From: Bacteriovoracales bacterium
GTDB taxonomy: Bacteria; Bdellovibrionota; Bacteriovoracia; Bacteriovoracales; Bacteriovoracaceae
Assembly: GCA_030149295.1 (NCBI GenBank)
Contig: JASBRV010000011.1
Coordinates: 1-64,000, forward strand
Length of the DNA stretch: 64,000 bases
Direction: 5' to 3'
A model generated the notes under the pieces. It did not search any database and had not been told where the DNA came from. It saw nothing but the letters and a program-made list of their open reading frames with translations. Position numbers and translations under genes: made by a program. Of this stretch, positions 1 through 64,000 are shown one piece after another; position 1 is the stretch's first letter; each line of letters begins with the position of its first letter.

Positions 1-56
1 GCGCTGGTTTTTCTAAATTTTTTGAAGTCTGCGATAAGTTCGTTGAGCTGTGACAT
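1..56 (-). CDS. N-terminus of a CDS running off the left edge (MSQLNELIADFKKFRKTSA...)
   Basis: ATG (rc of cat at 54-56) preceded by a perfect AGGAGG (rc of cctcct 63-68); open to the window edge. Confidence 0.5.
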   Translation of the reverse strand, partial: MSQLNELIADFKKFRKTS

Positions 57-613
57 CCGTGTCCTCCTATCTTGAATGTTTGCTTCAAGTCTAGGAGGCA
101 GGGAGAATGACTTCAAGAACCTGCTTCACGCCTGACGTACAGAATACATACTACAGAAAGTAATTTTTGAGACATTGAAAACCTCTTGAATATTTGATAA
201 ATAAGAAACGTTTCTAGCTCAACTTTCTAGAGATGACAACATGCAAGAACTATTCATAGATTAGCCTTGCTCTCCCTTAGTGTGAAAATAATAGTGTTAA
301 TTCAGAGAGATAGAATAATTGTTGTCTGTGAAATAAGCCCCTCTACCAAACAAGTGAGGGTCGGAACTAAAATGTGAGAATTTTCTCGAACACAAGTATA
401 CTGAAAATTAGAGACTTTGAATAATAAAGCTAAGACCGCTATTTCACATCTTTAATTACCTACTCCTATAGAGAATACCTTGGCCCTATATAGGCCCTAA
501 AATGACTAAAAATGGCCAAAAAAAGAAGAAAATAGACAAAAAGAGCGAAGACCCAAAACTGCGTTAAGCATTTAAAATTATAACTAATTTAGCGAAATTG
601 CGAAGAGTGAAAA

Positions 614-646
614 ATGGTGCTTTGGCACTCCAGTCCCGTGCACCAT
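614..646 (-). terminator. Rho-independent terminator candidate for the 679-1434 minus-strand genes
   Basis: ATGGTGC (614-620) pairs with GCACCAT (640-646), followed on the minus strand by TTTTTC. Confidence 0.5.
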
Positions 647-678
647 CTTTTTCTTTTATTCCTTTTTTTTCGATCAAT

Positions 679-837
679 CTATCTCTTGGCAATAATCCAA
701 ACGGCATGAACTATGCCTGGAATATATCCTAAAAGAGTAAGAAGTATATTGAGCCAAAAAGCGCCACCTAATCCAACCTGAAGGAAGACCCCAAGAGGGG
801 GTAAGAGAATCGAAAAAATAATCCGTATAAAATCCAT
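679..837 (-). CDS. YqaE/Pmp3 family small membrane protein (52 aa)
   Basis: Translated by eye: MDFIRIIFSILLPPLGVFLQVGLGGAFWLNILLTLLGYIPGIVHAVWIIAKR*; typical Pmp3 pattern; absent from the ORF track because it is under 60 aa. Confidence 0.9.
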   Translation of the reverse strand: MDFIRIIFSILLPPLGVFLQVGLGGAFWLNILLTLLGYIPGIVHAVWIIAKR

Positions 838-846
838 AATAAATCC

Positions 847-1434
847 TTAATCAGTCTTTCTTCTTTTAAATTTGCCGTTAAATGAGATCTCATCTGTGCC
901 GAGACGTTCATTCATCTTTTCTTCTTTCTTAAGGTCATCAGGCAACTCTTTTGCAGGTCCTTTTTTACCGACGACAAAGGCACAGACAACTTGATATTCA
1001 TCATTGGGAATTTCTAGTTTTTCATAACAACTCTCATAGTGAATGCCTCCCATTCCATGGGTATAGAGACCTAGATCTCTTGCTTGCATGGTAAGCGCCA
1101 TCCAAGCAGCACCACAATCAAAGAGGGCATGTCTGTTTTCATTTCCTTTGGGGTCTTTTAAGTGAGCTACAATAAAACCAATAAGAGGAGCCTCTGCCGC
1201 CCATTCCTTATTAAAGTCATTAAGGAGACTCAAGTAGGTTTCGTAGTAGTCATCCCCTTTGTGAGCATAGAGAAAGGTCCAAGGTTGATGATTAAAGCTT
1301 GAAGGACTCCACCTCGCAGCCTCAAAGAGTTTGTGAATATCCTCGTCATAAAGGGGATAAGAAGAATCAAATGATCGCGGTGACCACCTCTTCATAAAAC
1401 GTTCTGATACTTCATAGTCTTCTTGTCTATTCAT
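847..1434 (-). CDS. Nitroreductase family protein
   Basis: RRWSPRSFD-like N-terminus, FEAARWSPSSFNHQPW motif, C-terminal VVGKKG. Confidence 0.88.
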   Translation of the reverse strand: MNRQEDYEVSERFMKRWSPRSFDSSYPLYDEDIHKLFEAARWSPSSFNHQPWTFLYAHKGDDYYETYLSLLNDFNKEWAAEAPLIGFIVAHLKDPKGNENRHALFDCGAAWMALTMQARDLGLYTHGMGGIHYESCYEKLEIPNDEYQVVCAFVVGKKGPAKELPDDLKKEEKMNERLGTDEISFNGKFKRRKTD

Positions 1435-1623
1435 TATTAAACCTCCTTATTTAGGTAAAGTTTAGCGAAGGCACGATAATTTTGAATGAAGTGACTTTAT
1501 AGCTTCTGTGTAATTTCATTCACAATTGTTTAGAAATCTCCTCATGAAAAGCAAACTTTCTAAAAGAACGCCCTTGTCATTGAATTTAAAATAAAAGGAA
1601 TCATTCAAGAAAAGGAGTTCGAT

Positions 1624-2031
1624 ATGAGTGAGTCTATTAGAAAAGTTGAAGGCATAGGTGAAGAATACCAATCAAAACTTGAGTATATTGGCATTCACCA
1701 TGTCAGTGAGTTCATCGCCATGACTCAGACCCAAGAGCAAAGAGACGAGCTTGCAAGAAGGGCGGCCATTCCCGTTGGCCACATTGATAATTGGGCCTCT
1801 ATGCTTGACCTAACCCGCGTCGATGGCATTGGTTATCAATATGCCGAGCTTCTCACCTATTCTGGCGTAAAATCTGTTGAAGATTTTAGAAAGAGAAATC
1901 CCCACAATCTCCATGAGATTTTAATGGAAACTAACAACAAACATTTTTGTGGGACAGTACCTACAGAAAACGCGCTTGGGTCCCTTATTGAAAGCTCTAA
2001 GAAGCTAACGAATATCACCCAGCGCTACTGA
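1624..2031 (+). CDS. DUF4332-type double helix-hairpin-helix protein
   Basis: Two VxGIGxxYxxxLxxxG motifs (VEGIGEEYQSKLEYIGI, VDGIGYQYAELLTYSGV). Confidence 0.75.
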   Translation: MSESIRKVEGIGEEYQSKLEYIGIHHVSEFIAMTQTQEQRDELARRAAIPVGHIDNWASMLDLTRVDGIGYQYAELLTYSGVKSVEDFRKRNPHNLHEILMETNNKHFCGTVPTENALGSLIESSKKLTNITQRY

Positions 2032-2033
2032 CT

Positions 2034-2348
2034 TTAGTCCCAGATAGAATAGATAACAGTGGCTACAGGTGGCTCAGCCATCCAATCCGTCATAACCTTC
2101 ATCAGTCCTGACTTCATTTTGAGAAGGCAGTATTCACCTGCATAAATTTCAGTGACCTCAAGTTTGGGAAGAAAGAAATCCACTTCCTGATCAAGCTTGG
2201 GGTTACATGATTTTTGGGCGGCTGCTTTCATGAGCTGCTCACAAGTCTTTTCACTTGGAATATCAATGACATTTTCAATAACAGTTCCTTCCTGACAGGC
2301 AACTGATGAAAAAGAAATTAAAAAGAATACTATTATGGCTTTTTTCAT
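2034..2348 (-). CDS. Small putative lipoprotein
   Basis: Start moved to MKKAIIVFFLISFSSVAC (lipobox SVAC) inside ORF 2034..2399. Confidence 0.6.
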   Translation of the reverse strand: MKKAIIVFFLISFSSVACQEGTVIENVIDIPSEKTCEQLMKAAAQKSCNPKLDQEVDFFLPKLEVTEIYAGEYCLLKMKSGLMKVMTDWMAEPPVATVIYSIWD

Positions 2349-2487
2349 TTCTTTCCTACTTACTTGAGAGTCGTTTTGAGAACGAGCGTTGTAACACAAG
2401 ACTTAAAGAGTGGCTGTCCTCACTGTAAGTTTTACCCTAGAATTGAGGTACCCGAGTGAGGCCAATCTGTGTTAGCCTATAAGCAAG

Positions 2488-3372
2488 ATGATATCAAAAG
2501 AGCCAAAATTAACAGTACTGCAAAGCTTTTCAAACGATGCCGCCAACAAAGTCATCACCCTTGGTAGAGTGGTCAGGAATTATCGTAGGGCCCATTTCTT
2601 TGAAGGCCAAAAACGCTTCAATCACTTTCTCAATATTGCCAAATTATACCTTTCCCAAAATTGGGGAGGATCACTCCCAAGCTCAGAGGACACGCAAAAA
2701 ATAGAGGTTCGCGAGGGTTACTTTCTTCATAAGTCAGATAGAATTCCGTCACTTAATTTAGCCGTTGAAACAAAAGAGCTAACAATAGAAAGAAACGCTC
2801 AGACAAAGAGAATCATTGTCAGTGATTTTGACGATACCATTATTAAAAGTCGCGCAACATCCCTTACTCGCCTTATTCTCACAACCCTTTTTAAGCCCAT
2901 TGGCAAGCGAGAAGTTTTCCCAGAGGTCTCAAGCTTTTATAAACGCCTTCAAGGCCAAAATAACCTCTTCTTCTATATTTCTAGTTCAACATGGAATATC
3001 TACCCCCTCCTTCGTGGCTTTCTTGAGCACTCTGACTTACCTCAGGGCATTCTCCTTCTCAAAGAAATGAAACTTGAAAGTAAACCCCAAGAGACAACTC
3101 TTAAACACTCTCATAAATTAGAAAAGATCCAGTCCCTCATCGATTTCTATGATGATCTTCCCTTTATCCTCATTGGTGATGCTGGGCAAGAGGACAGCCA
3201 AATCTACCAAAGAGTCGCCGAGCTCAATCCCGGACGAATTGAAGTGATTCTTATTCGTCACAAGTGGTGGGAGCGTGTTATGGAAAAAGAAAATGAAATC
3301 AGCAAAGTTTCAGGGACTAAGCTTATTTATTTTAATAATCTTAATGACGTTCAAGACCTTCCCCTAGACTAA
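2488..3372 (+). CDS. App1/DUF2183-like phosphatidate phosphatase catalytic domain protein
   Basis: HAD-like motif IIVSDFDDTIIKS and downstream LIGDAGQEDSQIY. Confidence 0.78.
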   Translation: MISKEPKLTVLQSFSNDAANKVITLGRVVRNYRRAHFFEGQKRFNHFLNIAKLYLSQNWGGSLPSSEDTQKIEVREGYFLHKSDRIPSLNLAVETKELTIERNAQTKRIIVSDFDDTIIKSRATSLTRLILTTLFKPIGKREVFPEVSSFYKRLQGQNNLFFYISSSTWNIYPLLRGFLEHSDLPQGILLLKEMKLESKPQETTLKHSHKLEKIQSLIDFYDDLPFILIGDAGQEDSQIYQRVAELNPGRIEVILIRHKWWERVMEKENEISKVSGTKLIYFNNLNDVQDLPLD

Positions 3373-3426
3373 GGGGTCAAAGTATTCCCAATAAAATTAT
3401 TTTCTCCTCAGTGCTAAAATAAAGGA

Positions 3427-3636
3427 ATGAAAAAGGGCTGTCTTCGTTGCAAACATTACTTTTCGACCTTCGATCCTCAAAAACCAAGAGGCTGTAAGCT
3501 CTACGGCATGAAGTCTCACGCCTTCCCCTCCCTAATCGTTAAAAATGAGACGGGAAGCGACTGCATGGGCTTTCAGGAGAAAGTAAAGCGAAAGACTGAG
3601 GAAAAGGTCAATTTAAACGATCCTAAGTACTGGTAA
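3427..3636 (+). CDS. Small cysteine-containing protein of unknown function
   Basis: CLRCKHY...GCKLYG...GSDCMGF pattern; plausible metal-binding small protein. Confidence 0.6.
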   Translation: MKKGCLRCKHYFSTFDPQKPRGCKLYGMKSHAFPSLIVKNETGSDCMGFQEKVKRKTEEKVNLNDPKYW

Positions 3637-3716
3637 TCACGTCCCTCTCATCTAAGAACTTTTCAAGCGACATTCTAGAGTTCATAATTTCCCCTCACTA
3701 AAATTTAGAGGTCATT

Positions 3717-4166
3717 ATGAAAAAGATAGCTCTTCTCATCTCCCTTCTCGTTTGCACAACTTCCTTTGCTCAGTCCTTTGGAAAGAAAGTGTCGAAATCT
3801 GAACTAACCCCCATTAGTGAGTTACTGGCCGATGTGAAAAAGTTTGAAAAGAAAGAAGTCACGATCAAGGGCATGGTTACCAATGTCTGCTCGATGCGTG
3901 GCTGTTGGATGGAATTTGCGAGTGATAAAGAATACCAAAGCCTAAGGATCAAAGTTCGTGATGGTGACATGGTTTTCCCCATAAGTGCTAAGGGTAAGAT
4001 CGCCTATGCTACGGGAACACTCAATCACACAACTTTCTCTAAAGATCAGCTCATCTCCTTTGCCCAAAAGAGAGCAGAGAAAACGGGTAAGCCCGCCGAC
4101 CTCTCAAAGATCACAGGACCTGAAACCTACTACCAATTCATTCCGGTTGGTGTGACGATTGAGTAA
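3717..4166 (+). CDS. DUF4920 domain exported protein
   Basis: Signal peptide; VTIKGMVTNVCSMRGCWMEF motif. Confidence 0.78.
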   Translation: MKKIALLISLLVCTTSFAQSFGKKVSKSELTPISELLADVKKFEKKEVTIKGMVTNVCSMRGCWMEFASDKEYQSLRIKVRDGDMVFPISAKGKIAYATGTLNHTTFSKDQLISFAQKRAEKTGKPADLSKITGPETYYQFIPVGVTIE

Positions 4167-4722
4167 GAAAAAGAAAAACCTCTTTCTTCTTAATCGCAGT
4201 CTTCATCGCGATATTGGTTACCTCAGCATTGGCTTTACCATTATCTTTGCCCTGAGTGGTTTAGCGCTTAACCATAGAGATGACTGGAATCCTAATTACT
4301 CCATGCAAAGAGAAGTGGTTAAGCTAAGCCCTGAAGAGCGCTCAAGTGAAGAAGTTCTCTTAGAGGCCAGGAACCACTTCTCCCTTCCCGAGAAAATGAA
4401 GGGTAAATTTTGGGTCGACCCCAATCAACTCAAGGTTTTCTACCCTCAAGACACCACGCTGATTTACCTTAAAGATAAGAGTGAACTGCATTTTGAAAAG
4501 ATCACACCACGCTTTCTTCTTCGCCGCTTCAATGGTCTTCATGTCAATGAGTTAAAAAGTTATTGGATTGCTGCTTCTGACGTCTATTCCCTGTGCCTCT
4601 TGTACTTGGCCCTCAGCGCTCTCTTTATGGTCAAAGGAAAATATGGCATCAAAGGGCGCGGTGGAATCCTCACCCTCATAGGCCTTATTATTCCGGCCTT
4701 CTTCTTCTTTCAGATTATTTAA
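4159..4722 (+). CDS. PepSY-associated transmembrane protein
   Basis: TTG start overlaps the upstream gene; NRSLHRDIGYLSIGFTIIFALSGLALNHRDDWNP and FNGLHVNELKSYW TM pattern. Confidence 0.7.
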   Translation: MSKKKKNLFLLNRSLHRDIGYLSIGFTIIFALSGLALNHRDDWNPNYSMQREVVKLSPEERSSEEVLLEARNHFSLPEKMKGKFWVDPNQLKVFYPQDTTLIYLKDKSELHFEKITPRFLLRRFNGLHVNELKSYWIAASDVYSLCLLYLALSALFMVKGKYGIKGRGGILTLIGLIIPAFFFFQII

Positions 4723-5860
4723 CTTCGTTGAGATTGAGTCCGTCTTCATAGAGAGAAGCGCCTCTTTTTTGAATCATTCCCCCACCAAGGCACACACTGT
4801 GCTCGCCTAATTGCTGATAGAGAACAATACTCTGGCGGAGTGCGATCCCTCTTTGAGGCTCATCAAAGACCACATGAAGACGATCCTCCTCAACAGAGAC
4901 AATCTTACAGCGCTGATCTTTTTGACGATAACGAATCTTAGCAGTGCACTCAAAAGGCAGAGAATTTTTAAGCTTTGAGAGAAAGTCTTTCTCCACAAAA
5001 CTCAATTCATTGGCCCAAAGCTCACTTGCGTAGAGGGCCGGATGCTCCTCTCCTCTCTCGACGACCACCACATTTTGCTCAACATTTTTATCGACAACAA
5101 ACCACGGCTCCCCCTGACCACCAAGACCAAGGCCCTTACGCTGACCAATGGTATAATAGGCCATGCCATCATGTTGCCCCACAACCGTGCCATCAAGAGT
5201 CTGAAACTCTCCTGGCTTGATATGAATATACTGGCTTAGAAAATTCTTAAAGTTGCGCTCACCGATAAAACAAATTCCGGTAGAGTCCTTCTTCGCTTTG
5301 GTGGCGAGATCATATTTCTTTGCAATCTCTCGCACTTCACTCTTTTGAAGATGACCAAGGGGAAAGAGCACCTTCTTAAGAATTTCCTCTTTCATAGTGT
5401 AGAGAAAGTAGGTCTGATCCTTATTATTATCGAGACCTTTAACGAGGTAAGTTCCCTCTTCTGTGTCCACTCTCTGACAATAGTGACCAGTGGCCAAGTA
5501 GTCAGCCCCGAGTTCCATCGCCTTTTCAAAGAAGACTTTAAATTTAATTTCACGATTACAAAGAATATCAGGATTGGGAGTGTAGCCATTTCTATACTCC
5601 TCAACAAAGTGAGAAAAGACATTCTCACGGTACTCTTTGACAAACTCAACGCTGTAATAGGGAATATCAAGTTTCTCACAGACCTTCACCACATCGGCGA
5701 ATTCTTTTGAGGCCTGGCACACGCCATTTTCATCCTCTTCTTCCCAATTTTTCATGAATAGGCCAATGACGTTGTAGCCCTGCTCTTTTAAAAGGGCAGC
5801 ACAAACTGAGGAGTCCACTCCTCCGCTCATTCCAACAATGACTGTTTTATTCGCTTCCAT
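4715..5860 (-). CDS. mnmA: tRNA-specific 2-thiouridylase MnmA
   Basis: PP-loop GMSGGVDSSV, NPDILCNREIKF, ATGHYC, DSTGICFIGERNF. Confidence 0.97.
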   Translation of the reverse strand: MEANKTVIVGMSGGVDSSVCAALLKEQGYNVIGLFMKNWEEEDENGVCQASKEFADVVKVCEKLDIPYYSVEFVKEYRENVFSHFVEEYRNGYTPNPDILCNREIKFKVFFEKAMELGADYLATGHYCQRVDTEEGTYLVKGLDNNKDQTYFLYTMKEEILKKVLFPLGHLQKSEVREIAKKYDLATKAKKDSTGICFIGERNFKNFLSQYIHIKPGEFQTLDGTVVGQHDGMAYYTIGQRKGLGLGGQGEPWFVVDKNVEQNVVVVERGEEHPALYASELWANELSFVEKDFLSKLKNSLPFECTAKIRYRQKDQRCKIVSVEEDRLHVVFDEPQRGIALRQSIVLYQQLGEHSVCLGGGMIQKRGASLYEDGLNLNEVK

Positions 5861-5903
5861 AGGTCGGGCACTATAGCATAAAGAAAAGCCCGTTTTGAAG
5901 CGC

Positions 5904-7202
5904 TTAGTGTTTAAACCTGTAAATATCGACCTTTTCTACCTCTTCTTCTAACTCAATATCCTCTTTCTTCTTGGGAAAGGAGCGAAGTTTACCATTTTCG
6001 ATGAGACCACAAGTGCGAACCTCTGCTGAAGCCACAACACGCCCCATGGGACCTTTTCGGTTGTAGAGGGTGATAAACTCGCCCTGGTGAATAAGCCCCG
6101 TTTGTTTAGCATTGAGCTTCAACTCTCCAAAACGATTATTGTAGGGATAGAAAATTCCAGGAACTTTTTCAGCTCCTTCACTAAAGCGAAAAAAGACTTC
6201 AAGTGGGGACGAGAGATCAGTACCAGGAGGTACCTTTACTTGGGTGAGGACGATGGTATCGTACTCAAGATCCTCGTTATAACCCATGTAAACAACTCCC
6301 GCTCGATAGCGAAAACCAATCACTTCAAAGTTCTTATCAAGGGGCACACCACTTTTGGTTTTAATATTGGACTCCCCTAATCCGAAATGGTGAATCCCAT
6401 CGTGCTCGCCGAGAATAGAATCATTCTTATAATCAATAATATTTCCCTCTTTAAAGAGTTTCTTTGGGGCACGCTCTTCAATAAAGGCGCCGAGCTTTTT
6501 AAGCATGAGACTCTTTTTAGATTCGGGATCATTGGGGAGGTATTTGAGATTAAGAGACTTCGCAATTCTTTCAACCTCACTCTTTCTCATGTCACTCAGA
6601 GGCAATAAGAGGGTCGCAAGCGTTGGCGGGTCAACCGTTGAAAGAAGATCACTTTGATCATTTTCAAGGTCATTACTAACAAAAATATGGTGGGTTTTAA
6701 GACTAATATTGTGAACAATTTTGGCATAGTGACCGGTCGCCACTTTTTCGGCGCCTAGCTGAGCGGCCTTCTTCTTTAAGACCTCCAAGATGAGACGGCT
6801 GGTCGCTGCTTTAGGTGCAAAGCTTCGCCCGCCAATCCGGGCACCAATCACTCGATCTGTGACGTAGTGCTGATACTCAGTAGCCGCTTGAACCGCGTAA
6901 AAAGGCAGCCCAAGCTCATCGGCGAGGGCCTTTACTGCATCGAGATCTTTAATCTGATAGACTCCCTCAAATGGGGCCTTTGGCAGCTCATCGCCATTTT
7001 CATTGTAACGAAGGGAGGTTCTTTCAAGCTCTTCAGAATAGAAATTAAGGCCCAGAAGAATGACATCATGGCCTTGCTTCTTGAGAAGATAAGCCCCGAC
7101 AACAGAATCAATATTGCCACTAAAGCCCATCACAATCTTCAAAACGTCCATCCTTGGTTTGCTTTGTTTCATTATAGCAAATTTGAGTCTTTGCTCCCAC
7201 AC
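5904..7202 (-). CDS. Divergent MnmA paralogue with degenerate active site
   Basis: Retains VATGHYAKI, MRKSEVERIA, LGEHDGIHHFGLG and the C-terminal MnmA-like barrel, but PP-loop is GFSGNIDSVV and both catalytic Cys are absent. Start may be internal (MKQSKPRMDVLK). Confidence 0.82.
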   Translation of the reverse strand: MWEQRLKFAIMKQSKPRMDVLKIVMGFSGNIDSVVGAYLLKKQGHDVILLGLNFYSEELERTSLRYNENGDELPKAPFEGVYQIKDLDAVKALADELGLPFYAVQAATEYQHYVTDRVIGARIGGRSFAPKAATSRLILEVLKKKAAQLGAEKVATGHYAKIVHNISLKTHHIFVSNDLENDQSDLLSTVDPPTLATLLLPLSDMRKSEVERIAKSLNLKYLPNDPESKKSLMLKKLGAFIEERAPKKLFKEGNIIDYKNDSILGEHDGIHHFGLGESNIKTKSGVPLDKNFEVIGFRYRAGVVYMGYNEDLEYDTIVLTQVKVPPGTDLSSPLEVFFRFSEGAEKVPGIFYPYNNRFGELKLNAKQTGLIHQGEFITLYNRKGPMGRVVASAEVRTCGLIENGKLRSFPKKKEDIELEEEVEKVDIYRFKH

Positions 7203-7286
7203 GCGACACTAGGCAGCATTTACCCCTCACCTCACTTTATGACGCTATGCTTGGTAAAATAACACCCGTTAACCGAAAAGGAAGTT

Positions 7287-8006
7287 ATGACCAAGAAGGA
7301 GAGATCCACCGACATTATTCTCTTTGAGAAAGAAAGCGCGCTTAACACGGGCTGCCTCAAGCAATTTCTCAATTTCCTACGCCTGCAAAAAGTCCCAGGA
7401 CCGCCAAACTTCAGTTTTGTCGATGCCAAGGGCAGTTTGCTTGGCAACCTGAGCCTAAGAGAGAATATTGCCCTCGACTCTATTCCTTCCACTGTCAGTG
7501 CCACCCGCACCTTTACCCTTGAAGACCATCTTAAAAGGCTTGGTAATCCCCATCTATGGGAACTCTACCAAAGCATCAAGCTTGTGGATCACAGGCCTCC
7601 CCATGTGGATGATATGACTTGCAAGACAACAGCCCTTGTTAAAGGACTCCTGCAAAAAGCGGATTTTATTTTTCTTGAAAGCCCTGAGCGCTATCTTGAC
7701 CAATCCCTCTTTAAGGTCTTTCTCAAGGCCCTCCAATACCAGCTCAAAGAGACGGGTCAGACTCTTCTTCTTACCAGTGATAATCCCCAACTTTGGCAAC
7801 CTCTGATCACAAAGACAGTTTCAAGTCGTAAATGTCAGCGCACAGGAAAGCTTGAACTCAAAGTGAGAGATAAGGTCTGTATTCCCTTTAAAGAACAAAT
7901 CCAACAAGTGGCAGCAAAGCATGCAAGCTCGGGTGTTCTCGTCTTTAACCACCCCAAGAAAGACATCGTTATTCCCAAGCTTGATGACCATAAAAAAGCT
8001 TCTTAA
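7287..8006 (+). CDS. Degenerate ABC-ATPase-like protein lacking Walker A
   Basis: NLSLRENIAL (Q-loop-region-like) and ADFIFLESPERYLD (Walker B/D-loop-like), no GxxGxGKS/T. Confidence 0.5.
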   Translation: MTKKERSTDIILFEKESALNTGCLKQFLNFLRLQKVPGPPNFSFVDAKGSLLGNLSLRENIALDSIPSTVSATRTFTLEDHLKRLGNPHLWELYQSIKLVDHRPPHVDDMTCKTTALVKGLLQKADFIFLESPERYLDQSLFKVFLKALQYQLKETGQTLLLTSDNPQLWQPLITKTVSSRKCQRTGKLELKVRDKVCIPFKEQIQQVAAKHASSGVLVFNHPKKDIVIPKLDDHKKAS

Positions 8007-8098
8007 TCAAAATCATTTCAAGTAGTTGACAATAAATGACGGCCAACAGGATAATAGGAAGACTATCATTCTATTCAGCGCAATAAGGAAGCTCACCT

Positions 8099-9286
8099 AT
8101 GGCCGATGGACTTGCTCAAAAGCCCAAAAAACTCAATTTTATCGACGTCTTTGCGGGCGCAGGTGGTCTATCATGTGGTCTAGAAATGGCAGGGATGAAG
8201 TGCCTGCTTGGAGTTGATTACGACAAGTATGCCATGCAAACCTTTGCAAAGAATCATCGCCACGCGGACGTTTACTGTGGAGATATTCGAAAACTCACAA
8301 AGAGAAAGCTTGATGAGTATTTAGGTGATAACCAGATCCACGCCGTTGTGGGTGGTCCACCTTGCCAGGGCTTTTCTACCGCAGGACTTGGCGATCCAGA
8401 GGATGAGAGAAATAGCCTCTTCCTTGAATTTGTCAGACTCGTGCGCCTAACTCGCCCCTATTTTGTCGTCATGGAAAATGTGACAGGTCTCGTGGCCAAG
8501 AAGAATGAGGCCGTCCTTAAAAATATCTTTAAGCGCTTTCACCGCTTGGGCTACAACCTTGATGTCAAAGTGATGAGCTCTCACAACTACGGTGTTCCTG
8601 AAAAGCGAAGAAGAACCATTATTATTGGAACGCGTATCAACGATGCTCCTCACTACCCTCGCTTTAGCCATGGGGATCCCGGTGAAAAAGCGAGAAAGCC
8701 TACAGTAACAGTGGGTGATATTATCAATAATCTTCAAACAAAGAAGGGTGAGGTTTTTAACCACGACCTTGAAGCCGCAGCCGTTAAAAATAAATTAGAA
8801 GAAAAGCGCCTTGCTCGTATTCCAGAGGGAAAGGGCATTCGCTATGAGCGTGACGAGCTAGCTTATTTACCCCCAAGCCTCCGCTTAGGCGTTAACTGGG
8901 CCGAAATAAAAGAGAATCGCTTTCGTCAAATGAAGTATCAGCGTCTTGACCGCTCTTTGCCCTCACCAACCATTATGACCCATAGGCATAGCTACTTTCA
9001 CCCTGTTGAAAACCGCTACCTCACTGCTAGAGAGGCCGCGGCCATCCAAAGCTTTCCCAATAACTTTGAATTCATGGGACCAATCTCCGCCCAGTGGCGC
9101 CAGATCGGAAATGCTGTGCCCCCTCTCATGGGCAAGGCCATAGGAAAGACTCTTCTCGAACTTCTTAAGAAGGCTGACGTCTGCGAGCTTGATTTTAAAA
9201 AGAGAAAGCGTCCAACAGATAATGTGATCAGCTATCAAAGAGGCAAGGCCTTTGTTTATAAGCCAAGCACCCAAGTTAACGCTTAG
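8099..9286 (+). CDS. DNA (cytosine-5-)-methyltransferase
   Basis: FIDVFAGAGGLSCGLEMAG, GGPPCQGFS, VMENV, YGVPEKRRR, QIGNAVPP motifs. Confidence 0.96.
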   Translation: MADGLAQKPKKLNFIDVFAGAGGLSCGLEMAGMKCLLGVDYDKYAMQTFAKNHRHADVYCGDIRKLTKRKLDEYLGDNQIHAVVGGPPCQGFSTAGLGDPEDERNSLFLEFVRLVRLTRPYFVVMENVTGLVAKKNEAVLKNIFKRFHRLGYNLDVKVMSSHNYGVPEKRRRTIIIGTRINDAPHYPRFSHGDPGEKARKPTVTVGDIINNLQTKKGEVFNHDLEAAAVKNKLEEKRLARIPEGKGIRYERDELAYLPPSLRLGVNWAEIKENRFRQMKYQRLDRSLPSPTIMTHRHSYFHPVENRYLTAREAAAIQSFPNNFEFMGPISAQWRQIGNAVPPLMGKAIGKTLLELLKKADVCELDFKKRKRPTDNVISYQRGKAFVYKPSTQVNA

Positions 9287-10494
9287 GCCGCGATAGCTTT
9301 TGCCTTAGGGATAGTGACGACGAAGCACGTATTCTTGTGCTCGTTATCAACTGCAATATTTCCCCCGTGAAGATCAAGGATTTTCTTACAGAGGCTAAGG
9401 CCTAGGCCAGTCCCCATACCCGGAAGCTTAGAAGTATAGAAGCTATCAAAAATTTGATTTTGCTTTTCTTTAGGAATGCCAAAACCCGAATCAATAAAGC
9501 GCAGGCAATGCTCTTCGTCTCTCTCTTCGTACTCCACATGAATCCAACGAGCACTGATACTCTCTCCCGAGCGTCCAGCGCCATCGTTAAGGGCATCAAT
9601 AGAGTTTGAAAGAAGATTCACAAAGACCTGGTAGAATTGAGTGTGATTGCCAAGCACATTGGGAATACTCTCTTTAGGAAGAGTCACTTTTATAAATGAA
9701 TTCTTAAGTTTACTTTCAAGCATAAGCACCGCTTGATCTAGGCTATCTCTTAGATCACCTATTGTGCGCGGATCATCCTGGCCATGGCGAACAAAGGTCT
9801 TCACCCCATGAATGATCTTTTCAATTTTGGTGCACGTAGCATTTATACTCTCAGCGTCGCTCTGGGCCCTTTCAATATCACCGAGCTTTAAAAGCTTAGG
9901 GATACGATGAGCACGATTCTTAATAACGGTAAGAGGGTTATTAATTTCATGAACAATTCCCGCAACCATCTCTCCTAGTGAAGAGAGACGTTCCATAAGC
10001 GCCATGGACTTTTCCATATGAACAAGCTCAGTGACATCAAGACCAATAATAATCGCCTCATTCCCCTGCTTGAATTTAGTTCCCAGAAGATAGAAGCTGC
10101 GGTCTTGGCCCTTAATATTTACGGTGAGCTCTAGGGAGTGAGTGTCCTCTTTAATATTAAAGAGCTCCTTTGAGAACTCACGAAAGAAAGCTTGCTTTGA
10201 ATGACTTCCAACCTCTTTTCCAATAAAATCCTCGGCTGGCAGTTTAAAAATATCACAAAGCGCTTTATTCACCCCGAGATAATTAAGGTTGTGATCAATC
10301 CAGCTCAATGTACAAGGAGACCAGTCAAACATAATTTGAAAGCGCTCCATCTCCTTAACTTTCTCATCGTAAGCACTTCTTAAGGCCTTAATCTCCCCTT
10401 CAATCACCGCAAGAGAAGACGCATCAGCCCCTTCCTCTTTCAAGGCGGCAAGGGCATTTTCTAAGGCTTTTGAACGGTCTTTGATCGCGGACAT
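9283..10494 (-). CDS. PAS-domain sensor histidine kinase
   Basis: PAS region, H-box GIVHEINNPLTVI, HATPase FIDSGFGIPKE and GTGLGLSLCKKI. Confidence 0.93.
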   Translation of the reverse strand: MSAIKDRSKALENALAALKEEGADASSLAVIEGEIKALRSAYDEKVKEMERFQIMFDWSPCTLSWIDHNLNYLGVNKALCDIFKLPAEDFIGKEVGSHSKQAFFREFSKELFNIKEDTHSLELTVNIKGQDRSFYLLGTKFKQGNEAIIIGLDVTELVHMEKSMALMERLSSLGEMVAGIVHEINNPLTVIKNRAHRIPKLLKLGDIERAQSDAESINATCTKIEKIIHGVKTFVRHGQDDPRTIGDLRDSLDQAVLMLESKLKNSFIKVTLPKESIPNVLGNHTQFYQVFVNLLSNSIDALNDGAGRSGESISARWIHVEYEERDEEHCLRFIDSGFGIPKEKQNQIFDSFYTSKLPGMGTGLGLSLCKKILDLHGGNIAVDNEHKNTCFVVTIPKAKAIAA

Positions 10495-10533
10495 GCTGTT
10501 CTTTTCGGCAGGCCATGCCCTTATATTAAGGGA

Positions 10534-12363
10534 TTATTGGATTAATATTTCATTAGGATTCTTAGCCTTCTGTGCCTGATGAAGCCTGAAAAAGGCTCCC
10601 TCACGGGCTGTGAGTTCTTTTTGAGTACCAGACTCAATAAGTTTTCCTTGGTCAAAGACAAAAATCCGATCACAGTGATCAAGAGTTGAGAGACGGTGAG
10701 CGATCATCAGACAAGTTCTTCCCTGCATCACTTTATCAACAGCTTCATGAATAATCTTCTCAAACCATGGGTCGATATTGGCCGTCGCCTCATCAAGAAT
10801 AAGAATTTTAGGGTTTTTGATAAGCACCCGTGTAAGACTAAGAAGTTGGCGCTCACCAACCGAGAGGTTCACTCCCCCATCAAAAATCTCACTTTCAAGG
10901 CCCCAACTTCCAAGATCCATCACTTTCTTAAGACCGGTCACCTCACAGGCCTTAAGTATGACATCATCACTTACAGAGAGATCGGTGCTTAAATTCTGCC
11001 TCCAGGTGCCCCTAAAGATGATGGCGTCTTGACTAACAAAACCAATTTGATCACGAAGGGCATGGCGGTTAAAGTGGCGAATCGAATGACCATCAAAGAG
11101 GATATCCCCTTTTTGAAATTCATAGAGGCGAGATAATAAACTCACCGTTGTCGTCTTGCCACACCCGGTGGTTCCCACAAGACCAATCTTTTCTCCAGCC
11201 CTAATTTGAAAATCAATTCCCTTGAGTACAAAGTCCTCTTTGTTATAGGCCATAAAGACATCTTTAAATTCAATAGCGCCTTGGAGCTCATTTTTAAGGA
11301 GCCCATCTTTTCCAAGCGTCGCCTCTTCTTCCTCGTGCTCTAAGAAAGAGGCCAAGCGCTCAGCACTCGTGAAGGCCTGTTGAATCATATGAACTTCGCG
11401 CGCTAAGGTCATAATGGGGTTAAAGAAGCGCTCACAGTAGCGAATAAAAGTGACAAAGAGACCCACACTCATGGTTCCCGCGAGAACTTTATTTCCCCCA
11501 AACCAGACGAGACCAATAATGGGAGTGGAACATAAGAGGGCAACGAGGGGCCGCGTCCAGCCATAGAGCGTATTCGCTTTGAGATGGCTATTACGATAGT
11601 CATCCACGTAAGTATTGTATTGATCTCGTGACCATGACTCTAGTCCATAGATGCGAATCACTTCCATTCCACTTAAGAATTCAGAAAGCTTGGCATTGAG
11701 GGCAGAATTGGTGCGCGATAAGTTTCGGTTAATCTTTCTCACATGATTTCGAGTCGCATAGACGAAGATGAGCGCCGGAACAACAGAGAGCACTAAAATC
11801 AGCCCTAGAGTAAAGTCCGTCACCAGCATGGCAATCATCGCCATTGTTGCCATAAAGGCGGCGTTAAGAACTCGCCCCATACTAGAAGTAAAGAATTCCT
11901 CAATACCTTCTACATCGTGAGTAACTCTCGTCACAACCCTGCCTTGAGGTTGACGGTCATAGAAACTAATGGGCAGTCCTTGCAAATGATAAAAGAGAGA
12001 CTCACGAATCTTTAAAACGGTCAAAGAGCTGTACTTACTTAAGAGTGTTCTTCCAAGCCACATGGTCCCTAGAGAGAAGACCTCAACCCCGATCACAAAG
12101 CCCGCTAACCAATAGGATCGCTCAAGGTCGCGAGGAAGAAGCCCATCTTCTACAAGGCTTCCCATAAGCCTTGCTGAAGCAATACTAAAAAGAGAACTCG
12201 CCAGCATGAGGGCAAGCCCTAGGAGAATGAAGCCTTTATAATCTTTGGCAAAGCCAATAATTTTCTTAAAAGAGGCCGCATCACTTAACTTAAACTTTTG
12301 GATATTCTCATCTGACTGCTCATCAGCATGGAGAAAGGACTTCTTTTTCTTACTCATGGCCAA
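10534..12363 (-). CDS. ABC transporter, fused permease/ATPase (subunit B)
   Basis: TM domain; Walker A GTTGCGKTT; LSVGERQ; Walker B ILILDEATANID. Confidence 0.95.
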   Translation of the reverse strand: MAMSKKKKSFLHADEQSDENIQKFKLSDAASFKKIIGFAKDYKGFILLGLALMLASSLFSIASARLMGSLVEDGLLPRDLERSYWLAGFVIGVEVFSLGTMWLGRTLLSKYSSLTVLKIRESLFYHLQGLPISFYDRQPQGRVVTRVTHDVEGIEEFFTSSMGRVLNAAFMATMAMIAMLVTDFTLGLILVLSVVPALIFVYATRNHVRKINRNLSRTNSALNAKLSEFLSGMEVIRIYGLESWSRDQYNTYVDDYRNSHLKANTLYGWTRPLVALLCSTPIIGLVWFGGNKVLAGTMSVGLFVTFIRYCERFFNPIMTLAREVHMIQQAFTSAERLASFLEHEEEEATLGKDGLLKNELQGAIEFKDVFMAYNKEDFVLKGIDFQIRAGEKIGLVGTTGCGKTTTVSLLSRLYEFQKGDILFDGHSIRHFNRHALRDQIGFVSQDAIIFRGTWRQNLSTDLSVSDDVILKACEVTGLKKVMDLGSWGLESEIFDGGVNLSVGERQLLSLTRVLIKNPKILILDEATANIDPWFEKIIHEAVDKVMQGRTCLMIAHRLSTLDHCDRIFVFDQGKLIESGTQKELTAREGAFFRLHQAQKAKNPNEILIQ

Positions 12364-14053
12364 CCTCCATTACATGATCACAGTACTTAAGAGTAGATTC
12401 ACGGTGGGCCACCCAGACGAGTGTCTCTTCTTTTAAGAGCTCATCAAGATTCGTGAGTATCTTCTCTTCCGTGACGGTGTCTACTGCGCTTAAACAGTCA
12501 TCAAAGAAGTAGACCTGACATTGGCGGGCAAGGGCACGGGCCAGTGTTAAGCGCTGTTTTTGCCCCCCACTTAAGTTGATCCCCCATTCGCCAAGGGGTG
12601 TATCAAGCTGATCGGGAAAGCGGCGCACATCCTCATCAAGACAAGCTAACTTTAAATAATGCCAAACCTCATCATCGCTGAGATTGCGATCAAGCCTAAC
12701 ATTTTCGCGAATGGTATCGGCAAAGAGAAAAGGTTTTTGGGGGACATAGCCAATGAGCGTCCTAAGAAAGCCGTGACTATAGTGCTGAAAGGGCTCCCCC
12801 ATGAAAGTAAGCACACCAGCGTGCTGGCGCTCAACCCCACTAAGAAGACGAACCAAAGTTGATTTCCCAGCACCAATGGGTCCGGTAATCCCTATGCGCT
12901 GACCTTTTCTGATAGTGAGGTAAATATTTTCAAGAACTGCGGAGTCTCCATCATCATAAGTAAAGTCGAGATTCTCTACGCTAATAACAACTTCGCCCTT
13001 TGGGTTCTCACTTGTTCTGTCGTTAAGATGAGGGTCTTTATCATGATGAAAAATTTCACTGAGGCGCTCTAGTGAAGTAAAGGCCTTCTTCCACTCAGAA
13101 ATAATAAAACCCAGTTCCGCAAGAGGGTCTTGCAGAAGAAAGATGAGCCCCTGCATGGCCACAAAGTCACCAATTGAAATACGCCCTTCCCTCACAAAGG
13201 GAATCCCCACCAAAAAGAGGACAATATAAGAGAGAATACTGCCACTTCCCATGACCGGAATATAGCGAAGAGAGGTAAAGACAGCGTTAAGCCTCTTTTC
13301 CCGATAGCCTTCTGCACTCTCCATCATTCTCTTAAACCAAAAGTGACCTGATTGATTCACCCTTTGCAGGCGAATCGTTGAGACAACCTGAGTGGTGAGA
13401 TCATTAAAGTGACCAAGATACTCTTGAGCACTTCGGTAGCGATTCATCTCAAGGTGGCTTAACTTTTTAACAAAGTAAGGAAGAACAATCATGATGCCCA
13501 CCGAGGCTAAGGAGAGAGGCACGTTAATTGAGAGCATCGCAAAGAGAGTAAAGAAACCAAGAAAGGCCACATCAAAAATGGCAACAAGGGTGAAGCCATA
13601 AATGAATCGTCCTCGATTGACATCAGAAGTATTGGCGTTCATTAAAACGCCTTTCGTAAAATGACGAATGAGATCCCCTTGCTTAAAGAAGCGCACATTA
13701 TCCCAAACGGTTTCTTTGAGTTGCGAAGAGGCCATATGAGTCTGGCGCGCCAGAGTCATGCGCCACCCCATTCTAAAGAAGAAGAGAAATACCCGCGCAC
13801 CAACAAGGAGCATAAAGAGACGAAAGAAAGTATCGCGCTCGGAGACACCTTGAAGTAAGGAGGGCAGATCTTCTTTGGCAAAGAAATCTAAAATCCAGCC
13901 CATGGTCCTCGTGACTAAGACCTGAGAGAAGGCGGTAAAGAGGACAAAGAGAATTCCTAAGAGGTAGATGGGCTTATTCTCCATAATAAAGGAGAACCAT
14001 CTCTTCTTGCCTAATTTATAGTGATTTTTTTGAGTTGTTGAGGCCGCTGACAT
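12350..14053 (-). CDS. ABC transporter, fused permease/ATPase (subunit A)
   Basis: TM domain; Walker A GPIGAGKST; LSGGQKQR; Walker B VYFFDDCLSAVD; overlaps the next gene by 14 nt. Confidence 0.95.
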   Translation of the reverse strand: MSAASTTQKNHYKLGKKRWFSFIMENKPIYLLGILFVLFTAFSQVLVTRTMGWILDFFAKEDLPSLLQGVSERDTFFRLFMLLVGARVFLFFFRMGWRMTLARQTHMASSQLKETVWDNVRFFKQGDLIRHFTKGVLMNANTSDVNRGRFIYGFTLVAIFDVAFLGFFTLFAMLSINVPLSLASVGIMIVLPYFVKKLSHLEMNRYRSAQEYLGHFNDLTTQVVSTIRLQRVNQSGHFWFKRMMESAEGYREKRLNAVFTSLRYIPVMGSGSILSYIVLFLVGIPFVREGRISIGDFVAMQGLIFLLQDPLAELGFIISEWKKAFTSLERLSEIFHHDKDPHLNDRTSENPKGEVVISVENLDFTYDDGDSAVLENIYLTIRKGQRIGITGPIGAGKSTLVRLLSGVERQHAGVLTFMGEPFQHYSHGFLRTLIGYVPQKPFLFADTIRENVRLDRNLSDDEVWHYLKLACLDEDVRRFPDQLDTPLGEWGINLSGGQKQRLTLARALARQCQVYFFDDCLSAVDTVTEEKILTNLDELLKEETLVWVAHRESTLKYCDHVMEVGHE

Positions 14054-14175
14054 TGCAAAATTCTAGGGTCTTTGAGCTCATTTGAGAAGGATTTTTCCAA
14101 GCTCCAATGCTTTACAAAGGCCAATATTCATCGCGCATGCGTCATATTCTTACTGCTTAAATGACAGGTTTTTAT

Positions 14176-14778
14176 TTAGAAAACAAAACCACCACTAAGA
14201 GCAAGGGGCACAAAGTTCTTATAGGGTCCAAGGGTTACATACTCAAGACCAACATTAGCAAAGACGTATTTCCATTGCCAGTGATAAGCAAGGCCGATTT
14301 GACTGCCAAAGCGCTCTTCCCCAGGTTTTAAAACCTCTTGCCCATCGACTTCTAGTCCAGCAACCAGATCATTTTCTTCTTGCTTATTATAGTGAGCCCC
14401 AAAGCGAAAGAGAAGGCCATCACTAAAAGCGCTCTTTTCTTTTCCAAGGTAGATATTACCCATGACAGCATAGTGCCTAAGCCCCGGAATAAAACCAAGA
14501 TCATCACTGCCTGCGACCTTTCCTTGAAACTTTCCGGCCATAACGCCTAGAGAGAATTGACGATAAACTTTAAATTCAAGGCCCGCCTGCATTAGATTAC
14601 CAAGATAGCGATACTCGACGGCCACTCTTCTCTTTCTCTCTTCTTTGATCTCAAGAGAAACAGCACTTTCATAGACGACTTCATCCGACTCTCGTGGTGA
14701 AGAAGGTTCAATATCAATTTCCTGACCTAGGGTATGGGCACTAAGAAAAAGGCAGAAGAGAATATATACTCTTATCAT
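14176..14778 (-). CDS. Exported outer-membrane-like protein
   Basis: Signal peptide; alternating aromatic/hydrophobic strands; overlaps upstream gene by 4 nt. Confidence 0.6.
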   Translation of the reverse strand: MIRVYILFCLFLSAHTLGQEIDIEPSSPRESDEVVYESAVSLEIKEERKRRVAVEYRYLGNLMQAGLEFKVYRQFSLGVMAGKFQGKVAGSDDLGFIPGLRHYAVMGNIYLGKEKSAFSDGLLFRFGAHYNKQEENDLVAGLEVDGQEVLKPGEERFGSQIGLAYHWQWKYVFANVGLEYVTLGPYKNFVPLALSGGFVF

Positions 14779-15779
14779 TGATCAATACTCACTTTGAGGC
14801 GCAGTAGCTTTGACTTTCCTCCAAGAACAAAAGAAGGCAAGGCATCCTCACCCTGTCTAAAATTAGGCAGAGCATAGGCTTCATTAAAATCAAAGGTAAT
14901 GTCATCAAAGACGGTGCTCGTAGCAACATCAACACTGACTCCCTTCATGCCAATAATCAAGGGGGCTACACTTTGCTCAGGGTCTTCAAGATAGAAATCA
15001 ATCATTCCTTTCAAAGGAGGATAAACTTGATTAAGAGCATTTAAAACGCCATCAATCACCCCAAGAAGCTTAACAGGTTTTTTGATAAAGTTTCGAACAT
15101 GTTCTCTTTCCGCTTGAGTGTCCACGTCTTCAAAACTCAGCACTGCTCCCTCGGCAATGGTCACATGCTTAATTTCTCGTAAACTACTCTCAGGGTCCTC
15201 ACTCACTTCCTCAATGGGAATGATAATTCCCTTGAGTGGATTCTTGGCAAAGAACTGCGCAAAGTAGAGACCATCCCTTTTGCCAAAGCGCACCTTAAGC
15301 GTCTGATCAAGAATGTCTCTGACCTCAGGCCCCACGGCTGAGTTGGTTAGTTTTTCAAAAGCTTCAACAAGAATCATAATATCGCGATAGGCAATTTCGT
15401 ATTCACCAATTTCAGCAAAGTAGCGCAGAATATAACTTGTTAAAGTGATGCCATCAGCGACTTCATAATCGCTACTCATATTATTCGCTATTGTTAAAAT
15501 ATTAAGGGCGACCTTCTTCATCTGGGCCTCTGAAAGACCAACATTTCCAAAGATCGTAGTTTGGGCCTCGGCCGCTAAGTAGCGATAAGGTGCCCTTCCC
15601 TGATCGGTTCCTAGAAGGAGAAAAGCAAAGAGACTGAAAAGCGTTAGCAGGCGAAAAAGAGAGCTCTGCTTTTTTGGGGAGGACTTCTTTTTCTTTTTAA
15701 CACTCTTTTGAGGACGCACTCTTACCTGCACCTTTTCAGGCGCTCTCTGGCGAGAAAAACTAGGTCTTTGTACGGCCAA
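14775..15779 (-). CDS. Membrane-anchored hypothetical protein
   Basis: Basic N-terminus then a single TM (LFRLLTLFSLFAFLLLG); long ORF. Confidence 0.6.
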   Translation of the reverse strand: MAVQRPSFSRQRAPEKVQVRVRPQKSVKKKKKSSPKKQSSLFRLLTLFSLFAFLLLGTDQGRAPYRYLAAEAQTTIFGNVGLSEAQMKKVALNILTIANNMSSDYEVADGITLTSYILRYFAEIGEYEIAYRDIMILVEAFEKLTNSAVGPEVRDILDQTLKVRFGKRDGLYFAQFFAKNPLKGIIIPIEEVSEDPESSLREIKHVTIAEGAVLSFEDVDTQAEREHVRNFIKKPVKLLGVIDGVLNALNQVYPPLKGMIDFYLEDPEQSVAPLIIGMKGVSVDVATSTVFDDITFDFNEAYALPNFRQGEDALPSFVLGGKSKLLRLKVSIDQ

Positions 15780-15890
15780 AATCCCTCCTTATCTGTCAAA
15801 AAGTTAGACAGCTGCAACGTTGATAAACACGCTAGAAATACCTTTAAAGGCCCTAAGACCTGTTAAATGGATTTTCTAAACTTGTGCTTA

Positions 15891-16478
15891 TTATTGTTGC
15901 AAGGAGAGGGCCAAGATGGCCTTTCGAATATCTAAAAGAGCACTCGGGATCGTCTCTTTGTCCCAAGCAAGATGAAGGGATTCGCGAATATCTTTGCATT
16001 CCCTTTCTTCGTCCACGACCGCTTCCTCACGGGCTTCGAGAAGAACTTGTGAACTTGAACAGCTCTTGCCCTCTAGCTCTTTTTGTTTGGAAGGATTAAA
16101 GCCTAAACAGCCATAGGGTTTAAACTGAGGAGGGATAGGACAGCCCTTGGATTGAAAGAGAAAGAAGGGACAGGTATAGGTTTTTCGCATGAAATGACCG
16201 CCACCTATTGAAGGCCGATGATCAAGGCGAAACTCTTTAATATTTTCTTTAAGCTTTTCTTCGAGCTCTTCATTCCACAGCTCGTTATCAACAAGGTAGA
16301 AGTAGAGGTCTAACGCCTCTACTGTTGTCATCTGCATGCTATTTCCAACAAATGTACAGCAATGACCTGGGCAATTGGCGCAAGTAATCTCTTCAGTCTC
16401 GAGTCCATTCATCGTTTCGATCAGCACCTGGCGGCGGCTATAACTATCTGATTTTATGAGGCTTCTCGTCTTATCCAT
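15891..16478 (-). CDS. YkgJ-type cysteine-cluster protein
   Basis: CANCPGHCCTF...TCPFF...GCPIPPQFKPYGCLGFNP. Confidence 0.75.
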   Translation of the reverse strand: MDKTRSLIKSDSYSRRQVLIETMNGLETEEITCANCPGHCCTFVGNSMQMTTVEALDLYFYLVDNELWNEELEEKLKENIKEFRLDHRPSIGGGHFMRKTYTCPFFLFQSKGCPIPPQFKPYGCLGFNPSKQKELEGKSCSSSQVLLEAREEAVVDEERECKDIRESLHLAWDKETIPSALLDIRKAILALSLQQ

Positions 16479-16564
16479 CGGTACCTTTACGCCCTAAACA
16501 ACGCAACGTGTAATTTGTTCTCAAAGTGCTTGAACACCCTCTAAAGATGATAGAGTGGCGCTCT

Positions 16565-17566
16565 ATGATAAAGACCACACGATACCTTGAAAGTCATCTG
16601 TTAAATTGGCTTCTTGTAACCCTGATAGGGCTTGTCCTCACAAGTTGCGGCGGGGGTAATGGTGAAGTCGGAATCACTCCAACAGCTGATGATCAGGCCC
16701 TTAGTGAAAAAGTCGTCAGTGAGTTCTCCATCGGTCCTACATGGGACGCCTTAAAAGTGAGCTCAGAATTTCTCTTTGAAAGAAATGATTTCTTAACGGC
16801 ACGCCTTGCCGCCAATACCGTTAAGGTGACGACCGTCCATCGCACGGGAACTGGGTTTTACCTTGGCAAACATCTCGGTCACCATATCATTGCCACAACC
16901 GCCCATGGTCTTGTGAATGTTCCAAGCTGTAAATTTTCAACAGTTCTCATCCAATTTCCCATGGCCAAGAAAGTCTATACTTGTAAGGAACTCATTGGGA
17001 TTTGGGCCGATGTCGATTACGCGATGCTGGCGCTTAAGGCGGAACCAGAGGAAGATGAGTTCTTCGCCACCTTAAACCCGCTAAAGCTAGCGCCCCTTTC
17101 AGGCAACCCCTTACAGGGCACTCCCCTCATGAGTATGGGCTTTGGTTCAGTTCTTAATAACGATAATCAGCTCACCCTTAAAGAGGATCGTTACTGCACC
17201 AACCTTTCTCCTCAATTTGCGAGAATGAATAATGGCGATGAAAGAATCCCAAGAAAGATTCCAAGCTTTGCCGTGGGCTGTGACCTCAGTCCAGGTGACA
17301 GTGGCAGTGCACTTGTGGATAAAAGAAATGGTCGCGTCGTCGGTATGGTCTGGTCCATCATGAAACCCAAATCACCCTTTGTGAAGTCAGCCGCTTTCTT
17401 AGAAGACATCCTCTCACAAAGCGAACCCAACGTATGGGAGGATTTCGGCTACGCTGTTCCTGTAAGTAGTATTCGCAGAAGCCTTCAAATATGGGCCAAT
17501 CGAGTCGAAGTCAGTCTTCCGATGAGAAAGCGCCGCCGTATTGTCCTTAAAATTCTTGATCAATAA
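16565..17566 (+). CDS. Trypsin-like serine protease, predicted lipoprotein
   Basis: Lipobox LTSC; TTAHGL (His), DVDYAML (Asp), GDSGSAL (Ser); start moved to 16565. Confidence 0.83.
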   Translation: MIKTTRYLESHLLNWLLVTLIGLVLTSCGGGNGEVGITPTADDQALSEKVVSEFSIGPTWDALKVSSEFLFERNDFLTARLAANTVKVTTVHRTGTGFYLGKHLGHHIIATTAHGLVNVPSCKFSTVLIQFPMAKKVYTCKELIGIWADVDYAMLALKAEPEEDEFFATLNPLKLAPLSGNPLQGTPLMSMGFGSVLNNDNQLTLKEDRYCTNLSPQFARMNNGDERIPRKIPSFAVGCDLSPGDSGSALVDKRNGRVVGMVWSIMKPKSPFVKSAAFLEDILSQSEPNVWEDFGYAVPVSSIRRSLQIWANRVEVSLPMRKRRRIVLKILDQ

Positions 17567-17567
17567 T

Positions 17568-18002
17568 TTAAGGTTTCACAAGACTTTCTTTTAGTGACTT
17601 AAGCACGAGATTTAAACTCTCCATACTCTTTTTAAGCGTCTCAACTTCCTTTTGACTTTCTTCTAATTTCTTTTCAAGCTCTTCAATTTTCTTCTCACTC
17701 GATTCACTCTTCTTGCCTTCCTTGTCCTTTGAAAGAGCACTAAGAGTCATCTTTAAACCTGAAACTTCTTTTTGAAGTTTAGAAATTTCGCCGTCTCGCT
17801 TTTTAAGCTCACTTTGGCGCTTCTTAGTAATATTAGCCTCAAACTCTCCTAGCTTCTTATCAAGACTCAAAAGATATTTTTCAATATGACCTATGCGCTG
17901 ATACTTAGAAACACTCTTTTCCCGAGTGTCTTGGTAGGTGAAGCTTTGAGCGAAGAGAGAAGAAGATAAGAACAGGGACAATGTAAGGATCAGTTTTTTC
18001 AT
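17568..18002 (-). CDS. Exported coiled-coil protein
   Basis: Signal peptide MKKLILTLSLFLSSSLFAQS then K/E-rich heptads; start moved inside ORF 17568..18062. Confidence 0.65.
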   Translation of the reverse strand: MKKLILTLSLFLSSSLFAQSFTYQDTREKSVSKYQRIGHIEKYLLSLDKKLGEFEANITKKRQSELKKRDGEISKLQKEVSGLKMTLSALSKDKEGKKSESSEKKIEELEKKLEESQKEVETLKKSMESLNLVLKSLKESLVKP

Positions 18003-18048
18003 AAATTCATTATAGGTCAAATTCATGTTTTTTGATATCCTACGCCCT

Positions 18049-19140
18049 ATGAAAACTATCATGACTTTTTTGAGTTGCCTGTCTTTCTCTCTATTGGCGC
18101 AAACAGAACCCTTCTTTACGGAATCTGGTCAGGCCTTTTCTTTTAAGGATCAAGAGGATATTGCTTTTGATCCCCGTGGAAAATTTTCGACCAATTCAGT
18201 TCTTATTGTAAGAGATCAAACTATACTCTACGAGCGTTATGCCAATGGTTTTGACAAAGAAAAACCCCACCGCCTTTGGAGTATGACAAAGTCGTTAAGC
18301 TCTCTTCTTGTAGGAATGCGCTTAAAGGATCTCGACCTGACACCAGAGCGCCCCATCAGCGCGGACCTCCCCACGCTCTCCTCTTATTTTAAAGACCAGA
18401 TCACTGTGCGCCACCTCTTGCACATGAGCAGTGGTCTCAATTGGAATGAGTTCTATGAGCGTAATCCCTTTCAAAGTGATGTCATTGAAATGCTCTACCT
18501 TTCAAAGGATATGGGGAAATTTGTGGCCTCAAAAGAAAGTATCGCCGCCCCCGGAACTCGCTTTCATTACTCAAGTGGCGAGACGAACCTGCTGATGGAT
18601 TGGTTTAAAAAGACTTTTAAAAATGATTTTCAGGCCCATGACCTCTATCCCCAAAAGAGACTCTTTGACCCACTCGAAGTAAAAGATGCGACTTGGGAGC
18701 AAGATGCAAGTGGCACCTTCGTTGGCAGCAGCTATGCCTATATGAGCCCGCGCTCCCTGGCTAAAATTGGTCTACTTGTTCTCAACGAAGGAAAGTGGCC
18801 ATTAAAAGAGAGTGAAGAGCAAAGCCAACTCGTCGATCCCCTCTACCTTAAGGATAGCTTCAAACTCGCTCCAAGCGTGTGCCAGACCAATCTTTCCAAT
18901 CTTATGAAGGGCTCATCCTATGGCCAACACTGGTGGCTTAATAAAGCGTGTCCTGGAAAAGAGAAGCCTTTTGATAAAGTATCTGAAGATATTATCTTAG
19001 CCTATGGTCATCATGGGCAGACCCTTGTCCTCTTTCCCAAGCACAATGTTGTCGCCATACGCTTTGGTGCCGACAAGGAAGGAACCTTTAGCCGCTACAA
19101 GTGGATAACCTCAATTTCAAAGGAGCTTAATAATGACTAG
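18049..19140 (+). CDS. Beta-lactamase-family serine hydrolase, exported
   Basis: SMTKSLSSLLVG (SxxK), YSSGE, YGHHGQ; start moved to 18049. Confidence 0.87.
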   Translation: MKTIMTFLSCLSFSLLAQTEPFFTESGQAFSFKDQEDIAFDPRGKFSTNSVLIVRDQTILYERYANGFDKEKPHRLWSMTKSLSSLLVGMRLKDLDLTPERPISADLPTLSSYFKDQITVRHLLHMSSGLNWNEFYERNPFQSDVIEMLYLSKDMGKFVASKESIAAPGTRFHYSSGETNLLMDWFKKTFKNDFQAHDLYPQKRLFDPLEVKDATWEQDASGTFVGSSYAYMSPRSLAKIGLLVLNEGKWPLKESEEQSQLVDPLYLKDSFKLAPSVCQTNLSNLMKGSSYGQHWWLNKACPGKEKPFDKVSEDIILAYGHHGQTLVLFPKHNVVAIRFGADKEGTFSRYKWITSISKELNND

Positions 19141-19411
19141 GACTCTCCTCGCCTTATTACTCCTTTCAAGCTGTCAGCCTAAAATTCTAAAAGTTGTAAG
19201 CGCCAATTTTGCCAAAGAATACTGCAGCTGCCTCTTTGTTGAAAAACAAAGCTCAACTTATTGTCGTGACTACGCCAAGCAATTTATCTCTATTGATTCC
19301 TTAGAGAGAACGGAAAATCTTATTCGGGTGCGTGCCTTTGATTTTGAAAGTGAGGCCAGTTTTATTTCTCCTCAGATGGGCTGCAAGCTTACCAGCCATC
19401 CAGAAGGATAA
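19133..19411 (+). CDS. Small putative lipoprotein
   Basis: LLALLLLSSCQPK lipobox; 8-nt overlap with upstream gene. Confidence 0.55.
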   Translation: MTRTLLALLLLSSCQPKILKVVSANFAKEYCSCLFVEKQSSTYCRDYAKQFISIDSLERTENLIRVRAFDFESEASFISPQMGCKLTSHPEG

Positions 19412-19625
19412 GCTTCTTCTTAAGCTCGTCACGCTGACGCTGAAGAAGTTTTTGACGATGCTTAAGTTCTTCACCGTATTTTTGTTCCTCTTCTTGATCG
19501 GCAACAATCGCAGCATCCTCAGTTGGATGGGTCACCTCAGGGTGGCATGAAGGATAATGGAGACCCCATAGGGGCTTTACATTGAGCGCCATGGCTTGAG
19601 TATGAAGCCAAACCAGATTTAACAA
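19389..19625 (-). CDS. Small K/E/Q-rich protein
   Basis: Directly downstream of 19630-21225 on the same strand; TTG start with signal-like LLNLVWLHTQAMA; competing ORF in the region. Confidence 0.4.
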   Translation of the reverse strand: MLNLVWLHTQAMALNVKPLWGLHYPSCHPEVTHPTEDAAIVADQEEEQKYGEELKHRQKLLQRQRDELKKKLILLDGW

Positions 19626-19629
19626 AAAA

Positions 19630-21225
19630 TTAAGGACTTAGCTCCCCAATACTCATGCTAGGATCGCCCAATAAATGATACCAAAGTAAATTTTCTTTAG
19701 CGGCATCAAGATCTTCATAGGTGCTTAGGAGATGGAGTTGACCCGCACTAATCGCTTGAAAGAGAGGAACATCGCTCTTAGTTCTGAGAGACTCATTAAT
19801 TCCAATCGCCATAAGGGCCGGAGGGTCCCAACTAATATCCACACTGCCCCCAAAGAACGCCACTGAACCAATAGGCCTTCCATCAGCACGGGCCGTTTGA
19901 AAAGTTTCCCCAAGACGAGCGCTATTATTAAAGCGGCCATTTTGGCAGGCGACATCAATGATAATAGGCTTCACTCCTTCAGCCCTAAGCTCTAAAACAT
20001 CTCGAGAATGGTATTCCCCCTGGGTCAAGGAGCTCCAGCTATTACCCGAGCCATGACCGATATAATTAAGCCAACGAGCACCAGTATTTAGGGCCTGGTT
20101 GATGTCATGACTATTGGAGTTGGCATCATCTTGAAAAAAAGTTTCTGTGGTAAAGAAATACTCCTCTTCAAAAGGGGCGGTCATTTGCTTCATATAATCC
20201 ACATCACTAGGGTCCCATCCCTCATTAGAGGCAATACCAATGATTTGGTGTGAGCCCTGACTATCGGCCCAAAGCCCTTGATCATATTCTTGTATTTTAT
20301 CAATTTGAGAATCAATCTCTCGATCATCTCTTCCTACCATCCGCCCATAGAAGACATCGGCGACAAGATCACCCTGACCCCCATGAGTAAAATAGGGAAA
20401 GTCACTTGGTGTTTTAAGATCAGAAATTGTCTCAACTCTAAAAGGTGGAATATCCTGTTCAAAACCAAAGAAGACGGCATACTGGTAATCAAAGTCGGCA
20501 TAGATATTTCGAAGAGAGACCCTCAGATCCTCAGCACTGCCTGCAATATCTTCATAAATGAAGCTCTTCACCTCAAAGCCAAGAGACTCCTTATAGTTTT
20601 TAAAACGCTCCATGCTCCCCTTTAAGTGGCGTGACCCCACAAGAATCATTTTCTTATTGGCCTCTTTAATTTGCGGTGCCCTTAACTCCTGACCCAAGCG
20701 ATGGGTTAAGCGAAGAGATAGATCGTGAAAGCGAAAAATACCTTTTGTTCCTTGAAGAAGAGGGCGAATAACAACCTGGCTAATGGGCATCCCTCTGTAG
20801 TCACCAAGATCTACGATTTCCACCATAGATCTTCCCCCATCCTCATAGGACTCAAGATTCAAGGGGTAACTCACCTCTTTATTAAGGTCACAGCGACACG
20901 GTAATAAAGGAGCAGGCAGCGCCTTTCCGGGAAGGAGGTCCTTATAACTAAAGTCCACATCAGCTTGCAGGTCCACCGCTTTTGCCGCCACTAGGAAACT
21001 ATAATAAGGAAGACTTGGTGCCCCCGGTGTTTGAGCATTTTTAAGGCCTTCTATATGAAAGAGCGTAAAGTCTTCTTTAAGAGGACTCACACTGAGCTTT
21101 CGTGCCTTAAGTGCGGAGAGCTCAACTTTGAGGTCCCATTGGTTAGAGTTTTGATTAAAATCTATTTGGCCATAGGTCAATTCACATAAAATGAGACCTA
21201 GCAGCATAAAAATTTTTGCAGGCAT
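19630..21225 (-). CDS. Gingipain-like (peptidase C25 family) protease, exported
   Basis: LNYIGHGSGNSWS (His) and IDVACQNGRF (Cys); signal peptide at MPAKIFMLLGLILCELTYG. Confidence 0.8.
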   Translation of the reverse strand: MPAKIFMLLGLILCELTYGQIDFNQNSNQWDLKVELSALKARKLSVSPLKEDFTLFHIEGLKNAQTPGAPSLPYYSFLVAAKAVDLQADVDFSYKDLLPGKALPAPLLPCRCDLNKEVSYPLNLESYEDGGRSMVEIVDLGDYRGMPISQVVIRPLLQGTKGIFRFHDLSLRLTHRLGQELRAPQIKEANKKMILVGSRHLKGSMERFKNYKESLGFEVKSFIYEDIAGSAEDLRVSLRNIYADFDYQYAVFFGFEQDIPPFRVETISDLKTPSDFPYFTHGGQGDLVADVFYGRMVGRDDREIDSQIDKIQEYDQGLWADSQGSHQIIGIASNEGWDPSDVDYMKQMTAPFEEEYFFTTETFFQDDANSNSHDINQALNTGARWLNYIGHGSGNSWSSLTQGEYHSRDVLELRAEGVKPIIIDVACQNGRFNNSARLGETFQTARADGRPIGSVAFFGGSVDISWDPPALMAIGINESLRTKSDVPLFQAISAGQLHLLSTYEDLDAAKENLLWYHLLGDPSMSIGELSP

Positions 21226-21407
21226 AGAAATTTCCTTTTTGGGTCTATTTCTGCCTATCGGTCCTATGGACGCCCTCTCCAACGCTTCGGCCCCATTATG
21301 ACGTGCCTAGGCAATAACAACCGCTCAGGAAAATCACGCCTGACAAATCCCCTCGGAATTGATAAGACATGACCTCTAGAAATTTGAAGATCTTCGGAGC
21401 CCAACCA

Positions 21408-22304
21408 ATGCTTAAAGCACTAGCCCTCTCTTTATTACTTGTCCTCACCGCTTGCCAAAATGAAGCCCCCCTAGGAACGAAAGATAATCCTGTAAAGCTT
21501 TACTTCACCCCAAGTGTGGATGCGGACACCATCTCAAGTAACTCTAAAGAGTTCATTAACTTCCTTGAAAAAGAGACAGGCCTGATCTTTAAAACTGGTA
21601 TCCCAACCAACTATGTTGCTGTTGTTGAGGCCTTTGGGTCTCTGAGAGCCGATATCGGTGTGATGAATAGTTTTGGTTACCTGATGGCCAATGAGAAATA
21701 CGGCGCAAGTGCAAAACTTCGTGTTCTTCGCTATGGGCACGACTATTATCAAGGTCAAATTTTGGCCCACGTCGACTCGGGTATTAAAAGTGTCGAAGAC
21801 CTTGATGGCAAGAAGATGGCGTTTGTCGATCCCTCTTCAACTTCAGGTTATATGTTTCCCCTCAAAATCATGAAAGAGGCCAATGTCAGTCCAGGAAATA
21901 TGACCTTCGCCAATAAACACGACAACGTCATCATCATGATCTATCAGAAACAGGTCGATGCCGGAGCGACCTACTACTCCGCTCCTAGTGAAGATGGTTC
22001 TATTCGTGATGCCAGAAGCCGTGTTAAAACTCAATTTCCAGATGTTGAAGATAAAATTAAGATTGTCGCGATCACTGACAAAATCCCTAACGATCCCTTT
22101 GTTTTCAGAAAGGATCTTCCTAAAGACATCGTTGATAAATTCACCAAAGCTCTAAAGAAGTTCATCGCAACGGAGCAAGGGCGTGATATTTTTAAAAGAA
22201 TTTATTCAGTAGAAGGAGTCGTTGATACCTCTGATAAAGATTACGACTCCCTTAGAGAGATGGTTAAGGCCATCAACCTTGATACGGAGAAACTTGTCCG
22301 CTAG
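21408..22304 (+). CDS. phnD: PhnD-type phosphonate/phosphate ABC transporter substrate-binding lipoprotein
   Basis: Lipobox LLLVLTAC; LYFTPSVDADTISSNSKEFINFLEKETG and DPSSTSGYMFP are PhnD-like; ORF opens at 21369. Confidence 0.85.
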   Translation: MLKALALSLLLVLTACQNEAPLGTKDNPVKLYFTPSVDADTISSNSKEFINFLEKETGLIFKTGIPTNYVAVVEAFGSLRADIGVMNSFGYLMANEKYGASAKLRVLRYGHDYYQGQILAHVDSGIKSVEDLDGKKMAFVDPSSTSGYMFPLKIMKEANVSPGNMTFANKHDNVIIMIYQKQVDAGATYYSAPSEDGSIRDARSRVKTQFPDVEDKIKIVAITDKIPNDPFVFRKDLPKDIVDKFTKALKKFIATEQGRDIFKRIYSVEGVVDTSDKDYDSLREMVKAINLDTEKLVR

Positions 22305-22307
22305 AGA

Positions 22308-22670
22308 TTACTCCCTAGCGACAATCGCTCCAATATCCTTGATTCGTACCTTAGCGCGATCAAACTCGAGATGAACGACATCATTGAGAGAACGGGCCTG
22401 ACTGGGATTTTTAAATTCCACGTGGCTAAGTTCTCTCATCTTAAAGACTTTATTCTTAGAGACAACCATTTCAACTTGATCGAGATGAATCCTCTTGCCC
22501 ACTCCCGTCACTTCACCAAGATGAACTTTAAGTCCGGCCTGCCTTAATTCAGCAATCGACATATTGTGCTGCCTCAGAACTTGAAGGGCCTGCCTACCAA
22601 CTCCTGTCACTTCACCTGCAAAACTAATAAGGACAAAGAAGAATGTCATAAGAGTGAATGTCTTTTTCAT
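22308..22670 (-). CDS. Small exported protein with internal GEVTGVG repeat
   Basis: Signal peptide; GEVTGVGRQALQ and GEVTGVGKRIHL; ATGA overlap with 22667..23443. Confidence 0.55.
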   Translation of the reverse strand: MKKTFTLMTFFFVLISFAGEVTGVGRQALQVLRQHNMSIAELRQAGLKVHLGEVTGVGKRIHLDQVEMVVSKNKVFKMRELSHVEFKNPSQARSLNDVVHLEFDRAKVRIKDIGAIVARE

Positions 22671-23443
22671 TGGTAGTACTCCGGTTTCTCAGGCATAAGC
22701 TGAGTGTCACACATATTTAAAGTAAAGAAAGGAATATCCCCTTCATAAAAAGGCGACTTAAAAACATCAAGCATCTTTAAGACGGCCTCTTTTTGGATCG
22801 CTTTAATCTTCTGAATGCCCTCTTCATTTAAGCTCTCACTCATATTGTAAAAGAGGTTTCTTCCCTTACTCACTTCCCCCAATTTAAAATGGGCGGCAAG
22901 CTGAGGAAGATGGCCAAGAACGGTGTCCACATCAAGGGAGTATTCGTTGGCCACAGCAAAGTAGCGCTCCTGCCCTTTATGATTTTTAAGCTCGATGAGC
23001 TTATCACCATGCATTTGATCCAATTTCTTTAGTCCCTGAAGACCATAATTTCTTTCAATTTCTTCGCGACTAATTCCTGCACGATTAGCGCATAATTTAT
23101 AAACAAAGTAAGAGGTCGCATCTCTTAAGTAGGTACTTAACTCCGCTTGAAAAGAATGCCCCAGCGAACTTTCAACATAGGGCCCAAAAGACTCCTTTAA
23201 AAGCTCACCAAGGGGACCATCAAACTTATCAACAAGAATTGATAATCTCTTCTCGTTAGTGAGGGCACTAACAAAAGCAAGCACTGTATGGGGAGCTGGA
23301 TCTCCTTTAATTTCCTGATTCCTAATCCGTCTCAGTGTCGTAGCACCAATCCCAGATTTAAGCGCCAAAGCATTGAGGCTCATATTAGGGTGTTGATGAA
23401 AATAGCAATCAAGCATGTGCTTGAGTTGGCCTGTTAGAGTCAT
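22667..23443 (-). CDS. HTH regulator (TIGR02147/DUF4423-like layout)
   Basis: HTH region MSLNALALKSGIGATTLRRIRN then long helical domain. Confidence 0.6.
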   Translation of the reverse strand: MTLTGQLKHMLDCYFHQHPNMSLNALALKSGIGATTLRRIRNQEIKGDPAPHTVLAFVSALTNEKRLSILVDKFDGPLGELLKESFGPYVESSLGHSFQAELSTYLRDATSYFVYKLCANRAGISREEIERNYGLQGLKKLDQMHGDKLIELKNHKGQERYFAVANEYSLDVDTVLGHLPQLAAHFKLGEVSKGRNLFYNMSESLNEEGIQKIKAIQKEAVLKMLDVFKSPFYEGDIPFFTLNMCDTQLMPEKPEYYQ

Positions 23444-23589
23444 TAGATCCTCCGATGAATCTCTACTTCACTCAAACTTAGCAAAGAGTTAACATCATGG
23501 AAGATTCTCTGACATAAAAGCTTCACTTTGGGCCCAAATGTAATAATTTGAAAGTTCTTACCTACGCATTTTCATAAACTTAGAAAAAT

Positions 23590-23610
23590 TGGTGTCCCAA
23601 AAGGACACCA
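23590..23610 (-). terminator. Rho-independent terminator of 23618..24478
   Basis: TGGTGTCC-caaaa-GGACACCA, followed by ATTTTTC on the minus strand. Confidence 0.7.
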
Positions 23611-23617
23611 TCTCTCC

Positions 23618-24478
23618 TTAGTTTCTAAGATCCCAAATAGCGATCTGGCGCTTAGACTTACAGCTTCTCGTGGGGGCATGAAAGATCAGGCCACGTGGAC
23701 AATCGCTATCACCAAGAGCTGGTCGGGTTGGGCGTGTCGGTCTTGTGGGACGAGGTGGCCATGTAGGGCGTGTTGGCCTTGTGGGCGCTTGACGACAAGC
23801 TGATGAGTTCACTTTTAGCTTCATCTTCCCCACAATATCGGCGCTATCAAGGCCTATGAAAACATAGCTATCATTTCTTTGTCCCTGTGGCGTAAGATTG
23901 GCCCTCACAATATTTCTTAAATTAAAGCGATTAGCAGTATCACCACGAGTAGAACAATTTCCGGCAACCTTTATATTTCTCTTACTTGAAATAATCCAAT
24001 CATCTTCTGTAGGCCCTTGCCTCCAAATTTTTCGAGCGACAAAGTCTCTTCTCACTTCATTTCTTCTGCCAGGACCAGCAAGACCCACAAGCTGTGAGTG
24101 AAAGAAAGCCCCCGTGCCCTGATCCATAAAGGTTGACCCTCTAAAGTCAATTTGAACATCAACGCTATCAACTTTATGACCTTGGGGAATATCGGCCTCT
24201 ATAAGGACATTACAAATTTTCTGAACCACATTGCGATTAAAGCGACTGGTACGATCGTGGCCTGGAATATCGGCATCATTATCGTTATCTCCATCAAAGT
24301 TAGGAAGTTCTACAATCATCTCATTAAAGAGGACAGAAACACTCTCTCCATCAGGACTCACAACAACATCCGTACTTCCCACAGGACAACCCGTTCCTCT
24401 TGCTTCCACCCTTGAAAAACCATTTGCCGCGGCATTTAGGCTTCCCAGGATTAAAATAGCTCCTATTAATGATTTCAT
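23618..24478 (-). CDS. DUF4360-like exported protein with Pro/Thr/Arg repeat linker
   Basis: GTGCPVGSTDVVVSPDGESVSVLFNEM...; PTRPTRPTWPPRPTRPTRPTRP; start moved to 24478. Confidence 0.72.
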   Translation of the reverse strand: MKSLIGAILILGSLNAAANGFSRVEARGTGCPVGSTDVVVSPDGESVSVLFNEMIVELPNFDGDNDNDADIPGHDRTSRFNRNVVQKICNVLIEADIPQGHKVDSVDVQIDFRGSTFMDQGTGAFFHSQLVGLAGPGRRNEVRRDFVARKIWRQGPTEDDWIISSKRNIKVAGNCSTRGDTANRFNLRNIVRANLTPQGQRNDSYVFIGLDSADIVGKMKLKVNSSACRQAPTRPTRPTWPPRPTRPTRPTRPALGDSDCPRGLIFHAPTRSCKSKRQIAIWDLRN

Positions 24479-24577
24479 ACTCTCTCCTTCTCTCTTGCTT
24501 ACAAAAGTGCAAAGCAACTCTCAGGCTTAACTTATAAGGGAGAATCTCTTTTTCCTATATAAGGGAGGCTTTTCTCC

Positions 24578-24616
24578 ACCACGTGGTCAAAACAAGTGAG
24601 ACTCATTTCCACGTGG
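24578..24616. promoter_or_regulatory. Paired palindromes (ACCACGTGGT and CCACGTGG), candidate operator
   Basis: 24578-24587 and 24609-24616, centres 30 bp apart, in the divergent intergenic region of two DUF4360 genes. Confidence 0.4.
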
Positions 24617-24729
24617 CGCAGTTAGTGAATGCATTTCTTTTTTTTGATTTTCTTTTTTAAAAGGGATTTTTAAAACAGTAGCAAGAATCCAATGTTGGAT
24701 TTACCCAATAACCAAAACATGGAGAGAGT

Positions 24730-25368
24730 ATGAAAAAGTTATTATCGGCAATTACACTAGCAACACTTCTTTTAAGTTCAGCAGGAGCTAATGAAAATGA
24801 TATTTACCTTGGTGAACCAGGATACGGTGGGAGTGGGTGTCCTGCAGGAACGGCCATGGCAACACTAAGTCCTGATAAGAAAGCTCTTAGTATCATCTTT
24901 GATGAGTACTTTGTCGAAGCAGGTGCCGTTAATAGGAAGAGACTTGCCAGAAAGAACTGTTCTATTGCAATTCCGGTGCACGTTCCACAAGGGTTCTCAG
25001 TGAGTATCATCGATGTCGATTATAGAGGATATGTTTCTCTTCCTCGTCGTGCTCAGGCGCGCTTCTCAGCAGAGTACTTCTTTGCAGGTATTAGAGGGCC
25101 TCGTTACACAAAGACCTTTCGCGGACAAACAGATAAAGACTACGTTCTTCGTAACCAATTAGGTCTTCAGGCAACTGTTTGGTCAAAGTGTGGGGCTGAT
25201 GTGAACCTCAGAGTAAACTCTAGTATGATGGTTCGTGTAGCTTCAACAAGAGATGATGCTCTTGCTACTGTTGACTCAGCTGACTTTCGCTCAGGTATCA
25301 AATACAAGCTTCAGTGGAAGAGATGTAATGGTCAAGCTCCAGCAGACTCTTTCGGTCACTGGAACTAA
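24730..25368 (+). CDS. DUF4360 exported protein
   Basis: GGSGCPAGTAMATLSPDKKALSIIFDEYFVEAG, RKNCSIAIPVHVPQGFSVSIIDVDYRGYVSL. Confidence 0.85.
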   Translation: MKKLLSAITLATLLLSSAGANENDIYLGEPGYGGSGCPAGTAMATLSPDKKALSIIFDEYFVEAGAVNRKRLARKNCSIAIPVHVPQGFSVSIIDVDYRGYVSLPRRAQARFSAEYFFAGIRGPRYTKTFRGQTDKDYVLRNQLGLQATVWSKCGADVNLRVNSSMMVRVASTRDDALATVDSADFRSGIKYKLQWKRCNGQAPADSFGHWN

Positions 25369-25398
25369 TCAGTTCTTATTATTCGATTTTCCTCTAAG

Positions 25399-25425
25399 GG
25401 GCAGTGGTAACACTGCCCTTTTTTT
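25399..25425 (+). terminator. Rho-independent terminator of the 24730 gene
   Basis: GGGCAGTG-gtaa-CACTGCCC then TTTTTTT. Confidence 0.85.
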
Positions 25426-25951
25426 ATTTGAGCCTCATCTTTACAGGACGACCACTACTGTCTTCTCCATGAAACTCAACCCATCTCACATTACCAAAAA
25501 TGGTGACCTTTGAGTGAAGGCGCTTTAGGTTGTAGAGTTCACCTCTTACGAGAACCTCATTTCTCACCTGACAGGTCCCAGACTTATTGCGGTCAACTGA
25601 AACCGTCACTTGGCGGCTATCGAGGATTCCTTTCTTAGAGAATTCATCCATAGACTCTGTGACAAAGATCACTTCACTGCCAGAGACGGCCGTAGACTTC
25701 GGTTCGAGGGGACCTCTGATAAAGCCGGGTGATTCATCAAGTGATTTCCACTGACCATCTTCTTCATCCATTTTCCAATCTGCATAGACATCGCCCTTGA
25801 TTTCACAAGTAGTATCGTCATAGCGGACCTTATAATGGAGAACATTCTTCTCATTGATAGTCTTTGAGACCTTGAGAATCGTCGCCGAGCCTGCGAAAGA
25901 GGAAGTATTAAAGAGAGCAAAAATAAAGAGGGGTAGGATTTGTTTTTTCAT
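25424..25951 (-). CDS. Exported hypothetical protein
   Basis: Signal peptide MKKQILPLFIFALFNTSSFAGS. Confidence 0.65.
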   Translation of the reverse strand: MKKQILPLFIFALFNTSSFAGSATILKVSKTINEKNVLHYKVRYDDTTCEIKGDVYADWKMDEEDGQWKSLDESPGFIRGPLEPKSTAVSGSEVIFVTESMDEFSKKGILDSRQVTVSVDRNKSGTCQVRNEVLVRGELYNLKRLHSKVTIFGNVRWVEFHGEDSSGRPVKMRLK

Positions 25952-26044
25952 GGACCCCTTATACCTCTTCTTAAAAACTGGGAAGGCCCAATGAAAATGA
26001 TTTCATAGGAGTGTCAAAACTTTAGACACTTTCTCTAGAAAACA

Positions 26045-26073
26045 AAAAAGGGCCCCCTAAAGAGGCCCTTTTT
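26045..26073 (-). terminator. Rho-independent terminator of 26110..26853
   Basis: AAAAAGGGCC-ccctaaaga-GGCCCTTTTT. Confidence 0.75.
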
Positions 26074-26109
26074 AAAAGCTATTTGTTAAAATTCCTTTTT
26101 AACGATGCT

Positions 26110-26853
26110 CTAGTAAGACAATAATGCTTCTTCTGCCAGACAAGCGCGAATAGCTTTAACTAATTCTTGATTTTCACTAATAACAGTTGCTGAATTTGAA
26201 CCACCTCTAGAGTAACAACCTCCATTGGTGTGGATCCCAACAATCATTTCATCGCTTTCACGAATGATTGAAGACCCTGAGTTACCACCCATCGTATCAG
26301 CGATATGGTACATGGCCGAACCTCTTAGGCGCACAACTTCACCCGTGTGAGTTTGCTGAGCAAGGTTTCTTTCTGGATCAGAGCGGTCAAGTCCGTAACC
26401 TGTAATACGGATAAGATCACCGGCCTTAGGTCCGTTGAAATCAACATTATAGTAACCTTGAACGTCACCAGCATAGAGACCAGTTTCAGTATTAGGAAGA
26501 ACCTTAAGAACGGCCCAGTCATCACCGATTCCTGAATAATTCCAAACAGAGTTTGCTTTATCTACAGGGTAAATATCGCGGCTTTCTGGGTGCTGAATAC
26601 GTCCACCAATTGAAGGAGGTGTATTAAACTCTGCAAAGCCAAATGTTGCATCACAGTGTCCTGCTGAGATAGCACATGTTTTTCCAATCATTGTCACTGT
26701 ACAGCCACCACCGTCAGTCATTTTGCCAAGTAAACGGCCGATCTTTGGTAAAGAAGAAGGAACACGATCGTCGGTTCCACAAATAGATTTTTGACCTGCG
26801 TAAATAGATGAACTTAAAAGTAGTGAAAGCACTACGTTGCCGATAATTTTCAT
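26110..26853 (-). CDS. Trypsin/V8-like serine protease, exported
   Basis: CAISAGHC, DDWAVLKV, GGNSGSSII, signal peptide. Confidence 0.87.
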   Translation of the reverse strand: MKIIGNVVLSLLLSSSIYAGQKSICGTDDRVPSSLPKIGRLLGKMTDGGGCTVTMIGKTCAISAGHCDATFGFAEFNTPPSIGGRIQHPESRDIYPVDKANSVWNYSGIGDDWAVLKVLPNTETGLYAGDVQGYYNVDFNGPKAGDLIRITGYGLDRSDPERNLAQQTHTGEVVRLRGSAMYHIADTMGGNSGSSIIRESDEMIVGIHTNGGCYSRGGSNSATVISENQELVKAIRACLAEEALLSY

Positions 26854-27135
26854 ACTTCCTCCCTGAAGGTATTAAAATCGCTGTAGAAATAGCTTATGGG
26901 GGTGGTGTCACTTTGGCGACTGACATCTTCTTACCAAATGGCTGGATGTTATAACGACAAATTATTGACGCCTTTTTAAGAGGGGCCCTTCTTCCTAAAC
27001 CCCTGATTAATCCTGATTTATCAGGACTTTTGTGGACAAAAGAAACGTCAGCTTTTAGTATAGCCCATCAATTTAAATGTAAGATTTTGTTGATTAATCG
27101 GCACCATGGATGGGCAAAAAACAACAGGAAAATGA

Positions 27136-27915
27136 ATGACAACACAGACACAACCCATCCTGTCCGTGGAGAAACTGAATAAAGTTTATCCCAATGGAAC
27201 CCATGCTCTTAAAGGCGTGAGCTTTGACGTAAAAAAAGGTGAATTCCTTGTCGTAATTGGTCTCTCAGGCTCAGGTAAATCGACTCTTCTTCGTTGTATC
27301 AACCGCCTCCATGAGCCAACCACGGGGAGCATCCTCTTTGAAGGTAAAGATATTACCAATATTAAAGGCTCACCTCTGAGAACGCTACGCTCACGTATTG
27401 GAATGATTTTTCAGCACTTCAACCTCATTCCAAGAAAGACGGTTCTTACCAATGTTCTCACGGGCACACTCTCACGTACGGGAATTGTAAGTTCAATCTT
27501 TGGTATCTTCCCCGAGGAAGACAAGAAGAAAGCACTTTCTCTTATTGAACTGGTTGGACTCACTGGCAAGGAAAACAGAAGAGCAGACAACCTCTCTGGT
27601 GGGCAGCAACAGCGTGTGGCCATTGCTCGCGCCCTTATGCAAGACCCCAGTATCCTTCTCGCCGATGAGCCTGTCGCTTCACTTGATCCCGCAACTAGCC
27701 ACTCTGTTATGCAATACCTTAAGAAAGTAAACGAAGAGCTAGGGGTAACAATCCTTTGTAACTTGCACTTTCTCTCCCTTGTTCGCCAATATGCAACCCG
27801 AGTGATTGCCCTAAAAGACGGCAAATTAATCTATGAGGGCAGCCCAAGTGAAATTGATGAAAATTGGTTTCAAACCATTTACGGTGAAGACGCAGTAGAA
27901 GTAACAATCGACTAA
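27136..27915 (+). CDS. phnC: Phosphonate-type ABC transporter ATP-binding protein
   Basis: GLSGSGKSTLLRCINRL, LSGGQQQRVAIARAL, ILLADEPVASLDP, IFQHFNLI. Confidence 0.94.
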   Translation: MTTQTQPILSVEKLNKVYPNGTHALKGVSFDVKKGEFLVVIGLSGSGKSTLLRCINRLHEPTTGSILFEGKDITNIKGSPLRTLRSRIGMIFQHFNLIPRKTVLTNVLTGTLSRTGIVSSIFGIFPEEDKKKALSLIELVGLTGKENRRADNLSGGQQQRVAIARALMQDPSILLADEPVASLDPATSHSVMQYLKKVNEELGVTILCNLHFLSLVRQYATRVIALKDGKLIYEGSPSEIDENWFQTIYGEDAVEVTID

Positions 27916-27935
27916 ATTAAGCAGAGACAACAACT

Positions 27936-29009
27936 ATGGAAACACAAGAAACAGCACTCCCCCACACCATGGGTCCAACTGGCATCGCTCAAATGAAGAG
28001 AGTCATTAGTGCCTACACCATGGACCTTCTTCACTGGGCCTATATTGGTCTCGTGAGTTATAAAATCATCTATCAAAAAGTGATCATGGATATGCGTGAT
28101 CCAGACTTTAGCTGGAATGAGCCCGTTTTCGCTCTCGCTATCGGCGCTATCATCGCCCTTGGCCTCTTTTTTACAAAATTCAGTGTCGGTCGTGCGGTCA
28201 AAGGTCTCTACGATCTTGATGAGAACAAGAGTATTATGAAAGAGCCCTTTACCCTCTTGGGCTACTTCACTATTTTCCTCACCTTCATCGCTGGTCTCTT
28301 TATTTCACAAGTCTCTTTAAGAGAATTCTTCTCTCAGGCCGGAATGCTTGGGGCTAAGAGGATCTTTACTGCGCTTTTCAATCCTAACTTTGGGATTATT
28401 GAACCCGCAATATTCGCGGCGATTGAAACCATTTACATGGCCTTTATCGCTACAGTAACAGCGCTCCCCTTTGCCTTTCTCCTCGGATTCTTCGCGGCAA
28501 GAAACTTAATGAGCAGCTCTCCTATTCTCTTTTTCATCTACAACGCCACACGATTCTTTCTCAATATCACCCGCTCTATTGAGCCTCTGGTATGGGCGAT
28601 TATCTTTTCTGTGTGGGTGGGAATTGGTCCTTTCGCGGGAATGCTCGCCCTATGCCTCCACTCCGTATCCTCACTGGCCAAGCTCTACTCCGAGCAGATT
28701 GAAAATATCAGTGAAGGACCTATTGAAGCGATGACCGCAACTGGTGCCCATCCAATTCAGGTGATTTGGTTTGGTGTGGTTCCTCAGATTGTTCTGCCCT
28801 ACCTCTCCTTCACCATTTATCGTTGGGACATCAACGTAAGAATGGCCACTGTCATTGGTCTTGTTGGCGGCGGGGGTATTGGAACCCTTCTGATGCAATA
28901 TCAAGGGCTCGCCAAATGGAATGAAGTTGGCCTTCTCGCCATTACAATTGCCGTGATCGTTTGGGTTATGGACTATAGCTCTTCTAAAATCCGTGAATCG
29001 ATTAAGTAG
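27936..29009 (+). CDS. phnE: Phosphonate-type ABC transporter permease
   Basis: EAMTATGAHPIQVIWFGVVPQIVLPYL (EAA loop), WDINVRMATVIGLVGGGGIG. Confidence 0.93.
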   Translation: METQETALPHTMGPTGIAQMKRVISAYTMDLLHWAYIGLVSYKIIYQKVIMDMRDPDFSWNEPVFALAIGAIIALGLFFTKFSVGRAVKGLYDLDENKSIMKEPFTLLGYFTIFLTFIAGLFISQVSLREFFSQAGMLGAKRIFTALFNPNFGIIEPAIFAAIETIYMAFIATVTALPFAFLLGFFAARNLMSSSPILFFIYNATRFFLNITRSIEPLVWAIIFSVWVGIGPFAGMLALCLHSVSSLAKLYSEQIENISEGPIEAMTATGAHPIQVIWFGVVPQIVLPYLSFTIYRWDINVRMATVIGLVGGGGIGTLLMQYQGLAKWNEVGLLAITIAVIVWVMDYSSSKIRESIK

Positions 29010-29027
29010 TCTCTCCTTTTAAAGATG

Positions 29028-29047
29028 CGCTAGGGTTATACCTAGCG
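29028..29047 (+). terminator. Terminator after phnE
   Basis: CGCTAGG-gttata-CCTAGCG then TTCCTTTTATT. Confidence 0.6.
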
Positions 29048-29126
29048 TTCCTTTTATTCAATTTAAGAAACTCAATAACTCCTCTATAAATGGACCATAG
29101 TGTTCAACATCATAGAGGAGGAATCT

Positions 29127-29603
29127 TTGAAATCACTTACTAAATGGGTAACCATTCTCTTTGCTCTCTTTTCATTAGGAGCTTTCGCTCAGGAAGGACG
29201 TAATGTCTCTGAGTACAACCTTGACGGCGATCTTGGTCTAAAGGGCTACGATCCTGTTTCTTATTTCGCTGAAGGCGGCTCAAAGCCCGCTAAAGGCAAC
29301 GCTCAAATCACTCATCATCATGAGGGTGTCACTTACAGATTCTCAAGTGTGGAAAACAGAGAAATCTTTAAGGTTATGCCTGAAAGATATGAGCCAACTT
29401 ATGGTGGGTACTGCGCATGGGCCATGGCCGCAAGTGGAAGTAAAGTCGACATTGACCCAACTCTCTACACAATTGATGGCAACCGTATTCACTTTTTCAT
29501 CGCTCCGGGAACAAAGAGAAGTTTTGACCGCAATGTTGCGCGCTTCTCAGCTCGTGCCGATAGAAACTGGGAAAACCTCACTGGCGAGAAACCAAGACTT
29601 TAA
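29127..29603 (+). CDS. YHS-domain exported protein
   Basis: LGLKGYDPVSYFAEGGSKPAKG; GAGGAGG then TTG at 29127 with signal peptide LKSLTKWVTILFALFSLGAFA. Confidence 0.82.
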   Translation: MKSLTKWVTILFALFSLGAFAQEGRNVSEYNLDGDLGLKGYDPVSYFAEGGSKPAKGNAQITHHHEGVTYRFSSVENREIFKVMPERYEPTYGGYCAWAMAASGSKVDIDPTLYTIDGNRIHFFIAPGTKRSFDRNVARFSARADRNWENLTGEKPRL

Positions 29604-29628
29604 TTACTAAGACCTTAGGGAGCAGAAG

Positions 29629-30291
29629 GTGACAACTTTTAATCAATTCATTCTTTATTCGATTTTATCCCTCACAGTTCTGACGAGTTGTGGAAATTAT
29701 GAGGAATTCAAAGAAGACCCTTCTGCTCTCTTTCAAGGAGCTGCAGGCCTTGGAGAGCTGACCTTTTCTCAAATTAAAGAAGAGGTCTTTGATGCCAGCT
29801 GCGCTCGCTGCCACGGACAAGAGTACAGTAATTATAATGACGTCATCGCCAATCTTGATGCCATCGTCGCTTCTGTGCGAAGTGATCGCATGCCAAAGGA
29901 TGGCCCTCTCTCCCTAGAATTAAAGCAGAAACTCTTTACCTGGGTCGCTTCTGGTGCACCTCAAGGTGATGTCATCATTGTTCCCATTAAGCCAGAGCCG
30001 ACATTTGCTTCACTTGGCCGCACAATTTTTGCCACCAAGTGTATCCGCTGTCACACCGAGGGAGGACCGTCACCATTCTACCTTAATGACAGGCAAAACC
30101 TGATGGTTTACGCCTCCGTTTTCAACCCTTTCCTCTTTGATTTTGAATTTCCTGAGGAGGGTGACTTTATTAAGAGACTTGTCAGTGATGACCCAGTCGA
30201 GCAAATGCCTCCGGCAAGAAGTAGCCTTGAGCTTCTTACCGAAGAAGAACGCGCCATCATTATTGAATGGATTAAACAAGGCCTACCTTAA
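29629..30291 (+). CDS. c-type dihaem cytochrome lipoprotein
   Basis: Two CxxCH motifs (CARCH, CIRCH); lipobox LTSC. Confidence 0.83.
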   Translation: MTTFNQFILYSILSLTVLTSCGNYEEFKEDPSALFQGAAGLGELTFSQIKEEVFDASCARCHGQEYSNYNDVIANLDAIVASVRSDRMPKDGPLSLELKQKLFTWVASGAPQGDVIIVPIKPEPTFASLGRTIFATKCIRCHTEGGPSPFYLNDRQNLMVYASVFNPFLFDFEFPEEGDFIKRLVSDDPVEQMPPARSSLELLTEEERAIIIEWIKQGLP

Positions 30292-30315
30292 CGAGAACGG
30301 CTTACGGAGACAGCT

Positions 30316-30852
30316 ATGAAGAAGATACTAATCACCCTACTCTTACCCCTAAACTTATTTGCGGCTACCTACAATATTAATAAGGCCCAAGTCGAATTTG
30401 AAGCGAAGGGATTTCCTACCTTTATCACAATCAAAGGAAAGACCCAAAACCTAGAAGGCTCTCTAGTTTTTGATAAAGACACAAAGAAGACTAGTGGAAG
30501 TTTTAAAGTCCCCCTGACAACAATTAAAACTGGCATGGATTTACGAGATGATCATATGATTAATAAGTATCTCGAGGCCAAGAAGTTTCCCCACGCAACG
30601 TTAACGCTAATGCCTTTCACACTGGAAGAAGAAGGTGAAATTAAAGGAACTCTGGAACTTCATGGAGTAAAGAAAGACGTCAGTGTCACTTATGAGAGAA
30701 CTCAACTTAAAGAGAAAACCATTAGCTTTAATACCAATTTTGATCTCTCTCTAACTGACTTTCAAATCGCTATCCCAAGTTTTCAGGGCATCACTGTCGC
30801 CAAAGAAGTGAGTGTCGCCGTCAATTTTATGGCCGTTAACAAAGAAAATTAA
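30316..30852 (+). CDS. YceI family protein
   Basis: YNINKAQVEFEAKGFPTFITIKG, LRDDHMINKYLEAKKFPHATL. Confidence 0.88.
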   Translation: MKKILITLLLPLNLFAATYNINKAQVEFEAKGFPTFITIKGKTQNLEGSLVFDKDTKKTSGSFKVPLTTIKTGMDLRDDHMINKYLEAKKFPHATLTLMPFTLEEEGEIKGTLELHGVKKDVSVTYERTQLKEKTISFNTNFDLSLTDFQIAIPSFQGITVAKEVSVAVNFMAVNKEN

Positions 30853-30864
30853 AAGAGAAGTTTC

Positions 30865-31977
30865 ATGAAAATTTACCTCACCCTCTCCCTTATTGCCCTC
30901 TTTCTCAATCCGAGCACCCACGCTTGGGTAGAAAATGTGGGAAGTGGATATCCCAATTGTATGGCCTGCCACATCAGCCCGACGGGAGGTCATATTCTCA
31001 CTGATTATGGCCGTGCCCTTTCAAGTGAGCTGATGTCCACCATTAAGACCAAGGACTTTCAAAATCCCTTCTACGGTCTGGCTAAGAATACGGACACACT
31101 CAAGTGGGGAGGAGACATCAGGGCCGCCCAAACAAGAATTGAAAATGATCAAATTAAGAGGGGCTCAAGCTTTCTGATGCAAAATAATATTGAGGCCGCC
31201 GCCTATGTTAAGGACTTTGTCTTTGTTGCCACGGTAGGCACGACAGAGGGACCCTCACGCGTTCCCAACAAAGGTGAATTCATTTCAGAGCGCCACTACA
31301 TCATGTATCAAGGGGACCCCACCGCCAGGGTTCGCGTTGGAAAGTTTAGACAAAATTTTGGTATAAACGATCCCAATCACACGCGCTTCACCAAACAGGA
31401 CCTTGGTTTTGGCAGCTATAGCGAAACCTACCAGCTTGAATACTTCAAGGCCTTTAGCTTTGGCGAAGGAGTGCTCTCGACTTCCCTTGGCCGAATTGAC
31501 CAGCCCAGAAATACAAGAGAGAAGAATGTGATGGGTCAATTCACCCATTACCTTGGAGGCAAGTCCCGCCTCGGCGCCAATGTCCTCTTAGGGGAGTCTC
31601 CCTCAACTCGACGAGCGATCTATGGAATCAATGGCGTTTTTGGCAGCAAGAAGCATACTCTGCGCTTTGAACTTGATTATCAGGTCAGCCAAAATATCGC
31701 TTCTAACCCCAAAGGAGAAAAGACCCACGGTCTCTTTGGCAATATCATCCTAGGAACAAGACCCTTTGATGGTTTCTTCCCCTATCTTGTCTATGAACAT
31801 AAGCAGACGAACCTTGATCAGAGCCGACAAAGTATGACCACAGCACCAGGAATTGGTTTTCAATTCTTTCCCATTAGTCACGTAGAAGTTCAGTTTGAGC
31901 ACCAGTACCGAACAGCGCTTGCCACAAAGGATAACCCAAGTCATCGCAGTTTCTTAGTGGTGCACCTCTATCATTAG
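30865..31977 (+). CDS. Exported protein with N-terminal single haem motif and barrel-like C-terminus
   Basis: GYPNCMACHISPTGGHILTDYGRAL then beta-rich repeats to a C-terminal aromatic end. Confidence 0.65.
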   Translation: MKIYLTLSLIALFLNPSTHAWVENVGSGYPNCMACHISPTGGHILTDYGRALSSELMSTIKTKDFQNPFYGLAKNTDTLKWGGDIRAAQTRIENDQIKRGSSFLMQNNIEAAAYVKDFVFVATVGTTEGPSRVPNKGEFISERHYIMYQGDPTARVRVGKFRQNFGINDPNHTRFTKQDLGFGSYSETYQLEYFKAFSFGEGVLSTSLGRIDQPRNTREKNVMGQFTHYLGGKSRLGANVLLGESPSTRRAIYGINGVFGSKKHTLRFELDYQVSQNIASNPKGEKTHGLFGNIILGTRPFDGFFPYLVYEHKQTNLDQSRQSMTTAPGIGFQFFPISHVEVQFEHQYRTALATKDNPSHRSFLVVHLYH

Positions 31978-32927
31978 AGAAATGAGGATGAACTTGATTG
32001 CTCGTGAGGATAGGCCAGGTCGTGAAGAAGGCCATGAATAAGACCAATATCAGGGGCTATAATTTTCTTAACAGGAATATAGCCCATGACTTTCTCTATA
32101 ATATAAATGGCGGGAATAATAACGTCGGCGCGGTCGTGGCGTAGACCAAATTTCTTCATGCGATTCAGATAGGCGGTGTCTTCAAGGGCCTCTCTAATAA
32201 CGGCGACTTCATCGGGGAGGATATAGCGGATATTCTTCTTTCCAAGAATCCTCTTTCTAAGCCTACTTAAGCGCTTAAAGTTTCCTCCCGTCCCTACGAT
32301 TCGCAAAGGCTTGGTTTCACCATAGACATCATGAAGGAATTCTTTAATCTGAGGGCCTAGTTCACTTAAGTAAGTGCGATACCCCAATTCAGCCCCAATC
32401 CCCTCTTTTTCGGCCCGCTTTCCTATCTCAAGAAGTCTTACCGTCCCCATGGGAAGACTAATAGAGCCTTTAGCTCTTCCTCTTTCAAGATAAGTAAGCT
32501 CAGCACTTCCTCCACCAATATCAAAGAGGAGGTAGTTCTTAGCATTGAGATCAATTTGAGTTTGAATCGCCTTTCGAATCAAGGCCGCTTCTTCTTGGCC
32601 ATCGATGCAATCAATACGAATACCTGTTTTTTCAAAAACTCTAACCCCAAGTTCCTCGGAGTTTCGAGCGTTACGATAGGCACTTGTGGCCACGGCGCGA
32701 TAAGACTCGATACCGTCATGATTCATGAGTTTCTTAAATTCAAGAAAGACTCTCTCAAATTCTTGCATGGTGTGTTCTGAGAAGTAGCCTTGAGTGAAGG
32801 CCTCGGTGCCTAGGCGAAGAGGCTGCCTTTCCCGTGCGTAGAAATTGAATTCCCCTTCATTTGATACACTCGCCCTGGCCATCCTTACGGCATTAGAACC
32901 AATGTCAAAAGCGGCAATTTTCTTCAA
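31974..32927 (-). CDS. Ppx/GppA family phosphatase
   Basis: AFDIGSNAVRM, LLFDIGGGSAELT; TTG start at 32927 with upstream GAGGA removes most of the overlap with marC. Confidence 0.88.
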   Translation of the reverse strand: MKKIAAFDIGSNAVRMARASVSNEGEFNFYARERQPLRLGTEAFTQGYFSEHTMQEFERVFLEFKKLMNHDGIESYRAVATSAYRNARNSEELGVRVFEKTGIRIDCIDGQEEAALIRKAIQTQIDLNAKNYLLFDIGGGSAELTYLERGRAKGSISLPMGTVRLLEIGKRAEKEGIGAELGYRTYLSELGPQIKEFLHDVYGETKPLRIVGTGGNFKRLSRLRKRILGKKNIRYILPDEVAVIREALEDTAYLNRMKKFGLRHDRADVIIPAIYIIEKVMGYIPVKKIIAPDIGLIHGLLHDLAYPHEQSSSSSFL

Positions 32928-32940
32928 AAGGAAATCCTCT

Positions 32941-33582
32941 CTAGACCTTTCCCAGTGCAGGTAGAATATCACGCATTCCAGAGGCAATAATTTCTATCGA
33001 AAGAGAAAGGATAATCAAACCCATAATTCTCGTCATCACGTTGAGTCCAACAATTCCGAGACGACGACCAATACGCTTAGAGTATTGCAAAATGAGCTTG
33101 ATGAGAAGTCCAATTATGAGAACCACCAAGAAAGTTCCAATCCAGTGGTAGGTGCTCGTCACTTTATTACTATAAATAATGGCTTGAGACATAGTCCCCG
33201 GACCTGCGAGCAGAGGAATGGCCAGAGGAACCACGCCAATTTCGCCAGGATTAAGAGACTCCTGCTCGTCTTCATTGAGTTTTGATGTCACATTCTGGGC
33301 AGCAATCATCTGAAGGGCCATTCCAGAGAGGAGAATCCCTCCCGCGATAGAAAAGCTCGCCAGTGAGATTCCAAAGAAATTCAGAATATTTTGACCGAGG
33401 GCAAAGCTAATAAAGAGAGTGGCCATCACGCTCAGAGCACAGCTCGTGGTGATGCTCTTGACCTTATCCTCAGAGAAAGACTCCGTTAGAGAAATGAACA
33501 CAGGAATGACCCCTATCGGATTTAAGATAGAAAGAAGACTGACTAAAAGTTTTAAACTGTCATCAAAGTAGGTCATGCCCAC
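32941..33582 (-). CDS. MarC family membrane protein
   Basis: LLSILNPIGVIPVFISLTES, GVVPLAIPLLAGPGTMS. Confidence 0.92.
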   Translation of the reverse strand: MGMTYFDDSLKLLVSLLSILNPIGVIPVFISLTESFSEDKVKSITTSCALSVMATLFISFALGQNILNFFGISLASFSIAGGILLSGMALQMIAAQNVTSKLNEDEQESLNPGEIGVVPLAIPLLAGPGTMSQAIIYSNKVTSTYHWIGTFLVVLIIGLLIKLILQYSKRIGRRLGIVGLNVMTRIMGLIILSLSIEIIASGMRDILPALGKV

Positions 33583-33610
33583 AATCTAACATGAAATGAG
33601 AAAAAAAAAA

Positions 33611-33628
33611 GGGAAGCCTAAGCTTCCC
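33611..33628 (-). terminator. Rho-independent terminator of 33652..34875
   Basis: GGGAAGC-ctaa-GCTTCCC followed on minus strand by a 10-T run. Confidence 0.85.
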
Positions 33629-33651
33629 TTCTCTTTCTTTCATACTTTTTT

Positions 33652-34875
33652 TTATAGTGTCTCAAAAGGATTCAAGATTTGAATCTTCATCATGCGAAGA
33701 GCGTCTTGATCTCCATTGATTTCAAAGTGCCCGTAAAGAGCTCCCTCAATAAGAACTTGTTGCTTATAAAAAGATTGAAGAAAGTCTTCTGCAAGCCCTT
33801 TAATAAAGCTTGGCAGGGGAACAAAGCTAAGACCTAGTTCTGCCAACTGGACAACCATACGCGTACGCACTGTTTTACCAGGATTATCGTAGTTATAGGC
33901 TACCGAGAGGTCACGACTAAACATGTGTTGTGTATTGAAAAGGTTAACAGCAACCTTCTCCCCCTCACGATTCACATCTTGAAAGGCGTAATTGAGTCTT
34001 TTGCCAACTTGGTCAAAGGTCGAGCTCATGCGACGAAAGCGATTATTGTAAGTTCTGATATCAGTGAAGAACTTATTCGTTCCGAATTGATCCCAGTTCG
34101 CTACGGCTGAGTTAGACTCCCAAAAAGCATACCAAGGAATACGTGACTCATAGATTGAAGACATAATGTGATTAACTTCTTCATGACTTAACCCAAGTTG
34201 ATCTTCAGGAACCTGCTCAAGGTAGTGAAGAAGCATATTCTGGTGGAAGTTTCTTCTCTGACGGACAAGCTCCTCAACACGCACGAGCACATAACTTGCC
34301 GTATTTAAAATCGGAAGTTGGCTTAAGCGCTTCTTAGCAAAATTAAGACCCCAAGTAAGAACCTGATAAGTGACGCGTTTTTGATAGAAGAAGCGTGGAT
34401 TTTGAACATGGGCCATGACAGTGGGGTCAAGCTGGTTAAGAGCATCTCTTAATTTAAACTCAAACTTCGCCATCACATCGTTAAACTTAGGGTCAGAGAA
34501 GACCTTATCAAAATCAACATTCTCAAGGGCTCTCAAGCTATCAACGACAATTTGGGCCTGACCATCTTGCTTTTGATCACCATAGCCAAGAAAGTTTTCG
34601 TTCTCTCTATCAAAGAGGTTGCGAATTCTTTGGTCATAATCACCTTTAGACTTCATCAACGCCTGCTCTCTTTGCAGACTATCCTTAATAAACTCAAGAT
34701 AGGGTCTGATACTAAAGGCCATGCGAATGGAGCTATCTTTGACAAGCTCAAGCTGTCCCTGATCATCCCTTACAAATTGAAAACGATTTTTAAAGCCACT
34801 CAGATCTTGAGCAAGAGTGGAAACTGAAAATACAAGAAGGACCAATAATGACCATATCTTCTGTTTTGTACCCAT
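33652..34875 (-). CDS. Exported hypothetical protein
   Basis: Signal peptide; 407 aa; own terminator. Confidence 0.7.
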   Translation of the reverse strand: MGTKQKIWSLLVLLVFSVSTLAQDLSGFKNRFQFVRDDQGQLELVKDSSIRMAFSIRPYLEFIKDSLQREQALMKSKGDYDQRIRNLFDRENENFLGYGDQKQDGQAQIVVDSLRALENVDFDKVFSDPKFNDVMAKFEFKLRDALNQLDPTVMAHVQNPRFFYQKRVTYQVLTWGLNFAKKRLSQLPILNTASYVLVRVEELVRQRRNFHQNMLLHYLEQVPEDQLGLSHEEVNHIMSSIYESRIPWYAFWESNSAVANWDQFGTNKFFTDIRTYNNRFRRMSSTFDQVGKRLNYAFQDVNREGEKVAVNLFNTQHMFSRDLSVAYNYDNPGKTVRTRMVVQLAELGLSFVPLPSFIKGLAEDFLQSFYKQQVLIEGALYGHFEINGDQDALRMMKIQILNPFETL

Positions 34876-35015
34876 ACAAACCCTCCTTAGTCGGTATATG
34901 TAAGGCGGTCTTCCGTGAACGCGACCTTAGTTGAATACATTGTATGGATAGATGATAACCATGGGGACAACAGACAGACTAGGCTTGTAAGAAAAGAAAA
35001 GATACACCGATACTT

Positions 35016-36917
35016 TTAGTCGGTCTCTTTATCGAGACCAAGCTCCTCAATTGCCGCTTGCTCTCGGGACTTTTTGATATTTTCCTTGCGCTCTTTGATG
35101 TCTTTATAGACTTTATCATTAAGCTCTTTAAACTCTTCATGCTCTTTTTGGCGCTTCTCATTAATAGGTTCAAAAATAACCTCATTAACTTTATGGCGCA
35201 GAGTCCGCTTATCAGTTTCACTGATCGAGTGGATAATGCCCTTATAGAGAAATGAATTCTTGTCTTTGAGATAGTCCTTCCCCTCTTCAATAGGAACCAA
35301 ATGGAGCGATAGGGGCAGAGGGTATTCTAAACGATAGGTCTTCATGGGAAGCTCTATATCCGAGCGAAAGGTAACCTCTGACTCACTCAGTGTTTTCAAG
35401 ATAATGGGGGTTTCAATTCCACCGTGGCTTAGAGAATTTGATTTTTTGATGAAGTACTTATTTTCTTTAAAGTCAGACTCACTAAGATTTCGATACTTTT
35501 GAGGGTCTTTCGCTTTAAGGGCCTTAACTTTAGCCTTAATCAATTTATCAAATTTGTCCCTTTGCCTCTTATCAAAGATTTCCGCCAAATTAAGACAAAT
35601 ATCAATACTCACATTCTGTGAATGAGTCACGATCATGGGATATTGAAAGGACTCCTGAAGGGCCTTTGAACTTTTAAAGTAACAGCGAAAGAGGACAATA
35701 ATAGGATTATAGTTATCAATGGATTTAATTTTTTCTACGAGTCTCTTAACAAAGCTAAGTTCACTTGATTCTTTGCCAGGAATCTCAGTAGCTAAAGCCT
35801 GGATCTCCTTTTCGACCTTTGCATCCTCATGAGCGACAAAGGTCTTCTCCTTTCTGATAAGTTCACTTCTTTCTTTGGCCAAGAGAAAGAGTTCCTCTTC
35901 ATCTGGATGCACATCCCCCATCATCTGGTAGGCAATAATAGCGGGGCGTTGGCGAAAGATCTCATCAAGATTTTCACTAAAGAGAGATTGGTAGTGAATA
36001 CTATAGGGAGACTTCGTAGGATCAAAACCATGCTCAAAGCGAAAGGCCCGCATATGACGATCAACAATGAGAAGCTTGGTCTTCTTCTCTGCACTTCCCT
36101 CTACTCGATCCACAACCCACTGCTTATGCTTCTTCTGAGAACGCTTAAGGTCTTCGCTATAAGTTTCTCGGTCGCGCTCCTTGCGTGCCCTCTCTTCCTC
36201 ACTGTCGCCCTCAACGTCATCCAAATCATTATTGATAAAGAGAAAATCAAGATCATAGCTATAGTTAAAATCATAATAGAGATTCGACTGGGAGCGGTTC
36301 TTCACAATAAATTTTTGGCTAGGGACATTGCTTAGGGGGATCTCATTTTTAAAGAAGACAGTGCTTCCCTCTTTAAGATCAAAATTCCCCTCTACGTGAA
36401 TATAGGTGGGAGCAATGTAGCCCACACGAAAGTCATCAAAGAGACTCACTTCTTTTTCTACTTTCGCTTTAGCAAACTGAGGTTTCTTAACGATCTTTGA
36501 AAAGGCAAGAGTCATAGCACTGTAAACCAGATCGTGAAACTCTCCTCCCTTCACATAGAGAAAATCAAGCCCCGAGCCCAGACATTGCTTTGTCTCTTCT
36601 TTCTTGTCGACTAAGCCAATGAGGGGCACCTCTTTAAAAAGAGGATCACGACTAAGGCTTTCTGCTAAGAGCAGTTTTTGCTCTTTTTTTTCGGTGAAGT
36701 CGATATAAATCATACAAGGTTGAACTTCGAGAACCTGGACAAAGAGGGTCTCAAAGCTCACTTCAGATTCGCGAGCAGAGGTAAGACCTGAAATATTATG
36801 GAATTCCCAGTTTTTTTGAGGGTAGTTATCCCTAATTCTTTCGAGAATATTTTGAAAGAAGCTAGTGTCTGTTCCTACATAGCAGACTTTTTCGCCTTTT
36901 AATTTTGGCTTGTCCAT
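35016..36917 (-). CDS. Large hypothetical protein with possible receiver-like N-terminus and PilZ-like middle
   Basis: 633 aa; N-terminal alternating strand/helix pattern (GEKVCYVGTDTSF...PCMIYIDFTE...VPLIGLVDKK). Confidence 0.6.
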   Translation of the reverse strand: MDKPKLKGEKVCYVGTDTSFFQNILERIRDNYPQKNWEFHNISGLTSARESEVSFETLFVQVLEVQPCMIYIDFTEKKEQKLLLAESLSRDPLFKEVPLIGLVDKKEETKQCLGSGLDFLYVKGGEFHDLVYSAMTLAFSKIVKKPQFAKAKVEKEVSLFDDFRVGYIAPTYIHVEGNFDLKEGSTVFFKNEIPLSNVPSQKFIVKNRSQSNLYYDFNYSYDLDFLFINNDLDDVEGDSEEERARKERDRETYSEDLKRSQKKHKQWVVDRVEGSAEKKTKLLIVDRHMRAFRFEHGFDPTKSPYSIHYQSLFSENLDEIFRQRPAIIAYQMMGDVHPDEEELFLLAKERSELIRKEKTFVAHEDAKVEKEIQALATEIPGKESSELSFVKRLVEKIKSIDNYNPIIVLFRCYFKSSKALQESFQYPMIVTHSQNVSIDICLNLAEIFDKRQRDKFDKLIKAKVKALKAKDPQKYRNLSESDFKENKYFIKKSNSLSHGGIETPIILKTLSESEVTFRSDIELPMKTYRLEYPLPLSLHLVPIEEGKDYLKDKNSFLYKGIIHSISETDKRTLRHKVNEVIFEPINEKRQKEHEEFKELNDKVYKDIKERKENIKKSREQAAIEELGLDKETD

Positions 36918-37037
36918 AAGCTTCCCGCTTTTTAGAGAGTTTCCTCTCTTAACATTCTATAAGCTATTCTACAGGATTGCAGGGACTTGAAGAAGTTGGA
37001 TCGCTAAAGGCTTGATATTAATAAAACTTAATCGCCT

Positions 37038-37469
37038 TTAAAATTCGAAGTCATCATAGGTTTGACCATATTTCTCGTCATTTTCCTTGGTAAAGTACTT
37101 GCGAACAAAGTATTGGCCAGAGCGAATGGTGCTAATAAATCCTAGTTCTTCTAACTTTCTAAGAGCATTGTAGATTTCATCAATAGAAATTTTAAGATTC
37201 TGGGCCATTTCTGTATGGGCCATCAATTGGCTGATCCCAAATTCCTTATAAAGATTTGGGCGACACCACACACGTCTGTAGAGATACATGACCACAAGAA
37301 CTTCAATGCGACTGAGTTTAAAGTCGACAAGAATTTCATCAAAGAAGAGATCGGGAATCTTAGAGGTTGTCGGCACAAGATGATCTTTTTGCGCACTCAT
37401 CGTCTGGCCATCCCTACCCTTGCGTGACTTATGGCCTGCAATTATTTCGTGGATATCAACCATTCTCAA
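37038..37469 (-). CDS. Winged-helix-like hypothetical protein
   Basis: LSRIEVLVVMYLYRRVW...DEIYNALRKLEELGFISTI pattern. Confidence 0.55.
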   Translation of the reverse strand: MRMVDIHEIIAGHKSRKGRDGQTMSAQKDHLVPTTSKIPDLFFDEILVDFKLSRIEVLVVMYLYRRVWCRPNLYKEFGISQLMAHTEMAQNLKISIDEIYNALRKLEELGFISTIRSGQYFVRKYFTKENDEKYGQTYDDFEF

Positions 37470-37565
37470 ACCTCCATGAGAACATTTCTTATTTAATCAT
37501 GCCACATTTTTCCGGTTGACACCAATAGGGTCCTTAGTCAGGTAAATCATTCCAAAGCATTTAAC

Positions 37566-38864
37566 TCAACTACACTCTATCTGCTTGGTTTCTTTAAGGT
37601 GACAATAAATGAGAAGTTTACCCCGATGGGCAGGAGGAACACTCTCTTGGAGCTGCTCAAAGAGCTCCTTTCCTTCAAGATTCGCAGGTACGATTTTTAC
37701 CCAGTCTAGGTAGGCTTTATAAAAGTCGGGATTAAGTCGTCCAATGAGGGAGAAAGTATCCCTGCTCGTTTTACTTAAGAATTGATGAAAGGTTAAAAGC
37801 AAGGCCGAAAGAGGATCTTTACAAAAGTCCTGTGCACTAGAGACCGGCGTGAGATTCAAGTGAGAGAGTTCATTGACAGTGTCTCTAAAAATAAGGTGAC
37901 TTGAAACAAGACCCTTTTTTATGGTCGCGACTTCACTAAAGTCCTCGAGTTCTTTAACGCTTGCCTCCCCTTTGTAAAGAAGAGCGAGGAGGACCTCTTC
38001 TTCATTTCTGAGGTGAAGAGATTGCAATTTATTGCCTTTAAGAAAGGCGATCTTCTTAAGTTCATCATTAAAAGGAATCGCATATTCTTCACATAAACTA
38101 AAGAAGTCGTGACTAAATTTAAAGAAATTTCCCTTGAAACCTTCTCTGAAAAAGTAGAAATGGCTCAGGTGAGAGAGATTAAACTTCCCAAAGCACTTAA
38201 GAAGAGACTCACTATAAGAGAGAGAGTACTTATTAGCAAAACGAAGCGCGCGGCAAAAGCGCACGGGGTCTTTAGAGAAGTTTTCTCCACACGGACTAAG
38301 AAGCATCTTATTGAGATCTTCTCGGCCTTTAAAGGGATCAACAAATACAAATTCATCATCAGTATTGGGAGAGCGCAGTTCCACCCCCATAGCATTGAGA
38401 GTGAAGTCCCGTCTCTTAAAGGTTTCCTCATAGGAAGCATTGCTCTTTAAGAGGGCCTTAAAATCACTATGCCCATGACCTTCACTTTGCGTCTCATAGA
38501 CCTCAACGCGGGCCGGCCCTAATTCAACGTCAAAAGGCAGCCCAGTCCAACTGATACGCATAATAGAGAAACTTAAAAACTCCACATCATAGTGATAGAT
38601 ATCTCTTAACCTCTCCCCAAGACGATTAAGGCGAAAGATCCAATCAGATTCATCGTAATCAAAAGTGTGCCTTAGCTCAAAGTCAAGATCATGGGAAAGC
38701 TCACTTGTCAGGAGCCAGTCTCTTACGGCGCCACCCACAAGTGTCAAGCTAAAGCCTTCCCTGCTAATGGTGACGAGAAGTTCATAAACTTCTTTTGGAA
38801 AGAGCTTTCGAAAACTCTTCGCTTCAATAAGATCGCCGTCTTTAAGGGTGTTGAGGAGTCTCAT
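37566..38864 (-). CDS. tRNA nucleotidyltransferase/poly(A) polymerase family protein
   Basis: LVGGAVRDWLL, HDLDFE, KRRDFTLNAMG, DPVRFCRALRFA. Confidence 0.9.
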   Translation of the reverse strand: MRLLNTLKDGDLIEAKSFRKLFPKEVYELLVTISREGFSLTLVGGAVRDWLLTSELSHDLDFELRHTFDYDESDWIFRLNRLGERLRDIYHYDVEFLSFSIMRISWTGLPFDVELGPARVEVYETQSEGHGHSDFKALLKSNASYEETFKRRDFTLNAMGVELRSPNTDDEFVFVDPFKGREDLNKMLLSPCGENFSKDPVRFCRALRFANKYSLSYSESLLKCFGKFNLSHLSHFYFFREGFKGNFFKFSHDFFSLCEEYAIPFNDELKKIAFLKGNKLQSLHLRNEEEVLLALLYKGEASVKELEDFSEVATIKKGLVSSHLIFRDTVNELSHLNLTPVSSAQDFCKDPLSALLLTFHQFLSKTSRDTFSLIGRLNPDFYKAYLDWVKIVPANLEGKELFEQLQESVPPAHRGKLLIYCHLKETKQIECS

Positions 38865-38867
38865 TCT

Positions 38868-39776
38868 TTACTCTGCCGCACTCAAAGGGTTATCCGCCTT
38901 TGTTAAGCGCTCAAGAGTGGTGCGAATTCGCGTCAGCTCAACTGCATCTTTATGATAGACCACATAGAACTTTCCATTGGATACTTTAAAATCAAGAAGA
39001 CTCCCTACCTTGTCTTTATAGTAGGAGCGCTTAAGAACGTGCAAAGGAACAACAGCAAGACCAAGTCCTTTTTGGACGGCCTGAAGCATATTACCATGAG
39101 AATTGATGACGTACTTGCGGTTAATCTTCTTAGGAATTTGTCCGTACTTTTCACGACACCATTTCAGATAGAGCCCATCCCCCTCTTCTTGAAAGAGAAT
39201 GGTGGGGTAACTCGCGAGCTCCTCAAGTGTCGTGTTCTCCGTAATATTAAATTCAGGAGTGTCAGGATAGACAAGCACAGAGGTTTCCTCTCCTATAAGC
39301 ATCTTCTCCCCTAACGTTGGAAGAGCTTCCTCTGGTAGGATCAAAAAATCTAAACGATAGTTTTCAAATTCACGCACAAGGTTTTCTTGAAAACCAAGAT
39401 TAATGGAAACGGTCAGGTCTTTATTCTCACTGCCATACTGAAGCATGAGAGGAGCTAGCCAACTCTTGCCAATCCCAGTGAGGGTACCGATGCGAACAAC
39501 TCCAGACATACTTGTTTTGTCATCAGTGATTTCATCGAGAGTTTCCTCCATTTGAGAGAGAAAGTTTTGCGCCAATGCATAGAGTTTCTCTCCCTCTTGG
39601 GTGAGGACAACTTTCTTTCCCGATCTTTTAAAGAGCTTCACATCGATCTTACGTTCAAGATTTTTAATCGACTGACTAATGGCCGATTGAGTAACATGGA
39701 GGTCTTCAGCGGCCTTAGAAAAAGACTTGGCCTTAGTAACGGCCACAAGAGTTTGCAGTTGGCTTGTTTCAATCAT
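38868..39776 (-). CDS. LysR family transcriptional regulator
   Basis: LQTLVAVTKAKSFSKAAEDLHVTQSAISQSIKNLE. Confidence 0.95.
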   Translation of the reverse strand: MIETSQLQTLVAVTKAKSFSKAAEDLHVTQSAISQSIKNLERKIDVKLFKRSGKKVVLTQEGEKLYALAQNFLSQMEETLDEITDDKTSMSGVVRIGTLTGIGKSWLAPLMLQYGSENKDLTVSINLGFQENLVREFENYRLDFLILPEEALPTLGEKMLIGEETSVLVYPDTPEFNITENTTLEELASYPTILFQEEGDGLYLKWCREKYGQIPKKINRKYVINSHGNMLQAVQKGLGLAVVPLHVLKRSYYKDKVGSLLDFKVSNGKFYVVYHKDAVELTRIRTTLERLTKADNPLSAAE

Positions 39777-39982
39777 AGTATCCTCAATATTAAGTCAATA
39801 TTCAGATATAGATTAGGTTTAGCTAATAATCAAGAGCCATTTATTAGTCCTTCATTTTGTTTACACTAAGTTTGTAACAGACAATGCGTCGTGTAATTTT
39901 TCCAACACATGGTGTTATTTCTCTCAAAGTATTCTAAAAGTTCACCACACACAACAATTGAACACAACGGGAGAGAAATTCC

Positions 39983-41209
39983 ATGAACAAAACAAAGAAG
40001 CTCCTTCTCGGGGCCTGCCTTCTGTCTACAAGCTTTGCACACGCTCAGTTTTATAAGAATATTGATTTGCCCCAAGAGCTTGAAAACGCCACTGTTGGGG
40101 TAAGACTTACTGATTATGCCCGTTACACCAATGTTATCCCGGGACTAAGCACTTCTGAAGCTCAAGACCTCTCTGATAAGTGGAATCGCTTTGTGGATGA
40201 TGCCTTTGAGCTTGAAAAGGCCCTCAGTGTTTTCTTTCATGACAAACCAAAGACCAATGGTGCTGTTACCATCCTTCCCCTCACTGCCTTTGGGGAACTT
40301 GAAAATGGTAGCCGCTACGCCTTCATTCAGGCCAATGTTCACTTTGATGGCAAGGACTTCTCTGTTGAGCCGATCGATACCATCATGCTTGATGACACTC
40401 AATTTGAGTTTGATGTCTCTCTTAAAGAGAGAAAAGTGGTTATCGCCGATCAGCTCAATAACCTCAAAATGGTCGTTCCTCTAGGTGTAGGCGCTTTTGA
40501 CGAGGGTGTACTCAATGACGAGGTGACTCTTTTGACACCAAGATTTGACTACGGATTCCTCGATCAGTGGACGGCCATTAGTGAAAGAAAGAAGCCCCGC
40601 TACTTTGCTGGTAAACCTTTCTTAAGAATTACAACGGCAGAAAACCCTGCCAATGGTCACACTCCTATTGGCTTTCATGTTCAGCCCAATCTCGATAAAT
40701 TTGTCAGAGCTTTTGATAGTCATGGCTGTATGAGAATGCCCCTGGATGACCTCAATATGGTTCACGATCTTCTTAAAAAGGGACCTCACAGAAGACTTAG
40801 TATTCGCGTGAAGTTTGACTCAGAAGATAAGAGTAACACGCCCTTTCCTAAAACGAATAAGCCCTACAAGCGTGTGCTCAATGCCGGCTCTAAGTCCAAT
40901 CCAGACTACACTCTCGATAGAGATGGATTAGTTCAAACACAAAAGGATTGGAATAATTCTGCACCTATTAGCTTGCTTGAAGACCGCTCTGGGGATCACT
41001 ATCAGGATATCTTTAACTATGATACTGACTGGCGTGAAGCCGCCAAGATGAAGGCCCAACGTGAAAAATGCCTTCAGAAGTATCCCTACGATGAAGAGAC
41101 AAGTCGCTGGAAGCAGAGAAAAATCAAGAAAGAATATGAGAAATGCGTAGAGAGCGCGAAGCCAGACAGCAGTCTTAGAGATCGCCTCTACCGTTTTTGG
41201 GTGCACTAA
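39983..41209 (+). CDS. L,D-transpeptidase (YkuD family), exported
   Basis: Signal peptide; catalytic region FDSHGCMRMPLDDL. Confidence 0.87.
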   Translation: MNKTKKLLLGACLLSTSFAHAQFYKNIDLPQELENATVGVRLTDYARYTNVIPGLSTSEAQDLSDKWNRFVDDAFELEKALSVFFHDKPKTNGAVTILPLTAFGELENGSRYAFIQANVHFDGKDFSVEPIDTIMLDDTQFEFDVSLKERKVVIADQLNNLKMVVPLGVGAFDEGVLNDEVTLLTPRFDYGFLDQWTAISERKKPRYFAGKPFLRITTAENPANGHTPIGFHVQPNLDKFVRAFDSHGCMRMPLDDLNMVHDLLKKGPHRRLSIRVKFDSEDKSNTPFPKTNKPYKRVLNAGSKSNPDYTLDRDGLVQTQKDWNNSAPISLLEDRSGDHYQDIFNYDTDWREAAKMKAQREKCLQKYPYDEETSRWKQRKIKKEYEKCVESAKPDSSLRDRLYRFWVH

Positions 41210-41915
41210 GAATCTTTATCACTTCTTCTTGACCCTCCCTCTTAGCATAATCCAAGGCCGACATTCCCTCTTTATCTCGTATTGAGGGGTCGGCCTTGTG
41301 CTTTAAGAGAAGCTCCACAAGATCGCCCTGCCCTTCAAAACTTGCTTCCATTAAAAGAGTATACCCGGCCTTATTAAAAGTAATATTAGCGTCTGCCCCA
41401 GCTTCAAGTAGCTTTGACACTAATGAAAGTTCAGAAGAGTTTACCGCATAAACCAAGGGAGACTCGCCTCTCTTATTTTGTTCATTGCCATTGAAGCCCT
41501 TTGAAAGCAGATAATCAACACACTCCTCACAAGAGCCCATAATCGCCCAATGAAGAAGCCCACTGCCATCCCTATCCTTTGTCCCTAAAAGAGAAGGATC
41601 TTTTTCTAAGGCGCTTTTAAAGCCGTTAAAATCACCGTTATAAAGTGACATCATAACTGGACTGACTCCATGCTCACTTTTGGCTTGATTAAGACTTTCT
41701 GGAGAGAGGTTATTTTCTGTTTCTGTCCCTTCCTGAGGCAGCTCATCGGGACGGAAGTTCTTACTCTTTTCATTTATTTGAGAAGTGTCTGAAGTGCTCT
41801 GAGAATTATTATGTTGCGGAGGTTTTTTTTCTGAGGGAGAAGGCCCACCTCCAATGAGGAAGTAGGCCACTATTATACTAAGAGGAATTAAAACGAAGAG
41901 TAACTTTTTATCCAT
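41175..41915 (-). CDS. Membrane-anchored ankyrin-repeat protein
   Basis: N-terminal TM anchor MDKKLLFVLIPLSIIVAYFLIGG, polar linker, ankyrin repeats (GSGLLHWAIMGS, GESPLVYAVNS, GYTLLMEASFEGQGDLVELLLKHKADP). Confidence 0.9.
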   Translation of the reverse strand: MDKKLLFVLIPLSIIVAYFLIGGGPSPSEKKPPQHNNSQSTSDTSQINEKSKNFRPDELPQEGTETENNLSPESLNQAKSEHGVSPVMMSLYNGDFNGFKSALEKDPSLLGTKDRDGSGLLHWAIMGSCEECVDYLLSKGFNGNEQNKRGESPLVYAVNSSELSLVSKLLEAGADANITFNKAGYTLLMEASFEGQGDLVELLLKHKADPSIRDKEGMSALDYAKREGQEEVIKILSAPKNGRGDL

Positions 41916-41920
41916 ACCCC

Positions 41921-43195
41921 CTATTCTAACGCTTTAAGCGTCTCAGAGGCAGGAAAAAAGAACTCTTTCTTGTAATTAAATTTAGCACCACCCGTTGTGC
42001 TCCAAAGATGCTCAACGGTCTTATTTTGGACAACCTTTGCATTTCCCTTCCAGCCAGTAAGCTGATGGAAGACCCCAAAAGGAATGCGGCCAGCATCTGA
42101 ATTGATCAATCCAGCAAGAGCACTCGTATGGTAAAGTGTTCCCGTTTTAGCAACCATGGTATTGGCCATACGACTAGAAGTAAGACGCTTTTTAAACGTT
42201 CCCCCATCACTACCTGGCACCGCCACGACTTCTTGAATTGTCGTAGTGCCCCCATCAAGAATTCGATCTAAGCGAGAGATAAGAGTTGTCACCGTACGGC
42301 ATGTCGACTTATTGTCCACACGGCTTCCCTTGCGAGTCGTATTGAGACCAGAGCCCGTGTACATTTTCATCGTCGTCACTTCACCGCTCTCTTCCTCACT
42401 CTTCACTTTTTCAAGATAGGCATCAAAGGCTTTCTCTCCTCCGAGCTTATCAAAAACCTGATCAGCGATATAGTTGTTACTCATGATATTCATAAACTTA
42501 AGATACTTCGAAATAGGTGGTGACAGGTGTTGATAGCCTTCTGCTTGAGGAAAGGGCATGTCATTGCGGTGATAGACCTTTCCTACTTTAAGAGTGAGAT
42601 CACTCCACTTATCTGGAATATTGAGTTCTTCTTTTAAAGAAGAAGGCAGTGACTTCACGTAACTTTGATAAGCTGGCTTTAGCTTATTCCAAGTTGGAGT
42701 ATTCCAAAAATCTTTTAAATTCGCCGCCGTTCGTGCAGGGCTCACTGTCAGCAGATTACCTAGATAGTCTTCTGCTTTAGTATAAACGCGAGTGTTGTCA
42801 TCAAAAGAAATCTCTTCTAATTCCGTCACACCAATCTCATTGAGTTGGGCCAGGAGAAAGAAGAGTTTTCTCTTTGAATAAACGGGATCAAGACTTCCTT
42901 CAATATGAAGTTTCTTACCAGAGAGATAGAATTTCGTCTCATACTGATAATCAGCTCCTAGTTCTTCAATCGCCCACAATGAAGTGATTACTTTTGAAAC
43001 ACTTGCTATGGTGACAAGCTTATCTTCGTTCTCTCCATAGAGACGACCGTTTTCGCGATAGCAGAATGAGTTCTTACTATTGGTAGTATTAAAATCTCTA
43101 TTGAGTTCTCGCCACTTTTCTTCAGGTGATTTTCCAAAAGCTTGGTGGGCGAGCCCAAGAGAGAGAATTAGGGCAGCGACTTTTGTCTTCGTCAT
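41921..43195 (-). CDS. dacB: PBP4/DacB-type D-alanyl-D-alanine carboxypeptidase/endopeptidase, exported
   Basis: Signal peptide; ASVSKVITS (SxxK), MSNNYIADQ (SxN), VAKTGTLYHTS (KTG). Confidence 0.88.
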   Translation of the reverse strand: MTKTKVAALILSLGLAHQAFGKSPEEKWRELNRDFNTTNSKNSFCYRENGRLYGENEDKLVTIASVSKVITSLWAIEELGADYQYETKFYLSGKKLHIEGSLDPVYSKRKLFFLLAQLNEIGVTELEEISFDDNTRVYTKAEDYLGNLLTVSPARTAANLKDFWNTPTWNKLKPAYQSYVKSLPSSLKEELNIPDKWSDLTLKVGKVYHRNDMPFPQAEGYQHLSPPISKYLKFMNIMSNNYIADQVFDKLGGEKAFDAYLEKVKSEEESGEVTTMKMYTGSGLNTTRKGSRVDNKSTCRTVTTLISRLDRILDGGTTTIQEVVAVPGSDGGTFKKRLTSSRMANTMVAKTGTLYHTSALAGLINSDAGRIPFGVFHQLTGWKGNAKVVQNKTVEHLWSTTGGAKFNYKKEFFFPASETLKALE

Positions 43196-43385
43196 AACTT
43201 CTCCTCAATTTAGGTTTGGGTGCTCGGGGCTTATATCACGCAGAGTATTTTTTAAAAGAAGAAGACGCACTGCATGACTTTTTTACACATCGCGTTGTTT
43301 TGTTTTTTTTTAAGTGATACTTCTCGCCACACAAAAAGTGAATCCCAAATCGAATACTCAGGAAAACCCAAATGAGGAGAATAGC

Positions 43386-44372
43386 ATGAAACTACCTAAG
43401 TATCTAAAAACACTAGCCCTTTCTTCAGCCCTAATCGCTCCCCTGAGCGCTCAGGCCGACATGTATGAGGTTCTTAACAACGTTATGGCCACTATTAACC
43501 CCAACGCCGGCATCGTTGGTCCTGTTTATCGTCACAAGACGAAAGTTCAGGACAAATATGGTGACGAACTGGCAAAGATCCTTATCAAAGAAGCCCACAA
43601 CAAAGCGAAGCGCTACTTAGCTGAAGGCAATACACAGGCCTATTATGCTTTTATGGGTCTCGCCTTCACGGTTCCTAATCAAGAAGGACTCATGGTTCAC
43701 TTTCGTGAAGTTCCTGCTGATAAAGACTACTGTAATGATGCTCGTACTCAGGGTAAGAAGATCAAGTCTTCAAAAGCAAAGAAGCAATTTCAAAGCACCC
43801 TTAATAATAGAGGTCTTCTAAGAGATAGAAGCAAAGGCTTTCTTGTTCCTTGTAACAAAATCTCTGGTGTCAGCACCTACAAGCAACTTATCGTTGGTGG
43901 TAGTGACGGCTCGGACGTTGGAATCATGCAACTTAGTGCTCTTTGGCACTATGAAGAATACCTAAAAGAAGTCAAATACGCTTCCGTTCAAAGTACGGTA
44001 AGGTATGGCCTTAATTACCTTGAGCGCCAATTTCGCTCGGCCTTTAGAAACCATAAGTCTCTTGGCTGTTTTAAGAACCAGCGCGGTGGAATTGATTATC
44101 AGAAACTCATTCGTGGCTCTTGGTCCGCCTACAACGGAGGACCTTCACAGAAGTGTCGCTTCGCTGATAGCAATAGTGACTTTGCTGGGCATGATCGTGG
44201 CTTTAAGAAGAACCTCCAAAAGACTCTTGATCTCAATAATGGTGGAGTCTTTGGCTTTGATGAAAGTCTCGAAATTAAATTAACACCAAAAATGAGAGCA
44301 GTAGTTGAAGAAATCGTCTCAAACCTAGAGAATGGTACTAACGTTAGAAACCAAATCGAGACGATACTTTAA
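43386..44372 (+). CDS. Lysozyme/lytic-transglycosylase-like exported protein
   Basis: GAGGAG then ATG at 43386; signal peptide; SDVGIMQLSALWHYEEYL and GSWSAYNGGPSQKCR. Confidence 0.7.
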   Translation: MKLPKYLKTLALSSALIAPLSAQADMYEVLNNVMATINPNAGIVGPVYRHKTKVQDKYGDELAKILIKEAHNKAKRYLAEGNTQAYYAFMGLAFTVPNQEGLMVHFREVPADKDYCNDARTQGKKIKSSKAKKQFQSTLNNRGLLRDRSKGFLVPCNKISGVSTYKQLIVGGSDGSDVGIMQLSALWHYEEYLKEVKYASVQSTVRYGLNYLERQFRSAFRNHKSLGCFKNQRGGIDYQKLIRGSWSAYNGGPSQKCRFADSNSDFAGHDRGFKKNLQKTLDLNNGGVFGFDESLEIKLTPKMRAVVEEIVSNLENGTNVRNQIETIL

Positions 44373-45268
44373 TGAAAAAAAGCTTAATACCAATTTCCCT
44401 TTTAGCAGTAGGCCTTGTGGCCTACTACTTCTGGGGGATGAAAACACCACAGAACACACCAGAAAATACACCGGAAAAAATGATTCCTAAAAGTGCCTAT
44501 TCTGAATTGAATGACACGCAAACAAAGGTCTTCTCCACTGTCTTTGACAAGGAGACCATGAAGTCTCAGGCCTTTAAAGTTTTTAGTGATCCCGCAACTT
44601 CGGCCGATTTCTATCTTGAAGGAGCTAATCTTAGTGCAGAAGCTGGAAAAGAATTTCTAAAAAAAGCCTTTAAGAACTTAAAGGATTGCGCCAAAGAAGG
44701 CTGTGGTCAGGGACCAGATGATGACGGTTTCTATGATCCGGCCAATACTGTTGCCATGATTAGTATGAAGCGAATTTTGGAAGCGGCCCTCATTGACCCA
44801 GAAGGACTTGAAGCAAAGGAGTGGCTGCAAAAGGAAGATCTACTCGACTACTTAGAGACACCTAATCAAAAAGTTCGCCAATTGGCCCTTAAGAATCTTC
44901 TCACACTTCACCAAGGTGAGGAAATTGTCTCCGATATCATGAATAAGGGAAAAGAGCTCAAAGGCTATCAAGCTGCAGATATTGTCGAAGCCCTTCTGCC
45001 TTACGCCAATGCCGGAGATACAGAAGGGTTTGTAGCGGGAGTGATTGACATCATGAGTGGAAAAGATGCTCTTACAATTACAGAAGTTCTTGAAAAATCA
45101 GAAGGACTTAAGGCCAATATAGATCAGATTGAAAAAATTGGTAGTGAATTATGCCCTTATAAGAGAGAGTCTGGGCAGGAAGCAAACTTTAAGGCCATGA
45201 ACTATTCCATGAAAGTCATGGCCCAGAATAATCAGCTTAGCTTTAGTCTCGATTCTTACTGTCGATAA
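44372..45268 (+). CDS. Membrane-anchored helical-repeat-like protein
   Basis: ATG overlaps the upstream TAA; TM anchor SLIPISLLAVGLVAYYFWGM, TPENTPE linker, helical NQKVRQLALKNLLTLHQ. Confidence 0.65.
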   Translation: MKKSLIPISLLAVGLVAYYFWGMKTPQNTPENTPEKMIPKSAYSELNDTQTKVFSTVFDKETMKSQAFKVFSDPATSADFYLEGANLSAEAGKEFLKKAFKNLKDCAKEGCGQGPDDDGFYDPANTVAMISMKRILEAALIDPEGLEAKEWLQKEDLLDYLETPNQKVRQLALKNLLTLHQGEEIVSDIMNKGKELKGYQAADIVEALLPYANAGDTEGFVAGVIDIMSGKDALTITEVLEKSEGLKANIDQIEKIGSELCPYKRESGQEANFKAMNYSMKVMAQNNQLSFSLDSYCR

Positions 45269-45801
45269 AGAAAGGCATCAAAGTAAACTTCAACAACTTT
45301 ACTCTTGGTGCCTAATCCTACTTTACAAAGATCACCACCATCCCTTTTTAATTCTTCTCTTAAGAATGAGATGAACTTATCTGAAGTTTCTTCCCTTTGC
45401 AGGGCTTCACAGCTTAGGTCTTGATAATGAGAGAGCCTCTTACTTAAAATGTATTCATCAAAATGGCCTTCAACAAGACGAGAAAAAGTTCCAAGACCAA
45501 TACTCTCCCTTTCACTTTGGCTGATATCAGAATCCATATCCTGATCTTCTTTTACAAGAGAACAAAGATCACTATATTCAGACTTTGCCACTCTTGAAAA
45601 ATAGCGCACAAATTCATCAGTACTCAATTCATTCGTTAGTTCAAAACAAGACATATCAAGATAACGATCAATTGAAGGCAATTTTAAATCGCTTTGAGCT
45701 GGCCTTCTCTTTTGCTCCTTACCTGAGTCTTCCCAGATCGGAGCTTTAGCTCCTAGTGACAACATTGAAAAAAACGCAAGTGCATACAATACTGGTCTCA
45801 T
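45256..45801 (-). CDS. Exported hypothetical protein with duplicated Cys-containing unit
   Basis: Signal peptide after GAGGAG; two SC-EL...LC...GLGTxSxxVExxFDxx repeats. Confidence 0.65.
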   Translation of the reverse strand: MRPVLYALAFFSMLSLGAKAPIWEDSGKEQKRRPAQSDLKLPSIDRYLDMSCFELTNELSTDEFVRYFSRVAKSEYSDLCSLVKEDQDMDSDISQSERESIGLGTFSRLVEGHFDEYILSKRLSHYQDLSCEALQREETSDKFISFLREELKRDGGDLCKVGLGTKSKVVEVYFDAFLYRQ

Positions 45802-46020
45802 GCCAGGCTCCTCTAAAAAGTTAGGTTTGCCCCTATACATCCAAAATCAATGCCATTCTTTCTTATTCAGTTTCAGGTACTTAGACTTTCCTCCCCCTTC
45901 CAGCTTTCTGGCGGCCGTCCAAACTTTAGTCACCCCTTATAAATTTTTCTAAGCTTTCCCCTAAAAATTTTAAATCCTGCATAATGGCTTCACAACCCAA
46001 ACAAAGCAGTGAGGAATTTT

Positions 46021-46407
46021 ATGAAATACGCCCTTTTAATTACCCTATCTCTAATGGTCTCAATCCAGGCACGTCCACCTCATGTAGATGAGAGAACTGT
46101 AGCCGAAGAGATTTATGACATGAATCAAATTGGAAAGATCAACGCTACAATGATCAACCAAGTAACAATGAAAGTTATAGAAGCTGAGAGAAATGCTGAG
46201 GCCGCTATCAATAACCTTGGTGAACCTTATACTTACATGGAAGGGAAAATTCAGGCAGCGATTATTGATATCATTTACACTTCCCTAAAAGAGGCTAAAG
46301 CAAAGGCTGATCTTCTTCTCGATAAACCAGAGGTCCTCGATTCAGATATCGAAGCAATTGAGATTCTTCTTGAAGATGTCAGCACTAATATAGATCAATT
46401 AAACTAA
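46021..46407 (+). CDS. Small exported helical protein
   Basis: Signal peptide MKYALLITLSLMVSIQA; start moved from GTG 46009. Confidence 0.6.
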   Translation: MKYALLITLSLMVSIQARPPHVDERTVAEEIYDMNQIGKINATMINQVTMKVIEAERNAEAAINNLGEPYTYMEGKIQAAIIDIIYTSLKEAKAKADLLLDKPEVLDSDIEAIEILLEDVSTNIDQLN

Positions 46408-46470
46408 GAACTCCTAGACAGAGTATTTTCTTAGCTCTCCCTTGCCTAACTTTGAGTTAAGAAAAAAAGG

Positions 46471-46500
46471 GGCCACTCCAAACCAGAGTGGCCTTTTTTT
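46471..46500. terminator. Bidirectional terminator between convergent genes
   Basis: GGCCACTC-caaacca-GAGTGGCC flanked by A-run and T-run. Confidence 0.85.
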
Positions 46501-46506
46501 TTATGA

Positions 46507-46998
46507 TTAAAGATAATCAAAGAGGATGTAAGTCTTCCAGCTCTTATAATCTACAACCTTAACAATCCCATTATAAGGACCTGGTCCGATCCATACGATA
46601 GAGTTTTGAAGATCAAAGCTCTCATCTAAAATAAGCTCACCGCTTAAGAAATGATTATTGCCTTTAGGAAGGCGACACGTAGGGATCGCTTTTCCATTGG
46701 CCGAAACAATTTCAAGCTTCCCATTAAAGTTTTCACCCGTGCAGTTGCGATAAATGAAATCAGCGCTATAGCCGCCAAGATAAGAGACCTCATCTTCACG
46801 CCACTGAGAAAAGGAAGCATGGGGTTTATTAACAACCGCTAGGTGAGAGAGAAAATCATCATCTCTATCCACTATCCTTTCGATGACATTTGTCACCTCA
46901 CTTTGACCAATTTCCCTCGTTTGATAATTGAGGTATTGACCCACTTCGGCTGAAAAAGAAGAGCATGAAAAAAGGGCTAAAAAAATGAGAGACTTCAT
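46507..46998 (-). CDS. Exported hypothetical protein
   Basis: Signal peptide MKSLIFLALFSCSSFSAE. Confidence 0.6.
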   Translation of the reverse strand: MKSLIFLALFSCSSFSAEVGQYLNYQTREIGQSEVTNVIERIVDRDDDFLSHLAVVNKPHASFSQWREDEVSYLGGYSADFIYRNCTGENFNGKLEIVSANGKAIPTCRLPKGNNHFLSGELILDESFDLQNSIVWIGPGPYNGIVKVVDYKSWKTYILFDYL

Positions 46999-47090
46999 CG
47001 TAACTCCAGTTGCTATAGGGGGAATTACTTTATGGTAGTAGGTTTCTTTTCTAAGTTAATGGCGCGGCACTATTTGCCTAAAAAAAAAAA

Positions 47091-47112
47091 GGGGCCCCCA
47101 ATTGGGAGCCCC
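47091..47112 (-). terminator. Terminator after fusA
   Basis: GGGGC-CCC-aatt-GGG-GCCCC type hairpin then T-run on minus strand. Confidence 0.7.
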
Positions 47113-47137
47113 TTTCATTAAGAATTGTAATAAACGA

Positions 47138-49303
47138 TTAATCGTCGTTAGCAAGCTTCTCAGCACGCTTCTTCATAACATCATCAGCGATATTTGAAGG
47201 AGCTTCAGCGTAACGAGCAAATTCCATCGTGTAAGACGCTTTACCAGCAGTTGCTGAACGAAGGTCATTTGAGTAACCAAACATTTCAGAAAGTGGAACT
47301 TCAGCGTTTACGATTACCTCACCATTGGGATCAGTCTCTGTACCTTGGATAAGACCACGTCTTGAAGAAAGGTCACCAATAACTGTCCCTTGGTACTCAT
47401 CAGGAGTTGTCACTTCAACTTTCATGAGTGGCTCAAGAAGAGCTGGGTTTGCGTTCTTAATTGCTTTTCTCATCGCCTGACGAGCAGCAATACGGAAGGC
47501 CATATCTGAAGAGTCAACATCGTGGTACTTACCGTCCTGAAGGAAGACTTCACAGTCAATAACAGGGAAGGCCGCAAGTGGACCATTGTCCATAACGTCT
47601 TCAAAACCTTTCTCACAGGCACCAATGAATTCACCAGGAATCGATCCCCCTTTAATTTCATTGTGGAATTTGAAAACCTGATCTTCTGCATCTTTGTTGT
47701 CAGCTGTAAGAGGACGAAGAGTTCCCACAACCTGACCAAATTGACCAGAACCACCAGTTTGCTTCTTGTGAGTGTATTCAAATGGAGTTTCCGTTGTAAT
47801 GGTCTCACGGTAGTTAACCTGTGGAGCACCAACTTCTGGATTACATCCGTATTCACGCTTAAGACGCTCAACATAGATTTCAAGGTGAAGCTCACCCATA
47901 CCAGCAATACGTGTTTCTCCTGATTCTTCATCAGTGAAAACGTGGAAAGTTGGATCTTCTTTCATGAAACGCTGAAGACCTTTAGAAAGCTTCGCTTGTT
48001 CTGCTTTGTCTTTTACGTTGATAGAAAGCTCGATCACTGGAATTGGTACGTGAATACCTTCACAAGAGATATCAAGATCATCATCATTTCCTACGAAAGT
48101 ATCACCTGAAGCACAGTCAATACCTACGAGAGCGACGATGTCACCAGCGTGAGCTTCGTCGATATTCGCACGGTCATTTGACATCATTCTCACGATACGA
48201 CCGATACGAGTCTTCTTCTTCGTACGTGTATTGTAAACAGTATCACCCTTATTAAGAGTTCCTGAGTAAATACGAGTATAAGTTAGCTGACCAAATTGCT
48301 CATCAGTAATTTTAAAGGCCATCATAACAAGGTTCTTAGTTGGATCTGGTTCAAGGTGAATATTCTCTTCAGTTCCATCTTTCATTTCTCTCTTCGCACT
48401 TGGCTTTTCACACTCAAGTGGTGAAGGAAGGTATCTGGCAACAGCTTCGAGAAGTGCTTGAACACCTTTGTTTTTGAAAGCAGAACCCATGAAAACAGGA
48501 GTTAGCTCAAGAGAGTTAACACCGGCCTTAACACACTTGTGAAGATCGTCTTCACTTGGCTCGTTTCCTTCAAGGTATGCTTCCATAACTTCATCATCAA
48601 ATTCAGCAACAGCATCGATCATCTCTGCTCTTACTTCTTCCATTTGATCAACGAGATCAGCTGGACATTCTTCAATGCGAACTTTCTCACCGTTGTCTCC
48701 ATCAAAGTAGTAGGCTTTCTTAGTAATCAGATCAACAACACCTTCAAAGGCATCTTCAGCACCGATTGGGATTTGCATAAGAACAGCATTGTGACCAAGC
48801 TTCTCTCTAAGAGCATCACGACCCTTAAATGGGTTCGCACCCATACGGTCCATTTTGTTCATGAAAGAAAGACGAGGAACACGGTAACGCTTCATCTGAC
48901 GGTCAACAGTAATTGACTGCGATTGAACACCAGAAACAGAACAAAGAACGAGAATCGCACCATCGAGAACACGAAGTGAACGCTCAACTTCTACAGTGAA
49001 GTCAACGTGTCCGGGAGTATCAATGATATTAACACGTGTATCTTTGTCTACACCTGCTGCGTGAGTTGTTCCTTTACCTTCAAAGCCGCGCCACCATACA
49101 GTCGTTGCAGCAGAAGTAATAGTAATACCCTTCTCTTTTTCAAGTTCCATGTGGTCCATAGTCGCGCCATCGCCGCCACCACGAACGTCTTCAATTTTGT
49201 GGATTTCACCACAGTAGAAAAGGATCCTTTCCGTCAGGGTTGTCTTCCCTGAGTCAATGTGGGCAGAGATCCCAATGTTTCTGGTTTTCGCCATTAATTT
49301 CAT
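47138..49303 (-). CDS. fusA: Elongation factor G, SPD/mitochondrial-like subtype
   Basis: RNIGISAHIDSGKTTLTERILFYCG, DTPGHVDFT, NKMDRMGA. Confidence 0.95.
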   Translation of the reverse strand: MKLMAKTRNIGISAHIDSGKTTLTERILFYCGEIHKIEDVRGGGDGATMDHMELEKEKGITITSAATTVWWRGFEGKGTTHAAGVDKDTRVNIIDTPGHVDFTVEVERSLRVLDGAILVLCSVSGVQSQSITVDRQMKRYRVPRLSFMNKMDRMGANPFKGRDALREKLGHNAVLMQIPIGAEDAFEGVVDLITKKAYYFDGDNGEKVRIEECPADLVDQMEEVRAEMIDAVAEFDDEVMEAYLEGNEPSEDDLHKCVKAGVNSLELTPVFMGSAFKNKGVQALLEAVARYLPSPLECEKPSAKREMKDGTEENIHLEPDPTKNLVMMAFKITDEQFGQLTYTRIYSGTLNKGDTVYNTRTKKKTRIGRIVRMMSNDRANIDEAHAGDIVALVGIDCASGDTFVGNDDDLDISCEGIHVPIPVIELSINVKDKAEQAKLSKGLQRFMKEDPTFHVFTDEESGETRIAGMGELHLEIYVERLKREYGCNPEVGAPQVNYRETITTETPFEYTHKKQTGGSGQFGQVVGTLRPLTADNKDAEDQVFKFHNEIKGGSIPGEFIGACEKGFEDVMDNGPLAAFPVIDCEVFLQDGKYHDVDSSDMAFRIAARQAMRKAIKNANPALLEPLMKVEVTTPDEYQGTVIGDLSSRRGLIQGTETDPNGEVIVNAEVPLSEMFGYSNDLRSATAGKASYTMEFARYAEAPSNIADDVMKKRAEKLANDD

Positions 49304-49337
49304 GCGTTTCTCCAATCGTGATTATCAATGTTTTGCG

Positions 49338-50066
49338 ATGAATATTAGTGCGCTAAGCGTTCATCGTCAAAAAAAATATAGACAGAAAACCATCATTACT
49401 TTAACTTTGCGTCACATGAGAGGAAGAGACATTTCAAAAGTTGATTTATACGAATCAGTAAAGGCCCTGGTAGAAACTGACGAGAGCGGTGACAAGCACA
49501 TCCACCTCGCTCAACAAAAGCTTTTTACGCTCTTTAGCATTGCTTTTCAGTACATGCTCTTTAGAAGCACTAAGAACCCTGGCGCCTATATTATTAGAAT
49601 TGAAGATTCTGCCCTAGCTGATAAGCTGGCTAAGAAGTCTAAAGACCCGAGTACGAGGCGCTTTATTCAATCCCTCCTTCTTCCCCGTAAACTTAAGTAT
49701 CAAAAGTCGACCTTCTTCCTTGATTTCTTTCACATTGGTTCCTGGTCTTTAACAAACGATATCCCCAAAGAGAAAATCCAAGGGGCTATTGTCGTTAAGA
49801 ACACCAACAAGCGCCCTATGATGGAGATTCAAGAGGATGAAGAAGGCGAAATGGACCCCATGGCCCAACTTCCTCAAGACTACTTCATCTCAAGTCTTAC
49901 TGAGTTTGTGCCAAAGACCATTACCGTTGCCTACGACTGGCAAAAAGAAGACCACCTCCCCCTTAAACAAGTGAACTTTCCTTTTATTAAGAAAGAGAAA
50001 GAGCACGTGGCAGGCCTTACCCTCTCAAGAGAGCTGGACCTCGATAATATTGACGACAAAGAGTAG
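49338..50066 (+). CDS. Hypothetical cytoplasmic protein
   Basis: Divergent from fusA; ORF opens at 49257 but start more likely MNISALSVHRQ. Confidence 0.55.
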   Translation: MNISALSVHRQKKYRQKTIITLTLRHMRGRDISKVDLYESVKALVETDESGDKHIHLAQQKLFTLFSIAFQYMLFRSTKNPGAYIIRIEDSALADKLAKKSKDPSTRRFIQSLLLPRKLKYQKSTFFLDFFHIGSWSLTNDIPKEKIQGAIVVKNTNKRPMMEIQEDEEGEMDPMAQLPQDYFISSLTEFVPKTITVAYDWQKEDHLPLKQVNFPFIKKEKEHVAGLTLSRELDLDNIDDKE

Positions 50067-50204
50067 TATTATCAATTAGTTAGAGGTTTTCGTCTAAGAG
50101 CTAGCCGTCTTCTGTAATTATTTCCCTCACTGTTCGATTTTAGTGAACGCCGCGTTATTTTTGGTTATGATAGCCCCAATAAATAATAAGGATAGAAATA
50201 GCAG

Positions 50205-51596
50205 ATGTTATTTTCACAAATTGGACCCGACACATTAAATAGAGAGCTCAATACCTTTCTTGAAGGTTCTAAACTCTCCTTGTCTCAAGTGGCGAGAAAG
50301 CTTGGGGTCTCAAAGGGTCACCTTTCAGAAATTAAAAACGGAAAGGCAACACCGGCCCTCAATACAGGTCTGCGTATCCTTAAAATCTGTGGATTAGAAG
50401 TCGAGCAGCGTCGTGCCTGGGCCCACTTTTACAATACCTCCATTTCTGAAGAATACCTTGAAGTTCATGATGATCTTGAAAAGGAGAACGCTCAAAAGCT
50501 CAATGAGAAAGTCTCCTACCTCTTAGCGAAAGATCTCGATCTTATGAATGCCTATGTCGATATTGTGAATAGCGAGGAAGAGGGAGTTCCCCTAGTGGAT
50601 CTTCGTATTGATTATGGCCGCTCAATTGAATCAAAACTAGAACGGCTTGCTAGTCAAAATGTTATCACCATTGACCTAACCGATTTGGGTAAAATCTATC
50701 GCACGGGAAAGGTTGATCCCATTATCACCAAGCAATCAAGTTATGATCTTATCAGCACCATTGTTTCTGATCAGCAGATGCAATATCAATCAGGTGAAGA
50801 CAAAGGTAAATTTAAATTTCATATCAATGATGTTGACGCCGAAGGTTTTAAAAAGCTTCAAGATCTTGTCGAGGAAACTCTCACTAAGGCCGAAACCATT
50901 ATGGGAGAACATCGCAAGAATAGACGTGACGGTGGAGAGCGCTACGCTTTTGAGGTCCTTCTTGGGCGAATTAAAAGTGTTATTGTTTTCGCTCTTCTTA
51001 TGGGTTCATTCCTTATAAGTGATGCCTCCTGGGCCCAAAGCAGTGGAGGACTCTCTGGTGGTAACTCCCAGGAAATTATTGATATAGATGAAATGGACTG
51101 GGGACAACTCAACCTCAGAGAAGACCTCAAAGTAAGCTGGCCTACTTTTAACTTCCATGGAACTAAAGTACCTCTAGATAATATTTGCCACTCAAAAGAA
51201 GAGAATGAGATTAAAACCATTGATCCAGTTTTGACTTGTACGGGAACTATATTAGTTCGTGAATACTGCACTTTTGATGGTGTTAACGAGCAGTGCACAC
51301 AAGTAGGCCCTGACCAGGAAATTGACTTCAGTGCTGCTGCAGAAACCTATCAAAGTAGTGTGACTAAGAGAGTCTGTAAAGGCCACGATATGATCAAGCA
51401 CACCCACCGCCTCAATTGGCATGGTATCCATCTTCAATTTAATGATACTTCTGGTAAACCAACTCAAAATTTCGTTCAGTCCTATAACCATATTTTCAGT
51501 GTCGATATCGATATTCTTGAAGAGGTCAACACTTCTTATGGCGTAGAAATGGTTCCAGTGGCCAAGAAAAGCTACACCATTCCCTCTTGCCAATAA
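50205..51596 (+). CDS. XRE-type HTH protein with internal TM/signal-like segment and Cys-rich C-terminal domain
   Basis: LSLSQVARKLGVSKGHLSEIKNGKATPALNTGLRIL; IKSVIVFALLMGSFLISDASWAQSS; six Cys after it. Confidence 0.78.
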   Translation: MLFSQIGPDTLNRELNTFLEGSKLSLSQVARKLGVSKGHLSEIKNGKATPALNTGLRILKICGLEVEQRRAWAHFYNTSISEEYLEVHDDLEKENAQKLNEKVSYLLAKDLDLMNAYVDIVNSEEEGVPLVDLRIDYGRSIESKLERLASQNVITIDLTDLGKIYRTGKVDPIITKQSSYDLISTIVSDQQMQYQSGEDKGKFKFHINDVDAEGFKKLQDLVEETLTKAETIMGEHRKNRRDGGERYAFEVLLGRIKSVIVFALLMGSFLISDASWAQSSGGLSGGNSQEIIDIDEMDWGQLNLREDLKVSWPTFNFHGTKVPLDNICHSKEENEIKTIDPVLTCTGTILVREYCTFDGVNEQCTQVGPDQEIDFSAAAETYQSSVTKRVCKGHDMIKHTHRLNWHGIHLQFNDTSGKPTQNFVQSYNHIFSVDIDILEEVNTSYGVEMVPVAKKSYTIPSCQ

Positions 51597-51746
51597 GCTG
51601 AAATTTTTTCACTAGTTCATGCCCAAAAACGAATTCGCTCAGCACCAGTTGAGTGAAATCTTTTTTATTGGAATAACATCCTCACCCAATAAACAACGGA
51701 CAAAAACCAATCGTCTATAAATTAAGTTTGCCCCTATTGAAGTTAA

Positions 51747-51768
51747 TGGCGGCCTAAATTGGCCGCCA
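51747..51768 (+). terminator. Hairpin downstream of 50205 gene (weak terminator candidate)
   Basis: TGGCGGCC-taaatt-GGCCGCCA then acttttaag. Confidence 0.5.
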
Positions 51769-51789
51769 ACTTTTAAGAAGGCCTATAAG

Positions 51790-51937
51790 TTTTTCGATCA
51801 CCATATTTTCCTGCTTTTTTGGTGATTGAGGAGAGAGAGATATATTACCAGTGCGGCAATACTGGTAGTTTAACAGCGAGTGAATTGAGTCTCCATTCGC
51901 TTATTAAGGGAGTCCTTCGGGGCTCCCTTTTCTTTTT
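51790..51937 (+). ncRNA. Candidate structured small RNA with Rho-independent terminator
   Basis: CGATCACC/GGTGATTG (51795-51828), TACCAGT/ACTGGTA (51846-51867), AGCGAGTG/CATTCGCT (51875-51901), GGGAGTCC-TTCG-GGGCTCCC + T-run (51908-51937); no ORF. Confidence 0.5.
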
Positions 51938-52057
51938 TGGGAAATAGAGGCTATTTAATCATTACTCACATGGGCCATAACTTTACTGACCCTCCAAGAA
52001 CCAAGCAAAAGTCCCCCCTTTCCCTCTTTTGATCCCATCCTCTTTTAGACTAAGGTC

Positions 52058-53143
52058 ATGAAAGAAGTCTTTCTCAATACATTCAAACCGAAGAAGATTC
52101 CAAGCCTAGATGGAATAAGAGGTTTAAGCTGTCTCTTTGTCATTATAGGCCACTTTAGCTACCTCTACACGCCTTGGTTTGAAGAGGTTTTTGGACGGCG
52201 TCTAGGGCTATCCCTCGCCTTCTCAATTGGTAATCAATATACGGGAGTCACTTTCTTCTTCGTTTTAAGTGGTTTTCTCATCACTAATCTCTTAATCCTG
52301 GAACGCCAGCAAACGATGAAGGTAGATTTCAAAGTCTTTTTTATTAAAAGGCTCTTTAGAATCTTTCCCGCCTATTACTTCTACTTTGCTTGTATTGGTC
52401 TTTATTTTTCCTTAGCTGCTCCTCTTGAGATGAGCCTGCAAGATATCCTCGCCGCCATTACCTATACCAGTAACTACCTCTCCGATAAGAATCCCTGGCA
52501 TATCGGTCACTTTTGGTCTCTTGCCCTTGAGGAACAATTCTATTTGATCTGGCCTATCGCCTTTGCTCTCTCTTACAAGCGTTTTGGTTTTCGCTTCCCC
52601 CTTACCATGATCATTCTCGCGCCTCTTCTTCGTGTGGCGACCTACTATCTCTTTGTCGATTTAAGACCACGCATTAGCATTATGACCCACACAAGAATTG
52701 ATAGCCTTATGTTCGGCTGCTTACTGGCCTACGCCTATCGCGCCGATCTCTTTGAAAAATTAAATAAAGGTATTCTCAAATTTAAACTGCACTATCTTAG
52801 TGCCTTTCACATTTTCTTCTTCTCGCGCTTTCTTCAAATGAGCTTTCAGGGAAAATACACCATGACCGTGGGGTATAGTTTGGATTGCCTTGGCATGTGT
52901 CTGCTAATCATTTATGCCGTCTCTAACAAGAGTCTGATGAGCCGCTTTTTAAACCTTCCTCTTATGGTTCACTTAGGAAGTCTTAGCTATAGTCTCTATT
53001 TATGGCATGTGCCCTTCGCTTGGAAGGCCTATGGAGATGAAAATCTCGCTTTGCGATTGATTCTCATTTATCTGTGCGCGCTTGGAAGTTATCTGCTCAT
53101 TGAGGCGCCTTTTATGAGGTGGCGCCAGCGGGTGTTGAGCTAA
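52058..53143 (+). CDS. Acyltransferase 3 family membrane protein
   Basis: LDGIRGLSCLFVIIGHF, FFVLSGFLITNLL, WSLALEEQFYLIWP. Confidence 0.93.
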   Translation: MKEVFLNTFKPKKIPSLDGIRGLSCLFVIIGHFSYLYTPWFEEVFGRRLGLSLAFSIGNQYTGVTFFFVLSGFLITNLLILERQQTMKVDFKVFFIKRLFRIFPAYYFYFACIGLYFSLAAPLEMSLQDILAAITYTSNYLSDKNPWHIGHFWSLALEEQFYLIWPIAFALSYKRFGFRFPLTMIILAPLLRVATYYLFVDLRPRISIMTHTRIDSLMFGCLLAYAYRADLFEKLNKGILKFKLHYLSAFHIFFFSRFLQMSFQGKYTMTVGYSLDCLGMCLLIIYAVSNKSLMSRFLNLPLMVHLGSLSYSLYLWHVPFAWKAYGDENLALRLILIYLCALGSYLLIEAPFMRWRQRVLS

Positions 53144-53716
53144 TTATTCTTTGTCTTTGTCCGTCTCAGGCTCTTGCTCAGGAATGACAAAGGGCTTAGG
53201 GCGACGATTCCCCCCCTTACCAGGCATGCGAGTAGGATCTTTATCCTGCTCCCAGTGACGCTGCCAAGAGTTCCTCTTCTCTTCTTTAGCTTTAAAGTTT
53301 TGATGGCGCTCTTCATGAATAGCGGCCACCTCTTCCTTTGTCCGCTTGCGAACAGAACCTTTTGCTGGAGGCGTAAAGTTCTTCTTTGTTTTTTCGTTAA
53401 GCTTAACAGCATCAGTAGTCTTATCATGAAGGGAGAGGTCCACTTCAATTGGGCCTGTCACCATGGCCTGACAGCTTAGTCTCTCCTTCGTGATGTGAAA
53501 GACATTACCAATAAGCTTTGTTTCATCAAGGGGTGGAGTATTGAGGTTATCCTGTCCTTGCATTATTTTAACGACACAATCAGCACAAGTTGCATAACCC
53601 CCACACGACGACTTTATATAGATACCGGCTTCTCTCGCTGCCGTGAGAAGGGCCTTGCCTTCCTCCACTTCAAGAGTTTGCCCCGAGGGCTGAAAAGTCA
53701 CCGTATGAGTCGTCAT
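53144..53716 (-). CDS. 2Fe-2S ferredoxin-like protein with charged C-terminal extension
   Basis: KSSCGGYATCADCVVKI plus distal SCQAMV. Confidence 0.85.
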   Translation of the reverse strand: MTTHTVTFQPSGQTLEVEEGKALLTAAREAGIYIKSSCGGYATCADCVVKIMQGQDNLNTPPLDETKLIGNVFHITKERLSCQAMVTGPIEVDLSLHDKTTDAVKLNEKTKKNFTPPAKGSVRKRTKEEVAAIHEERHQNFKAKEEKRNSWQRHWEQDKDPTRMPGKGGNRRPKPFVIPEQEPETDKDKE

Positions 53717-54004
53717 TTAGATATGCCTTTTTAATTTACCCTCAATCGTCTCTAAAACCGACTTTTTAAAGGGTTTTAGCATAAAAGAGAGGTCACAATT
53801 TACTTCCGCCTGAGTATCGGTGAAAACCAGGTCAAGAGTAAAGCCTTTTCCCTTAGCCTGTAATTTTGTATTGGCTTCATCATAGCTGATATCAGCTTTG
53901 ATCTTCCACTTCTCAATATACTCGGGGGTAATAAGAGCACAGGCCTCTTTGTAAGCGTCTTCTTTATTACTTAATTTGCTATAGGGTACTTTTAAGTCTG
54001 CCAT
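53717..54004 (-). CDS. Polyhydroxyalkanoic-acid-system-like small protein
   Basis: Size and pattern (YDEANTKLQAKGKGFTLDLVFTDTQAEVNCDLSFMLKPFKKSVLETIEGKL). Confidence 0.5.
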   Translation of the reverse strand: MADLKVPYSKLSNKEDAYKEACALITPEYIEKWKIKADISYDEANTKLQAKGKGFTLDLVFTDTQAEVNCDLSFMLKPFKKSVLETIEGKLKRHI

Positions 54005-54013
54005 CGATTATCC

Positions 54014-54478
54014 TTAATTCTTACCAGTAGATCCAAAACCACCTGCTCCACGCTCCGTCGAGGTAAGGGTCTCCCCTTCCACAAATTGGGCCTGAGTCAC
54101 AGGAGCTAGCACCAGTTGAGCGATACGATCACCATGAGAAATAGTGTAGTCCTCAGTACCAAAGTTACCAAGAATGACCTTCACTTCTCCGCGGTAATCA
54201 CAGTCAATGGTGCCGGGGCTATTTACGACGAGGAGGCTCGTCTTGAAAGAGAGGCCAGAGCGTGGCCTCACCTGAATTTCAAAACCAAGGGGAATTTCCA
54301 TCGCTAGCCCAGTAGGGACTAAAACCCTCTGACCTGGCCTAATGATAAGACCTTCCCCTCGCATTTTTGAAGGTAAGCTGGCCCTTATATCAGCGCCAGC
54401 AGCTCCTTCAGTTTCATAGCGAGGAAAGTCAAAAGTGCGGTCAAAGTGCTCAAGAGCGAGTAGCTTTACCTTATTCAT
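54014..54478 (-). CDS. dut: dUTP diphosphatase
   Basis: EGAAGADIRA, RPRSGLSFK, GTIDCDYRGEV, RGAGGFGSTG. Confidence 0.97.
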   Translation of the reverse strand: MNKVKLLALEHFDRTFDFPRYETEGAAGADIRASLPSKMRGEGLIIRPGQRVLVPTGLAMEIPLGFEIQVRPRSGLSFKTSLLVVNSPGTIDCDYRGEVKVILGNFGTEDYTISHGDRIAQLVLAPVTQAQFVEGETLTSTERGAGGFGSTGKN

Positions 54479-54497
54479 TGCCTCTCCTCGATATGCT

Positions 54498-56618
54498 TTA
54501 AGAGTCTTTCTTTTTAAGTGGCTCTACGGCTTTACAAGAAAGCTTCAAGCGACCCATACGATCAACTTCGATAACCTTCACTTTAACGGTATCACCTTCA
54601 GAAACATATTGAGCAACATCATTAACACGGTCATCTGCAATTTCTGAGACGTGAACGAGTCCACTCACACCAGGAACGATATCAACGAAAGCACCGTACT
54701 CTTTAAGAGTCACAACTTTTGCGTCATAGATCGATCCCACTTCTGGACCATTAATTTGAAGAGCAATAAAATTCACGCAATCTTTAAGAACTTGTGAATC
54801 AGTACCAAGAACCTTAACAGTTCCGTCTTCTTCAACTTCCATTGTTACGCCAAAGTCTTCTTGAACTTGCTTGATGTTCTTACCACCTGGACCAATGAGG
54901 GCACCGATCTTATCCGTTGGAATCTTCGTCGTTTCGATACGAGGAACGCCATCTTTAAATTCAGCTCTTTCACTAGAGATTGTCTTCGCCATTTCACCAA
55001 GAATATGGAGGCGACCCTCTTGTGCTTGCTTCATTGCTGTTTCAACGATCTCACGAGTAAGACCTGTGATTTTAATATCCATCTGAATCGCTGTTACACC
55101 TTCAGTTGTACCAGCAACTTTGAAGTCCATATCACCAAGGTGATCTTCGTCACCAAGAATATCAGTAAGAACCTTGAAGCGATCTCCCTCAGTAATTAGA
55201 CCCATTGCAATCCCAGCAACTGGGGCTTTAAGAGGAACACCAGCATCCATTAGCGCCATTGAAGCAGAACAAACAGAGCCCATTGAAGAAGAACCATTTG
55301 ATTCAAGAACCTCACAAACTACACGAGTTGTGTAAGGAAATTCTTCTGGCATTACCGCTTTTACACCACGCTCAGCGAGGTTTCCGTGACCAAGTTCACG
55401 ACGACCAACACCTCTTACACCACGAGCTTCCCCAACTGAGTAAGGAGGAAAGTTGTAGTGAAGATAAAATTTATCGTAATTAATGCCAACAATACGGTCA
55501 CTCATCTGCTCACCAGACTTACCGCCGATAGTAACTGCGGCCATGACCTGTGTTTCACCACGAGTGAAAAGTGAAGATCCGTGTGGAGTTTGAAGAATTG
55601 ATGTTTCAGTCTCAATCTGACGAACTTCGTTCATCTTACGACCGCCAATTCTCTTCTCTTCGTTAAGGATGTCAGCTCTCATCATATTATACATGAGTTC
55701 ATCAACACCTTTGTAAGCTTCCTTACCGAAAGAAGCGTCCTCGCTAAGACCAAAAGCGGCAGGATCAGCTGCCATTGCTTCTTTTACCTTAGCTTCAAGG
55801 GCTCTTGTGGCTGCTTGTCTTTCCATCTTATCAACAGTTGAAATACAAGCACGAGCATCACCAGCAAAGTCAGCTGTAATTTTACTTACCATTGTTTCGT
55901 TAGCCGCAGCGGAAACAAATTCACGCTTCGTCTTACCAACTTCTTCACGCACTTTCTCAAGGAGAGAAACGTACTCTTTAATATTGTCGTGAGCAAACCA
56001 GATCGCTGCAAGAACTTGATCTTCAGGAACGATTTCTGCTTCACCTTCAACCATAAGGATAGCGTCTTTTGAAGCGGCAACGGCGATTTCTAGGTCAGAC
56101 TCTTCCCACTGCTCATGGCTTGGATTGAGCACGAACTCTCCATTAACACGACCAACCTTACAAGTACCAATAGGACCCGCGAAAGGAATGTCTGAAATCG
56201 TTAGGGCAGCTGATGCTCCAAGACCTGCAAGAACTTCAGGGTCACCATTAGGACCATAAGAAAGAACGGTACATGAAACGACAGTGTCGAACATATACCC
56301 TTCTGGGAAAAGAGGTCTTAAAGGACGGTCAATAAGACGCGCATTAAGTGTCTCTTGATCAGTAGGACGCCCTTCACGCTTTCTAAAACCACCGAGGAAC
56401 TTACCTGCTGAATAGAATTTCTCTGTGTACTCTACGAGAAGTGGAAAGAAATCCTGACCATCTTTAACTGTTCTCGCTGAACAAACAGTGACGAGAACTT
56501 GAGTTCCCTCACAGCTCACGAGAACTGAGCCATCTGCTTGCTTGGCCAAACGGCCAGTTTCAATTGTTACTTCTCTGCCCCCATAATTGAGGCTCCATGT
56601 TTTCTTGTTTTCGTTCAT
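54498..56618 (-). CDS. pnp: Polyribonucleotide nucleotidyltransferase
   Basis: FFPLLVEYTEKFYSAGKFLGGFRKREGRP, KH GALIGPGGKNIKQ, S1 domain. Confidence 0.98.
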   Translation of the reverse strand: MNENKKTWSLNYGGREVTIETGRLAKQADGSVLVSCEGTQVLVTVCSARTVKDGQDFFPLLVEYTEKFYSAGKFLGGFRKREGRPTDQETLNARLIDRPLRPLFPEGYMFDTVVSCTVLSYGPNGDPEVLAGLGASAALTISDIPFAGPIGTCKVGRVNGEFVLNPSHEQWEESDLEIAVAASKDAILMVEGEAEIVPEDQVLAAIWFAHDNIKEYVSLLEKVREEVGKTKREFVSAAANETMVSKITADFAGDARACISTVDKMERQAATRALEAKVKEAMAADPAAFGLSEDASFGKEAYKGVDELMYNMMRADILNEEKRIGGRKMNEVRQIETETSILQTPHGSSLFTRGETQVMAAVTIGGKSGEQMSDRIVGINYDKFYLHYNFPPYSVGEARGVRGVGRRELGHGNLAERGVKAVMPEEFPYTTRVVCEVLESNGSSSMGSVCSASMALMDAGVPLKAPVAGIAMGLITEGDRFKVLTDILGDEDHLGDMDFKVAGTTEGVTAIQMDIKITGLTREIVETAMKQAQEGRLHILGEMAKTISSERAEFKDGVPRIETTKIPTDKIGALIGPGGKNIKQVQEDFGVTMEVEEDGTVKVLGTDSQVLKDCVNFIALQINGPEVGSIYDAKVVTLKEYGAFVDIVPGVSGLVHVSEIADDRVNDVAQYVSEGDTVKVKVIEVDRMGRLKLSCKAVEPLKKKDS

Positions 56619-56692
56619 AGACGAATCTCCTGTAAAAAAATAATGAGGAGGCCATGGAAACTAAGGGGGATTCAAAGAATATTTCAAACAAC

Positions 56693-56724
56693 TAAGGGTA
56701 TTTAGCTATTTCAAATATCCCTTA
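56693..56724 (-). promoter_or_regulatory. Stem-loop in the pnp leader
   Basis: TAAGGG/CCCTTA extended by TATTT/AAATA with a 1-nt bulge, upstream of the pnp start. Confidence 0.4.
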
Positions 56725-56816
56725 AATCCTTGTCTTAGAATCGAGTCCATCCTCTAAAAAATGTGTCTTCATTATAGGCACTTCAATCAAGATTGAAAAT
56801 ACCCCAAAAAAAGAAA

Positions 56817-56837
56817 GGGGAGGCCAAAAGCCTCCCC
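56817..56837 (-). terminator. Terminator after rpsO
   Basis: GGGGAGGC-caaaa-GCCTCCCC, minus-strand distal side T-rich. Confidence 0.75.
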
Positions 56838-56864
56838 TTCAGTCTTTTTTGCTTTATTTCTTGC

Positions 56865-57143
56865 TTACTTTCTAAGCCCAAGATCCTTAATAACTGACTT
56901 GTAGTTATCTTCACTTGAGTTACGAAGGTACTTAAGAAGTGAACGACGACGTCCAATCATCTTAAGAAGACCACGATTTGAGTGGTAGTCATGCTTGTTA
57001 GCAGCAAAGTGCTCTTTAAGGCCGTTAATTCTCTCTGTAAGAATCGCAACCTGAACAGCTGTACAACCAGTGTCCTTTTCACCTGCACCATATTTGGCAC
57101 CAAAAGTTTTTACGATTTCAGCTGTTTTTTCAGAACTGATCAT
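56865..57143 (-). CDS. rpsO: 30S ribosomal protein S15
   Basis: MISSEKTAEIVKTFG...DYHSNRGLLKMIGRRRSLLKYLR; start moved to 57143 after GAGGAG. Confidence 0.97.
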   Translation of the reverse strand: MISSEKTAEIVKTFGAKYGAGEKDTGCTAVQVAILTERINGLKEHFAANKHDYHSNRGLLKMIGRRRSLLKYLRNSSEDNYKSVIKDLGLRK

Positions 57144-57235
57144 TTCTTTCTCCTCTTCACTTACCCTCACGGCAGCTTGGCTTCACTAGAAAGTCTTACC
57201 ACTTGTGGGGCGCTTAATAATACGATTTCGGGAAT

Positions 57236-58303
57236 TTACCTGATATGCTGGGCCATGTAAACCTTTAAGTTTCGCATTAACCTTTCTTCAATCTGACGCA
57301 CACGCTCACGGCTAATGCCATAATCATCAGCGATCGCCTGGAGACTGGGTGGCATCTCGCTAAGTAGCCGTTTTTTAAAGATATCTCTATCTCGCTCTTT
57401 AAGCCCACCCACAAAATCAGTGAGGTGCTCTCTCAGAAGCTCAAGAGATTGACCCTCTTCAACAATTTCTTCAGGCGTCGGTCCATCATCTTCAAGGTAC
57501 TGCGCAAAAGTTCCCCCGCTGCCTTCATCACTAACAGGACTATCAATACTCACCTCACCACCACTAGAGGGATCAAGTCTCTTATCCATGGTGATAACGG
57601 CCTTTTCACTGACCCCAAGATTTTCACTAATCACTTTGGCGTCAGGGGTGATCCCCTGGGCCTCAAGGCGGCTCTTCTCTTTCATCAAATTAAAGAAGAG
57701 CTTCTTTTGCTCATTTGTCGTTCCAATCTTTACGAGGCGAAAGTTGTCGAGAATAAACTTGAGAACATAGGAGCGGATCCACCAGCTCGCGTAATAGCTT
57801 AGCTTAGCGCCTTTATCAGCGTCATACTTACTGACCGCCTTCATAAGACCGATATTTCCCTCTTGAATGAGATCCATCGTATTTTGCCAGGCCGTCTTAT
57901 ATTCCATGGCAATTTTTACGACTAAACGAAGGTTAGCAAGAACGAGCTTTTTGGCGATTTCAACATCACCCGTTTCGGCCAGGGCCGTTGTCAGTGCCTT
58001 CTCCTGCTCTTCACTAAGAAGCGGATAGCGGCTAATTTCTCGCATATAAGCAGTGAGAGGATCTTTACTCTTTTGGGTCGGAACAAGCTCACCACCCGTA
58101 GCGGGAATGAGAGCATTGTTAATGGCCTCAAGCTGTTCATCAATATCATCAAAGCTCTTGGCCTCTTCTAATTTTCTAAGGGGCGTAACATCAATGGTGT
58201 CAAATTCCTCATCTTTCTGAGGAGCTTGGGAAGCATCTTGCGAGCTATCCTGAGCATTGTCGTCAATAATGATTTCACCCTCAAGGGTCTTCTTCTTCGT
58301 CAT
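57236..58303 (-). CDS. rpoH: RNA polymerase sigma-32 type factor
   Basis: DPLTAYMREISRYPLLSEEQE, DLIQEGNIGLMKAV, SYYASWWIRSYVL, GISRERVRQIE. Confidence 0.9.
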   Translation of the reverse strand: MTKKKTLEGEIIIDDNAQDSSQDASQAPQKDEEFDTIDVTPLRKLEEAKSFDDIDEQLEAINNALIPATGGELVPTQKSKDPLTAYMREISRYPLLSEEQEKALTTALAETGDVEIAKKLVLANLRLVVKIAMEYKTAWQNTMDLIQEGNIGLMKAVSKYDADKGAKLSYYASWWIRSYVLKFILDNFRLVKIGTTNEQKKLFFNLMKEKSRLEAQGITPDAKVISENLGVSEKAVITMDKRLDPSSGGEVSIDSPVSDEGSGGTFAQYLEDDGPTPEEIVEEGQSLELLREHLTDFVGGLKERDRDIFKKRLLSEMPPSLQAIADDYGISRERVRQIEERLMRNLKVYMAQHIR

Positions 58304-58324
58304 GATGCGCACTCTACCACGGTC

Positions 58325-60103
58325 TTAAAGCCTTAGAAACCTCAACTTCTCAATGTCACTAGAAATCAAACCTTGATTGCGCTTTATCATATAACGATCT
58401 CTGAGATGGCGCAGAGCGAAGAGTCCGTAATTTATATAGACAGGTACTTCCACCATGCCCTCAACTTCACCTTTGAAAAAGTTTCCATCATAGCTCACGA
58501 GCTGACCAAGAATTTCATCAATAATGAGCTGGTCTATTTCCTTTTTAAGGGGCACCACCGGATAGCTTGAAAGTAGAGTTTCCATTTGCTCGCCAATCAT
58601 CTTCTTAAAAGGCAGACGGATTCGTTCTTCTCTTTGCTTTGCCGTTTGCTCATCACTTATTCTTTCAATACTACTCCACTGCTCTCTCGCCCACTTAAGA
58701 AACTTCTTAGAAAACTTAAGATTCATCTTAGTTCTTAACTTTCCAAGAATATTATTAACCCGATCAAACTCTCCTTGATTAATATCAAGCTCAACGGAGA
58801 ATTTCGGTCTCAGATTCTTAAAGAAGAGACGAGTTGGTGCGGGCTCAATTTGAAGTGCTTCTTCATAGGCCAGGGCCTTTTTATAATTGTCATTTTGCCC
58901 TTCAGCCCAAAAATCCCAGGTCTGATCTACACTTGATCGCGTCTGGCTTAAGAGGTCAGAAAACTTAGGCGCAAGAATCATCAGATCAGGCACTCCAGAC
59001 TCTAAGGCCACAAGCTGACTGACAAGAAATTGATCTTCATCCATCGTGCGGCTTTTAATTATCTTTGCAATTTGCGGTACCTGATTTTTAAAGAGATAGT
59101 CGGCGTCCCTAAGCTCAGTACACCAAAGATTTTTAAAATCTCCAAGGACCCCTGTTGAGCCCAGCGCTTTAGGAATATAACGATTAAAATCCTTTTCAGA
59201 GCTTTTGCGGCAAATGAGATTCTTGCAGACAATGCGAGTGGTGTCCTCACTCTCTAAACCAGGACGACTCTTCTCTTCAATCCATGTCAAGGACTGACCA
59301 GAGAGTTCTCTTAACACCATAGCGGCAACGACGGGACTCCTTAAAAGAGGAACTAAGAGGCGATAGTTATCTGTATCATTACCCCAAGAACAAGAGGACT
59401 TGAAAAGCTCTATAGTATAAGCAAATTCACTTTCGCGGGCATTTCGTCGTGTTTCTTGTAGACCTAATTTTTCAGGAAAATAGAGGTTCTCTTTGATGCT
59501 TGGAAGATTCACACGATCGGCGCGATCATATCGTCTCATCATGTTGATTTTTAAATTTCTAAGACTAATCGTCGTTAAATTTTGGCTACAGTAATTACCG
59601 ACGAGATTGTCCACAAGGTTCTTATAGTCATCCTTCTCCCACTCAAAGTATTTAGCGTATACAGGTAAGAAGTAAGAAGTGAGATCCAAAATTTTATACT
59701 GAAGAGTAGCGATAAAAGTCCTCTTGGCCTGCTGCTTTTCACTTGGAATCGGATAACGAAGAGCTCTCTTTTCAAGGGCACATTGATTCCTAAGATTGTA
59801 ACCCTCTTCAATGATGCCCCGATAGAGACCAAGCTTAATACGGTCTTTTAAAAGCTTTCGCGGGGACTCTATCTTAGATTCATCAAGGCCAAGTGGATAT
59901 TTAAGGATATCTTGTCGGCTCATTTGTTGGTCATATCGCTCAAAAAGGGTGTCGATTGGAGAAGAGAGGTCCTCAGATTTTTCACTCACGTAATCACCGA
60001 GAAGAACATTCTCTAAGGGCATTAGGCCATAGGAGTATGGGGACATTACCAACACTATAACCGAGTAAAAAAGTTTCAACCGAATCATTTTTCCTATCAT
60101 CAC
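58325..60103 (-). CDS. Exported hypothetical protein
   Basis: Signal peptide MIRLKLFYSVIVLVMSPYSYG; 592 aa. Confidence 0.7.
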   Translation of the reverse strand: MMIGKMIRLKLFYSVIVLVMSPYSYGLMPLENVLLGDYVSEKSEDLSSPIDTLFERYDQQMSRQDILKYPLGLDESKIESPRKLLKDRIKLGLYRGIIEEGYNLRNQCALEKRALRYPIPSEKQQAKRTFIATLQYKILDLTSYFLPVYAKYFEWEKDDYKNLVDNLVGNYCSQNLTTISLRNLKINMMRRYDRADRVNLPSIKENLYFPEKLGLQETRRNARESEFAYTIELFKSSCSWGNDTDNYRLLVPLLRSPVVAAMVLRELSGQSLTWIEEKSRPGLESEDTTRIVCKNLICRKSSEKDFNRYIPKALGSTGVLGDFKNLWCTELRDADYLFKNQVPQIAKIIKSRTMDEDQFLVSQLVALESGVPDLMILAPKFSDLLSQTRSSVDQTWDFWAEGQNDNYKKALAYEEALQIEPAPTRLFFKNLRPKFSVELDINQGEFDRVNNILGKLRTKMNLKFSKKFLKWAREQWSSIERISDEQTAKQREERIRLPFKKMIGEQMETLLSSYPVVPLKKEIDQLIIDEILGQLVSYDGNFFKGEVEGMVEVPVYINYGLFALRHLRDRYMIKRNQGLISSDIEKLRFLRL

Positions 60104-60155
60104 TTACCTTTTAAGTCTTATCAATTTATCGGCACCCTCATCCGACGAGACAACT

Positions 60156-61583
60156 ATGAGAGATATGATTGGTGTTTTAGGAAAATTTTTCTTCCCTTTG
60201 TACTTCCTAGGAGTACAGGCTGTGGCTGCGCCCAATCAAAGCACTTCAAGCTCTCCTATGACGGCCCTGCAATTTAATAAAGACTGGTCTTTCTATAATG
60301 ATCAGGAAATCGAAGCCTACAACCTCAAGCGCAAGCTAGATGAGAAGAAATCGGTGATCTTTGCCCTTCAGCAGGCAAAGAAATCCATCATCAATGGTGA
60401 TATCAATCTTGCTAAATTCTTCCTCTCAAAAGTAAACGAGAAAAAAACAGAATTGGGTCTCATTAAATACCGCTACCTTGCGGTCATTGCCTTTATCGAG
60501 GGTCGCTATCAAGAGTCCCTTGATCTTGTCAGTGCCACAGAATTTAACCGCGTTCAAAATTATCGAGAAATTTGTCTACTAAGAGTGATCAATCTTATCG
60601 CTCTAGACGATGTCAGATCTTTACAAAAAGAAGTGGGCTCATGTCAGAACCTCACCATCGATTATGCCAACTCCAACCAATTCTGGTTAACCCAGATGAC
60701 AAAAATTAAAGAGAAAGACCAAGACCTTCTAAAAGGTAATTTGATTGAGAGTTTTAGAAATGCTTATGGCGACTCTGACTTTACTGAGACATGGATGAAA
60801 ATGGCCCTTTATCTCAACAAAGAGAGAATCATTTTAAAATATATTGGCTCTTTACCGCCAGAGGCCTATCGCTCAAAGAAAATTAGGGAACTTATTGGTT
60901 TTGCCTATTATAGGAGTGGAAATATTAAGAGGGCCCTCGATTTTATTGAAGATATTGAAAGCCCCAATTCAGACAATATTCGCGGTAATGTTAACCTTCT
61001 TGAAAAGAAGTATGAGCTCGCCTTTGGCCACTTCAAGTTGGCCCTGGCAAAGAAAGAAAATTCTGAGAATGCCCTTAAACGCTCCATCCCCCTGTCCTAC
61101 ATTCTAGGACTTTGGGACGAGGGCCTTGACATGCTCAAGAGAGTCGTTGAACTCAATTCCAATGACCGTAAGAAACTCATTCTTGAGACTCTCTTCTTTT
61201 TAAGAAAGGAAGACTTTAAGACGGCCAAAGAAAATATCCTCTACCTTGAAAAACTCTACCAAGGGGATATTCCAAGAGACCTCAACCAGATGAATAGCTA
61301 CGTGGCCTTAAGAAATGCAGATAATAAAACCCTTGAAAAGGCTGCAAGTCGCGCTTGTCGTTTCTATGACGGTCTCAATTGCTGGCTCTACTTACAAGTT
61401 CTTCAGTGGGAAAATATTGGTCTCACCCTAAAAAGAGACGAACCCACCCTCGTCGTTGAAGATTTCGACCTTAGAAAGTTAAAAGAGAGGGCCACAATCA
61501 CTCCCCTGAGAGAGAGTGTCACCGTCGATCAGCGTGATATTGAAGAACTCGACAACCAACAAGTCACAGTAGACCCCAAATAA
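60156..61583 (+). CDS. Exported TPR-like helical protein
   Basis: Signal peptide; helix-turn-helix solenoid pattern (LIGFAYYRSGNIKRALDFIEDIE...). Confidence 0.65.
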   Translation: MRDMIGVLGKFFFPLYFLGVQAVAAPNQSTSSSPMTALQFNKDWSFYNDQEIEAYNLKRKLDEKKSVIFALQQAKKSIINGDINLAKFFLSKVNEKKTELGLIKYRYLAVIAFIEGRYQESLDLVSATEFNRVQNYREICLLRVINLIALDDVRSLQKEVGSCQNLTIDYANSNQFWLTQMTKIKEKDQDLLKGNLIESFRNAYGDSDFTETWMKMALYLNKERIILKYIGSLPPEAYRSKKIRELIGFAYYRSGNIKRALDFIEDIESPNSDNIRGNVNLLEKKYELAFGHFKLALAKKENSENALKRSIPLSYILGLWDEGLDMLKRVVELNSNDRKKLILETLFFLRKEDFKTAKENILYLEKLYQGDIPRDLNQMNSYVALRNADNKTLEKAASRACRFYDGLNCWLYLQVLQWENIGLTLKRDEPTLVVEDFDLRKLKERATITPLRESVTVDQRDIEELDNQQVTVDPK

Positions 61584-63104
61584 CTACTTAAGGGGTCTAA
61601 ACTCTTTTCCATCGTGAACAAAAGTCACTTCCTTACCCTCTTGAATGGTCGTTAGATTCACCGGGCGACTCCATATCGCCTGAATATTGCGAAGAGTGTC
61701 TGAAGCATAACCCATATCTAAATCCACACCTTGGTGACGATGAATGAGATGCAGTTCTCCACGATTAGCAAAATTACCTGATTCAATTTCAATTACAGGT
61801 TGACCAAAGTTAGTAAGGCTCATCAAAAGCTTCGCTTTAATGGCCTCAAAGTCGCGTCTGTCTATTTCAAAGCGCGCGGTCCTCGGGTTGTACTTATAAG
61901 TAAACATTTGCATGCGTTCACAAAACTCACGAGTGAAGAATTCATCAATGAAAGTCACATCATTATGAGACTTTCTCACTTCAAAGATCTTCTCTCGTCC
62001 TTGACGTGTTGGTCGATTCCAATTCTCACGTTCATGCATATCAGTGCACTCGTTATACTCTTTTCCAAAACGTCCCGTATCCCAGCGGTACTCGATATCC
62101 CTCATCATCTCAATGCCGATCTTATAAGGATTGATTTGCTTTCGGCTCATCGCCATCACCCCAGCATGCTTATCAGAGAAATCGATAATCTCGCTGGATT
62201 TAAGAGCGTTCTTGGTCATAATCGTTGAGTGCCAATAGGAAGCCCAGCCCTCGTTCATAATCTTCGTCATTCTCTGAGGTAAGAAGTAATAAGCTTCCTC
62301 CCTAAGAATCGCTAAAATATCGGCTTGCCACTCTTTTAAGGGCGCATGCTCCACAAGATACATCATGATATCGCGGGGAGAGATATAAGTCGGCTTAGGA
62401 CGATAACTACTAGGCTGTTCATCGAGACCTTCAGGTCGCTCGGGACCTTCACTCTCTGGATTGAAAAGCTTTGAGCGCATAAAACTCTTAAGGTGAGTTG
62501 AGCGGTCGTCGTCGTCATCATCGTGAAAGAATTCATTATGGTAAGCGCTCTCTTTACTTGAACGCGAGCGCTGAACCTCAGGCGTTTCAAAGAGAACATT
62601 GATATCGAGAAGATTCTCAAGAGAGAGGACGCGATCAATAAACTCCTCTACTTTATCCTGGCCATAGCGCTCCATATAGCGGCGAACTTTCGTTCCATGA
62701 TTGGCCATCACATCCATCATTCTTCTATCAGTAGACTTGAACCAGAGATTATTCTTAAAGAAATCAGCGTGACCATAGACGTGGGCCATAACAATTTTTT
62801 GGTCAACAATATGATTAGCCTTAAGAAGGTAGGCGTAACAAGGATCGGTATTGATGACCATCTCGTAAATTTTTGAAAGCCCATAAGCATAAGACTTAGA
62901 GAGTTGATCATACTCCATCCCAAAGCGCCAATGAGGATAGCGACTAGGAAAGCCGCCCTGGGCAGCAAGGATATTAATCGTATCGTAATCACAGACTTCA
63001 AAAACAACGGGATAGAAATCAAGACCATAATCCAGAGCGTACTGATGGATTTCATCTTTTAATTTGAGAAGTTCCCCCGTGATGGGTTGTGTTCTTGTGG
63101 TCAT
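61584..63104 (-). CDS. SpoVR family protein
   Basis: [41 protein letters not shown]. Confidence 0.95.
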
Positions 63105-64000
63105 TTACCCTTCCCTAGAAAATCTTTGATTGAATCAAGAATGGCCTCTTTATTCTTAATTTTTGAAAGAATAACCTTTTCATGATCTTCCTTGTAGGCG
63201 CCCACAAGGTCTTTATAAAATTGGCCACTTCCATAACGACTTTCAACCTGTCCGTAACAAAAAACGTTAGAGGAAGGAAGAATGTCATTATTAAGAATAT
63301 CTAAGCAAAGTTTCGTATCATCGGTAGACCAATTATCCCCATCACTAAAATGAAAGGGATAGATATTCCACTCACTTGGATTGTAGTCAGCCTCGATGAT
63401 TTCACGGCACAACTTAAAGGCAGAGGAAATAAGTGTTCCGCCACTTTCTCTTGTTCTAAAGAAGGTGGTCTCATCAACTTCCTTTGCCGTGGCATCGTGA
63501 ATAATATAGCGAATATCAATATCTTTATACTGAGACTTTAACCACAAATTGATCCAAAAGGACTCTGTTCTGACAATTTCCTTTTGTTCGTCCCCCATTG
63601 AGCCCGAAACGTCCATCATGTAAATGACAACGGCTGAGTTTTCAAACTCCACTTTCTGAGTTGACGAGCGAAAACGCATATCGGATTTAATGGGAATAAT
63701 GATTGGATTTTCAGGGTCGTAGGTGCCCATGGCCACCTGTCTCTTAAGGGCTTCTTTATAAGAGCGCTTAAAATGCTTGAGAGAATCAGGTCCTGAGGTA
63801 CCAATGGAAGAATACTTATCAGTGGTTGATTGCATCGTCTTCTTGCCCTTAGGCTCAATATTAGGAAGACTCAGTTCTTCTCCAAGGATACTGGCAAGCT
63901 CATCGAGGCTGAGCTCTACTTCAAGCTCTTTATTACCCTCACCTTCGCCAGCTTCCCCTTCGCCTGGTTGTCCCTCGCCCTCTTGGCCATCAACAGGATC
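63101..64000 (-). CDS. DUF444/YeaH family protein, 5'-truncated by window edge
   Basis: [13 protein letters not shown]; frame stays open past 63835 ([55 protein letters not shown]); ATGA overlap with spoVR-like gene. Confidence 0.92.

Follow-up and report, generated by a model that had tools for sequence, protein, structure and literature searches.

A DacB-type endopeptidase gene paired with a gene for a predicted membrane-anchored ankyrin-repeat protein in a Bacteriovoracaceae genome: a probable counterpart of Bd3459/Bd3460

Layout of the locus

The source genome comprises 4.0 Mb in 140 contigs, with a bin contamination of 5%. In the window, that is, the whole stretch of 64,000 nucleotides that was analysed, the ORF calls place both genes of the pair on the minus strand, inside positions 41175-43195 (Table 1). 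The initial annotation had described a signal-peptide PBP4/DacB protein carrying SVSK, SNN and KTG motifs, followed 5 bp downstream on the same strand by a protein with an N-terminal transmembrane (TM) anchor, a polar linker and ankyrin repeats. All of this was recovered: the first protein matches Pfam Peptidase_S13 (E=1.3e-26) with its motifs at residues 65, 239 and 350, the gap spans 41916-41920, and the second protein combines a helix over residues 3-21 with an Ank_2 match in Pfam (E=3.4e-29) and an AlphaFold model of this architecture. An AGGGGG read from the sequence overlaps the dacB stop codon and is a plausible ribosome binding site for the ankyrin gene, which suggests that the two genes may be translationally coupled.

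Table 1. Features of the dacB-ankyrin locus and its immediate neighbours, in window coordinates.
Feature	Coordinates	Strand	Basis
DacB-type DD-endopeptidase, Bd3459/Bd0816-like PBP4, domain III spacing absent, 424 aa	41921..43195	-	
DacB Sec signal peptide MTKTKVAALILSLGLAHQAFG, cleavage site approximate	43133..43195	-	read from sequence and heuristic
SVSK catalytic motif, S65-K68 of DacB	42992..43003	-	
SNN motif, DacB residues 239-241	42473..42481	-	
KTG motif, DacB residues 350-352	42140..42148	-	
dacB/ankyrin intergenic gap, 5 bp	41916..41920	-	read from sequence
Ankyrin-repeat protein of 246 aa with membrane anchor; putative inhibitor for self-protection, counterpart of Bd3460	41175..41915	-	
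TM helix of the ankyrin protein, residues 3-21, with neither a lipobox nor a convincing signal-peptidase site	41853..41909	-	
Linker of the ankyrin protein, residues 22-71; polar, low-confidence (disordered)	41703..41852	-	AlphaFold model
Ankyrin domain and capping helix, residues 72-238; five repeats, the sixth of the orthologues missing	41202..41702	-	
Irregular AR3:AR4 loop ITFNKAGY, ankyrin residues 178-185, running into TLLM(D/E)xSFEG	41361..41384	-	
Convergent gene weakly matching YkuD (L,D-transpeptidase), outside the pair	39983..41209	+	Pfam
Divergent neighbour, lytic-transglycosylase-like motifs GIMQLS and AYNGGP, outside the pair	43389..44372	+	no Pfam match

The YkuD-like gene is conserved beside the pair in the genus, and in the window it overlaps the ankyrin gene tail to tail by 35 bp (41175-41209). 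On the other side, the divergent gene encodes a secreted protein whose motifs resemble those of lytic transglycosylases, with no match in Pfam, NCBIfam or the PDB. Its linkage to predatory-type dacB is maintained in different genera, at 36-64% identity, also in the absence of the ankyrin gene. Two further genes, at 44372-45268 (+) and 45840-45256 (-), accompany the pair in conserved order within the genus, and neither has a Pfam match.

The enzyme, its partner and their pairing

When the window DacB was compared with all PDB sequences, its top matches were Bd3459 (1.3e-37) and Bd0816 (8.8e-36), while ordinary PBP4s appeared at 6.8e-6 and weaker; the similarity to Bd3459 anticipated for the enzyme is thus present, at E~1e-37 against 7e-6. 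The fold of its orthologue from Bacteriovorax sp. BSW11_IV matches 5cec_A, which is Bd3459 in its complex with Bd3460, with a TMt of 0.83, as against 0.56 for the R39 peptidase. The source genome carries three DacB-like genes, in the window, on contig C85 and at L003. Only the last passes the NCBIfam PBP4 equivalog cut-off of 107.8 bits (181.7, against 73.7 for the window DacB and 47.9 for that of C85), and it is taken as the housekeeping PBP4 of this genome. The spacing between SxxK and SxN, which serves as a length proxy for domain III in place of a solved structure, is 174 residues in the window protein, 181 in Bd3459 and 233 in L003. Predatory DacBs have lost domain III (PMC3276566), and the spacing of the window protein fits this published loss. 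In addition to the SxxK, SxN and KTG motifs, the protein has an exported N-terminus, its signal peptide having been read from the sequence. Taken together, these comparisons support the assignment of the window DacB to the predatory (Bd3459/Bd0816) type and a specific homology to Bd3459.

A scan of the phylum was also performed, covering 369 genomes, and the flanking DNA collected was used to build a tree of 110 DacB-like genes. An ankyrin gene lies next on the same strand for 40 of the 110, and this pairing shows strong phylogenetic clustering, with 8 changes where shuffles gave 32.5. The window DacB falls in a clade of 19 Bacteriovoracaceae genes (support 99), to which Bacteriovorax sp. BSW11_IV also belongs, and all 19 are paired with an ankyrin gene. 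Its nearest orthologues, all from other genomes (L004-L018), are without exception followed by a same-strand ankyrin gene at gaps of -4 to +17 bp, apart from L017 with 616 bp, and a separately deposited MAG, 99% identical and labelled 'uncultured Bacteriovoracaceae bacterium' (L113), contains the same pair; the pairing in the window is therefore not due to chance. In the genome that we take to be Bdellovibrio bacteriovorus HD100 (G132), the locus L073 consists of the Bd3459 sequence, 7 bp and a 220-aa ankyrin protein, which has the length given for Bd3460. Furthermore, DacB and ankyrin distances co-vary within the Bacteriovoracaceae (mirror-tree r=0.81, with 0 of 2000 permutations as high), a correlation to which shared descent contributes. 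In one genome of the genus to which the window belongs (G030, L045:2995-5141, identical to L125) a TAG interrupts dacB, leaving ORFs of 260 and 170 aa, and the downstream ankyrin gene is intact, as if the enzyme had been lost first and the protector kept.

In single-sequence searches, reciprocal best matching singled out neither Bd3460 nor the window ankyrin: among the proteins of its own genome the window ankyrin came third against Bd3460, and in HD100 Bd3460 came third for the window ankyrin. Such searches fail because ankyrin repeats are too alike, and profiles are therefore required. A profile built from twelve DacB-paired Bacteriovoracaceae ankyrins with the window genome excluded (A6) ranked Bd3460 first in HD100, at 114 bits with the next ankyrin at 80, and for two other genomes from the genus of HD100 its top hit was likewise the ankyrin next to dacB. 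Within the window genome the same profile gave 187 bits for the window ankyrin, 105 for the C85 ankyrin and about 52 or less for the others. The reverse profile (A5), run against five Bacteriovoracaceae genomes, had the ankyrin next to dacB as its top hit in three (G001, G002 and G042, the last of these presumably Halobacteriovorax marinus SJ). In the window genome it preferred a large ankyrin protein on contig C123 and the C85 ankyrin, and the window ankyrin reached only 47 bits. Thus the similarity to Bd3460 expected from a profile search held for the clade, whose profile finds Bd3460 first, and was weak for the window protein taken alone.

In an alignment the two families share six repeats that line up in register, and each has an irregular AR3:AR4 loop, with the window protein lacking AR6; the signature TLLM(D/E)xSFEG is conserved in most paired Bacteriovoracaceae ankyrins. 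The longest loop of Bd3460 lies between AR3 and AR4 (PMC4686830), and AR6 touches the enzyme in Bdellovibrio. A sixth repeat was looked for in another frame past the ankyrin stop codon and none was seen; the tail-to-tail overlap with the YkuD-like gene may have trimmed the last repeat. Sequence and fold searches of the PDB with the ankyrin protein alone returned designed and eukaryotic ankyrins and were uninformative on orthology, and NCBIfam models of Legionella effectors matched it far under their cut-offs, reflecting the repeats only. On the whole, the profiles and the alignment support the view that the dacB-adjacent ankyrins of the Bacteriovoracaceae are orthologous to Bd3460.

Predicted membrane anchor and docking, and the distribution of pairs

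AlphaFold models the window ankyrin with a TM helix over residues 3-21, a polar linker of low confidence and repeats at a pLDDT of about 97. A simple rule-based scan of the window clade returned the same arrangement, namely an N-terminal hydrophobic helix that lacks a good cleavage site and, after it, a linker of 42-115 aa (39 aa in one divergent member, L042), whereas the Bdellovibrio set has standard AFA/VRA-type sites and mostly short spacers. On these heuristics and the AlphaFold model the ankyrin domain is predicted to be periplasmic, as the initial annotation had argued from the TM anchor, and the argument appears sound. It is rather unlikely, in our opinion, that the domain is instead cytoplasmic, or that the protein is cleaved and released, in which case the tether would be wrong even if the two proteins were enzyme and inhibitor. 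The topology is derived from simple rules and AlphaFold, and an AFA occurs inside the hydrophobic stretch of some orthologues; against this, the N-terminus of the anchor is positive, most of the clade has no good cleavage site past the hydrophobic core, and the linkers are long. In the published model Bd3460 is proposed to stay behind in the predator while its target enzymes are secreted, with no mechanism of retention given (PMC4686830). The tether would keep the ankyrin protein of the window clade behind in the predator. Searches of the open-access literature on ankyrin pairs in Halobacteriovorax or Bacteriovoracaceae turned up no account of the anchored form, and the conserved tether appears to be undescribed in the open-access papers searched.

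The possible contact between the two proteins was modelled for the BSW11_IV orthologues, whose dacB and ankyrin genes are in frame, so that reading the stop codon as glycine yields one chain with the natural anchor and linker. AlphaFold2 gave for this fused pair of 705 residues, with few paired rows, a mean pLDDT of 86.9 and a pTM of 0.81, with about 50 linker residues below a pLDDT of 50. By our own arithmetic, an unplaced ankyrin would give a pTM of approximately 0.6-0.66. Since the value obtained is higher and would be hard to reach otherwise, the model is consistent with a placement of the ankyrin protein against DacB in this orthologue. The first matches of the DacB half of the model were the Bd3459 and Bd0816 chains of known complexes.

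In silico analysis also revealed a second DacB-ankyrin pair in the window genome (G000:C85:2599-4684, corresponding to L002:684-2784, minus strand), which belongs to a different subclade and encodes a DacB of 438 aa and an ankyrin protein of 258 aa with a gap of 7. It is absent from the near relatives G031, G033 and G035 and present in G073, which is the closest relative of both C85 genes. Contamination was considered as its origin and is not supported, the GC content (0.39) and the tetranucleotide profile lying within the range of the other contigs, in a bin with 5% contamination. Two pairs in one genome were not found described in the papers searched.

Conversely, 19 DacBs of the genus g4 (Bacteriovorax sp. 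according to L119), which has up to two DacBs per genome in a clade close to that of the window, have no ankyrin gene following them (L019-L026, L028-L029, L031-L037 and L040-L041), and profile A6 run over this genus found no ankyrin above 70 bits. Because these sister enzymes exist without a partner, a DacB of the window type does not seem to strictly need an ankyrin protein. The gene after dacB was considered as a non-homologous immunity gene in this genus; it reads by eye as a 3D-domain lytic enzyme and is missing in some species, and no replacement immunity gene was therefore found. One g4 copy of dacB lies in an apparent operon, after a gene for an L,D-transpeptidase-like protein with an SH3-like start and before genes for a protein with a 3D domain, assigned by eye, and for one that resembles lytic transglycosylases.

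A probable self-protection pair and its relation to known systems

We consider it likely that the locus is a two-gene operon of a predatory (or recently predatory) member of the Bacteriovoracaceae, encoding a prey-directed DD-endopeptidase and its cognate inhibitor. DacB would be exported by Sec and build up in the predator periplasm, from where it would pass into the prey, cut peptide cross-links and round the prey cell. The ankyrin protein would sit in the inner membrane of the predator with its repeats in the periplasm, bind DacB and block its access to peptidoglycan until the enzyme departs, and the tether would hold the inhibitor back while the enzyme is released. The initial proposal that the pair is equivalent to Bd3459/Bd3460 is largely upheld by the homology to Bd3459, the profiles that recover Bd3460, the gene order in HD100 and the docking model of the orthologues, with the qualification that the window ankyrin lacks the sixth repeat and by itself matches Bd3460 weakly.

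Enzymes of the DacB type ordinarily work on the wall of the cell that makes them, and anchoring in the membrane would be fitting for a regulator that acts locally. The window DacB could accordingly trim the peptidoglycan of its own cell, with the anchored ankyrin protein regulating or localising it at the inner membrane and neither having a role in predation. This is improbable, given that the genome has a separate PBP4 above the equivalog cut-off, that in the paired DacB the domain III spacing is absent, that this enzyme groups with predatory ones, and that the pair is also present in Bacteriovorax sp. BSW11_IV and Bdellovibrio HD100. That the ankyrin protein protects the cell from the convergent YkuD-like protein or acts together with it, as proposed for Bd1180/Bd1181 (PMC4686830), and lies beside dacB by history only, we regard as most improbable: in HD100 the best single-sequence match of the window ankyrin is not Bd3460 but another ankyrin gene, which is located near 1.10 Mb and may be bd1180, and the YkuD-like gene stays by the pair within the genus, but it is on the opposite strand, the ankyrin-dacB linkage is kept in 19/19 clade members, ankyrin distances co-vary with those of DacB, and the profile search favours Bd3460.

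If the pair is indeed that of a prey-directed enzyme and its inhibitor, it could be envisaged that the inner-membrane tether, with its long flexible linker, guards DacB until it is handed over for export, that pairs have duplicated as separate cognate units in a single genome, and that the sister genus Bacteriovorax dropped the ankyrin protein and protects itself in a different manner, a scenario that we hold tentatively, with slightly more doubt than belief. A conserved tether in a second predator family would constitute a direct and testable mechanism of retention. Furthermore, the paired and unpaired DacB clades offer a natural experiment on enzymes used on prey and on the protection of the wall without an ankyrin protein.

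Among known systems, Bd1180/Bd1181 is a proposed pair of an ankyrin protein and an L,D-transpeptidase (PMC4686830), and resembles the present locus in that an ankyrin protein adjoins a wall enzyme in a predator. It differs in enzyme class, and the YkuD-like gene of the window is convergent with the ankyrin gene, so these two do not form one operon. The probable H. marinus SJ genome is similar to the window in having a pair, whose genes are 9 bp apart and whose ankyrin protein is anchored. Bms2102, the only predatory DacB homologue reported for Bacteriovorax (Halobacteriovorax) marinus SJ (PMC3276566), belongs to the same family as the window DacB and to a different genus, with about 50% identity.

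The closest parallel is Bd3459/Bd3460 of HD100 (PMC4686830; PMC3276566; PDB 5CEC, 5CER), where the two genes likewise follow one another in this order on one strand, separated by a short gap of 7 bp. Bd3460 inhibits Bd3459 and Bd0816 and is needed for self-protection, in agreement with the initial annotation, which had Bd3460 protecting the predator from the enzyme of the adjacent gene, Bd3459; dacB-ankyrin synteny in other periplasmic predators has also been stated, citing the B. marinus genome, so the gene pairing itself is already known (PMC4686830). Both systems combine a predatory DacB without domain III with a separate housekeeping PBP4, and an ankyrin protein that is exported (as predicted here for the window), with repeats in register and an irregular AR3:AR4 loop. 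However, Bd3460 has a cleavable signal peptide and six repeats, whereas the ankyrins of the window clade are signal-anchored with a long linker and that of the window genome has five repeats. Finally, HD100 employs one ankyrin protein for two enzymes, while the window genome has two DacB-ankyrin pairs.
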